DNA from: Actinernus sp. WN-2022
Taxonomy: Eukaryota; Cnidaria; Anthozoa; Actiniaria; Actinernidae
Direction: 5' to 3'
Assembly (NCBI GenBank): GCA_030867875.1
Contig: JAOWCC010000936.1
Span: 79,889,032-79,953,031, forward strand
DNA length: 64,000 bases
Of this stretch, positions 1 through 64,000 are shown one piece after another (within the stretch, counting starts at the first letter, position 1; each line of letters begins with the position of its first letter). The notes under the pieces were generated by a model. That model saw only the letters and a program-made list of their open reading frames with translations. It searched no databases and was not told the DNA's origin. Made by a program: the position numbers and the translations under genes.

Positions 1-165
1 AGAGAGTGTCGTTTCTTAGCTGATACCATGCTGATTTTTCGGACTCTGGACTCTTAGACACGTTTTAGTTTATGCATACTCGTGTAAACGTTTGTTAAAG
101 TTGATAAAAGACAAAAGGGTTTTACCGAAAGGCATTAAATTTCGCGTCGTTAATTTTCGCGGTAT

Positions 166-243
166 CTTTTATTCGCGGGACTTTAAGTTCGCGATTTTTT
201 TTAAATCGCGAAAATCGCGAAATTTAAGTCCCGCGAAAATTAG
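166..243. repeat. Foldback hairpin
   Basis: Imperfect inverted repeat: TTCGCGGGACTTTAAGTTCG on the left faces CGAAATTTAAGTCCCGCGAA on the right. MITE-like; TTCGCG words recur. No ORF. Confidence 0.7.
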
Positions 244-1862
244 TTACAATAAGGTAGCAGAATATGCAGATTAGCAAATATCAAGATGGCGGCGGCTCTG
301 TGTTGGAGCGAATAACCGCTGGATAATTCACGGGCGATATTAAATAGATAGCTGCTGTCCAGTTCGTGGGCGCACATCAATTCATGCACGGAAAGTAGAA
401 AACAAAGGAATGTTAATCATTTGCAGGGTCAATACTATTCAATACACGTCTACAGCATTCTTAGTGTCGACCAGTTTCAATTAACAGAAACATTTGGGAT
501 AATTTGGGTGTTTTATCATTATTTGTTGCTCAAAAGTTGCCAAGGAAGGCAAAAGTTGCTCTAGGTTGCTTGCAGTACAAAAAGTTGCTCAAAACTGCAG
601 AAGTTGCTCAAAAGTTGCCGAGCACAATCTATTCAGGCCTATTGGCCAATCATTTCTCATCACAGTTCAACTATCTGTCAAGATTTCCCGCTGTCGATTT
701 CCAATCAAAGCTTACGCGCCGCATCGAGAAAATGTTAATGTAGCCGGTTGTTCTAGTTCTCTTGTGTGACTTGAAAAATTGGAAAGACAAAAAGACCTCA
801 AGGTGAACAAAGCCAAGGTGAACACCTAGAGACGCCTTGAATGCCAGCATAGTTAGTAGAGGAGACAGCAGGCGTCTGAAAATAGCGAGATCGTGGTTCA
901 ACCGATTCAGGGTCATCGTCAGACTACGTTTCCATCTAAGCTTTCTTGGAAACAAATATGCTCTCGGCTGGCTCTTATCAATTCTTCTTTATTATTATGT
1001 TCAGATGTGGACCACTCGGCACTCTTGGGGACTCGTCGGGTTTTGCGAGGACTTCTATTTAGCTATTTGGCTCGTAGTCGTAGGCATTGTTTGTTTTCCA
1101 AGCTAAGGGCACCTGCTTGATTTTTGGAAGACAAGGCCAACAACCGATGGAATTATGAAATCGTGTGTGGAAAAACCTTTCTCAATAAACGTAAACATGA
1201 ATTTAAAATGCGCTAGCTTGCCCCTCACCGTCGTTACGGGCGAATGAGCACTTATCATGTGTTTATTGATCTGCTGTCAATTAAACAGAACATTTTACTT
1301 CTGGTTAAAAACTTCCTTTTGGTATTTCTCCGTCAATATATATTTTTTTGAACGGCGTTTTTGGTATATGATAAACTACTAGTAAAACTACATTTTGTGC
1401 GCAAAATATTTCCCCCATCTTTTTCGTTTTCAAGTCAGTGGCACGCGCGACACATCACACCATCTTCTGTCACGATGTCATCACGTGGCGCGTGATACAT
1501 TGGATTTTGATCACTGCCACGTGACCTCGCGTCAACCAATGAGAGCGTGCGTTGTATCTGGTAAACGTATGGCTGTGTAACAATTGGAATTATTGCACTC
1601 CTTTCAGCCAATCTGAAACGGGATTGCGTATTTGTTCTTATCTTACTTCCGGCTGATAAATCTAAACGTCAGAAACTGCACGCTACTACTCGTGGTAGCA
1701 TTCGGCTAGCGCCTCGAGAAATCCACGAGAAATAACGAGGCGCTAGCTAGCCTCGAGATACGAAAAACGTGAATAGTGAAGCGAATGATGGAAACATAAT
1801 TGTGAGAGAAAAGTAATTCTAGCGCGTTATCACGTGACGCGGGCAGTGCCGGATTCCGTGTT

Positions 1863-2340
1863 GGCAATCAGCCAATCAGGACACGAGAAACTGAGCCGTT
1901 GTTGTAAAAAAGGACATACCACGGTAACTATCGTACATTGTTAACGAGCTATCGCGCAATAAATCTTGCAAGAGCGATCACGTAATCTATCGTGGTATGT
2001 CTTCTTATTTCCAATGGCAATAAGCCAATCAGTACACGAGAAACTGAGCCGTTGTTGTAAAAAAGGACATACCACGGTAAACTATCGTACATTTGTTAAC
2101 GAGCTATCGCGCAATAAATCTTGCAACAGAGATCACGTAATCTATCGTGGTATGTCTTCTTATTTCCAATGGCAATAAGCCAATCAGGACACGAGAAACT
2201 GAGCCGTTGTTGTAAAAAAGGACATACCACGGTACACTATCGTACATTTGTTGACGAGCTATCGCGCAATCAATCTTGCAAGAGCGATCACGTAATCTAT
2301 CGTGGTATGTCTTCTTATTTCCAATGGCAATAAGCCAATA
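1863..2340. repeat. Three tandem copies of a 153-155 bp foldback unit
   Basis: Unit begins GGCAATNAGCCAATCAG at 1863, 2016, 2171 and (partial) 2326. Inside each unit GACATACCACG on the left faces CGTGGTATGTC on the right, about 90 bp apart, so every unit can form a hairpin. The short ORFs across it are shadows. Confidence 0.88.
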
Positions 2341-2920
2341 AAAAAAAACGAGAAACTGGGCAGTAAAAAACATGTGTTACCCGGCGTCTCCATACCAACG
2401 TGAAGATGCTCACCCTTAGCAAGCCTTGTTGTCGTGCGAAGTTATTTTCCGACAGTTTTCTTTTTGCTTCTTCTTTCTACAAATCAAAGGTGTTACAATA
2501 GTTATAGCTACAAATTAACATTAACAGCCAAGGAAACGTGCTTCGCTTGACGTCAACAACCTATGATAATATGTTTATTTCGTACCATTTGACACTGGAA
2601 AAATGTTGTAAATTGGAATTACAGCATTATTGTATTTTACCATATTACGGAAATACCATGGAAATCAGAATTTACTCCGTTATGGTTTGTCCATGGTTAT
2701 TTTCCTGATATTTCTATTGAAATATTGCAAAATTGGAAAGCCATGGAAATACAATGGAAATTTGGATTTAATTGCATCATGATGGCATGAAAAATTTATG
2801 AAAAATAAAAAAAATGTGTACAGCAATAATCGTACGAGTTGTTAATAACCATATAATATTTTAAGCAACAATGATATTCCATTAGTGATTTTTTGTATGG
2901 AAACAGAAATCCCAGCACAC
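2341..2920. other. AT-rich stretch without a recognised gene
   Basis: Contains loose repeats of CCATGGAAAT-like words (2640-2770). No exon with both splice signals and coiled-coil coding was found here. Confidence 0.4.
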
Positions 2921-2977
2921 CTCTTGCCTTGATATCTCAGTTCTACTCTTCTGGACGCTCATCGTCTCCTTTGTGGC
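2921..2977 (-). CDS. CNTRL: CNTRL exon 40 of window, probable
   Basis: 57 nt, phase 0 to 0, 19 residues ATKETMSVQKSRTEISRQE. Acceptor CAG after a pyrimidine run, donor GTGTGC. Phase fits exon 39, but the exon is short and 5 kb away, so it could be chance. No stop codon with a terminal exon was found below it. Confidence 0.5.
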
Positions 2978-5900
2978 CTGTGGAAAAGATTGTACTTAAT
3001 ATGTAATGTTAATGGGTATCAGAAATCAAACATCAGATAGCTAATTTGATAGTTTATACATACATACGTACATAAATGCACACATACATACACGTTCATA
3101 CATATATACATACAATACAAAAATGTATACAGTCATATGTATATATGAGAGAATAATTGACATCATCACAGACGCCATTCCACCTGAGAAGCCCGTACAC
3201 CGGCTGTATGTCAGCCTACACACGCAAGAAAACATGTAAACAAAAGGGTAGGTGGTAGGAGACACCATATCAACAAGAGCCCATCTGGGCTTTCACTCGG
3301 GCCACATGAGATTGAAGATGAAATACACTTTCATTTGAAATCCTCTTAGTAATAACCAAAGGGAAGAATTATTAGCTGAATTTAGCAGTCTTTAGGAGTG
3401 GCCGGTAGCGCGGTGACTTTCATTCTCTGCTCCCCTAGTATATATGTAATTTAATATTTTTGTTTTTCTCGTATGTTGACCTTTTAATTTAAACACTACT
3501 TATTCGTTTAACACACTGCATTTGAGCAGGCATATATTCATTGTTTTGAACCCGAGAATTAACCGTACTACCGTACTTCATGGTCCCTTTCTTTAGTAGT
3601 GGGTTGTCGGTCAGGTGATTGTAAACTCTCGTCATTTAGCACAGAAAATGTATTCTGATGAATAGGGATCGGGTTGTCATGTAAGACTGATGGCTCTTGA
3701 ACAAACTGATTCGTTGCTAAAGCTTCAGTAGGTTGGGTAGTCTCGGAACACTGGACACCTTGGTCTTTCATTGTCTTCTTTTTTGTATTCTTGATTTTTT
3801 TTTTAAGTTTGAAAGTCGGATCTCAGCTTTATTATATCCGCTTTCAACTCGCCATTTTCAACTTCTAGGTCAATAATACGTGATGACAGCATCTTGATTT
3901 CGGTCTTGTATATATTATCTTGCTGCACTAATTTGTCTTCCAAATGACTGAGTTTCGTTTCGTGATTCGTGTTTTGATGTGACGAGAGTAAGAATTCATT
4001 ACGCATATCAGTTAGGTCAGCCTTCATGTTACAAATCAAGGTCATTAAATCAGCGAGAGTTCTTATTGCGGGCTAACAATCCTCGTGAAGAATCTAAAGA
4101 ATTGCGTCTCTTCCGGTTTGAATTTGACTCATGTGTATGTTGCTTTTGGAGTTTCAAGGATATGTTGATCCAAAATTACAGGCCTTGGGGTTTTTCATTG
4201 ACTTGTGAACTTGCAGGCTCTGTAATTTGTTTTGTTTTCTTAGTATAACATAAAGTGTTGAACATGTTCATTTTCTCAAGCATGTCGTGCGTGACCTCTG
4301 TTTCTTCATTCATTAAGTTCTCTACTTTCATCTGTAATCTGGGAAACTCAATCTTTGCCCATGCCTTGTCACATAACTATTCCTGTTGTTAAGTAGACGT
4401 GGATGGTTATAAGTAAAATCCTTCGACATCTTGTACCGTTTCCGCTAGGTCAATATCCTCGCTGGAACGAAATAATTTGATCTCAATACTCTCTGACTGT
4501 GTCTCTGCCTCATTTAAGTGGTCGATCCAACTTACGGTAAATTTAAATCTCTGACAGTTTTGAAGAGACTCATAATATTGGTCTTGAAGTGCCTTCACCC
4601 AAAATAAGATGTTCTCCTCGGATGTTTTAAATGCAGCACAGCGAGCCGATGGCTTATAGATTCCAATATCTATCTTCGAATTTTAGCTTTCCGGATCCTG
4701 ACCCCTTCACTGGCTTCAGGTCGTCGTACGTGTTGTTTATAAAATTACTGGCCATCTGGGTAAAAAACGCGGTCCTTCGGCTTCGACAATAGCGCCAGTT
4801 GAAATATCCTGAGCCTGTTGGAAGGCTTTCGCACGAGTGAAGTTAAATAAAACATTAAACTGCTTACAATTGAGAGATGGGACTCCAAATTAGAGAGAAA
4901 GTTCCTCTACCATCTTGATTTACTGTATTAAATTATGTAAATAAATTAACCTGGCGATTGTTGCGTGACCAGCACAGTGCGATCTGATTGGTGCTGAAAT
5001 TTAAGACATGGGTCAAAAGTCACATTTTGTTGCACCCAACAAAAAAAATATAATAATAACCGCTTGCATTTTAAGACTCGGTGCTGTCACAGGCAGCCCG
5101 AGTAATTATTCCGGCATTACTTGATAAAACTACGAGCAGAATTTAGAGCAAGCTTTCTCAAAAGTACGTTTACGGATAAGCCTCTTGAAGGATTTGAAGT
5201 CAGGAGCTGTTCTTAATTCGTCTGTTAGTTCATTCTCGCCCCATGTAAGACAATCCACCAAGGTCCGGGATTCCGGATCCCAGTCTGTGCATGGATTCCG
5301 GATCCCGGCCTCTGGATTCCGGATTCCAACCCGATTCCGGATTCCAAACATCTGGATTCCGTATTCCAACCTTCTGGATTTTTTACCAGTTGTATCATTA
5401 CCTTATGTCTCTTGCATGGTCAGTACATGCATAATTCGTTGTCATTTACCAGTTGGTAATTTTAATTGACTTAAAAGTCAATTTGACAGCAAAGATTGAT
5501 CATTCCAAGATTTTATAGAGAAGTAAGTGTCAACCTATTATCGGCCAGTTTACTTGATCGTTTCCAGTCGTATATCGAACAGGACTATTGGCAATGTTTT
5601 TCTTCCTACGTGTCGACTAAGTCTGCATAACCTGATTCCTTTCAAATCTCAATATTATCCCTGAAAATCGACTGAAGATATCTGTTGTTGACAAACCTAT
5701 TATCGGCCATATTAACCTATTATCGTCCATATTAACCTACTATCGGCCAAGCAATACCATTACCAGACACTCGATGTTCGTTTGCTTTGTAACCATGGAA
5801 AAACCTTTATAAAATATTTGGATTGAGGCTAGAGTTATTCAGCGACTATCTAGGTCTGTAAAAACGTACTTCATTTCGGGCAAGCGTGGCGGGAATAAGC

Positions 5901-8900
5901 GTTGTTGTTGCCTCGTTGCTTGTAGTTGATTCATAGCTTCTACACTGTACTATAAATTGTGCCTCGAGTTTTCACATTCTTGTAGTAAAATGTTTCCTTG
6001 CGATAACTTACCTTTCCTTTGCTTTTTTTCACTATAACGTTTTTCGTATACACTCTGGGCAAAAAGGAATTCCCGCCACTTCAGCTCGCGCGCGCCAGTT
6101 TGTCACGTTTCATCCACAGGGTGTCCGATAGTAGGTGTGCGGAGTTCCGTTGAGGATTTACTCTCTCGGCAGTGGAAAATCGCCACAGGACGCGATAAAG
6201 TATATTCACGAGATAAAGGTTGGCTAATAAAGTGTTCTGGTGGAGTTGTGCTGCTTTCGGGTTTGATTTTATTCAAACTTTTGGGAATCGCGTGGTGTCT
6301 GCAATGACGTTTCCCCGCACGAGGAAGGAACGCCATTTCTGCAACAGGTAAACAGAAAGTCTTTAAATTTCACTGAATCTTGAGAGTTAAGAAACAATAT
6401 TTTTTTAAATTAACATTTTCCCTAAGGATATAACAATCACAAATACTACATAAAGATACAAAAACAAAAATAAGTTCAAGTAATTTCTAGTAACGGAGGC
6501 TCATAATAATGAAAAGACAACTTGGACTTCTCTCTTGCAATGTGAAGCTCTTAGTCTCTAATTGATTTTACATTATTTAGGAAGAGCTGTAAAGTTGGTT
6601 TTACCTAATCTCGTACATGGCGTGGGATCTGGGTACGAGATTAGGTTTTACCTTATCGTATCTGCAATAATAAATCTGTCGCTTCCCTAACAAAATTAGG
6701 TGATTAATAATATAAAAATTTCTTTATCATAAATTCCAAACATAATATCGAATTTGGAGAAGAAAAGAACATTAAAACCACGTGTACGCATCCATGTAAC
6801 TATTTCTTTCCAATAACCCTGAGATGTGTTACACTCGTAAAAAAGATGGCACAAGGTTTCTTCTTTATCACTACAAAAAGTACATATTGGAGAATCAACC
6901 ATTTTCATTTTAAATAATCTGTAGTTAGAATAAATGACACGATGCAATAATTGAAATTGAAATTCTCTAGTTTTAGTATCAATTGCAACTTTAAAAGGGC
7001 AAGTATATATGTCTTTCCAATTAAAACTATTGTTGGGGAAAATATCAATATATTTCTTTTGAGCTGTTGGAACACTATAATTTGCTAATTTTGATTCTAA
7101 TATAAAATCCAGTACAGTTTCTTCGAAGTAATCGATTGAAGAGTATAGGAATTATCATTATAGAATATTAATATTTCATCAGTACTCTCTGAAATTGTTA
7201 CAGGAATCAGTCAAGAAACAAGATGATAGGGTTAGTATCGATATAAAGTGAACAGTCTCGAACTGGATTGAAAACGTTTTACATGCGTGCCTGAGAATCG
7301 GAGATGGCCGATAGTAGGTTGACTTACCTTGCTTAAAGGAGTGAAGACCGTATGACGTCCTTCCCTTAGTGATGCGGAACGCAGGGTAAACATATCTTTA
7401 AGGTAGTTAGGGCCAGATGAACCGTATTATGATTTATAAACTGTAATGAGCATGTCCTGGAATCTTCTATTGAACAAGTTCTGGGATCCTAACTTAACAA
7501 GAAGGCTACTGTAACTAATTCAGAAATTATGAAAAATAGTTATGAGCAAGCACTTGTTAAGATGTTCGAGTTTGTCAGAGTTTCTAGCACCGCAAAATGT
7601 CAGACTGGAAAACAGTAATGTAAAATGAGGCAGCAGGAATGCTTTAATTTACACAAACGACATTTAGTGTGAGATCATATAAGTTTGCGAAACCTTAATA
7701 GCACATAGATTAAACAAAAGAAGCGGAAACTGTCTCCATCTTTTGTCGGGATACATTGCTTATTTTCAGTCCTAGTGTCCCTCGCTATAGCGCTACGCTC
7801 GCACCGCATATAAATAATATGTTGTCCTAAAGTCATGTTATTCCCTTGATGTCATTTCTATTATAGAACTGTAATAGTACACATAGATGAAACGCAAGTA
7901 TGATCTCAAAACACAGCCTTAGCGGTCTCATAGTCTGCTGTATGAACTCCACAACTGACTGACCTCATTCAAGGATTTCTGGAGCGCTACCAGCTGCATT
8001 TCCATGCCATCTTTAGTTTTTTGTAAGTTCTTGATGTCCTGCAGCGTTTCTTCGCGAGACGCTTCGACTTCTTTTAAACCTTGTATAATTTCCTAAAAAA
8101 AGCAGTGCAAAACGCTATTTAGAGGGAACAAATCATGTAAACACTAAGATGAAAGTATTTATACTATTAAGGGCCCATTGACCGTTGCTAGGGAAAGTTT
8201 GCAGCCTCGTAAAATCCGGAAAATTAAATAGAGGTCAATGATTATTGTCAAGGTGACTCCTTGGGTAAAGTCTTGTAGTCTGATGACGTTATTAAGCGAT
8301 GTCAAGGATTTTTAATCTACTAGTAATTTATGAATATTTTCCGAACCTACGACTCAATGCGCATAAAACCGAGCATGCGTTTGCTATTACGACAAAAACA
8401 AATACTTTACAACACTTTTCAGTCCAATTTTAAGCTTTTTTGGCGAATGAAAAGCCATAACTTTGGCATTTATTGTCGGTTTCCCAAATCCATGCTCGCT
8501 TTTGTGGAGAACGTGGTCAACAACATTTTAACGGGAAAAAGTTTGGTGTTTAGTGAAAGCGCGCTAAATGTTTAGGATTTTTAGAAACCGGAAGTGAAGA
8601 AATAAACGCATGCGCAAAAGTGCCTGTAATCACTTGACTTCTTGAGTGGCCGTACGTTTCTTCGTGTTTTTAGAAGCCATGTTCTCGCTGGAAGCAGCCA
8701 ATTCAGCTTCTGTATGTTTGACAACTTTAGATACTATTTACTAGATGTTCTTTCAATCTATCAACAGTGGAAAGAGCTCGGCTACATCGGAGAGTCTAAT
8801 ACAAGTTTGCTTTCCCATTCATCGGCGATTTCCTGACTGATTTGATCACTGTGTTGGCGGCGCCGTACGCTTGTCGTTACTTTTTTACTCGGTACAAATT

Positions 8901-11900
8901 ATTAATTATTTCCCTTTCTCTAGGTTCAAGTACAGTTAGGCGCCTTTCGAGTCCTGAACGATTCCTTCAAAATTATCAGATTGAGATTCTTGTCAAGTAT
9001 TATTTTCTTTCACACGATAAACCCCGCTACAGCTTGTTCCGACTTTTGAACACTTTACTTCATTCATTCATGAAAACCTTTCAGGTAAACCACGAATAAA
9101 ACTTACAAACATGTGTAAGTATTAAAACTATCGGGTGGCCGGTGAACATGCATAAAACTAGCCTGAGAAAACAGCCGACTCATATCGCCCGAGTCGGCTG
9201 TTTCCTCAGCCTAACAAAAACCGGAAGTCAAAATCGCGTCTGCTGCTGCGAGCATAGCAACGGTGTTTCATAGCAACGAAATATGTCAATGGCCCTTAAG
9301 GGCGCGTTTTTGGGACCACTTTGAATATTCCTATTCCGGTATAGGATTAACAGAATACGCGGAAGTCGAAGGAAGTTACTGAATTTCTTTTCCAGCCAAA
9401 CGCGCGCGCGCCACAGATTTCCCGCCAAAAAATCCCCAAACCTCTTCCGAGTAAACCGCTGTTCCGTTCATTCTGAGAAGAATGAACAGAATAGCATTCC
9501 AGTGTTCAGAATAGTATTCCAGTATTCAGAATAGCATTCCAGTGTTCAGAATAGTATTCCAGTATTCAGAATAGCATTCCAGTGTTCAGAATAGTATTCC
9601 AGTATTCAGAATAGCATTCCAGTGTTCAGAATAGTATTCCAGTATTCAGAATAGCATTCCAGTGTTCAGAATAGTATTCCAGTATTCAGAATAGCATTCC
9701 AGTGTTCAGAATGATATTCCAGTGTTCAGAATAGCATCCCAATGTTCAGAATAGCATTCTAGTGTTCAGAATAGCATTCTGTTCATTACGGAAACGGAAC
9801 AGGTCACATGTAATAGGAAAAAAAACCTCTGAATTTCTAACGAGACCTGAAACAACCATGGGGGCTGAACAAAGCCAGGTCCCGGCTAATCCACAGATCG
9901 AATTGGAACATGATTACTGTCTATTCTGCTGTTCTTGTATATAAAGAACGCCTCCCGAGAGAGTTATGGACTTACTGATTTCATCTGCGATGCAAGTAAT
10001 TCCATATCTCCTCTTGCAGTCTTGATTTCACCTTCGAGATTTTCTTTTTTCTAACAACAAGAATGATACAATGAACTGTGACATAAAAGTGATGTGACAG
10101 GCCACACATTTCATTTCCATCTGTTAGCATTAAAGGACGTGAACGCGAACTAGCGAAACCTTGAAAACTATCAATTGTTATATTGAAATGAAATTGTAGA
10201 ACTAGCAAAACTACACTTATAACCCAAATTTTGGAACATTAGAACTGTATGCCAATGAATGTATAACCATTGTATTAACTTTGTACTATGCGACCGCCAT
10301 CTTGGTGGCCATAAAACTACGTTACATGCAAATAAAGCTTAATATCCCATCAGAATCATTGGGTTTCACTTCAAAACTCTTTGGATGCAATTTGATTCAT
10401 TTAAAAAAATTGCAAACTTGTTCCCAAGCTCTTTTCCTCCTGCCGCGGGAAAAGGCTGGTCACGTGGCACGCGAAATCTGCGTGGTAACAAATTTTGAAC
10501 ATGAGAGAGGGGAGGGAAAGTCAAACTCTGTCCTTACTAAGTCTAGGATGGAACAGACCTTTTATCATCAAAACAAACTATGTAACACAGAGATCTTACG
10601 CAAACCCCGAAAAAGGTTTATAATAGTTCATCCACATCAAGTTGCTGTCGGCTCTGTCAGTCCACAGGCGATATTAGGAAAAATCTTTACGGGAAACAAA
10701 CAGTCATTCGCTTCTTTTCGCAGCCGAGGCGTAGGACCTGTGTGGAAGCTCTCTTTCTCAGCACGAAGGTTTGCCACATCTAGTGTGTGAGCCACGTCAA
10801 AGGAGATCAAACAACTGTATGGCGAAAGTTTGTGCAAGCCAAACCTAATACAAGACAATAACAATGTGTATGGAGGTTTCACCATCGGCCTCTCAAACAC
10901 TGAAGAGTCTCAAGACTACGAAGTTCAACGGAAGATCAGTGGGAAGCAGACTTGCCTTCAGTCCTCTATTTCACCTGCTTTGGTTCAAGGTTTATGCTAA
11001 AATAGATACTATTTGTAATTGCGTGATGCAAACTGTTCAAAAATATGACGTCGTACGTCCAAAGCTTAGTTTGACATCACGTCCCATAGCTTTTTTGTGT
11101 GACCAACACCAAACCAGGGTCTTTTCCTCCGCGAGAAAAAGAACCTGGGAACGAGGTTGAGAAATTCGCACAGCGGGTACAATTTTTATGCTTTTCGAAA
11201 AACACGCTGGGCACGTGAAAGTTTCTATGTAGACTTGTATTATCGATGTCTAGAAAATGTACAAAGAACAACTTTGTAGAACTTATTATAGGTTTTAAAT
11301 AGATTTTAGATTTATGATGACGTCACATGCAAACCAAGAATACCGACCTTATTTCGTAAACATTCCTCTTTGATTGTGTTCAGTTCTTCAGAAAGTTTCT
11401 GCGCGTTACTGTAGTGTTCTTGAGCCTCCATACGAAAGTACTCCACCTCACGGGTCGCCCTAAGCTTATCCTGAGCGTGCTCCTAGAAAAATGGGAACAG
11501 AAGATGCAGTAAATTGCCAACAGGTTGATCAGGTTTATCATCACTCAACCGTCTCACCATTCAGTCACACAGCGGTAAAACGTTAGGCGCATGCGCTTAT
11601 AATAATAATAATAATAATGGCCACATTTATATAGCGCCATATCAACCACAGTTTCATGGCGCTTTACACATGACTGACATATCCCGTCAGTGAATTATTT
11701 CGGACTGCTTCACGGCGCTAATAGCTGCCACGCAGTTTACAATGTTGAGTGTGGTTAGTGCAATGGCCAGGCTGCTGTACCGGGTGACAATCCCCTACTC
11801 TTTTTCGAGAAGTACAACAGGTTCTTTCACGTCCCCTTCAAATACTGATTAGAAGTGGAAGGAGACAAGGCCAACGGCTTATAAACGTCCCTGCCCAAGG

Positions 11901-14900
11901 ACGCGGCCGGGATTCGAACCCCCGACCTCCCGCACTCTAGACCGTGCTCTACCAACTGAGCTAACCAGTGAGTTCAGTGCACGAACGTCACGCCAGTTTC
12001 CCGGCAATGAAAGAAAATAAAGGAAATCGCCTCTGTTTTTACTGTGTGTGGAATGTTTCGTCAAAAACAAAACAAAAACTGATTTAAACAAGGACCCGCT
12101 TTATAAAAGAGATTGCTCCTCCCCTTTCCTCAACCTTTGGGATTCGAGATTGAAATTAAAATTTAGAACAGTGAAGCAAGAAAGAAAGTTATCAGTCCTA
12201 TCTTGTTAGAATATTACATTGCTGACGCTAAAATTAGATAAGTTTAAAAAAAAGTAAACAGCAGGAGATAGTTGCTCAGTTATTCCTGTCCAGAGCAGGG
12301 GCGTAGCCAGGGGGAGGTTACAGGGGTTCTGGAAACCCCCTTCGTGATTTCCAAAGGGTAAAAAGGCTCTGTAAGATGATGGATCGCACTCGAAACCCCC
12401 CTCCCCCTCGGAATCCCCCCTTGCAGAACTCCTGGCTACGCCTCTGCTGTCAATAGTGTTTTAGAACCGTTTACAAACTCTGTAGTGTTATTTTACATAT
12501 TAAACATTCAAGTGTTTGATTTGAATTTTGTGCAATAACAAATTCAGGATCACTCCAGCGGAGCATCACATGCTGCAGAACTTTGAATAGAGATGTTCAC
12601 TTGACAAAGGCTGAGTGACAACTGAAGGTGCGAGGGTGCTTGGCAGAGGCCTTTTATAGTGCAGGTCCTTGTTTAAAGCTTATCCTCTAGCTAAACAGGT
12701 TATAATAATAATAATAATCTTTATTTAACGTGGGGGACAAATACAGCAAAATACAGGCTGGTTTCCAATTTGGCCCACCTACTACTAACAAGAGATTACA
12801 AGGAATATTGGACTAATAAAAGTATGTACAAGACTCTTAACAGCAAGGAATACAAGAGAACTAAGCTATGAAGTAGAAATACATGAAGAAAACAGTAAAT
12901 ATAGTAAATAACGTATAATTGAATTGTCATAAAATTATTACGTTAAATGTCTAAACTAATATTGGCGCTTAATGTTAAAATATTCCAGGTTAGAGTTTCT
13001 GTCAAAATAGACGTTAAATGATTGATTTCGAAAAGGCTTAAGTGTATGGGTGGTCTTAGCAGAGGAGGGCAAGGATTTCCATAATCTAGAGGCGCTAGAG
13101 TAGAAAGTGCGACGACCGCTGACGTTGGACATAGTTGGGGGTCAACAAACAAACTCAGGGATGAGCGGGTTCTGTAGTGGTGCACATCACTTAAACGGAT
13201 ACAGTATTATTAAAACATTTAAACAGAAGGCTAGCTTTGGAGAGAGTAGTCAATGCAATTTGATAAAAAGAGGAATTGACCTGGGCATCAAGTAATAATC
13301 GCGCAGCAAGTTTCTGAAATTTTAGTAGACGGAGGAGATCTTCACTGGAGCAGTTACCCCAGACTACAGCATTATTTGAGATTGGGCTTAATAAGAGCAT
13401 TGAAAAGAACTAACCGTTGTTCAATGGGAAGGAAATGTCTAATGCGCTTAAGTAAATTTAAAGTTTAAAGGGAACCTCGGCTGAAAAACAATGTTTGCTC
13501 TCAAGTGTTTGTTATGGATGCCTAAGTCTGTTTCTGTGTTTGTCTCCAGTAAATTGTACACTAGATGTCATTGTTTTTGAGCCGAGGTTCCCTTTAAGTT
13601 TAAGGTTTAAGTTTTCTTAATTTGTAATTCACTGCGAGTTTACTAAGGTAGCCCATTATGGATCAATCACGGTTTCTGGGAAACCCCACCCCTCCCCCGC
13701 ACTTCACCCTAACCTAACCCCACCCCTCCCCCGCACTTCACCCTAACCTAACCCCACCCCTCCCCCGCACTTCACCCTAACCTAACCCCACCCCTCCCCC
13801 GCACTTCACCCTAACCTAACCCCACCCCTCCCCCACACTTCACCCTAACCTAACCCCACCCCTCCCCCGCACTTCACCCTAACCTAACCCCACCCCTCCC
13901 CCGCACTTCACCCTAACCTAACCCCACCCCTCCCCCGCACTTCACCCTAACCTAACCCCACCCCTCCCCCGCACTTCACCCTAACCTAACCCCACCCCTC
14001 CCCCACACTTCACCACTTCACCTCCACGGGAGGGGTGGGTGGGTAGTTTAATGGTAATCATTAATAAAGCGATGCATATCCACGGGAGGGGTGGGTGGGT
14101 AGTTTAATGGTAATCATTAATAAAGCGATGCATATCCACGGGAGGGGTGGGTGGGTAGTTTAATGGTTAATCATTAATAAAGCGATGCTTATCCAAGGGA
14201 GGGGTGGGTGGGTAGTTTAATGGTTAATCATTAATAAAGCGATGCATATCCAAGGGAGGGGTGGGTGGGTAGTTTAATGGTAATCATTAATAAAGCGATG
14301 CATATCCACGGGAGGGGTGGGTGGGTAGTTTAATGGTTAATCATTAATAAAGCGATGCTTATCCAAGGGAGGGGTGGGTGGGTAGTTTAATGGTTAATCA
14401 TTAATAAAGCGATGCATATCCAAGGGAGGGGTGGGTGGGTAGTTTAATGGTAATCATTAATAAAGCGATGCATATCCACGGGAGGGGTGGGTGGGTAGTT
14501 TAATGGTTAATCATTAATAAAGCGATGCTTATCCAAGGGAGGGGTGGGTGGGTAGTTTCCCAGAAACCGGTATTGAGCCAACATTATTTATTTAAAAGGT
14601 TTAAAAGCCTTCGGAAACTTTACCAAATCTGTATTTGACCAATCTCCTCCCCAGTCCCCCCGTAAGCCAGCGAAGCATAACGTATTGTCGCGGTGTGCGC
14701 ATGTGCAGGATGGCCTGGGTTCGATTCCCGGCTGGACCATCATGCATCAGTGTGAATATAACCGAGCAGACGGTGCTTCACCTCGTGGAGTTGTTCCAAC
14801 ATCTCTTCATGATCCTTTGCTTTCAGGGTGGCTTCTTTCAGTGATTGATTTGCTTTGTCTTTTTCCTGCAAAAGAACATCGAGTGTAATTTCTAAAATAA

Positions 14901-17900
14901 TCATGCAGGCGAACTCAAAAAGGGTAATGACTAGGTACTTATTGACTGACTGGGAGGGCCGGATGGGAAAATATTGGGCTCGAGGTCATGACGTACAGAC
15001 CGAGCGCACGTACAAAATGACCGAGAGCCAAGTATTTTCCCGTCCGTCCCGACCTAACTCAGTCAATAGGTTTTTTATCATATGACCATATTGTTTTGTA
15101 GATCAAACCGCAAAACAGCAAGAAAAAAATGTGCAGGGCCGGACGGCTTTTTCCGGCCCGCTCACGCCATACACGTCCGGCCCTCATCACGTGACTTTTG
15201 TAAATGGTTTTGAAAGGAAAGCGCGCGCGGGGCCGTACGGGTAATATGATAAGAGGCTATACTGGTAATACAAAGTACCCAGCCTACTTCAGAGGCCTTT
15301 GAGAGAAATTCACGCACGTCGCATGTCGATTTTTACGGAGGGAGGAAAACCCGAGAACCCAGAGAAGAACCTTCGGCGCATGGGTGAGAATCAACAAACT
15401 CAACTCACAAATGACGTCACGTCCGGGAGTGGAACCCAGGCCACAGTAGTGAGAGCGAGCGGTTAACACGCTGTGCCACCCAGCTCCCCAGCTGAGGGGA
15501 ATTATTGATTGGCTGATCTGTTAGACTTACTGTTTCCATTTCAGCTTTTAGTCGATTTACTTCAAGAAGGGAATTGTTGAGTGCCTGCCTCGTGTTGTCT
15601 TTGTCGGCCGTTAGTTCTTGGATATAACCCTCCAGTTCCACGATTCTTGAGTCTGAAACCACAGACACACGAGAAAAGTTATGAAATGAATAGTTCAATG
15701 GCCTTATTCTACTGTATTTCATTGCGCTGAAACCTAGTCAGCCTTGTCACCTCGAGGACAAACCGAGTCAGCCTTGTCACCTCGAGGACAAACCGAGTCA
15801 GCCTTGTCACCTCGAGGACAAACCGAGTCAGCCTTGTCACCTCGAGGACAAACCGAGTCAGCCTTGTCACCTCGAGACTAACCGAATCAGCTTTGTCACC
15901 TCGAGACAAACCGTGTCAGTCTTGTCACCTCCGAGGGCAAAGCGCGATCAAGAGAGGCAAGGATTTTAGGACAGCTGTTTTTTAACGCAAAAACTAGATC
16001 GTTCAGATCTTTACTGATGGAGTTGGAACGAGTATGAAAATTGAAACAGGAAACAGTCGGATTGAGAAATAGGTTGCCTGGTTGACAAGGGAAGAACAAG
16101 CAGTTGCCTCAGTTTAAAAAAGGCAATCAAACTGGGAAAGGTTAAAACGCGCTGGAAATTGAGATACCGCGAGAATCGAATTCAGAAAAAGCAAGCCACA
16201 GCTTCCCATAACTTAGTGCGCCATTTTTTATTGTAGACTTTACAACCACAGTACAATATAGGGAATGTTTTTGATTACAGCGGATTCTTGTTTGTTTCCC
16301 AGCAACCATACTACCCACCCCACTCCACCGCTACCCACTCCACCGCTACCCACTCCACCGCTACCCACTCCACCGCTACCCATTCCACCGCTACCCATTC
16401 CACCGCTACCCACTCCACCGCTACCCACTCCACCGCTACCCACTCCACCGCTACCCACTCCACCGCTACCCACTCCACCGCTACCCACTCCACCGCTACC
16501 CACTCCACCGCTACCCACTCCACCGCTACCCACTCCACCGCTACCCACTCCACCGCTACCCACTCCACCGCTACCCACTCCACCGCTACCCACTCCACCG
16601 CTACCCACTCCACCGCTACCCACTCCACCGCTACCCACTCCACCGCTACCCACTCCACCGCTACCCACTCCACCGCTACCCACTCCACCGCTACCCACTC
16701 CACCGCTACCCACTCCACCGCTACCCACTCCACCGCTACCCACTCCACCGCTACCCACTCCACCGCTACCCACTCCACCGCTACCCACTCCACCGCTACC
16801 CACTCCACCGCTACCCACTCCACCGCTACCCACTCCACCGCTACCCACTCCACCGCTACCCACTCCACCGCTACCCACTCCCCGCTACCCACTCCACCGC
16901 TACCCACTCCACCGCTACCCACTCCACCGCTACCCACTCCACCGCTACCCACTCCACCGCTACACGTTGACAGCTGTTCCACTGCTCACCCTGCTCGTCT
17001 TGATTCGCCTCTCCCTCGTCATCGTTACTCGCTACCTCTGCAGTTGAGATCGGACTAGCTCTTCTCCCCAGCACCTTCGAATTGCCAACTCCTTCTTTAG
17101 AGAGATTATTTGTTTTCTGGGAAAGGTATAATGAGAGAGAATAAATAACGTACCAATAAATTCCAGATTCGGATCCTGAAAACTAAACTGTGGTTTAACA
17201 AACCTGTTCAGCGTTATTCTTCCCATGTCTTCTCACTGCTCTGCGTCCGGCAGTCGGTACAGGAAGCTGTGCCCCTCGCCTCTTGTTTCTCCTCAGTTCC
17301 ACATCGTTAGTACTCGATACGGTAGCTATATCTCTCTCGTGGGGCCGCTCCGTTCGCAGCTGTTCTTCTAGATCAGCCTCCCGTCTGGCGACTTCATCTC
17401 TCAACTTACTGAGTTCGGCTTCAAACTCTTCATGATTGCGCTTGGTCTCAGAATATTTCTAAGGACAACACACAAAATGAAATGATACGAGAAACAGAGA
17501 AGCTAGGGTATATGTTAGTCCCTCTACTTGTCAACATTTACCTTGTTCTCATGCTCCAGGTCAGTCATGACCGTGTGTTTGGATTCGATGATGGTCTGCA
17601 GTTCAGTTTTCCGATCTGGAAATGAGGTTCAGAGTGAGAAGTTGGTCAAGATAGCTATTGGGGATAAAAATACTTATCAGAAAAGCCGTACGCTAGAACT
17701 CGCTCGTGGGAAGGAATTATTAGTCGGTTCTAAGGCCAGTGCCACACTACGGGAAGACGTTCTGCTCCGCTCGCCGATGGAGTTCAAATACAAGCTTCCG
17801 AAGAACTTAGAAAACTCACAGCGAATTACAAATTAAGAAAACCTAAACCTGTTAAAGTCTTAGGTTAAGCTTTAAAGTAGCTTTGTTTTTCGCGAAACTT

Positions 17901-20900
17901 TTCACATACGTTCCTAAAATTAGAAACAGGGGTGATTGCCTGGGCTCATCATGCACATGCGCGTGAGTCATTGCAGCTATAATGTCCAATTACCAGACAA
18001 ATCCTGTTCCATATTAATCAAGTGTTGTTCCAGCGCCTCTTTGTCCTTGCTAACTTTCAAGACTTCCTTCTTTGTCTCTTCTACTTCACTCTGCAGCTGT
18101 CGCATCTCCAAAGACGTTTCGAAGACTACTTGTTCTTGAGAACGCGTCTCCCTGAATAATGTTTGACACACTGTAAATAAGCTCAGTATATTATAAAACT
18201 ATCTCACAACAGAAACGTTTTCTTACCAAGCTGGACAAAAGGGTGATACACAACAGTTCATACTAATAAACACGGCGAAACGCACGCTCTAATTGGTCGA
18301 TAGCCATGATCTGTTAGAGTACAGAAGCACAGATGACGTCACAAGGTCACACATGCGCTCTATTATATATTGATACTATAAACACGGCGAAACGCGCGCT
18401 CTGATTGGTCGATAGCCATGATCTGTTAGAGTACAGAAGCACAGATGACGTCACAAGGTCACGCATGCGCTCTATTATATATTGATACTATAAACACGGC
18501 GAAACGCGCGCTCTGATTGGTCGATAGCCATGATCTGTTAGAGTACAGAGGCACAGATGACGTCACAAGGTCACACATGCGCTCTATTATATATTGATAC
18601 TATAAACACGGCGAAACGCGCGCTCTGATTGGTCGATAGCCATGATCTGTTAGAGTACAGATGCACAGATGACGTCATGCATTGCATGAAGCCATTATTT
18701 CGCACCCTTTTTTCGCTAATTATTGTACAAAACAAATAGATGTTATTTTGCCGCACTGTATTGTCCTCTAAAAGATGAACAGGTGACGTCACGACGTGAA
18801 GAGAACAGTCTGAGTCACGTGACGAGAACATCAGTCACGCCACTCGACTGCGTATCGTGATGTACTTCTTTGTTCTCGTCACGTTGTGACGTCATCTGTG
18901 CATCGATACGCACGGCTAAATGACAGCTGTTAGTTAAAACTATGTCAGGTCTCGCGTTATCTCCTTCCGCTGTTTCTTTTGCTCTCTTCGATGTTGAAAG
19001 CTGCGTTAGACTTAATGATAAAGGTTGAGGAACATTGAAATATTGCGATTATCAGATGTTTTCCGCTCTTTTTCAAAACCTAGTACAGATATAAAAGTCG
19101 GGGAACCAGGTCATCACTTGTAGCCACTTGAAAAACATCTTAAATACTAATCTTTTTTGCCTCATAATTTCTATCCATGCATACATCCATAACCATCCAC
19201 ATCCCAGCTCGCCCCTTTACTTTTACTGACATCGTGTGTTCGTTCGTTTGTCTGTAATGTGTCGTTCTGTGTTTTCATTTCTTTTTGCGCTATATATTTT
19301 CTTTTTTTCTTTTCCTTGTGCTTCTTCATTGTACCAGTAAATATGCAGTTTCTTTTTGCACATCATACGCACAAAACATCCGCACGCCTTTTGCACTTGT
19401 ACTTTATAATGGCATCCTAGCTAGATTAGCTCTTTATAGTTATTCTAGGGTGCCTGTACCTTTCGTTATTAGTAACTCGTACATTCTCTCCAAAAAAAAA
19501 ATGTACAAATGAAAATATTGTTGAGATGGATTCCTGGACGCGGCGCCACATGTGAGCTGAGTTTATTATGATTCTCACCCAGGCCCCGAGGGTTTGCTCC
19601 GAGTTCTCCGGTTTTCCTCCCCTCATAAAAATCAACATGTGAGTTGAGTGCTGAGTGCAGAGAATATATGAATGTAGTAAGAAGTGTGTATGTGGAATGA
19701 GTCTCGGATACATTAGCATATCATTCATCCGAGGATAAACGAGATTTTTTAAGTCGAGAGAAAAGCTTTCCCTACCTTTTGATACTCTCGAGATCATCTC
19801 TTGACGTTCTTATTTCCTCTACTAGTCGTGATTCTCTCTTCATCATCTCCTCAAGTTGTTCAGTTCGTCTATTCCTCTCCGTTACAGTGTCATTTAGTGC
19901 TTTTTTCTCTTGTTTAGTCTCCATTCGAACCTTCTCCAGCTCATCCGTGACTTCTTTTATGCTGTCCTTAACGGAGCCAAGTTGATTTTCTTTGTCGGAT
20001 ATCTGAACACACAAGTTATCAAGTTCTAGTTGTTTTAAGTTATTTCCATCCTCGTATTCCTTCAGCTTTTCATCCTCTTCTTGTAGTCTTTCTCGCAGCT
20101 CTAGTAACTCCTCGCGATGTTTCCTCAGTGCTGTTAAAGCATCGTTTCTTGCCTCGTGCACTTCCTTCAAGCGCTCATTCGTTTCCTGAAAAGAGATTTT
20201 TTTAAATCAAATTGTATAAGCACAATATTTCATCAACTCAAAGTTGGTGAAAAACGAGGTGCGGCCATGTTCTCGTTATAGATTCTTCATTCCTACAAGT
20301 AAGCTTCCTAAATAAATTTATGCTCTTGGAGCAAACGCGGAAAACATATCTGTCTAAAGAAAATCAAACTAATTTAAGCATAAATTACTTCTGAGTCCGC
20401 GCCGATTAATTAAGTTCAACATTTTCTAAAGTTCTTCTCGTTCATTACTGTTCAATTCAAATTATCCTACCTCGAGCACATTTGCCTGGTATGATCTTTC
20501 CTCTTCTCTCCTCTTCGCCAACTCTTCGATCTCTTTTTCTTTCTTTACCATTCCCGTCTCTAGATCACCCAAAGCCTTCCTGGCACGTGTAATGTTCGTG
20601 TTCAATTCGTGATATTCTGTGGTCTGTTTCTGGAGTTCGTTACGTGTTCTGGCGAGCTGTGAGGTTCGTTCCTCTACGATTTTCTCTCCATCCTTCAAGG
20701 CGCTTAACCTTCTTTCTGTCTTTGCTTGTTCTTCTTTTTCAGTCGCCGTGACAGCCTCCCGTAACTCTCCAAGTCTGATGACAACAACGAGTTACCGACG
20801 TCATCATCATCATCATCGGTATCATTATTATCATCATCATAATCATCTAAGTTTTAAATGTTTTGAATGTGCACACTACAGTACGGTCACTTACTTAAGA

Positions 20901-23900
20901 GAAAGTTTCAGCCTTTCTTCAATGTCAACCAATCTTTTTCCCTTGAATTCCAGTTCTTCTTTCTTGCCCTCTAAGTCGCTATTAATTCTTTCCATATCCT
21001 GTTTTGTCTTGTTGTACGACCGTTCGGTCTCCAACAATGCATTCTTTTTTATTTCGATATCCTACAAATATAACGAACAATGATTAGTGCATTCACATAT
21101 CACCCAACATTCTGCATGGGCGTTCTTGTTACGAGTACTGTTCACAATATGACCACAGTTCCACAGCTCCTCCCCCCCCCCAAATAAAATCCACTCTTAT
21201 GACTCCTGGAGATCACTGTAAATAGCATTTCAAAGTCTCTAGATTGCAAAACATATATTTTTTAGTTAATTACCGTGGTAACGTTGAGATGGTTTAGCTT
21301 GTCTGTCATTCTTCTTGTCTTCAGTTCACAGTACAGTAACTGATGTTCTGCCTGTATTCTATAGTTGTCAAGTTAGTACTAGAAGCATAGCATTACCGTG
21401 TTCAGTTGGTTTAGCTTGTCTGTCATTCCTCTTGTTTACAGTACAGTAACTGATGTTCTGTCTGTATAGCATTACCGTGTTGAGATGGTTTAGCTTGTCT
21501 GTCATTCCTCTTGTCTTCAGTTTACAGTACAGTAACTGATGTTCTGCCTGTATTCTATAGTTGTCAAGTTAGTACTAGAAGCATAGCATTACCGTGTTCA
21601 GTTGGTTTAGCTTGTCTGTCATTCCTCTTGTTTACAGTACAGTAACTGATGTTCTATCTGTATTGCATTACCGTGTTGAGTTGGTTAAGCGTGTCTGTCA
21701 TTCCTCTTGTCTTCAGTTTACAGTACAGTAACTGATGTTCTGCCTGTATTCTATAGTTGTCAAGTTAGTACTAGAAGCATAGCATTACCGTGTTCAGTTG
21801 GTTTAGCTTGTCTGTCATTCCTCTTGTTTACAGTACAGTAACTGATGTTCTATCTGTATTGCATTACCGTGTTGAGTTGGTTTAGCTTGTCTGTCATTCC
21901 TCTTGTTTACAGTACAGTAACTGATGTTCTGTCTGTCTAGCATTACCGTGTTCAGTTGGTTTAGCTTATCTGTCATTCCTCTTGTTTACAGTACAGTAAC
22001 TGATGTTCTATCTGTATTGCATTACCGTGTTGAGTTGGTTTAGCGTGTCTGTCATTCCTCTTGTCTTCAGTTCCAGGTTCAGTAGCTGGTTCCCAGCACG
22101 TATCAACTCTGCTGAGGTCTCAGAAGCTCGCTGTTCAATGTAGCTTGCGTCTTCCTCAGCTCGTCTCAGTCGATCCTCGCTTCTTTTGCACTACGTTGAA
22201 CAACACACAAGATGACAATAAACACAGTAACAGGAGTCCATTACCTGGAGCGTCCATCTGTCATATATTCGTGATACAGCGTTTTCCCAGACCGAGTTAT
22301 TTTTAGATTTCACTTCTCGTTGTTCACTTTCATCGTGGCATGTTGTCAACAAAATACTCGTTAGCTTCTCGTTTGGTTAACCCGACAACGACTGCAACGT
22401 CATTAATCATTTGAATGAAAAAATACACAAACACTTGTGATTGCTAGCGGAAACCGAACCCGCTGGAAACGCATCCTAAAAATAACCTGTAAGGACGCTA
22501 CATCATATGGGAGATGGACACTCCGGGTAATGGGCTCCTGGCAGAATTTTTTTTTTAAATTTATCTTAGTTTTGACTTTTTTTTAGGAGGGGGGAGCGGT
22601 TTAGATTTTATCAATCTCAAGAACACGAAAAACGCTGATTTTTAAAGGAAATATTCAGTTTGAAACCCTTATGAAACCCTATAAAACATGGCTTTCGCCA
22701 TGGAATGCCACCATATAAGGTAATCAATGACTCACCTGACCTATGACATTATCCAGTTCCTGCCTGCGTTCCGCCAGGCTAGCGGAAACCTCTTGTAGCT
22801 CCATGCGTCGTTTGCTCAGTATGCTGTCAATGTGAGTGAGCTCGTTGAGCCGATACTCGCGGTTTGCCTCCAACTCAGATTGAGAAGGGCGGTGCGCAGG
22901 GAATGCTGGGTGGCTTGGCTCGTCACCATGAGTGTCGCTAGGTTTGATGTGAAATGAGTACTGTTATCATATGCAAGAACCGGCTAAATGCGCAGTATAT
23001 AGCATTCGAGGCGTGGAACGAGGTGACTGTCTCTATCAAACTGAAAACTCGTCACGCAGATTTTATAGTCGTCATTTACTTCAACATTTGGGTGTGACAA
23101 ATATATGATCGCTTGGCCATTACATCAGCTTCCTTCCAGAAAGCAGTTTTATTTTTATTTCCGCAGTTTTGTATAGCAAAATGAATAGTCTACGAGCTCA
23201 GTTATTCTGTAGTGAAATTCCATGGGATAAGCCGGAAAAAGTCATCTGATTGGTTGAAAACTGTTTTCTAAAACTCTATGTAAACATGGAAAGTTGCGCG
23301 CGCTCTTGGGCTAGTTGGGAGAATTTACGTTTTGATTTTCAAATTGAATGAGCGTTCCCATTTTGTTATTTTATGAAGGGATTTTTTTTTTCATAGAAGA
23401 ATTCGAAATAGCAGTGAAAATACTCGCCCTTATATAGGGCCCGTGTTCTCACAGCCATTTCTCGTTCTCCAAAACCTCCACTCGCGTTTCCATTACTCCA
23501 CTCGTGTTTCCATTACGCAAAACGGTAAATGTTTTCAATGTCTTAACTGGAAAACCAGGCGAGATGAACGAACTAGGAATAACGAAGAACAGTAAACAGT
23601 TTGTCAGCTGCTGTTACTATACCTGTACTGTAGATACTGTGCCGGGAAGCCACTCTCAATGTGCGGATGCGCAGTTTCACTGGGTTGAACGTGTTCTGGG
23701 GACTCCTATCGACCCAACACAGGTAGTTACACCGAGTGGGACTACAGTATCCATTGTAAATAACGCATTCCAAAGTACAAATCCTAGTATATACAGGCGA
23801 TTTTTTTCATTCAAGACTTCAGAATTAGTCCACCGAATTCGCCTTTTAGCGGCTCGAGGCTCGAGCAAGTCGAAATGCTATTGTCTTGTACTCGACACTG

Positions 23901-26900
23901 ATTGGCTCAAATAACCGTAAGTTGGAATGCCTTATCATCGTTCTGCAATGTGATTGGTTCTCGTTGTCTTAGTGGTCCAATGTGATTGGTTCTCGTTGTC
24001 TAAGTGGTTACAGTAGTCACACAGTAAATATGGGCTGTGTCACGGGACAGGCATTTATATTTGCAGTCCGGACATAGTTATGTTCAGCTGTTTTTATATG
24101 AACTAACGAACCTCGCGCACATGTGGGATGATTAAACTCAAAACAAATATGCAACAATGACTAACAAACCGTGTACAGACATAGTCCTCATGGAAAATAT
24201 TGCAAAGCATTTCTATCAACCATTGATGGAGGAGACTGTTTGTAGCCAATTAACAGCCACCAATCGAACATTGACTCCATACAACACCATGACATAGCCC
24301 CTGTAAGTTAACACGGCGAGACACTAACAATACCCTGGGTACCACATCTTCAGTTTCCTCTCCACAACACCATGACATCACCCCTGTAAGCTAACACGGC
24401 GAGACACTAACAATACCCTGGGTACCACATCTTCGGTTTCCTCTCCACAACATCACCCCTGTAAGCTAACACGGCGAGACACTAACAATACCCTGGGTAC
24501 CACATCTTCGGTTTCCTCTCCACAACACCATGACATCACCCCTGTAAGCTAACACGGCGAGACACTAACAATACCCTGGGTACATCTTCGGTTTCCTCTC
24601 CACAACACCATGACATCACCCCTGTAAGCTAACACGGCGAGACACTAACAATACCCTGGGTACCACATCTTCGGTTTCCTCTCCACAACACCACGACATC
24701 GTCCCTGTAAGCTAACACGGCGAGACACTAACAATACCCTGGGTACCACATCTTCGGTTTCCTCTCCACAACACCATGACATCGCCCCTGTAAGCTAACA
24801 CGGCGAGACACTAACAATACCCTGGGTACCACATCTTCGGTTTCCTCTCCACAACATCACCCCTGTAAGCTAACACGGCTAGACACTAACAATACCCTGG
24901 GTACAACACGTTCTGTTTCCTCTCCATGCCAAAGTTTAAGTGCCTATCCCAATTGTTTTATCATTGATATTAAGTGAATAGGTGAATAGTAAAATATGTA
25001 TTGATTTGAGTGCTGCGTCTAAGAGTTATAATAGTTTATATTTGGAATATGCTAATTATGTGACGTCACAGGAGGCCAACAAAAGGTCATTTCTTTCTCC
25101 TTGAAAATGAACAAAATATTTGGTAAAATCACTGATATAAAGCCCAAATATAACATGGATGTGTAGAAAAAGTTATTTTATCTCTGCCAGCACGTTTTCG
25201 TATAACAAATGAGGCCTCCTATAACATCACATAATTAGCATATTGGAAATAGAAACATTTAGAACTCCTAGACGCAACACTCGAATCAATAAATATTTTA
25301 CCATTCACCTATATGCTCGATGTATTATCGATTTTAATGATAATGCACTTTTAAGGCTCTAGAACGCAAGGCACCGGTTAAATGGCTATGTCACGAGGGT
25401 TTGTCTGATTTTCGCTCAAAGCTTGGTCTCTTAGTAAAAAAATGTTCCTTCGGAGAAGAAACATAAACGGGTGAAATAGTGCTAGAGCGAGTGGCTTCTT
25501 AGACTTTAGGAAACAAAACGACCATCTAAGTTATCTGACCCAAAATCGTTAAAAATGCACAAATAATTAAGTAGGTAAGTAAGTGTAAGTACTGAAGTAA
25601 GTAAGTACGTACTGAAGTAAGTAAGTACTGAAGTAAGTACGTACGTACTGAAGTAAGTAAGTAAGTACTGAAGTAAGTAAGTAAGTACTGAAGTGAGTAA
25701 GTAAGTACTGAAGTAAGTAAGTAAGTACTGAAGTAAGTAAGTAAGTACTGAAGTAAGTAAGTAAGTACTGAAGTAAGTAAGTAAGTACTGAAGTGAGTAA
25801 GTAAGTACTGAAGTGAGTAAGTAAGTACTGAAGTGAGTAAGTAAGTACTGAAGTGAGTAAGTAAGTACTGAAGTAAGTAAGTAAGTACTGAAGTAAGTAA
25901 GTAAGTACTGAAGTAAGTAAGTAAGTACTGAAGTGAGTAAGTAAGTACTGAAGTAAGTAAGTAAGTACTGAAGTAAGTAAGTAAGTACTGAAGTAAGTAA
26001 GTAAGTACTGAAGTAAGTAAGTAAGTACTGAAGTAAGTAAGTAAGTAAGTAAGTACTGAAGTAAGTAAGTAAGTAAGTACTGAAGTAAGTAAGTAAGTAC
26101 TGAAGTAAGTAAGTAGGTTAGTAATTTACCCTTAACCAAAACGAGTAGGAGGCTTGGTACTAGTTTGTCGCGCAGGGCCTGGACAACGCGTTTGGGTTGA
26201 CATGACTTTTCTTCGCATCGAAACAACCTGGCGGCGAGTGAGCAATCTTCTCAATGTTTTCATGTTTCTTTAGCTGAAGAGGACATTCCTGGTGCACGTT
26301 TGCCTCGGAAAACTCCAGAGGAACGCAGCAATTTACCGGCTTTGGCATGATTTCTCCGTAAACTCTTGGAACACATTCAAACACTCGTCGCCATGTTGTT
26401 TCGATGCGATGACAACAGACAGACAGACAAGTCCTGTCTACCCAAACGCGTTGCCCAGGCCCCGCGCGACAAGCTAGTACCTAGTCTCCTACTCGTTTTG
26501 GTTAAGGGCAAGTAAGTAAGGGCCATTCATTATTTATGCCAGGGGGTGGGCTGGCAAGAATGAGGGGGGGGGGGGGGGGGGGGGACCACGATACATTCAG
26601 GACACTCGAGGGGGGGTCATCAGAAAATATGGAAACAAATGTGGGGGTGGGGGGCTATTTTTCAAATTACATCTAGAGGGGTCATGAGTTTTTGCTTTTC
26701 CTTGGAAGGGGGTCGAGAGGTTTTGTTTAGGCTTATGATGGATCTTGCCAGCCCACCCCCTGGCATAAATAATGAATGGTCCCTTAGTACTGAAGTAATT
26801 AAATAAGTAAGTAAGTAAGTATATAAAGTATCTTACCTATGGATGAGCCAGCCAGCTTCCACCAACGTAGAACGTAAGACATTTATTTAACACTCACACA

Positions 26901-29900
26901 AAACTATCAAATACACTGACGATGAAATACGTCCACGACACCTTCTGAGGTTTAATACAAACTTTATTGGTCAAATATCAATAAATAAATACACTCTTCA
27001 GGCGAAAATACATCATCATCGGCTAGTGAAGAGGGCTAGTGAAGGCGGCTAGTGAAGACGGCAACTGGCTGGCTCAACATCGTTATATTACGGGTTGGTA
27101 ATGTTAACTGGAATCAATTTGGGTTGTAGATCTTACTATTTTTACCCCGCGCTAATGGATGAGGTGGTGATAACAACTATAAACATGGCGGTATTCTGAT
27201 AAAAATCACACGACAAAAAAAATCTAAAAAACGAAACAAGTGAGTAAAAAGACAGGCGATAGATGCACAACAGAGTTTGCAGGAATGCACTCTCGTGGTT
27301 GAACTGGATGGCAAAAAAGTATTGACTTCATTTATTTAAAGTGTCTATGAAACGATTTTTTTTTTTTACAGTTTTAAGGGAAAAGTATTTAAAATTACAT
27401 AACTAAACACAAAAATTGATGTAAAAGAAAATTTCAAATGGAAAAACAATTGTTCCTGACCCAAAATAACCACCTTTTGTGCGACGGATTCTAAGGGACC
27501 TTTGCGGTCGCTTTTGTTTAGAGTTTGAAAACAAAAGCACGTGCAAATATATTTACATCACAGGCGCATGAATTTTGTCGTATGATTTTTGCCATGTTCG
27601 ACTGAGCTTTTGCAGTTTTGGAGGGTAGGATATTCAGTTCTAACAATAGAAGCCGATAACTTAAACCTTGTTTCGTAAAGTTAAGTGAAAACAATTTTCG
27701 TTTCATAGACACTTTAAAGGCGCTTGTACAAGATCGCTAGTGTTGTTTGCAAAACCTGTTTGTAAATGCTATTTTCCACCTCCAATCGATTGTCGATCTT
27801 TCTGAAACAGCGTTTAGAAGTTTGTTTGCCATCCAGTAAGCCTTTCCCATAGGATCACAAGTGCAATTCATTGGTTATTGAGTGAGTACGCCCGATTCAA
27901 ATGTCGAATTTCTGCCGTGTCAAATGCAATAATAATGATATTAATGACGCGGCTTTCTTCGATCGAATTGGTTCGACACGGCAGCAACGCGACATTTGAA
28001 TCGCCTTTATCGGGCCTAAGATTAGCGGCACCTATGTACCATTACCCTCCTAAAGCAGACCCGCGGGCGACTTCCGTTTCGCTAAGTCGCCGGCGGGTCT
28101 GTTTTAGGAGGCTAATGTACCATAAGCTTTTTTGGGTGACCTCGAAATTCAGTTTAACCACGAATACACCGTACGCATTGTATGCAATATCGACAGTGGG
28201 TTTTTTGTTTGTAACCAAGTCACAATATAACTACTGACAGTTCCACCTTCACTACCCGACTCACACGGTTTCTCTTGGTGATAGCATAGTTAATAGAGTG
28301 GAATGGTTAGGAAACCCGGCAAACTTCAAAAGGGCTAACAAAGGCGCTGCGATTTAGGTTGGAAGGGGTAAGACAAAAGATTGTGCACGATCATAGTTCA
28401 TTAGCGTTCCCTGAACGACTGAACTCACACGTTTCTATTGGCTGATTGATTAACATGTTGGAATTTCTATTGTGTTTTGTGCACGGTAGTGGTTGAAAAA
28501 AGCTAACAAAGACATATAACAAAGAAGGTCCCTGAGTTTCCTAACCATTCCACTCTATTAACTATGGTGATAGTTAAGTTTATCTCAAATAAAATGTGAA
28601 AATAGATTGCTTTTGATAAAGATCTGCACTAGCACGTGTCACAGTATTAAAATATAAAAAATGGCAATGGCAAAATTATGGTGAACTTGAGACTGAAGAC
28701 AGGTTTCTAGGCCCGAGTTCGATACCTTTCTTTTCTCCTTTGTTTCTTCTTTCGTTTATACCACAGTGATACACCAGTACTTACTCTCCTCCCAGAGTAA
28801 GGTTTGAGTGATGAACTAACTTTTTTGATTTTTTTTCGTTGAATGTATGTTAAATAACGATGTACAAAACTCCTTTGTCGCCAACTAAGCTCATTTCACT
28901 CGCCTAACTTGCAAGTCGAACTATTTTTCTGTCTAATTTCACTCTAGAAGATGTGACTTGTGATCTAGAATCGTCAAGAGGTGATCCTGAAATTTCTGAA
29001 CAAAAGTAATTTGGGATTAATTCACTGGTAGCCATGAAACACTCTCTGAACAGTTCTCGAGAAAGTAGCAATTTGCCAATTAGCAGGGATGTGCTAAACT
29101 GTTTGAATTATAATTTAAAATGTTCTTATAGAAACTGGTTCACTAGCAACAAAGGTAGATTTCACGTAACGTCATCGCCGCCATCTTGGTTCCGTTTAAC
29201 AAAAGATCCCCCCCCCCCAGTGGTACTCTCATATATGGACTATACGGGGATGATCCGCTGGACAGGGTATGGTTTTTCGAGTTTCTGATCTTAGACATGC
29301 AGGGTATCCATTTTCACATCGACAGATCTTGAACAGGGTATGGTATTTATCTAGTGCCGTTATTTAGTCTAGTGCTTGATGAAGACTTATTTAGTTATGA
29401 CACTCATTATACAAGATCACAATAAACACTGACATCCAAGTATAGATAATTTGTTATTTGTCTTATAGAGGGATATTAAATTTTAACACTTTGTCTTGAT
29501 CAGGGTATGGAAATTTGAGTTTTTTTGTCTTAAACAGGGTAAGGGTTTCAGAGCCCCAGCGGCACACCCCTACCCAACTTTGGGTAGAGTATCCCCCCCC
29601 CCGGATATCAGCACACCTTATTAGCGATCGCTAAAGATGCCTTACACATCTACCATTAGCCTGTTTCATTTTCAGTTAACTTATCACAGAAGAGGAATAT
29701 CTCCAGTCGATGGCGGAAAACAACGTTCATTTCCTTATGACGAAAGAACACAACAGTGCGGTACGACAGAAACTAAGACATTTCTGACCGACTCCAATTT
29801 TGCGATCTTTGGTACAACTAGCCTCGCTCTGATACCATTGTTACCAAACCTCTTCCCACGCGACCATGAGAATAAGGTGACGTTGTGTAATCTTTTTTTT

Positions 29901-32900
29901 CCCCAAAACAGAATCTCTCAAAGTCTAAGGCAATTTTCGCGGCTTACCGCCAGAGTTCCGTCCAGAGAATGGTGCTGAGGTCTTCTGATACTCATCCTGC
30001 TTCTCAGCGCACCATCGACCTGTGAAGAAAATGGCAAACGAATGATTAACAATGACTGACAAGACTGTTTGGTTTATAGGTTTAACCTCTAAACGCTAAC
30101 AAAACGGCACACAATACCCTACGAGCAGAGGTTTCTTTAGGAAAGGCGAAGAGATGAGAAACCTCTGCTCGCAGGGTAGCACACAACGGGTTATGGATCG
30201 TCGTTGGCTGTTGACTGCGGACACCCCTGGGGCCGGGTTCTGAGGGTCTACTGATAGGTGAATACAAAGTCCGTTGTCAGTTAAACTTTCGGCTATTTGA
30301 TAATTTGTCAGTTAAGAATTCGTAAATAATTTATCAATCCGCTCTCATATAACACAAAGCAAACACTGAACTGACCGAGTTTGAAATATCGTAAACTCGC
30401 TAAAGAAATTAGAAATAGAAGCTGGAATATCGTAAACAATCGGACCTGTTTTTGCAACACCGTAATATGAACCTGTACTGTCGTGAAAGTAGAACATTGT
30501 GAATGCTGAATATGTTTGGATTAGTTTTGGTCTCCAGAATGGTAAAAAATTGTCCGACTAATTTATGCAGCCTAAAAATAAATCGGCGCTCACTATCATG
30601 GAGTCACTTCAGTAAGAAGTTCATACAGTGTAACACAACACACTGAACCTCATGCTCACTACCCTGTAACACAACACACTGAACCTCATGCTCAGTACCC
30701 TGTAACACAACACACTGAACCTCATGCTCAGTACCCTGTAACACAACACACTGAACCTCATGCTCAGTACCCTGTAACACAACACACTGAACCTCATGGT
30801 CACTACCCTGTAACACAACACACTGAACCTCATGCTCACTACCCTGTAACACAACACACTGAACCTCATGCTCACTACCCTGTAACACAACACACTGAAC
30901 CTCATGCTCACTACCCTGTAACACAACACACTGAACCTCATGCTCACTACCCTGTAACACAACACACTGAACCTCATGCTCAGTACCCTGTAACACAACA
31001 CACTGAACCTCATGCTCACTACCCTGTAACACAACACACTGAACCTCATGCTCAGTACCCTGTAACATTACACACTGAACCTCATGCTCAGTACCCTGTA
31101 ACACAACACACTGAACCTCATGCTCAGTACCCTGTAACACAACACACTGAACCTCATGCTCAGTACCCTGTAACACAACACACTGAACCTCATGCTCACT
31201 ACCCTGTAACACAACACACTGAACCTCATGCTCAGTACCCTGATTTCCCCCGGGGGGAGGGGGGGGGGGGTTCTTCAAGGTAAAGGGGTGACAGTCGGAA
31301 AACCTCGGAAAATACCCTATAAATACCAAACCGTGAAAAATTTCCCACCCTAAAATGTACCTCATGGTCTAAAAATCACCCTAAAAATGGATTTCGCTTG
31401 GACAACCCTAGCCTGCTATGCAGACGTATTTTTCACTCTCATAAATTCGAAGAAAAAAGTAACGTCTGCTTACCCGAGCGCTTAATTAGTTTCCAATATG
31501 CAAACAGACGTCAGCACGTTTGTTTTATTTTTCTGCCCAATCAAAGCCATTGTTAGGATTTTAGTGAATTGGCACGTCAGTGAACACTCTCCTATGATTG
31601 GTCAATGGCAAATGTATTGTCTGAATTCCTTTAAATGTAACATTACGTCACTTCCAGGATATGGAAGGTAAAATCTATTGGTCCATAACACAATGAGGTG
31701 TGCATATTGAAACTAATTAAGCGTTCGGGTAAGCAGACGTTACTTTTTCCTCAATCGCTGATTTCAAACCCTAAAAAAATACGACGATCACACCCCACCC
31801 CCTCCCCCCCGGGGCAGAGGTTGGGGTAAGAACTAAAACACACAGAGATGAACAGCCTGCTAGCCTACAGGATCTAGGAACACCCGAACACCGAACACGC
31901 AGTTTGATCTGATGAGATGTTCACTGAGACTGCTCAGCACACGTGTTCCCGTGAGCCATTTAGTAGTTTTGGCGGGAAGCTTATTCGGTTGACCTTTTGG
32001 TTGTGCATCAGTGTGCCTGTAAGTGCTAGCGTTTGAGGTTTTGTACTAGTAATGGTTGAATAAAATCCTCTGAAAAACGCTTTAACTTTCCCTTGTGTGG
32101 TTATTATAACGGGAGCAACAGTCAACTTACCTCATTTTCGAGGCTGCGAAGATCGACACGAAGTGAATCTCGCTGGTCCTGTTTAATAAAAAAAACAAGA
32201 CGACATATCGACAGAAAACTTACAAATCACCCAGTTATAAACACTTAGGTCGATTAAGTATATCACTACGAACCTTCTTGACTGGAATATAAGACTTGGA
32301 CCCTTGGAATTTCACTCTTTCTTTGGACATACTAACTACAACTCTAGAATTCGAGATCCATAACTAAACTCAACATATAAAGTGTCACTCTAGACTGACA
32401 AGCAACTAATTCAGTCTATCCTCTAGTTACCAATCAATATCCAGATACATTGTTCAATCGAGGGTAAGTGAATTTTACGATTCCAAATGAAACCAAAGTC
32501 CATTAAAAAGTGGTTGCGGTGAAATGTAAACAGATAGCCATTGCGTGTGCTGGCAGGAGCGTATACCTGTCACTCTAAGAATACACGCATTGTTTACCTT
32601 TTCAAATGTGGCACAAAAGAACTGAAGACGAAGAGCACTGATATGTAAATAGTAATTTAACACTGCAGGGGTTTGCTTTTAATAACAGAAAATTATAAAG
32701 CCAAATAAGCACAGGGCCTTATTATCTTGGAGCGTTTTCTTAACTTCACTGATGTGAATACAATGATCAACATGAGCCAATTGCCAGTCTCTTGCTGTCA
32801 GTCGCGCGCTGGGTATAATTTAAACACAGATACTGGAGTACTAGGGAAAAGAATGGTCCCTCAAAAAGTCTCGGCAAAATTCAAGCAAGTCTCGAAATCT

Positions 32901-35900
32901 CGGCGTTTCAAAAAAGAGTCAAGGGTCTCGGCGTCTCGGCGAGTCTCGGATTTGACCATTCTATACCCCTAGTACTACCGCTTGACATATCGGATCACAG
33001 TCTAATGCAACCCTCAAGCTAAATAGCAAAAAAAACTCCACCAAAAGTTATACGCATTAGAAATTTTAAGCACTTTAACGAGAAAGATTTTAAGTCTGAT
33101 ATTGAGCGAACACCATTTCACGTTTCCACCGTATTTGAGGACAATGATGACGCCCTTTGGGCCTGGGAACAATTGTTTAAAAGCGTATGTGATCTCCACG
33201 CTCCTTATAAGGACGTGAAAGTGCGAAGCGTGTTGTCCCCATGGATCAATAACACAATAAGGCTCAAAATGAATCGAAGATTCAAAACATTCAAGAAAGC
33301 CATAGAAACAAAGGACGCCGAGAGGTGGGCTGATTACAAGGAACTACGAAATGAAATAATATCGGACATCAGAAACGCTGAAGCAGCTTATTTCAAGGAG
33401 AAACTTAATGAAGTAAAGACCACTGCTGCCTATTGGAACCTACTGTCCACGGCCGGGTTGTTCAAAGCCCGATTAGTGCTAATCCAGGGTTAATTTCCAT
33501 GACAACCAATAGGTTCTGTGCAGAGTTAATCCAGGATTAACTACAAATCCAGGATTAGCTACAAATCCCAAAGTCCGAAAAGTAATCGGACCATTAAACG
33601 CGATAATGAAAGCCTGGCAGTTGAAGATAAAGAGAAGCTAACCTAATGAACAGTTTCTTTTCTACTATTTGAGAGAAATTGGCAGATACCATCGAGCCAC
33701 AACAGGTACCCAGACATGTAAAAGAAAAGGTACGATGCGCGATTATCATATAAGGAAGTCGAGAAGAAACTTAATGTGCTGAAATCAAATAAAGCGACGG
33801 GCCCCGATGGTGTTTCGCTACTTAAAGCGGCTGGATTGTCTTCCGCCGCTCCATTGACTAACTTATATTTATGTAGCCTAAGAGATGCCAGAGTTTACAG
33901 CGACTGGAAAGTAGCCAGATTAAATCCCGTATTCAAGAAAGACGATGAGTCGGACAGGGGGAACTACCGCCCGCTAAGTGTACCGAGCAAAATTCTAGAA
34001 TAATGCATCACCGACACAATTGTAGAGCATACTTTCATGTATAACCAGCTCGTAACCGACTATCAGTGGACTTATCGTAAGGGACACTCTACCGACTTAA
34101 GCCCTGTCCAAACGAGTAAAACATTTCCGTAAAACATTGTTTTATAAAACATGTTTTATTCGTTTGGCCACCATGTTTTAACATGTTTTACGATGTTTTA
34201 CGAAGTTTGAACTGTGTCAAACATTCGGTAAAACATCGTAAAACATTTCTTTTGTTCTCGTATCCGTAAAACATTGTTTGATTCGTTTGGACAGCATCGT
34301 AAAACGTAACCATGGGTACCAACTTTGTTTATCCTTGGCGCCTGACGAGACAACAACTTCAAAATGGACAACGTGGAAATAGAACTAGAGGTTGAAGACA
34401 GTAAATTACAGAATGCCACTGCGACAAATACATCAGTTAACTCAAAGAAGAGAGGGAAAACATCCTATGGACGTTCAACGGCAAGTAGGAAATGGTCATC
34501 GATGGAAACAAGCACATCGATCGATCTTTTTGAAGAGCGACCTTGCTTGTGGGATGTCTTCAGTAATACCACCAGAGAGAGAAAAGAGAACATGCTTACG
34601 AAGAAATCGGAAATGAATTAGAAGGCATCAGACTTAAAGATATCAAGTTAAAAATCGTTGGATTGCGATCCCAGCTTGGCAGTAAAGCAACAGACAGACA
34701 TTTACGTACTCTCAAGCGAGCCGCCATCTTTGTTTTGATGCTTTCTAGTGAGGCGCGAGTTGAATTATGGGTTGGTCTCAATCCCAGGATACATTTCGCA
34801 AACAATGTTTTATAAAACATGTTACGGAGACCTGGAGACGGGCTATCTACTCCAAACTCGTCGTGGGTGTGGCCTTTATCGACTTTCAAAAAGCCGGCTT
34901 TGACAGCATCTCTCAAAAAGTCCTAACTTACAAGCTCGAGCATAATTTTAGCATTAAGGGAATCTGCTTGATTGGCTAAGAGATTATCTTAGTGACAGTA
35001 AACAGTTCACCGTTATTAACGGAGAATCGTCCGAGTACGCCATCATAACGTATGGAATTCCGCAAGGGTCTGTGCTGGCGCCGAAACCTTTCACTCTCCA
35101 CACGAGTGACTTATCTGAGGCAGTGGTCTCCGGATCTCTTTATATGTATGCTGATGATATTACCATGATGCTCGCGTTTCGGAGTGGATTAGCTGTGCCA
35201 AACCTTGCTCCTGCATCTCCTCTACTTTCTACCAATTCCGAGCCACTCGGTAAATCTAAACTGGATTACAGCTGGTGTAACTGTGTAAAGCTCACTTCTA
35301 CGAAGGAATCTTGGACCCGCGGATTAGGATTGTGCTAACAGTTTGATATTTATATATCACTCCTGGACAGTTTCTGAACAGTTTTTTAAAAGTCGTGCTC
35401 ATTGAAACAGTTGCAGTATTTGCACACGCCAGAGAGAAGACTCGCCACTCCAACGGCCTAAGCGCGCACTCGGTAGTTCGTGCGCGCGCTCGAGAGAACC
35501 AAGTATGGCGATTGGACAACTCTTCCTCAGAGGAGGGTGATCACGCGTCACGGGACTTTTTCAACCAATCAGAACACGGGAAATTTTTCCCGAATTTTCT
35601 CTCGAGAATATCCATGAAAGGGGAAAATATTGCTCTGTGCGCCCAGAATATTGGAGTTTAGAAGCTAAAATGGATGTATATCGACATAATATTATCAGAA
35701 GATCAGCTATGTGAACTATCACTTCAAGGTAAGAGGGATTACTGGTATTTTTTATTTGTGAAAGTGAAGCCTTCATATTTTTCTTGATTTCGAAAAATAA
35801 AAATTTAGCCCATTTTCATCCTTCCATATCTAAGGAAACGATTAAGGAAACCTATTTCATTTTTCATTGATCAATGCTTTAGTCCATGTTAAACAATTTA

Positions 35901-38900
35901 AACCACAAGTACCCCCTTGAACCTCTCACCGTTTTCTTGCGATTTTTCATTTTCTGCGGCCATGTTTGTGACACAATACGGCCAAACAAGAACGACGCGG
36001 GAGTAGTGTACAGCAACATTCTAAACGAAGAATGGCTATAAAACACTTTATATAAGACTTATGGCTATTCATAAATATCTGGGAACTTCTTTGTATCGAG
36101 TACCCTGACAGATACGTTTTAATAATTCATTTTCTCATTTTTGTAATACGAACATTCCAAAACATTCAACAAACCTGCGCCCTACTGAACCAAATTGGAT
36201 CTCAAATCACTCCTTGTTCGAGTAAAACTGTTAAGGAGCATAAATTTATTCATGAAAAGTCTGATACCAATACTGTATTTGTCTGCTAGGTATTGTCAAG
36301 TATCTACTGGTGGTCAGCATGATCAGAGACAGTAATTCAAGGACCTGAGCTGTTGTATCAAGGGGGGGGGGGGGACTCTTGTTTATGTACATGTAGCTTG
36401 TTTACCATTTACACAGACATCCTGGTCGGTCTGAGTTTGTGTATACAAAAGTTTACATAGGGAATTTCCCAATTGGAAAAACGTTTACCATTTGTACCAG
36501 ATGAAAAAATATCGGCATAAGGCCGGCCTGGAACTGGTACGACCGACTGGGAATTGTAAATGGTACACGATTTCCAGTTCGGAAATTCCGGTTGGGAGTT
36601 TTGGACTAATTTTTGAGATGTTCCATTAATTATTTTTCTACCGTACAAACCGAAAAAAACTTTTACCATTTACATTCCAACCGAAATTTCCAGAATTTCC
36701 GTGTAAATGGTAAACAATCGTAGTGTTTACAACGTGAGTGGGAGCATTTTATTGGCCTATACAATCTCGAACTGCTGGAGCTGGAGGTGAAAGATTGTTT
36801 AGACCGATACAACACTCACACAAATGTTGTAAACTATACTTGTTAATTATGAAACTTAAAATATTGTGTGGTTCCAGAAATTATCAGACGTCCATGCTAT
36901 ATATTTCCAGAGGATTTTCCAAGCGAAATTTAACTCGCCAAACAAGTCACGAGTGGCATAAAATATAAATCTTACTGATCATTGAATCGAGAGAATAAAA
37001 GTTGCAGTCATTTTCTTGCCAGCTTCCTTATCTGTTCTAAATGTGACTGTCTCGGAGATAATCTTACTACCATTGAAGTATCTAAAGTGTTAAAGGCTTT
37101 AAATCCAAACAAAGCTATGGGACCTGATAACATATCTGCCCGCCCACTAAAGGAATGCGCATCAGGTATCTCATACTCCCTCACTCACCTGTTTAACAAG
37201 TCACTCACTGAATGGAAACTTGTCAACATCACCCCTCTCCACAAGAAAGCAAATAAGAGTTATGTAGAAAACTAGACCCATTTCCTTGATGTGCATATAG
37301 TCGCTAAAGTACCGGAGCGTTGTATTTATAATCGCCTGATAGACCACCTTCAAAATATGATCTCTGAAGCTCAGTACGGCTTCCTTAAAGGCAAATCCTG
37401 TACCGCTCAGCTACTGACAGTCCTCCATCGCATTGGTCAAAACCTGAACTTGGGCAAACAAACAGACGTCCTTTACTTCGACATCTCTAAAGCCTTTGAC
37501 ACAGTTGACCACAAACTACTCTTGCGCAAACTTACTTAGCCGATTTGGTATCACAGGTGGAGTGCTAGACTGGTTCAAGAACTACCTCTCTGATCGCCAG
37601 CAGCGTGTAACAGTTCATGGCGCCATGTCGAACACGCTTTCAGTCACTTCCGGTGTTCCTTATGGGTCTATTCTGGGACCCCTTCTGTTCTTGATCTATG
37701 TCAACGACCTGCCATTATCAATCACCTCGTCCTCCGTCGAGGTGACAATGTTTGCTGACTCTCACTCACTCAAGGCTGCTAGGTGCCACCGTTGATAACA
37801 AACTTACGTGGACCCGCCATATACTAGAGGTTAAGAAAGGATTTGCTAATAAGATAAATTTGTTAAAACGTAGCCGGTTTCTACCGCGCCTTCCGCTTTT
37901 GGATTTGTATTCTAAGATAATTTTACCTTCCGTGATATATGCGTTGCCGATCTGGGGTAGTTTGGCTTTCATGCCTTAGAATAGTTACATTGTAGAGCTG
38001 CTAGGCCAATATACGGCCTTACGCGAGATTATATGCCTTCCGTACTCAAGGAAGCATTCTCAATGTCAGTACAAAGTAAGGTTAGCCGCATATACAATGT
38101 TCTCTGAGTGCACCCCCGCTTGTATGGACCATATTCTAGTTAAGACAGAACGCACAATTTACGCAACAGGAATAAGGTTATATAGTGCCACGCTTCGATA
38201 GCTATTACATGAAGAATTCGATAGCACATAGAGCGTCAATTGTGTGGAACCTGCATGCTCACCCCTGACTTACCAGAGACCTCTAATGTCAAGCACTTTA
38301 GGGAGTGTATGTTTTTAATGAGGGGGGATGGGCTGGAGTTTTTTTGCTACAGATACAAGGGAAAACCTTGGCCCTCCCCGTTGCTTCTTTAAAAAAATCT
38401 ATCGCATATTGGGATGCAGGTTGGCGCAGTGGTAAAACACGCGCCTGTCACCGGTGCGGTCGCGGGTTCGATTCCCGGCTCGGGCACCATATGCGAGTTA
38501 GGTTTGTTGTTGATTCCTTATCTGCATTCGAGGGTTTTTCTCCGGGTTCTCCGGTTTTCCTCCCTCCGTAAAAATCAACCGTGAGTCGAGTGTAGTGTGT
38601 CCAAAACAGTTAATGTAGTGGGGAGTGTGTGAGGAGTAAAAGCAGGCCCCCACCAGCTTTAAGCTGTAATACTCAGCCTGCTATAACAAATAAAATATTT
38701 ATTTATTTATTTATCGCCCTTCACTTGAGGTTGCAGTAAAAGGGACGACCCTCCCCCATATACGTTTTACATTATTGCGGCACAAATTTTCCGTGTCATA
38801 ATGTTAGAATGTCTGAGCAGGCTGTATGGAAGAATCTCCGCTCATCTACCGACAAATCTTGCCAGAACTTAATCTCTGCGTCGCGCGATCCGGGCATAGC

Positions 38901-41900
38901 GAGTGCGTAATTAACCGAGCCTCGTTTTCATGTCTCAGATCACTTAGAGCCGGTGTAACAGGAGATCGATTCCGGCCAGGAGATTGGTTCCGGCCAGAAC
39001 CAAATCGGGTAGGAATCAAAATCGTGCTACACCGGCTCCACATGGCCCTATGAACGTGACAGCACGGCTTTGGTTGTGTTGATGAATTAAATTCTAACAC
39101 CTAGCTATTATTTGTCTTAGCTTAATCGCAAACTGTAAAATGATCACCATTAGCTGTGTAAAGAATCTAAAACAGATAAATTATCAAATCCGCAGTAGTA
39201 CTCTGTCTTTTATAGCACTGTGATATAACTTTATACCAGATGGGTTTAGATTCGCGTGGAGTAGATAGGGGCAAGTGTGTTTGCGGGGAGTGCGCCACGC
39301 GAAGAAAAGCGAAGCTGTGAAGGAACCAGCAGTAAATGACAACCAGTACACCTCCAAGCAGGGGAGCTTCAAGGCCTAAATGGGAAGATGAATCCCTTGG
39401 ATGGATCCCTGCACCAAAGGATGATTACCCGCAGTACTCAAACAAAAAAGGGTGACCCTCCCCCTAAAATAAAAATAATAAGGATGACCCTTCAGAGACA
39501 TTGCATTTTGTTTCGATGACCCTCCCCCCAAATACTCCAGCCCACCCTCCCTCATTAAAAACGTACACTCCCTTACTAGTATGGCTAGTAAATCACATGC
39601 CCTGTATAATTTAGATTTCGTTGCTGAATCACCGCAAACTGCGCCTCACAATAACGATAATGTTATACATTACTGAATTATTAATTTTAAATACAGATGC
39701 TTTTAAATAACAATGATATGGACACAACATATTTAGATTTTTACTTCTATATCAGTGTTAATTTTAAATAGTTAGTTTTAACAATATTATATAAAGTTAG
39801 CATTTTAATGTGAAATTTGTATATAGTTAACTAGTTTATTTTAGTATTATATATACACGACCCCACAAGCGGTAAATCTTTTATCGTGTTTAAATAAAAG
39901 TTATTGTATTGTATTGGTAGCCCCAAGCTTTATAAATGGCAATGTTTAATAGCATTTGTATGGGATTTTTATGTCTTCCAGTTTCAACGTGTTGCTTTTA
40001 GTGAGATTCAAAAGATGTTAAAAGCTAGGCTTTAGGGGAAAAGACTCATTTTACCACGTGTAAATACCACAGCCTTTGGAATACACTCATTTACTTTATC
40101 TGCTACTCCCTACACGATACCACCCAGACTGCAGCTAAACAATAACAGTATTAAATTACACTAACTTACCATTTTCAACATCTGTCTTATTGATAGTGTA
40201 TATATTCTTTCATTCCTACTGTTCAATAGCGCTAGCCGTTTTGCTACTCTTGAATCAGAGTTGAAATAAAGTTATGATGATGGAACGTGGGGTGTCTTCT
40301 TGTGTTCCTGAGCTATGTCTGTGCCAATTTTCAGCGAATTTCAGCAAAGTTTTACCTAACAACCCCATTATTTTATAAAGACTATAAATCCCACACAAAT
40401 GATATTAAATATTGCCTTTTACAGAGCTTGGGTTACCTGTGATTTAAGGAGATTGCTGATCATACGTTTGTCGAGGTTTATACGATATTTCGGCTGGCCA
40501 ACACCAGCCTTCTTCAGGTTTATTTTATTTCATTTATTATTTAAGGAGGCAGTAACCAACATATGAAGTTTGCGCTCAGCCTGTCCAATATTTCTGACTA
40601 CTGGATCTCGTATGCCAGAGAGCAGCGAAAAAAACGATGCAGCACACGGGAAGAGAAAGGGAAGTTTGTCTGCCTTCAACACATCTACGATGTTCTATGA
40701 TGTCTAGAATAACAGGGTGACAACTATAAGGACGACTGTTTCGGGAGAACAGCAAACATTTTGCGGGAATCTGAAGCCGAAACTGTCGGGAATCGAGAGA
40801 TACAAGGAATTTTGTGAGAAATCACTGATACTACTGAAATTTCTGCGGGAAATGCACAATTATTTAAAAAATCGTGACGAACAGGCTTTGTTAAAGCTTC
40901 CACCTCCCACGACACAATACCTGAGCCGTCATAACCACCCCCCCTGCCCACCCACCCCTCTTCCTCCGTCACAATACCTGAGCTGTCTCGGCCTGTTGTG
41001 TTGTTACTGTGAGCATTCCTTCCAGGCGTCCTACCTCGTACTCCTTCAATATGAGAAATATTAAAAGAACACTGAGTAACGGCAAGGTATTCACACTAAG
41101 GAATCAAACATGAAAATGATGACGGCAGGAAAACAGTTGACAGAAGAGAAACGATATAGGTTGGGTTGCGGGATTCCCACACATTGCACACACCAATTCC
41201 CACACATTGCACACACCAATTCCCACACATTGCACACACCAATTCCCACACATTGCACCCACACATTGCACCCACACATTGCACACACCAATTCCCACAC
41301 CAATTCCCACACATTGCATACACCAATTCCCACACATTGCACACACCAATTCCCACACATTTCACACACCAATTCCCACACATTTCACACACCAATTCTC
41401 ACATATTGCACACACCAATTCCCTGACATTTCACTGACCAAGAAGCATTTTTCCAAATTTTCAATCGTTATTTTGAGACAGAAACATTTAATAGAATACC
41501 TCAGAGAAATAAGTATGTAAAGCCTGAAAATAAACATTCCGACTTTTCAATGAAATTTGGGATTTCCCTGGATAGTCTCGTTCACAGCCGTTATTTGTGT
41601 CGTCACGCAACGTTGCAGCGTTGTGTGACGACACAAATAACGGCTGCGAACGAGACTATACCCTGGTTACCAGAGGGTATACTGCTGGCGGCGCTTTGGC
41701 TTAGAGAGGGCAGTAGAATCTCTGGCACACAAGGTACGAATTCAATGACCAAATCCTAAATTCCCTGACCTAAACCCTAAACCCTAACCTTTCCCCTGAC
41801 CGTGGGTACCCTGAGTTGTGAAATGGAAAAGGACTGGCTGAAATTCTACTTTTCCAATAAGATTTATTTTTACACCTAAAATCAAGATTTGAGTGGAATT

Positions 41901-44900
41901 AGAACTCAGATTTGAGTCACAAACTCCTTTCTATAACGAGGTTTTCGTATGTGTACACAGTGGGCAAGATAATGACATACGATCACACTGAACTCGGAAA
42001 TGGCTTTCCATTGTCTTTCTAGCCCAATCAGATCGCAGACTTGCGCTAAAGAAAGAATACATAGCGACTGCGCGGCTATTTTTTGCAGTATTTCTTTCAT
42101 ATCCCTACGTCATCCATAATCTCGTTCCCAGACTCTCTCATCTAGGACTATAAATCTAATAACCAGCTGATTCTACCCCTGCACTTCCAGTCTGAATTAG
42201 CCAATCAGCGCCGTTTCGGTCACATTGCCAGTAGTTCCATTTATCGGTTTGTTCTCCGCAAATTTCAAACCGGCGGACATGCAAGCGTACTCAGAGAATA
42301 TCGTTTAAAAAGGGGGTAATTGTTCATCGTAATTTACTTTTTTGAATGAAAAAGTCACTTTGAGTAAACTCTAAGACTCTAAGGATCTAGATCTACGGCC
42401 AACTGACGTCTTCAATTGGAATTGTTGGCTTTGACAAATTGCTTTGCAGGGCCGACTCAGCTGAAAGGAGTATGAGAGGAGTCTGGAGACAAATGGGCAA
42501 AGCGCTAGCAAGCAGGGATCCCCTCACCAGGTCCCCGTGCACGGCCACATTACAGAACGAGTCATGTGCGACGTCCTTGTTCTTTCTTCTCTTGGACCTC
42601 TCGAGTCCATCATAGTGATGATGATGAACAGAACTAGGGGACACAGAGGGACCAACCACCGTGGTACCTAATACAGTGGGGCTCACAGGTGCTTCTGTAT
42701 TTAGGCCTGTTGCTACCTTTGAGCGTCTTCCATCTGTGGTAGAAACAAGCGTATAAAACACGACTTATCATCATATCTCATGCCTGGGCGCGAGACGAAC
42801 AACGGACCGAAGACAAAGCAAGTATTAGAGCTTTTCTTGATCACACCATTCATCTGTCGCTACCAGCCCTTCATTTGTTTCTGTTTTTGTCTTGAAGTTA
42901 TTATGGATTACCTGTGGCAAATACACAGCCGACGAGCAGTACGACGACGGGCGTTATGCAGCAAGAGAGATGGACCTTATCTTCGCTCGCGCTTAGCGTT
43001 CATCATACAAGAAAATTAACAAAAATGGAGGTCTGTATTGCGTCACAAGGAATGTTACGTCCTTTTCCATCATGGTTTGCTCCCGTTACAAGCAGAGACA
43101 ACTACTTACGTCGGCTCTCCTTCTTGAAGTGATGGTGATGATGAACCTCCCCTGGGGTCGTCACCAGGCTGCTATCCAATACACCTGGCGCGACCGATAC
43201 ACCAGGCGTGGTCACTACTCCTGTTGTTGCTAGTCCCGGCGCCGTACCTGCCATGGGCGTGGTTAGTACACCCGTACCTGCCATGGGCGTGGCCACATAT
43301 CCAGTGGGAGTACCAGTTCCTGGGTAAACACCTCCCTGATGATACCCATGGACTAGGGCCTGTACCTGCTGCTCTCGGTCACGTAACGCGGCTCGTAGGG
43401 CTTCCACTTCACTGGCGAGGGACGAAAGGCTGGGCCCTGAGGAGAACCGCAATGTCGTCAAGTGAATGCTATGCGATAAATCACAGTTATTAACGATCAC
43501 CCCAAAAAATGTAGGTCAAAAATCATACGAGTGATTACAACATTGCATGACCACGTAACGGGAGTGCAATTTCACGGACAAAAATTGCACTCCACTCAGT
43601 TCTATTTCCACTTAATAATATCCATTTTGAAATCTAAACTCATTGCACTCAAAGTTCAAAGAAAAAGTTCATAGCAAAATAAATGCTGCCAAATGTTTAT
43701 GATTTGTTTTTGCTGCTCCATTTGATTGGTTGGTTTGTAAGGTTCCTGTGTTTTCGCTGGTTCAGCAAAGTGTGCGATCACAGACACAGAAAGATGCGTA
43801 ATGACACTATTTTCAACCAATCAGATTGCAGAAAACCCCAGGGATTTCAATATGGATATAATTAACCGATAAATTCAACCCATAGTGAGAGAGATCAGTA
43901 CTTCCCGAACAAATACATGTCTAGAAACATTCAATCAGAGACATGTGACCTTTATCAAGCTGCGGTCATGCTACGTCCCGGGAGAATAGAAACCTTTGTT
44001 CTTGCACTTCTAACCTCGACACAGAGACGAGGCTGGAAGTGCAAAAGCTATTGTTTATAGCCATGGTCGCAGAGTGATCATGCAAGATCTATTGAAGCTA
44101 TAAACCAACCATGTCCTGTGGTATAGTCGACTTGTGGTGTTACGGATTGAGCCAGGTATTCCCTCAGCCGCTCGAGCTCAGCATTCTGTGTAGCTAACGC
44201 TGACGCCAAGTTACTGATCTCGTCACGCTGAGGAGCTGCCAAATAATAGTAACCCTTATCTTAACGCCATAGTGTATAACGCTAACAGCTTGTGGTGTAT
44301 AATAGTTACCCTTATCTTAACGCCATAGTGTATAACGCTAACAGCTTGTGGTGTATAATAGTAACCCTTATCTTAACGCCATAGTGTATAACGCTAACAG
44401 CTTGTGGTGTATAACAGTAACCCTTATCTTAACGCCATAGTGTATAACGCTAACAGCTTGTGGTGTATAATAGTAACCCTTATCTTAACGCCATAGTGTA
44501 TAACGCTAACAGCTTGTGGTGTATAATAGTAACCCTTATCTTAACGCCATAGTGTATAACGCTAACAGCTTGTGGTGTATAATAGTAACCCTTATCTTAA
44601 CGCCATAGTGTATAACGCTAACAGCTTGTGGTGTATAATAGTAACCCTTATCTTAACGCCATAGTGTATAACGCTAACAGCTTGTGGTGTATAATAGTAA
44701 CCCTTATCTTAACGCCATAGTGTATAACGCTAACAGCTTGTGGTGTATAATAGTAACCCTTATCTTAACGCCATAGTGTATAACGCTAACAGCTTGTGGT
44801 GTATAACAGTAACCCTTATCTTAACGCCATATAGTGTATAACGCTAACAGCTTGTGGTGTATAATAGTAACCCTTATCTTAACGCCATAGTGTATAACGC

Positions 44901-47900
44901 TAACAGCTTGTGGTGTATAATAGTAACCCTTATCTTAACGCCATAGTGTATAACGCTAACAGCTTGTGGTGTATAAATCAAGTTAAACAGTATAAGAATC
45001 TCAGTTAACGAGGAGGCAAATCGACTGGTTATTTACAAACGTGGTCGTGCGCACGGGGAATCGAACTCAGCGTCCCTGGATTACCGCCGTGTTAACCTGT
45101 ACACGCGTTACTATTTCGTTGTTTCTGTCCAACATACGCATAAGTAATGCATTCATCATTAGCTGTACTTTTTTATCTCTCACCTCTGAGTAGAATAAGC
45201 GCCGCTAATGATCAATATATTACTGCGAATGTTGCTTATGTCGCGCGTCGCTAGTGAAAACCACCCTTAAGGCCTACCCTTCACTTTTGCTTTGATAAGT
45301 CCCGTAAAAAACAATGACAACTATTCTTGTTAGCCATAGCCTTACGCGCTGGTCTCGCGGCGATTTTAATAACCGCAAGCCTTGTGCAAATAAAAAATGT
45401 TAGAATATCCGAAACTGCACAAAACACATATGCATTGCAGAACTTCGCTCAAGTAATGCATGAGTGATTATTTTCACCTCCCCCCAGGCCAATGTTCTCA
45501 CCCACTGAAGCAGCATCTCTTGTTCCTCGTCTCACGTGACTCTGGAGCTGTTGGTCCTTAGCATCAAGCAATGCTTGTAATCCTGCTATCTACACAAGGA
45601 TCGAGTTTACTATTAGTTGTCTCTACCTAACAAGTATGAATTTTAATTTTTCTAGCCAACGGCTCCATGACAAGTGAGACAAAAGCAGTTCCTGGTGTTA
45701 TAATAATTACATCACCATACAACGTCTCCATAGAGCGTTCTCGCTGACATCACTGTTTCCATGACGACTGCCATGACGTCGTCATCATTATGACCTTAAT
45801 TGTGAACTTCGAATTTATGCTAACCAGCATCGTCACTGCGTGTAAGCCCTGAAAAGAAGTATTTATAAACAGTGCACGAACTCATGTCAACTCGTACCTG
45901 TTGTTGGGCATCAGCGAGCTCCTTCGTAGCGATGGCCTGTGCTTGTTCTCGCCACTGCTCTGCTCTTAACGCGTCTAAATCTTTCTCGTACTTGTCCTTA
46001 AAGTTAAAGAAGAAATAACAGTGATCAATACTTAATACCACTTCATTTCTTGTTTTGTAAAATATTTGGGTGCTGCTTACCCTTAGTGCCTGGTTCTCAG
46101 CGTCTTTAAACATTTTCCTAAGCTCATCCATCTGATACTGCAAACCTCTCATCTGGGTTTGTTGTGCGTTGTCTCGCACTGTACCGTTCTGTTGGTAAAA
46201 ATACCACTATCAAGGACCAAAGGATTGTTCTCCAAGCTTATTTTAGTAAGAATGAAATATGTTCTAAAGCTTACCTGCAGCAGTCGACTCTTTTCGTCGA
46301 GTAAGGATTGTAAAGCCGCGTTCTGTTTGTCTGCCTTGTCCAGCTGTGAAGAGTTATACGTTACTATTTAACACTGGTGCAAACAACTGAAAGGGGAGCC
46401 GGGGTGGCGCAGTGGTTAACCGCTTCGCCTTTCACCTCTGTGGTCCAGGTTCGATTCCCGGACGGGGCGCCATATGTGAGTTGAGTTTGTTGGTATCTCG
46501 CCCTTGCTCCGAGGGTTTTTCTCCGGGTTATCCGGTTTTCCTCCCTCCGCAAAAACCAACACGCTAAATTCCAATTCAATTGGATTAGCCGGGACCTGGC
46601 TTTGATCAGCTCCCATGGTTGTTTCAGGTCTCGTTAGAAATTCAGAGTTGAAAGCCGCCATGAGAAGCGAGTAGCAGCTGACGTTTCCAGCACTAGGCGA
46701 CAGAACACAAAGCCTGTCGACGGTAACGACATTTGTACTGTAAAGAATAAAACACTAACCTGCTCATTGTTCATGATTTTTGCTCTTTGCAGTTGATCAC
46801 GTAATGCAGCAAGTTCATCCTCCATTTGCCTGGCTCGCAGGCCCTCCAGTTCCCTATTCTTGGCTTCCTAAAAGATACAACGACATCTAGCTTATTAGGA
46901 CGACAGAAGCCAAGAGCGAGACGTTTAGTTCTTTTACTGCGCGACTACCTATGGCAGAACGAAAATAAAGCGCATTTCGTTCTGCAATGTGACTGGTTTT
47001 CGTTGTCTTAGTGGCCCCGGTAGTCGCACAATAAAGAGGCAGCGTTTGTATCCGTTCCCTTAGTTATTTAACCAGTGTTCACCTTTTGGTCAGCTCTTTG
47101 CTGCATCCGTCTCAGTCTGTCCAGCTCGTCTTCAAGCCCTTGGACTTTGGCAGCGTTCACAGCACGCGCTCTGTCCAACTAAACATCGATGAGAAAAATA
47201 ATGTCATTAAACAAGGTCCCTGTATTTCGTGTTTGCATGTGTGGACGTGTACCATTTTACTTCTTGAGTAAGTTTGCCCAGGTGATCACTACATGTCTGC
47301 AAGTCGTTGTAATTACAAACCTAACCCTAGACGACCCAAATACCATATAACTTACTTCATCGTCAGCGTTCTCTAACAGCCTTTCCAGTCTCTCGTTGGC
47401 TCGAGCCAATTCATCCTCTAATTCCTTCACTTGAGCTTCAAACTTTCGCTTGTCACGTGCGCGCTTGTCCTCCTAGAATATAAACAAAACAACAATAAAT
47501 AACGTGCACCATAATTTGCAATCTCCACACAAATGTCCACATATTACTGGCAAGCTTCAAAACAAATAACAATTTGTCATAAACTTTAGAGGTTAGTAAA
47601 CAGTACGAGAACTCTCACCACATGTTGTTCCCTGGCCTTGGCATCTCTCAGCGCGTCCTCTAGTGCTCCTAGCTGAGCTTCGAGTCTCTTTTGTTCGGCA
47701 ACATAGTCTCCATGTAAAGCTCTAAGCTAATAATAATGATAATAATAATAATAATGAATAATAATTAGTATTCTGTATCAAATGATACAGAGTACTAACT
47801 GAAAGCTAACTAGAATCCTCTATCGAATGATACAGGATACGAACATGCGAACGTTAGTATGGGGAGGTCTCACGACCGATCACTGACTTTCCCTATCCCG

Positions 47901-50900
47901 GGCCTTTCCCTATCCCTGACTTTCCCTTTCCCTATCTCGCCGAAGCGGCTCGCCATTGTATATCCGATGTACAACATTGCTCATATTGTAAATAGTACAT
48001 AGTGCTCCTATCTGAGCTTAGAGTCTCTTTTGTTCGGCAGCATGGTCTCTAAGCTGTGGGTTTAACATAACAGGTCACATATCACAATCGGTGACACGCA
48101 CAGGTGCACCACCGAAGACGCACACGCTGCACATACAGTGGGACAAAATTTGGAACTCCAAAAATTGGAACTCTTATCTAGCTCTTTAAAAGAGGCGAAT
48201 AGTCTTCACTTATTTAAAACAAACTGAGAAATATCGATATCTGTGCAAATGCCTCGTGACTAATGTATTTTATCGTGTGCAATCATTATATATGTATTTA
48301 ATATATTGAAGCGTAGTCTATACATTGTTCATGTTAAATTACTACTTTTAGGTATCTATTTTAACTGTTATCCTAGAAAGCAAGTCCGTGTTTTAAATAA
48401 AGTTTCATCAACACAAATCACCATTCTCTCCACGGCTTAGCAAAAAACACGTGTTTTTTTCGCTAACACGAAGTTAATTAGGGTGGCCCTGTGTTCCGAG
48501 ATCGAATTGTAATTTGTTTCAAGTTTCCTTAATTTTTTACACAGTTTAAAGGCGATCATTACAATACTCCAGTTTCGTATTCGAAAATTACCGCTGAATG
48601 CAATGACTACAGACGCATGTACGCAGGGTTAGCCTCATTCTGAAGTTAAACATTCATAAATACCAGCGAGAAGGTGGGCTATTCACAATACTGTGTATTG
48701 TTTTTCACCTTCTCGCTTGTATTTACGAATGTTTAATTTCATTTAGTCCAATCAGATGAAGCAAATCAGTCACGTGCATGCTCCTTTATACCTAATAAAA
48801 TCTCATCATTCTAAAAAGTTCGCGGAGGGATATGAATTCTGTCCAAGGGGGAAATGGGATTAACGATTGAGACAATGGTAAGCACCTTGCAACTCTTGGA
48901 ATTTCTATTGATGTTTCAGCTTTCTCATTGAATTGCCAATTAGGATCGACGTTTTATATAAAGAATACTAATGAACATGAAATTCTATATAAAGTTTCAT
49001 CCTAATTAAGACTTCACTGATAAAGGCGGACCCAAAGATAGCAACATGTAAACGGAACATAAGGTACCTAGATAATAAATTTTGCACTAAATTTACTAAT
49101 ATCAGCAGACTACCGAGATACACAATTTTATTTTTTATGAAGTTATCCAACTACAACTACTTGTTTACCGAGCCACTGTTTAGTTCAAACTATTAAACCA
49201 AACTCAAAAAACGTGCATTAAACTTACAAACATCCTCTTCATATTTTGTGCCAGAGTCAACAATTTAGAGTCTGCCGTCATGTCAGTCACATCGCTTTCC
49301 AAGTCTTGAACTTTATCGATGTCAACCACGACACCAAATCCTTCAAGTGCAGCTTCTTGCCCTAGCTTGTTTGCTTTCAGCATTGCGAAACGCCGCTCCA
49401 AACAACATAGTATGGTAATTTCTTCATGTCATTCCCTTGAGATGTTCGTATCGCAGGCGGTGATTACTCGAATATTTTGCATGGCGTTGTGAATACAAAG
49501 GTTCCATGGTTCATTAAGTAACCATTATACGTTTTTGAAGCCGTTTTAAAATAAACTCGCAGCACGTGTTTTATCAGGTCTAAAACTCTCGGGCGCTCTG
49601 TCAGGCCAACAATCTCCTCACTATTCCTCTCATCTACACAGAAAGGCTCTATTGCAGTTGTTTCGCGAAATATTCAAGGATAAAAGTTGAACAACGGTAG
49701 ACACTCAAATCAGCGCTTGCATCGTTCACAAGCCAGTATGAAATCTATTATGTATTATTAATTTGAAGCCGTTTCTTTTAAAATCTATTTCTAATGAATG
49801 AAAGCATGTGCTACTAATATCACACTTCCACTTTTCTTTCATTTTTATCCGATTCACACAGATCTGTGGAAGTAATTTTGATTCTACTGATTCTTTGGTA
49901 GACTGTGAACTGCTTGCTGTACTAAATTCAAACTCATTTGTTTTCGCACGTTTTTCTCGAAATGACGTCATACCATATGTCATAAGGTCCCTTTTCGCTT
50001 GGCGCGACCCAGTCACATCATATATTTGTAGGTTCAAGACTATAAGACATCCACTCAAAAGAACAACGAGAGTTACACGTCTGCAGGGACCAAAGTAGCC
50101 AAAGCTTTCGAGTTGGCAGGAGAGTTGGTCACTGCTTTTGATAAAGTATTGACAACTAAGTTGAAAAAAACAACTGAGTAGCTTAGATATAGGTTGTACA
50201 TACTTAAACATACACAAATACATATATAAACTTTACATTTGTTGCTTTTAGACGAAAAAGTGAAATGGAAATGTTATAATGCACTGACTCACCCTGTCTC
50301 CGTCTGCCTTGCTCTTTGCCAGTCTGTTCTGTAGCTGGTCCAGTTTGTTTTCCAGATTTCGTATCTTGGCTTCAAGAGGAGCACTGGCACTAGCGAGCTG
50401 TATTATGGCAAGTATTGTCATTCAAGATCGAATAATCATCAAATCAATAGAGAAACAAACAACTGACCAATTTAGTTTGTACATTTGTTGTCCCAATTCA
50501 GATCATGTGACAGCTCTCCAGAGGATTCAGTGCTTTGTTTCCGAGATCTACAAACTGATGCATTTCCTCTTGGGATACAGAAAACATAACTCAAGGAAAA
50601 TGGCAGGTGACCTGAATTGGGAAACCAAATGTACAAGCTAAATCGGTCAATAGTCCTTTTACATGATGACGTCACGTTATCACCACCAAGCCTCGCATTG
50701 GCACAACATTTCCTCAACACGAAAGTGAGGCTTGGTGGTGATGACAAAAGCATGACGTCATCACGCATAATAAGGCATATTCTACAAAACAACTGAACGC
50801 TACATTATATCAAGCATTAACGTGGGGTTCGCTTTATATCACAAGATGATCAAAACACATTTCCACTGATTTCTATGCATGCGGAAGGTATTCCATAATA

Positions 50901-53900
50901 TACACACACAACTTATGATAACAGCAACAATAAATTTACATAAATACATTACATCAGTAGACGACATGTTGAGAGGCCTGAAGTAGTATAAGACTAATCG
51001 ATTCAGGCATCCCAGAATCTATAAACTTTAAAACATTTTGTTGGGGTCAAGCAAAACACACACTACATAAATAGATTACAAATACTAAATACAAACTATA
51101 TACAGGTACATGTAAGTTCATTAAAAGGCCGGAGTATGCTGATTCATAAACACAAAATATAGATTAAAAGACGAACAGAGATGGATTAAGGTGAACACAG
51201 CGATTTTTACTCCCTCAGCGAACTTTGGCTCCCATTCAGGGGTGAAGAGAACGCAGTACTTACAGTGCTTATAGAGAGGTGATAGTAGTGAGATGCAGAG
51301 TATTTACCGCGTGTTCCATGGTATGTTGAGCTCGTTCCAGTTGTTCTTTTAGTCGCGCTATCTCCTCCTGTAGATCATCCACCTCATGCTTGTGAGCCGC
51401 TTTCTGTCGTGCGAGCTTAGTACAAATAAACAGTTTGTTACAAAGTCAGTAACGTGTTACGCAGATAACGGTCTTTAACAAGCTAAGGCTTACAAGCTAC
51501 ATTGTAAGTGCAAATATTATTTTTTTCTATTCAGTTGGTTTGAGCTTGGCATTAAGATACAGGTAATTAACAATACAGACAATCTTCACAAGGCATTTGC
51601 AATTAAATCTAACCATAGGAATGGACAATTTTTAAACAAGAAAGGATCAAGCTAACCACGGAAATGAACGATAACGGCGACTAAACAAACTTACTCCTAC
51701 AGTTATTAAAGACGAAATATTCAATAGACCTACAGTTGTATATCAAGTTTCAGCTAATTTGAACTGAAAACCTTCTACGTCTAGTTTTAGCTAATGAAGA
51801 AATGGTGCGACGATACTATGATTCTAAATAATAATAATAAACTTTACTGATTAGAGTGTCAAATGTATTAGCACATGGTATTGCTAATTGGGGCCACTGT
51901 TAATAAACCATATGTATATACTATGCACTGAGGGTGGTCACTGCCAGAGATGTGTTTCTGTTCTCAGTGGGGGCCTTTCAACGTCCTGATCCGAGAAGAC
52001 GCGAAGGTCTAACCATTTGCAACGTCCGTCAGGGCAAAGGCAGCACCTTCTCATAATTACTGTTGATCCGGCCGGGGATTTAAACCCGCGACCTCCCGCA
52101 CAACAGACAGACTGAGCTAACTGGGAGGCAAACTTCCATAATCATCTTGTAGCTAGTTTGCTAAGGTAAAACCCAGTTGATACAAGGCCAGCTCACCTCT
52201 TCTTGCAGGCCTCCCTGTTTTGCCAAGCTATCCTTCAACTTTTGCAGTTCGTTTCTGAGTTTACTTAACTGGGCGTCTTTGAGCTCATTTTCCTCTGCAA
52301 GCTAGAAAAAATGTTGATCAGTGCAAACAGTTAGCAGAAGACAGATTTTAATTTCAGGCTATGTGACCTGCCTCGTCTTCGGGTGCTCAAATAACAAGAA
52401 GCGCGAAAGTGAAATGGGTTCAAGGCGGGAACGCGAAACCCACTGCGCTTGCACTCACTCGCGCTTCTTTTCGCGTGTTTTACAAGTCATGTAAACAGCG
52501 AGTCAGTAATTTGTCTTCTCAACTGAGAGTTTAATCCAACGTAGATCTCACCATAACCGCATTTGTTTATGACGGAAAGAGATCACCACATAAATGTTGA
52601 TGGATCCAAAATCTACCTTGGGGGTTTTGATCTTATTATTCGACATGATAAAGCATGACTATTTTATTGATTTATTCCCATTTTCTTACCTTCCCCGCGC
52701 GATCATTTGCCTGTCTAAGTACGTTGCGTAAATTGTCAAGTTTGTCACTCAGTCCTTTAATTTCAGCATCCACCTGCGGACATACAAACAATCACAAACA
52801 ATTGAATATTATTTTTGCATTTCGGAACTTCAAGTACTCTCAGGAATCAGTGCAATGTATACAGTATATGTCACATCAAACGTAATTTAATGAAGCCTGG
52901 ATTTCGCTAGCGGCATAAGCACAAGAAACATAGGCAGACGCAGTGCCGTATTTATCATTAGCAGTACTTGTTCTTATTATATGGCACATGCTACTTCCGG
53001 TCAATTGGCGCGCGCTGATTGGCCGTTTAGCGGCAAAGCCTCTGTCTGTACAGAAAAACCGCGGTCTGATATTTCTCTGTACAGACCTCACGCTCGGTTA
53101 ATAAGTAGTTATTATCTCACACCTGTGGCGTGTTACTCCGTTAGGAGGTCTTTTGGCCGCAGTATAGATAGATAGATAGATAAATAGACAGTTATATAGA
53201 TAAATAGATAGAGTAGAACAAGCGCCGCTTATGATAAATACGGCACTGCGTCTGTTGCTTAGTATTTTACAGGACTGCCCATTGTTTCATTGCCGGAAAA
53301 CAACGGCCAGAGTTGTACTTATTATACACGTGTACACGTTTCATTGTGTTGGGTTTGAGAGTGACACTAGAATAGTGGTATCACAAATAGACTCGTGCAA
53401 CTCTCTATGATTTACAAGTTAAACAAATATTAGGGCCATTTATAGGACAGCAAGTTAGCCAAGGCTTGTCTAAGCCATGAACGATTCGTAGATATGGGTT
53501 AAAAACTGAAGTTCACGAATAACTGAAGGCACGGCTTATAATCTAAGCCATGAACGATTCGTATAAATGGGTTAAAAACTGAAGTTCACGAATAACTGAA
53601 GCCACGGCTTATCTAAGCCATGAACGTTTCGTATAAATGGATCAAAAACTGAAGTTTAAAAGCCACGGCTTAACGAAGTCCTCGTATAAATGCCACATTT
53701 TTGTGAACTCCGCGGCTTAGATAAGTCGCGGCTAACTTTCTCTCGTATAGATGGCCCTATTGTTACCATTGATACTAATACCCCACACCCTACAGCTTAC
53801 ATCCTACACCTTCCATCCTACACCATACAGCTTACACCTTACCGTGTCCTTGTCGACCTTTCCTCCTTGCTTCTCTTTCTTCAGAGCACCTAACATATCT

Positions 53901-56900
53901 AAATATCTGCGGTGTAGATCACCCAGTGCACCGCCCAGCTCATCTCCTTCTCCTAAGGGCTGCCGCACCTGTTCTCTGTTGTTATCCATGTCATCCTGCA
54001 GGTCACCCAGTCTGTCAAATACCTCGTCTTTGTCAAACGAGCGTTGCAGCTCGTCCTCCATCTCTTTGATACGATCTTCTAAGTCTGCGTTCTTAGCCTT
54101 AAAAGAAAACGAAAATGTTTAGGATTTAGGTTTTCTTCTGTAGTACCACTCAAAGGTGGACGGAGAACCTCAACAGACTTAAGGTACAGACACACGCAAC
54201 AACATTGCCGGCAAGATCGAGTTCTGCTTCGGCAACATTGCGCGCAACAAACTGCACCGTGTGAACAACAATTGCTGGTAATATTGCGCGCAACAAACTG
54301 CACCGTGTGAACAACAATTGCTGGTAATATTGCGCGCAACAAACTGCACCGTGTGAACAACAATTGCTGGTAATATTGCGCGCAACAAACTGCACCGTGT
54401 GAACAACAATTGCTGGTAATATTGCGCGCAACAAACTGCACCGTGTGAACAACAATTGCTGGTAATATTGCGCGCAACAAACTGCACCGTGTGAACAACA
54501 ATTGCTGGTAATATTGCGCGCAACAAACTGCACCGTGTGAACAACAATTGCTGGTAATATTGCGCGCAACAAACTGCACCGTGTGAACAACAATTGCTGG
54601 TAATATTGCGCGCAACAAACTGCACCGTGTGAACAACAATTGCTGGTAATATTGCGTGCAACAAACTGCACCGTGTGAACAACAATTGCTGGTAATATTG
54701 CGCGCAACAAACTGCACCGTGTGAACAACAATTGCTGGTAATATTGCGCGCAACAAACTGCACCGTGTGAACAACAATTGCTGGTAATATTGCGTGCAAC
54801 AAACTGCACCGTGTGAACAACAATTGCTGGTAATATTGCGCGCAACAAACTGCACCATGTGAACAACAATTGCTGGTAATATTGCGCGCAACAAACTGCA
54901 CCATGTGAACAACAATTGCTGGTAATATTGCGCGCAACAAACTGCACCGTGTGAACAACAATTGCTGGTAATATTGCGTGCAACAAACTGCACCGTGTGA
55001 ACAACAATTGCTGGTAATATTGCGCGCAACAAACTGCACCATGTGAACAACAATTGCTGGTAATATTGCGCGCAACAAACTGCACCATGTGAACAACAAT
55101 TGCTGGTAATATTGCGCGCAACAAACTGCACCGTGTGAACAACAATTGCTGGTAATATTGCACGCAACAAACTGCACCGTGTGAACAACAATTGCTGGTA
55201 ATATTGCGCGCAACAAACTGCACCATGTGAACAACAATTGCTGGTAATATTGCGCGCAACAAACTGCATCTCAACGGCATCACCTTCTACTAACTTATTT
55301 TAAGTCCGGCCTGGGTTTGAATCCGCGACCCACAGGACAGACTGGAGCTTAACTACCGAGCTAACCGGGATGTTAAAGATGCTCTGTCTACCGTGACGTT
55401 TTGTGAGGGTGTAGCTATTGTTGCATACCTTCTGGGAATAACAATACTAAAATTTACGCTTTCAAGCTCTGAATTTCATAAAAGGCATACGAAATTCGAG
55501 AGAGTTAAAGAAATCCATGTTTTGGGCGCTTTTTGATTGAGTGTCCAAAGTACTATGTGACGTTTGCTTAGCTTTTCTATTGGCTGTGAAAAATGTTGCG
55601 CAATTATCAGCCAATCAAGTTCTAAACTAAAACCAAACATTGTTTTGGTCCGTCAGGCATTTCTGTCAATCGTTTTAGCGAGTTATCCACGATTGCGTTT
55701 ACTTTTCCTCGTTACTGGTTGAAGTAAAACCAATCACGAATTACTTCAGTTCGTGACTGGTTCATTGCGTTTTACTTACTCCCGTCGACACACCGTTCGA
55801 CGTGAATAGGATTACCGTGGTATTACATCGTCTATATCTATATTGCAGGGTCTCAATACAAACTGAGGTCCACTACAAACGTCGAACTCTTCATGTGTAA
55901 ACTCGATGCTCTTAACAATAGCTTTAGTCATTAGCATTAAATTTAGTACACGAAATGTTCGACGATCGTACTGGGCCTTTATAGTGTAACAAACCCGGCA
56001 GTGAATCAAAACCCAGCCTGCTTCGGAAACACAAATGAAGCACTAGAAAACCAGGAGCCCATTACCACAGGGTCCCAAATTAACTTTTTCACGTAGGCGC
56101 CAACTGGCGACCAGCCCAAAATTGTTCAGTCGCCGAAAGACCAATTGTGGTCGCCACGTTTCAAGCGAGATGCGACAAAGAACATTGGCTGGCATGTTTT
56201 ATTGGCTAAATTTAGTTAGAACATCGTGTGACTTCGGGACAGACTTTAGGTAAAGAAGACTTTAGGTAAGTCGCCTAACTCTGAAATTTTGGTCGCCAAC
56301 ACTCAAAATTTAGTCGCATTGGCTTAGTAGCTTTTATGTAAGTTTTCTTGCTTCTTCGCGAAACATTTCACTTAAGGTTATCGTATAGCTTCAGAGCCGA
56401 ATTTTGCAAAAAAAAATTTTCGCGTAACAACAGACAAAAAGGTTTTTTTTTTTTTATCTAGACGGAGAAATATCAAAAAGAAACATCTTACCGGAAGATT
56501 GCATTACATATTTTGATTGACAGCTCATACACCACATCAATCGTCATGAGCATTCAACCGTAGCTAAGCGCGGGAGTAACAACCGTTCAGTTCGAAGTTC
56601 GCTCTGTGGCTTGTTGTCAGCGTCCTATCGAATCTTTTCTCACATAAATATGTCATCGTAAATTCGAAGCGTATTCGCTAAAATTATCCGTATATGTCTT
56701 CTTCAAAACAAGTATCTGGTCCTTGGAGTTCAAGAAAGAGGAAAAAATCAAAGAAATGTTCGAAATTATATATTCTTATTACCACGGCTAAACTATTTTG
56801 TTGTACATTAGGCCGCTTGATTCTACAATAACATGCCCAATCTCTGACATTTTCCGGAGCATATATTCACGGGCTGATTCTTCGGGTAATTTATCTGTCC

Positions 56901-59900
56901 TTGTGCTTTCCTTTCGTCTTCCGCGTCCGTTTGGTCTGCTTTGGTTTTGCCTTCTTCTTGTCTTTAGCTGGTTTATCCTTTGCCGTTTATTCTGGCGTTC
57001 GACCGGTTTATTCTTGGTTTTGCCCATAATGAAGAGTGATTGAAAACGCGAAACTAACTCAACTGAGCGCGAAGACCTTTGATTGTGTTGCTTTCATGCC
57101 GCATTGGCTGCTTTATAGCCGAAAAGAAACGACTGAAAAAAAATACAGAAGAGCCGGCAAGCAGGCTACAAAAGCGCATGCGCAGACGTTTTGTCGAGGT
57201 GTGGCCCACTACATTCTCGTTCCCAGTGCCTCCTCGACTAACTGAAAAATCGGAGTTGAGGAGGCACTGGGAACGAGAATGTGGCCCACTAGTGTCTGTT
57301 GGTCATCATTTAACCCTCACTGAAATCTATTCATCAATTATACATCGATACTTAGTTCAAGACAAGGGCTCCACCCTCTCCACCCCCGGCTCTTACTTTG
57401 AGGCCGTCAACCTGCACGGCTAGTTCCTTTGTTTCTCTCTCCTTGTCGAGCCCAGTCCTCACCGCCTGTAGTGCCTTTTCTACTTTCTCTTGCTCTCTGT
57501 GTATCCGATCCTCAACAGCTTGACGATCAGCCTGAGGAAGACAAAAGTTCTCAGTTAACTTTACCTCCTCTAACTCACAATTTCTGGCCAGGCCCTGCGT
57601 TCCACTGATTTTCACCTTCACATGACCATAAAATTCGTTTAAAGCAAAATATCCAAATTCACCGACACCATTTTGAAGACCATGTTATTCTACGTTCATA
57701 AATACCAGCAGCGAGTCCGGCTATTCACAGTTCTGGAAATTGTTGAAGTTTTGACTTCCACACTTTTTCTCTGGAATTTGTGAATATTTAACTTAAAAAT
57801 GACTAACAAGGAACCGTGTCACGGCGAGACACCGTTACATTATTTTCATCCATTTTCATACGAACTGACGAACCTCGCGCACATGTGGGATGGTTAGAAT
57901 CAAAGTAAATATGTAACAATGACTAACAAACTGTGTATAGACAAGTAAAATATTGTATATAATTCAACCAAGCATCGAGATAGGGCAGGTTTGACTCCAC
58001 ACATGCGCAACACCATGACATAGCCCCTGCCGTCGCATTGAATGTCGCTGCACACGCTGTATAAAGCCTCGACCTTATTCTGTTGTCGTAGTTTGTCCAA
58101 AGCGTTCCGTAGCTTCTCAACCTCAGCTTCGGCGGCTTTGAGCCTCGCTTTGGTGTTAGCCAGTAGAGGTTCAAGCGAGCTGCCCTTTGCCACCTGGCCT
58201 TCTAGCTCGGACAGACGTCGATGTAACGCTTGTGCGTTCGCTTTTTCTCTGTCCAGCGCGTCTTGAGCGGCTGCGGAATGAAATGAAAAATCATTAATAA
58301 AAACATATAAAACTGAAGAAAAGCAGAGAGGAATCCTGAAAAGGGAATCTTTGATCCACTGAAACTGAGGACAGAATGTGCAGAATAGCTGATATTACAG
58401 TGGCGCCTACGAATAGCAGTTTCAGCGGTATTGACCCGAACGTCTCACTTCGATGTAATGAAGCGCTATTCAAACTGTGTATCTAAATTAGTCGTGCTTG
58501 TTTAAGAGGGTGTTGGTGTCATGCAAGAATGATGGTTTCAATGGCGCATCATTACATCGAAGTGAGGCGTTCGGGTCAATAGATGGGTTGCACTCAATCC
58601 CCAGAGATTCAAAGGGCATGGCGGCCATGTTGGTGTACCTAACAAAAGAAGCTAACGAAGAAGCTATTGTTAAAGGTACACCAACATGGCCGCCGTGACG
58701 TCATGTGCAACCATCTATACCGCTGAAACTGCTATTCCTAAACGCCACCGTAATATCAGCTATTTGTTATTTCCACAACTGAATAATTAGAAACTACATT
58801 TACGGCCACCCCGTCAATAGAGCGGACTTCGTATGAGTGGGACAAGAATACGGCATGTCCGTAGCGTTACCGTAACCGTACTCTACTTACTGTACCGTAA
58901 CTCTGTAATATGATTGGACGAGAAAGACAAAAACAATAGGGAAACCATTTCAACGGCAATGCCGTACAGTAGCCGTGCCATAAGTCATTGCCATGCATAA
59001 CTTGCCCAGTTATACGAAATCCGCTCTATAACCTACTTTATTATTACAACCACATTTAATGGAGTCGGACTGTAGTGTCGCCAGTCTCACAAACCTTGTA
59101 GCTGTTGCTTCAGCCGAGCATTGTTGTTCTTGAGTTGATTGTTTTCTCCTGCCTTGTCCTGTAGACCCTTCAGTCTGTTCTCCAGGGCGTCTTTCTCTCT
59201 CTGTAGTTGTCCAATCTTCAGCTGTTGTTGTGCTACCTGTTTCTTCATAGCCTCAAGGTGGCTATTCAAATCATCTACGATGTCCTTCAGCTCTCCTTTC
59301 AGTCTTCCCTCGTCAGCGGACACTTTTCCTAAATGTAAATAAAACATAAAAAATATAAGAATACTAGAGTGGTTTTACTAAACCCGTGAAATAAAATCTA
59401 ATAGTCAGTATATAATAGTCAAATAGAAACAAAAGAAAACAATGGATGTGACGATTAGACTAATATCTATTACACGGGTTAAGTTAACTGAATCACTATA
59501 ATTTATATCTATAACAATTTACATGCCATAAAAAGAGTGTACCAAGCTAACGTACCACTGATCATTATTTATTCTATCAAACTCAAAATCATATGCCCTA
59601 TCATCTCGAGACCCTAGGATTCCCTTGAAGCGGGGTTGTTACTAAACGTATGAAGAGTTGGTCTTGCCTTGTTTTGACTTATTGCCATTTTCTCCTGTTG
59701 ATAGTAGACAAAACATGACGAGAAAAACACTTTCCTATTTTACCTTGAAACCAAACGAAATTCATACATACAAAATGAACGCAGTTTCTTTTTTCATTTC
59801 TAAGCAACTTCAACTGTACAACATGGTGCGACTAACGTTTAGAAGCTAGTTCATCCTCTAGTTGTTGTAGTGCTGCCATCTCCGCCTGCAGTCTTTCCAG

Positions 59901-62900
59901 TGCCTTGTCGTACTCCTTCTTCAGCTGGTCGTACCCCTGAAGCGCATTCCGGAGCTGATTCTCAGCGGCTGCTAGCCTCGTTTGCAAGTGACCCTGAAGA
60001 TGAAGGTGTTATGTAAACACAAGTTCACAGAATGTGTCGCCGTCTATTGCTAAATTGTAAATAAGTATTCATAATTAATAAATGATAGGCTGGGTCAGTG
60101 AATAGACAAGTGGTGTTGTTGTTTTACGGGTGGCTGGTAACATGGACTGATGCGGGTTAAGTTGGTGCTGTTACTGAATGCTACAAACTTCAGTAGAAAA
60201 AACCTCCGAACTCAGTATATTATTTACCTGCATGTAAGGCCTGAAGTGAAGTTTTCTGTTAAATTAGCCATCACGAGTATCATAATAGATATTCATAATG
60301 TGTAAACATTTCCTCTGTACATACACTTAATTAATTAAACTGCAAATACATCATCATCTCATCGACAAAGTTGATAACTCACACCAGTTTTACCCAATTT
60401 TAACTATGTTTTCCCTCGTGAACTGTATGGTATATACTTGTGTGTACGGTACATAAAAAATACACATCACTCGAAGGACTGTTTGTCCTAGTAAGACTGA
60501 CACATGATCTGTCAACAAATCCTATTAAAACAACGAGTCGTACATCGATTTATATAAACGATTTTTGGGGCGTTTGGGGGATGAGAGTCTTTACATTTCT
60601 AAGTTCATATTACCACTGAGTCCAATCATAAATGTGCTAGACTAATCCTGAGTGATCCTGGTTATTATTACCCTCTATAAGCTATTACTACTATGGGATT
60701 TATCAGTCAAATTGACCTCATAATTATCATCTGTGTTCAAACATTGAGCATGAAAAAAATTTTCGGGTTACTTTATGTTTCCAAATCCAACGTTGTCATT
60801 TCCGAGTGAACAACTACAGCAGACTCCTCGGCTTGTTCACAGGGATCATCCCAGCCAGAGGGTGATGATCCCTGGGAACGAGCCAATGAAATGACATCTG
60901 TTCCTTATCGCCTCTTACATTCCTGTTGTCCACTGATGAATTTGATTTGGCAAAGGGTGATACTGTACAGCACCCGAAATGATCCCGTGCCCCAAATGAT
61001 CCCGAACCTGAAATGATCCCCAAATCGTACCCGAAATGATCCCCAACCCGAAATGACTCCCATCAAGTACCTGAGATGATCCCGAAATAATTTTGGGAAC
61101 GGACTTGGATTGGAGGGTAGAATTCCGGAATAGGTAAAACAATTTTATACTTTCTTGAAAAGAAGACAAGCAGCACAAACAAAAACAACAACAATATGAC
61201 GTCATCGGTCACGTGATTCTGATGAAATTCGCTAATAACTCATTCCAAATAAGCTAATATCTCGTTCCAGTACCGTGAGCACAAACAAAAACAATGACGT
61301 TTCGGTCACGTGATTCTGATGAAATTCGCTAATATCTTATTCCAAATAAGCTAATATCTCGTTCCAGTACAGCACAAACAAAAACAACAATATGACGTTT
61401 CGGTCACGTGATTCTGATGAAATTCGCTAATATCTTATTCCAAATAAGCTAATATCTCGTTCCAGTACAGCACAAACAAAAACAATATGACGTCATCGGT
61501 CACTTGATTCTGATGATATTCGCTAATATCGCTCTCGAAGTTCTTCTTTTGGTCTTTTTTGCGTTGTTTATAAACTCCTACCGCTTGAGCCGAAAAGTGG
61601 ATCATCACGTTCTTAAACCTGTTGTGCATTTTTGCGGTTGGACTATGCAACATTTCAGGAAAACTATCTTGGCTTGTTTTCTCTTTTATTTATTATTATA
61701 ATTTCTTTATGTAATTTCTATTTCAATTTCAGCCTCCAGCTCAGTGAAGAAATTTACCTCTTGACGATGCCGAACAGAACACGACGCTCTTTTTCTATAC
61801 TGACCGGAAAACGGTGCTTTCAAGATTGTATAATGCTAATGAAAGCTAGCAAAATCCGTATACGACAATTCTGTCGGTGGTACGTTGGATCTAACAGAGA
61901 GATCTGATCAGCCAAAAACAGTAATAAGTGAACCAGTCCAAGGACTACAGAAAAGCTGATCAAACAACGTATATATTGATAAGTTAACAATATTTCGGCT
62001 GGCCAAACCAGCCTTCTTCAAGTAGATCTTACAAGTGAATAATATTTCACAATGGTAAGTAAACATTTAAAAAGTGATTACACAATATGAGAGGAAAAAG
62101 GAAATGACGTAAGTAGAATAACCCGCGTAAAAAAATATACATATTAAGTTTCATCACGCTTAATTCATTCCGAGTGGTTCATTCAGTCATTCATTTGTTG
62201 GTTTCACACAAACATTGCTTATTTGGAACGAGATATTAACGAATTTCATCAGAATCACGTGACCAATGACGTCATATTGTTGTTTTTGTTTATGCTGTTT
62301 GTCTTCTTTTCAAGAAAGTATAAAAAATTTTTACCTATTCCGGAATTCTACCCTCCAATCTAAGTCCGTTCCCAAAAGTATTTCGGGATCATCTCAGGTA
62401 CTTGATGAGAGTCATTTCCGGTTGGGGATCATTTCGGGTACGATTTGGGGATCATTTCGGGTTCGGGATCATTTGGGGCTCGGGATCATTTCGGGTGCTG
62501 TACAATACTCCAAATTAAACCGTTTGATTTTGAAACATGAAAAAAACCTAGCCTGCCTGCCAGCTCTTCTGACCAACTTGACTGAAAATAAACAAAGAAG
62601 AGCTGGCATTAGCAGGCTAGAAAAACCCGAAAAAGCGTCCATTCTACATTCTTGAACGCAAACGGTAGATTGCATCCAACTGTCATGCATGTAATTCAGC
62701 TACTCACGTAAGACGGGTCATCAGGAGATGTTGTATTGAGTTTATGTTGTAGTTTCTTTAGTTCGTCGTCTTTTCTGCGTAAGTCGTCACCGATTTTGTT
62801 CATTCTCTCTTCCAATTCTGATGCTACATCCTGAAGCTGGCGTATCTGAAAAAATAGGGGCATGGCCACAAGAGCACGGGATTAGATATCGTTAAAACTG

Positions 62901-63561: not shown

Positions 63562-64000
63562 CTGACGGTGAGATGAAACACGGAAAGTTAAGACACACGG
63601 CGCTATATACATGTAGCACGCAAACTGCGGTGCCTAAATTGTGTTTCTATTCACGTAATGTTGTATGTAATGTTGTTGCATGTGCCAACTACTGCCTGCT
63701 ACAATACACTTACTGAATATTTTTCTGCGCTACACAGAAACGAGGCGATAGGGTAAAGTGAGCTCCTTTAGTGGTTCTCCCTTCATGTATACAGACATGA
63801 ATTACTACCAAATTGTATCGTGTATTGTGTTCTATTGTATTGTGTATTTCGTTCTATTATGTAGTGTTAATTCTATTGTATTTTGATAGCAATCATGTGT
63901 TGCCAACATGAAGGGACCACCTACTTTAGTAGTTGATGCAAGTAGAATGCTCATCTGCTATTTCAGAGTTTGTTTGACTCGTTCGTTTTACTTGCATCAA
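63562..64000. other. Intron beyond the first visible exon, with a MITE
   Basis: CTTTAGTGGTTCTCCCTTCATGT at 63766 faces ACATGAAGGGACCACCTACTTTAG at 63905-63928. The interior is TTGTATTGTG-rich. No exon seen. Confidence 0.65.

Follow-up and report, generated by a model that had tools for sequence, protein, structure and literature searches.

A probable 'mirage' at a splice-donor boundary in a centriolin-like gene of a sea anemone

What becomes of an intron that opens with copy after copy of the preceding exon's end and splice donor? Such an intron lies in the window (the whole 64,000-nt stretch of Actinernus sp. WN-2022 DNA analyzed here), and its copies could be read as new exons in the making, as decoy donors or as repeats without consequence. 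Tandem duplications of exon/intron boundaries have been described as 'mirages' in amphioxus Adh3, globin, TnC and PGBD5 genes, the last two having been added by the paper on PGBD5 (PMC3087553; PMC3902484). The anemone array is interpreted here as a mirage, which is most likely spliced out with its intron and ignored.

Architecture of the array

The features of the locus are as follows, a slash within a motif marking the splice junction.

Exon B, 22026..22190, minus strand: 165 nt, phase 0 on both sides, peptide CKRSEDRLRRAEEDASYIEQRASETSAELIRAGNQLLNLELKTRGMTDTLNQLNT, donor ACG/GTAATG
Intron B/C, 21062..22025, minus strand: 964 nt, of which the array is the first 752 nt
Unit S1, 21947..22025, minus strand: 79 nt, short, 7 nt lost
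Unit S2, 21868..21946, minus strand: 79 nt, short; over 57 nt, 3' end and linker differ from the exon by 1
Unit S3, 21789..21867, minus strand: 79 nt, short
Unit L1, 21672..21788, minus strand: 117 nt, long; open in phase 0 over 21731-21672; codon ACG as in the exon
Unit S4, 21593..21671, minus strand: 79 nt, short
Unit L2, 21476..21592, minus strand: 117 nt, long; open in phase 0 over 21535-21476
Unit S5, 21397..21475, minus strand: 79 nt, short
Unit L3, 21274..21396, minus strand: 123 nt, long, with a 6-nt in-frame insertion, then GTAATT; open in phase 0 over 21339-21274
Exon C (the next true exon), 20895..21061, minus strand: acceptor TTTGTAG/GATATC, phase 0

The intron that follows exon B (22190-22026) begins with eight head-to-tail units (22025-21274, minus strand), each carrying the end of exon B followed by a GTAATG donor (GTAATT after the last unit). 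The exon itself terminates in phase 0 as ...CTC AAC ACG/GTAATG, and this original exon/donor boundary is intact at the 5' edge of the array. With unit borders set by cutting at GGTAATG or GGTAATT, the lengths from the exon outward are 79, 79, 79, 117, 79, 117, 79 and 123 nt, and the order of short (S) and long (L) units is S S S L S L S L. TRF reports the array as 21283-21936 (period 196, score 1196) and 21782-22071 (period 79, score 517), and a probe made from the exon end finds eight copies with 89-99% identity across 42-70 nt. The tandem amplification of exon end and donor, which a preliminary description of this DNA had proposed, is thus borne out by cutting, TRF and probe alike, and the existence of the array is confirmed, far above chance.

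Each unit holds 53-66 nt of exon-derived sequence and then GTAAT (8/8 units), so that the repeat unit spans the exon/intron boundary. All 60 exon-derived nt, counted from after a CAG, are kept in the three long units, with 6 nt extra in L3, while the five short units lack 7 nt and retain 53. The loss of 7 nt from short copies had been recognized before, but the simple alternation of short and long copies that was described with it does not hold. The linker of the long units is 31 nt longer than that of the short units and includes the word TACTAAC, which is confined to the long units and which we take to be branch-point-like. The 20-residue phase-0 pseudoexon of the preliminary description is open in all three long units, with the peptides LLYCKLKTRGMTDTLNQLNT, LLYCKLKTRGMTDKLNHLNT and LLYCELKTRRMTDKLNHLNVTT, but the third (LLYCELKTRRMTDKLNHLNVTT) includes the 6-nt in-frame insertion and is followed by the donor GTAATT.

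Host gene and splicing potential of the copies

Exon B is the 25th of 38 internal exons in our gene model, which is incomplete and in part doubtful, hence its earlier numbering as exon 27 is not confirmed; a model built with strict site thresholds misses the exon. Joined exons were used for two protein searches, over regions of 481 and 258 residues, the former scoring the 7980 candidates that shared most words. Both returned the same five proteins, namely four from named anthozoans and one further protein. The closest among the four named is a 'trichohyalin-like' protein of Nematostella vectensis, with 51% and 63% identity in the 481- and 258-residue regions, respectively, and the entire region covered; the others are from Oculina patagonica, Montipora capricornis ('centriolin-like') and Acropora digitifera ('golgin subfamily A member 1-like'). 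Nematostella, Oculina, Montipora and Acropora are hexacorals. Judged by these matches, a hexacoral is the most likely source of the window, nearest of the four to Nematostella. A protein search with a 279-aa query yielded one fragment with 63% identity that covers 35% of its length, and Pfam gave no domain or family in this 279-aa stretch. The host gene is referred to as a centriolin-like coiled-coil gene because the Montipora record bears this name.

The 258 residues align without gaps between the window protein and 5/5 homologues, the B/C junction included, and none of the five has an insert at that junction, these being other species with a best identity of 63%. The true exon end is therefore fixed by the alignment, and the stretch took no insertions in these lineages, while a minor isoform with an insert in this species may be compatible with it. 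Splicing would run from 22026, the first donor, to the exon C acceptor at 21061, presumably because the acceptor upstream of exon B takes part in defining that exon; donors copied into the array would sit in intron RNA, with no good acceptor usefully upstream, and would be removed with the intron.

Splice-site profiles were derived from 37 modelled sites of this one gene, some of them possibly wrong, with the exon B donor and the exon C acceptor left out; for the scores, the end of exon 63561 was taken as 63433 (the second donor of another array, see below), while 63499 was used for the counts of boundaries and pseudoexons. The exon B donor scores 4.9 and ranks low, with 4 of the 37 other modelled donors at or below it; seven copied donors likewise score 4.9 and the last reaches 6.2. 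The preliminary description had ATCAG in the long copies reading as an acceptor, a claim that the scores do not support. ATCAG/TTACTG has a score of -3.3 in each of the three long units and of between -1.6 and -3.5 in the short ones (five units), whereas 37/37 other modelled acceptors (1.0 to 14.9) lie above it; most background AGs likewise equal or surpass -3.3, namely 2374 of the 3357 that lie outside exons on the minus strand.

These values bear on whether splicing takes up any of the long units as short in-frame exons, each adding 13-26 residues to the coiled coil, an outcome that we regard as improbable. Three different AGs provide open phase-0 stretches in 3/3 long units (9/9 combinations of acceptor and unit), namely ATCAG/TTACTG with 60 nt in L1 and L2 and 66 nt in L3, ACAG/GCAGAA (score 2.6) with 72 nt (78 in L3), and CTGAAG/ACAAGA with a would-be pseudoexon of 39 nt (L3: 45 nt). 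The long-unit donors score as high as the true donor or higher, the branch-point-like TACTAAC occurs only in these units, and CTGAAG/ACAAGA scores 6.4 (L1, L2) and 5.0 (L3), within the range of modelled acceptors, so that by score the 39-nt (L3: 45-nt) pseudoexon is formally possible. Against inclusion stand the very poor ATCAG/TTACTG, the A at position -3 of CTGAAG/ACA, the 156 of 3357 background AGs that score 6.4 or more, the lack of any indel over 258 residues in 5/5 homologues and the insert lengths of 13, 20 and 24 residues, which are not multiples of seven. When open phase-0 pseudoexons were counted at cut-offs of 6.3 or more for the acceptor and 4.85 or more for the donor, the 752-nt array contained two, which are copies of one sequence; this is denser than outside exons and array, but candidates of equal quality are evidently not rare there, with 11 on the minus strand (0.19 per kb) and six on the plus strand (0.09 per kb).

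The pseudoexon claim is unproven and, on the whole, unlikely. That the array could be a birthplace of coiled-coil exons, as the preliminary description suggested, is formally possible given the open frames, but is unsupported in view of the poor acceptor and the missing insert in 5/5 homologues. The idea itself is a published hypothesis, since it has been proposed for amphioxus that exonic segments duplicated in this way may become genuine exons and create introns (PMC3087553).

Exchange between exon end and array, and comparison with known mirages

In the preferred reading as a mirage, a tandem duplication of the exon/donor boundary would have founded a minisatellite, which later expanded and was shuffled through unequal exchange, and which would have no selected function. 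As a consequence, the last codons of the exon and its donor would exchange sequence with the array. The last 45 nt of the exon differ from the long units L1, L2 and L3 at 1, 2 and 3 sites, respectively, and the preceding 18 nt at 6, 6 and 5 sites, and thus the earlier statement that the last 45-60 nt are copied holds for the near-identical 45 nt, but not in the same way for the sequence before them. Fisher p values for the split into 45 and 18 nt are 0.0016, 0.005 and 0.037, to be read with the reservation that the split was chosen after viewing the alignment, that the units are not independent and that L3 was compared minus its 6-nt insertion.

Distances were compiled over 57 nt (39 exon-derived and 18 linker) for the exon and seven units, L3 being left out for its different downstream sequence. 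The exon end is 1 difference from S2 and L1, 4 from L2, 6 from the adjoining S1 and 7 from S3, S4 and S5; the latter three are identical to each other, while exon, S2 and L1 lie within 1-2 of one another. The units are a mosaic built from a few variants, and this mosaic also takes in the end of the exon itself. A simple founder exon should not nest inside its array, hence repeated unequal exchange or conversion that includes the exon end is the simplest account, and the last codons of exon B apparently undergo concerted evolution with the satellite DNA of the intron.

A further step would be that the array writes back, so that unequal exchange replaces about the last 15 codons of the exon and its donor with sequence that evolved in the array. 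This is a tentative proposal and its truth is rather doubtful. If it held, a neutral intronic satellite would supply amino-acid changes, with the exon's threonine codon ACG as the candidate: L1 is the one unit that has ACG as well, AAG occupies the site in the remaining seven, and at this position 5/5 homologues have lysine (two) or arginine (three). The codon is a single site, and transfer from exon to array and from array to exon are both compatible with it in one assembly.

Amphioxus offers the closest parallels. The globin mirages lie on the acceptor side in BflGb6 and on the donor side in BflGb9, Adh3 being cited alongside (PMC3087553), and as in BflGb9 it is the 3' boundary of an exon that is duplicated in exon B. 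Six and three units were reported in two haplotypes of a globin mirage, and unit turnover and concerted evolution for that of BflGb6 (PMC3087553). The anemone array shares the boundary-spanning unit, the intact boundary at the edge and the mosaic turnover of units, and differs in its cnidarian rather than cephalochordate host, in its eight units of two classes, one with a 7-nt deletion, and in the coding end nested within the array. RT-PCR of the globins suggests that mirages do not interfere with regular splicing (PMC3087553), and normal splicing is also reported for Adh3 and TnC, whereas the exon B array is known from DNA sequence alone.

Two other systems are more distant. In the Rogers model of intron gain, discussed for potato RdRp (PMC4974935), sequence bearing a splice site is likewise copied in tandem; there, however, a new intron is said to be created, while the duplication at exon B lengthens a phase-0 intron that was already present, and no new one is seen. 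Human variable internal tandem repeats in segmental duplications are also of minisatellite scale and can change gene structure when located at an exon-intron boundary, but they belong to recent primate-specific paralogues, and some are said to form new introns via activated cryptic sites (PMC2812944). A boundary-spanning array in a cnidarian was not found among the open-licence papers listed, as judged from titles and the beginnings of abstracts.

The exon B array is thus apparently a mirage in a new phylum, the Cnidaria. The range of boundary-spanning minisatellites would then reach beyond lancelets to a cnidarian, with two of them in one window, and exon B would be a clear example of a coding end that apparently evolves jointly with an array in the adjoining intron. 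The published proposal on the origin of exons and introns becomes testable in a living anemone, while the production of new exons is not demonstrated by this array; the apparent coupling of the coding end to the intronic array is probably the part of most lasting value and merits follow-up.

Repeat load of the window

A second array across a boundary is found near the end of the window.

Second boundary array, 63302..63514, minus strand: exon end TGACAAGAAGAAATAC with donor GTAAGA and intron, 66-nt unit in 3.2 copies

The true exon end lies at 63499, this exon being assigned to the host gene by the exon chain alone. Use of the donor after 63433 would extend the exon by 22 open in-frame codons, and the copy that precedes the donor after 63367 ends in TAA. 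As the 63433 donor needs no new acceptor, this array would be a better candidate for a change of the protein than the one at 22025-21274.

The window contains 36 arrays with a period of 10 or more (TRF, merged by hand), 9366 nt in total and 17 of them of 200 nt or more, and only two of the 36 touch modelled exons. Special targeting of exon boundaries was considered and rejected for want of enrichment: same-strand local repeats (E of at most 0.01, up to 600 nt away and covering the central position) are present at 3/76 exon boundaries compared with 203/1396 random non-exonic and 4/104 random exonic positions, a scarcity at boundaries that is expected because half of each boundary probe is exonic. 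The three boundaries are donors (3/38, versus 0/38 acceptors), too few for any claim of a donor bias. With many arrays and no boundary enrichment, no special targeting is needed, and the pattern is as expected from a general load of minisatellites that selection on exons keeps in check.

The same counts bear on the idea of a decoy or regulatory array, in which binding of U1 snRNP at the copied donors tunes or slows the removal of intron B/C, or in which these donors yield premature-stop transcripts as a means of dosage control. The 'decoy donor ladder' of the preliminary description is sound insofar as seven copied donors match the low-ranking real one and the last surpasses it, and lengthening exon B as far as any one of the eight donors downstream gives an in-frame stop at residue 61 of the extended exon, after five more codons, as dosage control would have it. 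The same stop, however, would end every extended reading frame, and the mirages in the literature reportedly leave splicing undisturbed. Local repeats are not enriched at exon boundaries, with the reservation on half-exonic probes given above, 34/36 arrays in the window touch no modelled exon, and there is no sign of selection keeping the donors, whose identity recent homogenization would explain. A regulatory role is therefore about as improbable as inclusion of the long units. An assembly artefact, with the repeat collapsed or expanded, is the least probable of all: tandem arrays are prone to miscounting, but point changes, 7-nt and 6-nt indels, several linker variants and an irregular order among the units would not be invented by simple misassembly, although the copy number may still be wrong.

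Several smaller features were observed near other modelled exons. A two-copy duplication (19/21 nt) at 40910-40990 lies across the donor CTCAG/GTATTG of exon 41043-40978, with the second copy 57 nt downstream. The segments 48021-48049 and 47682-47710 match at 27/29 nt (blast), the former being a decayed copy of part of exon 47726-47619 about 340 nt upstream, preceded by CCCACAG, and perhaps an old duplication of an acceptor-side boundary. At 53785-53842, a degenerate 14-nt repeat with several GTAAG words begins at the donor of exon 54097-53843. A 13-copy array of 56 nt (44243-44976) extends to within a few bases of what is probably an acceptor, near 44235 (TTTGGCAG/CTCCTCAGCG), whose exon is outside the model, and may supply the upstream sequence of this acceptor. 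Two highly regular minisatellites lie outside modelled exons, namely a 46-nt repeat in 22 copies at 54237-55268 and a 15-nt repeat in 43 copies at 16314-16963, the latter in a 2-kb bin with a GC skew of -0.355.
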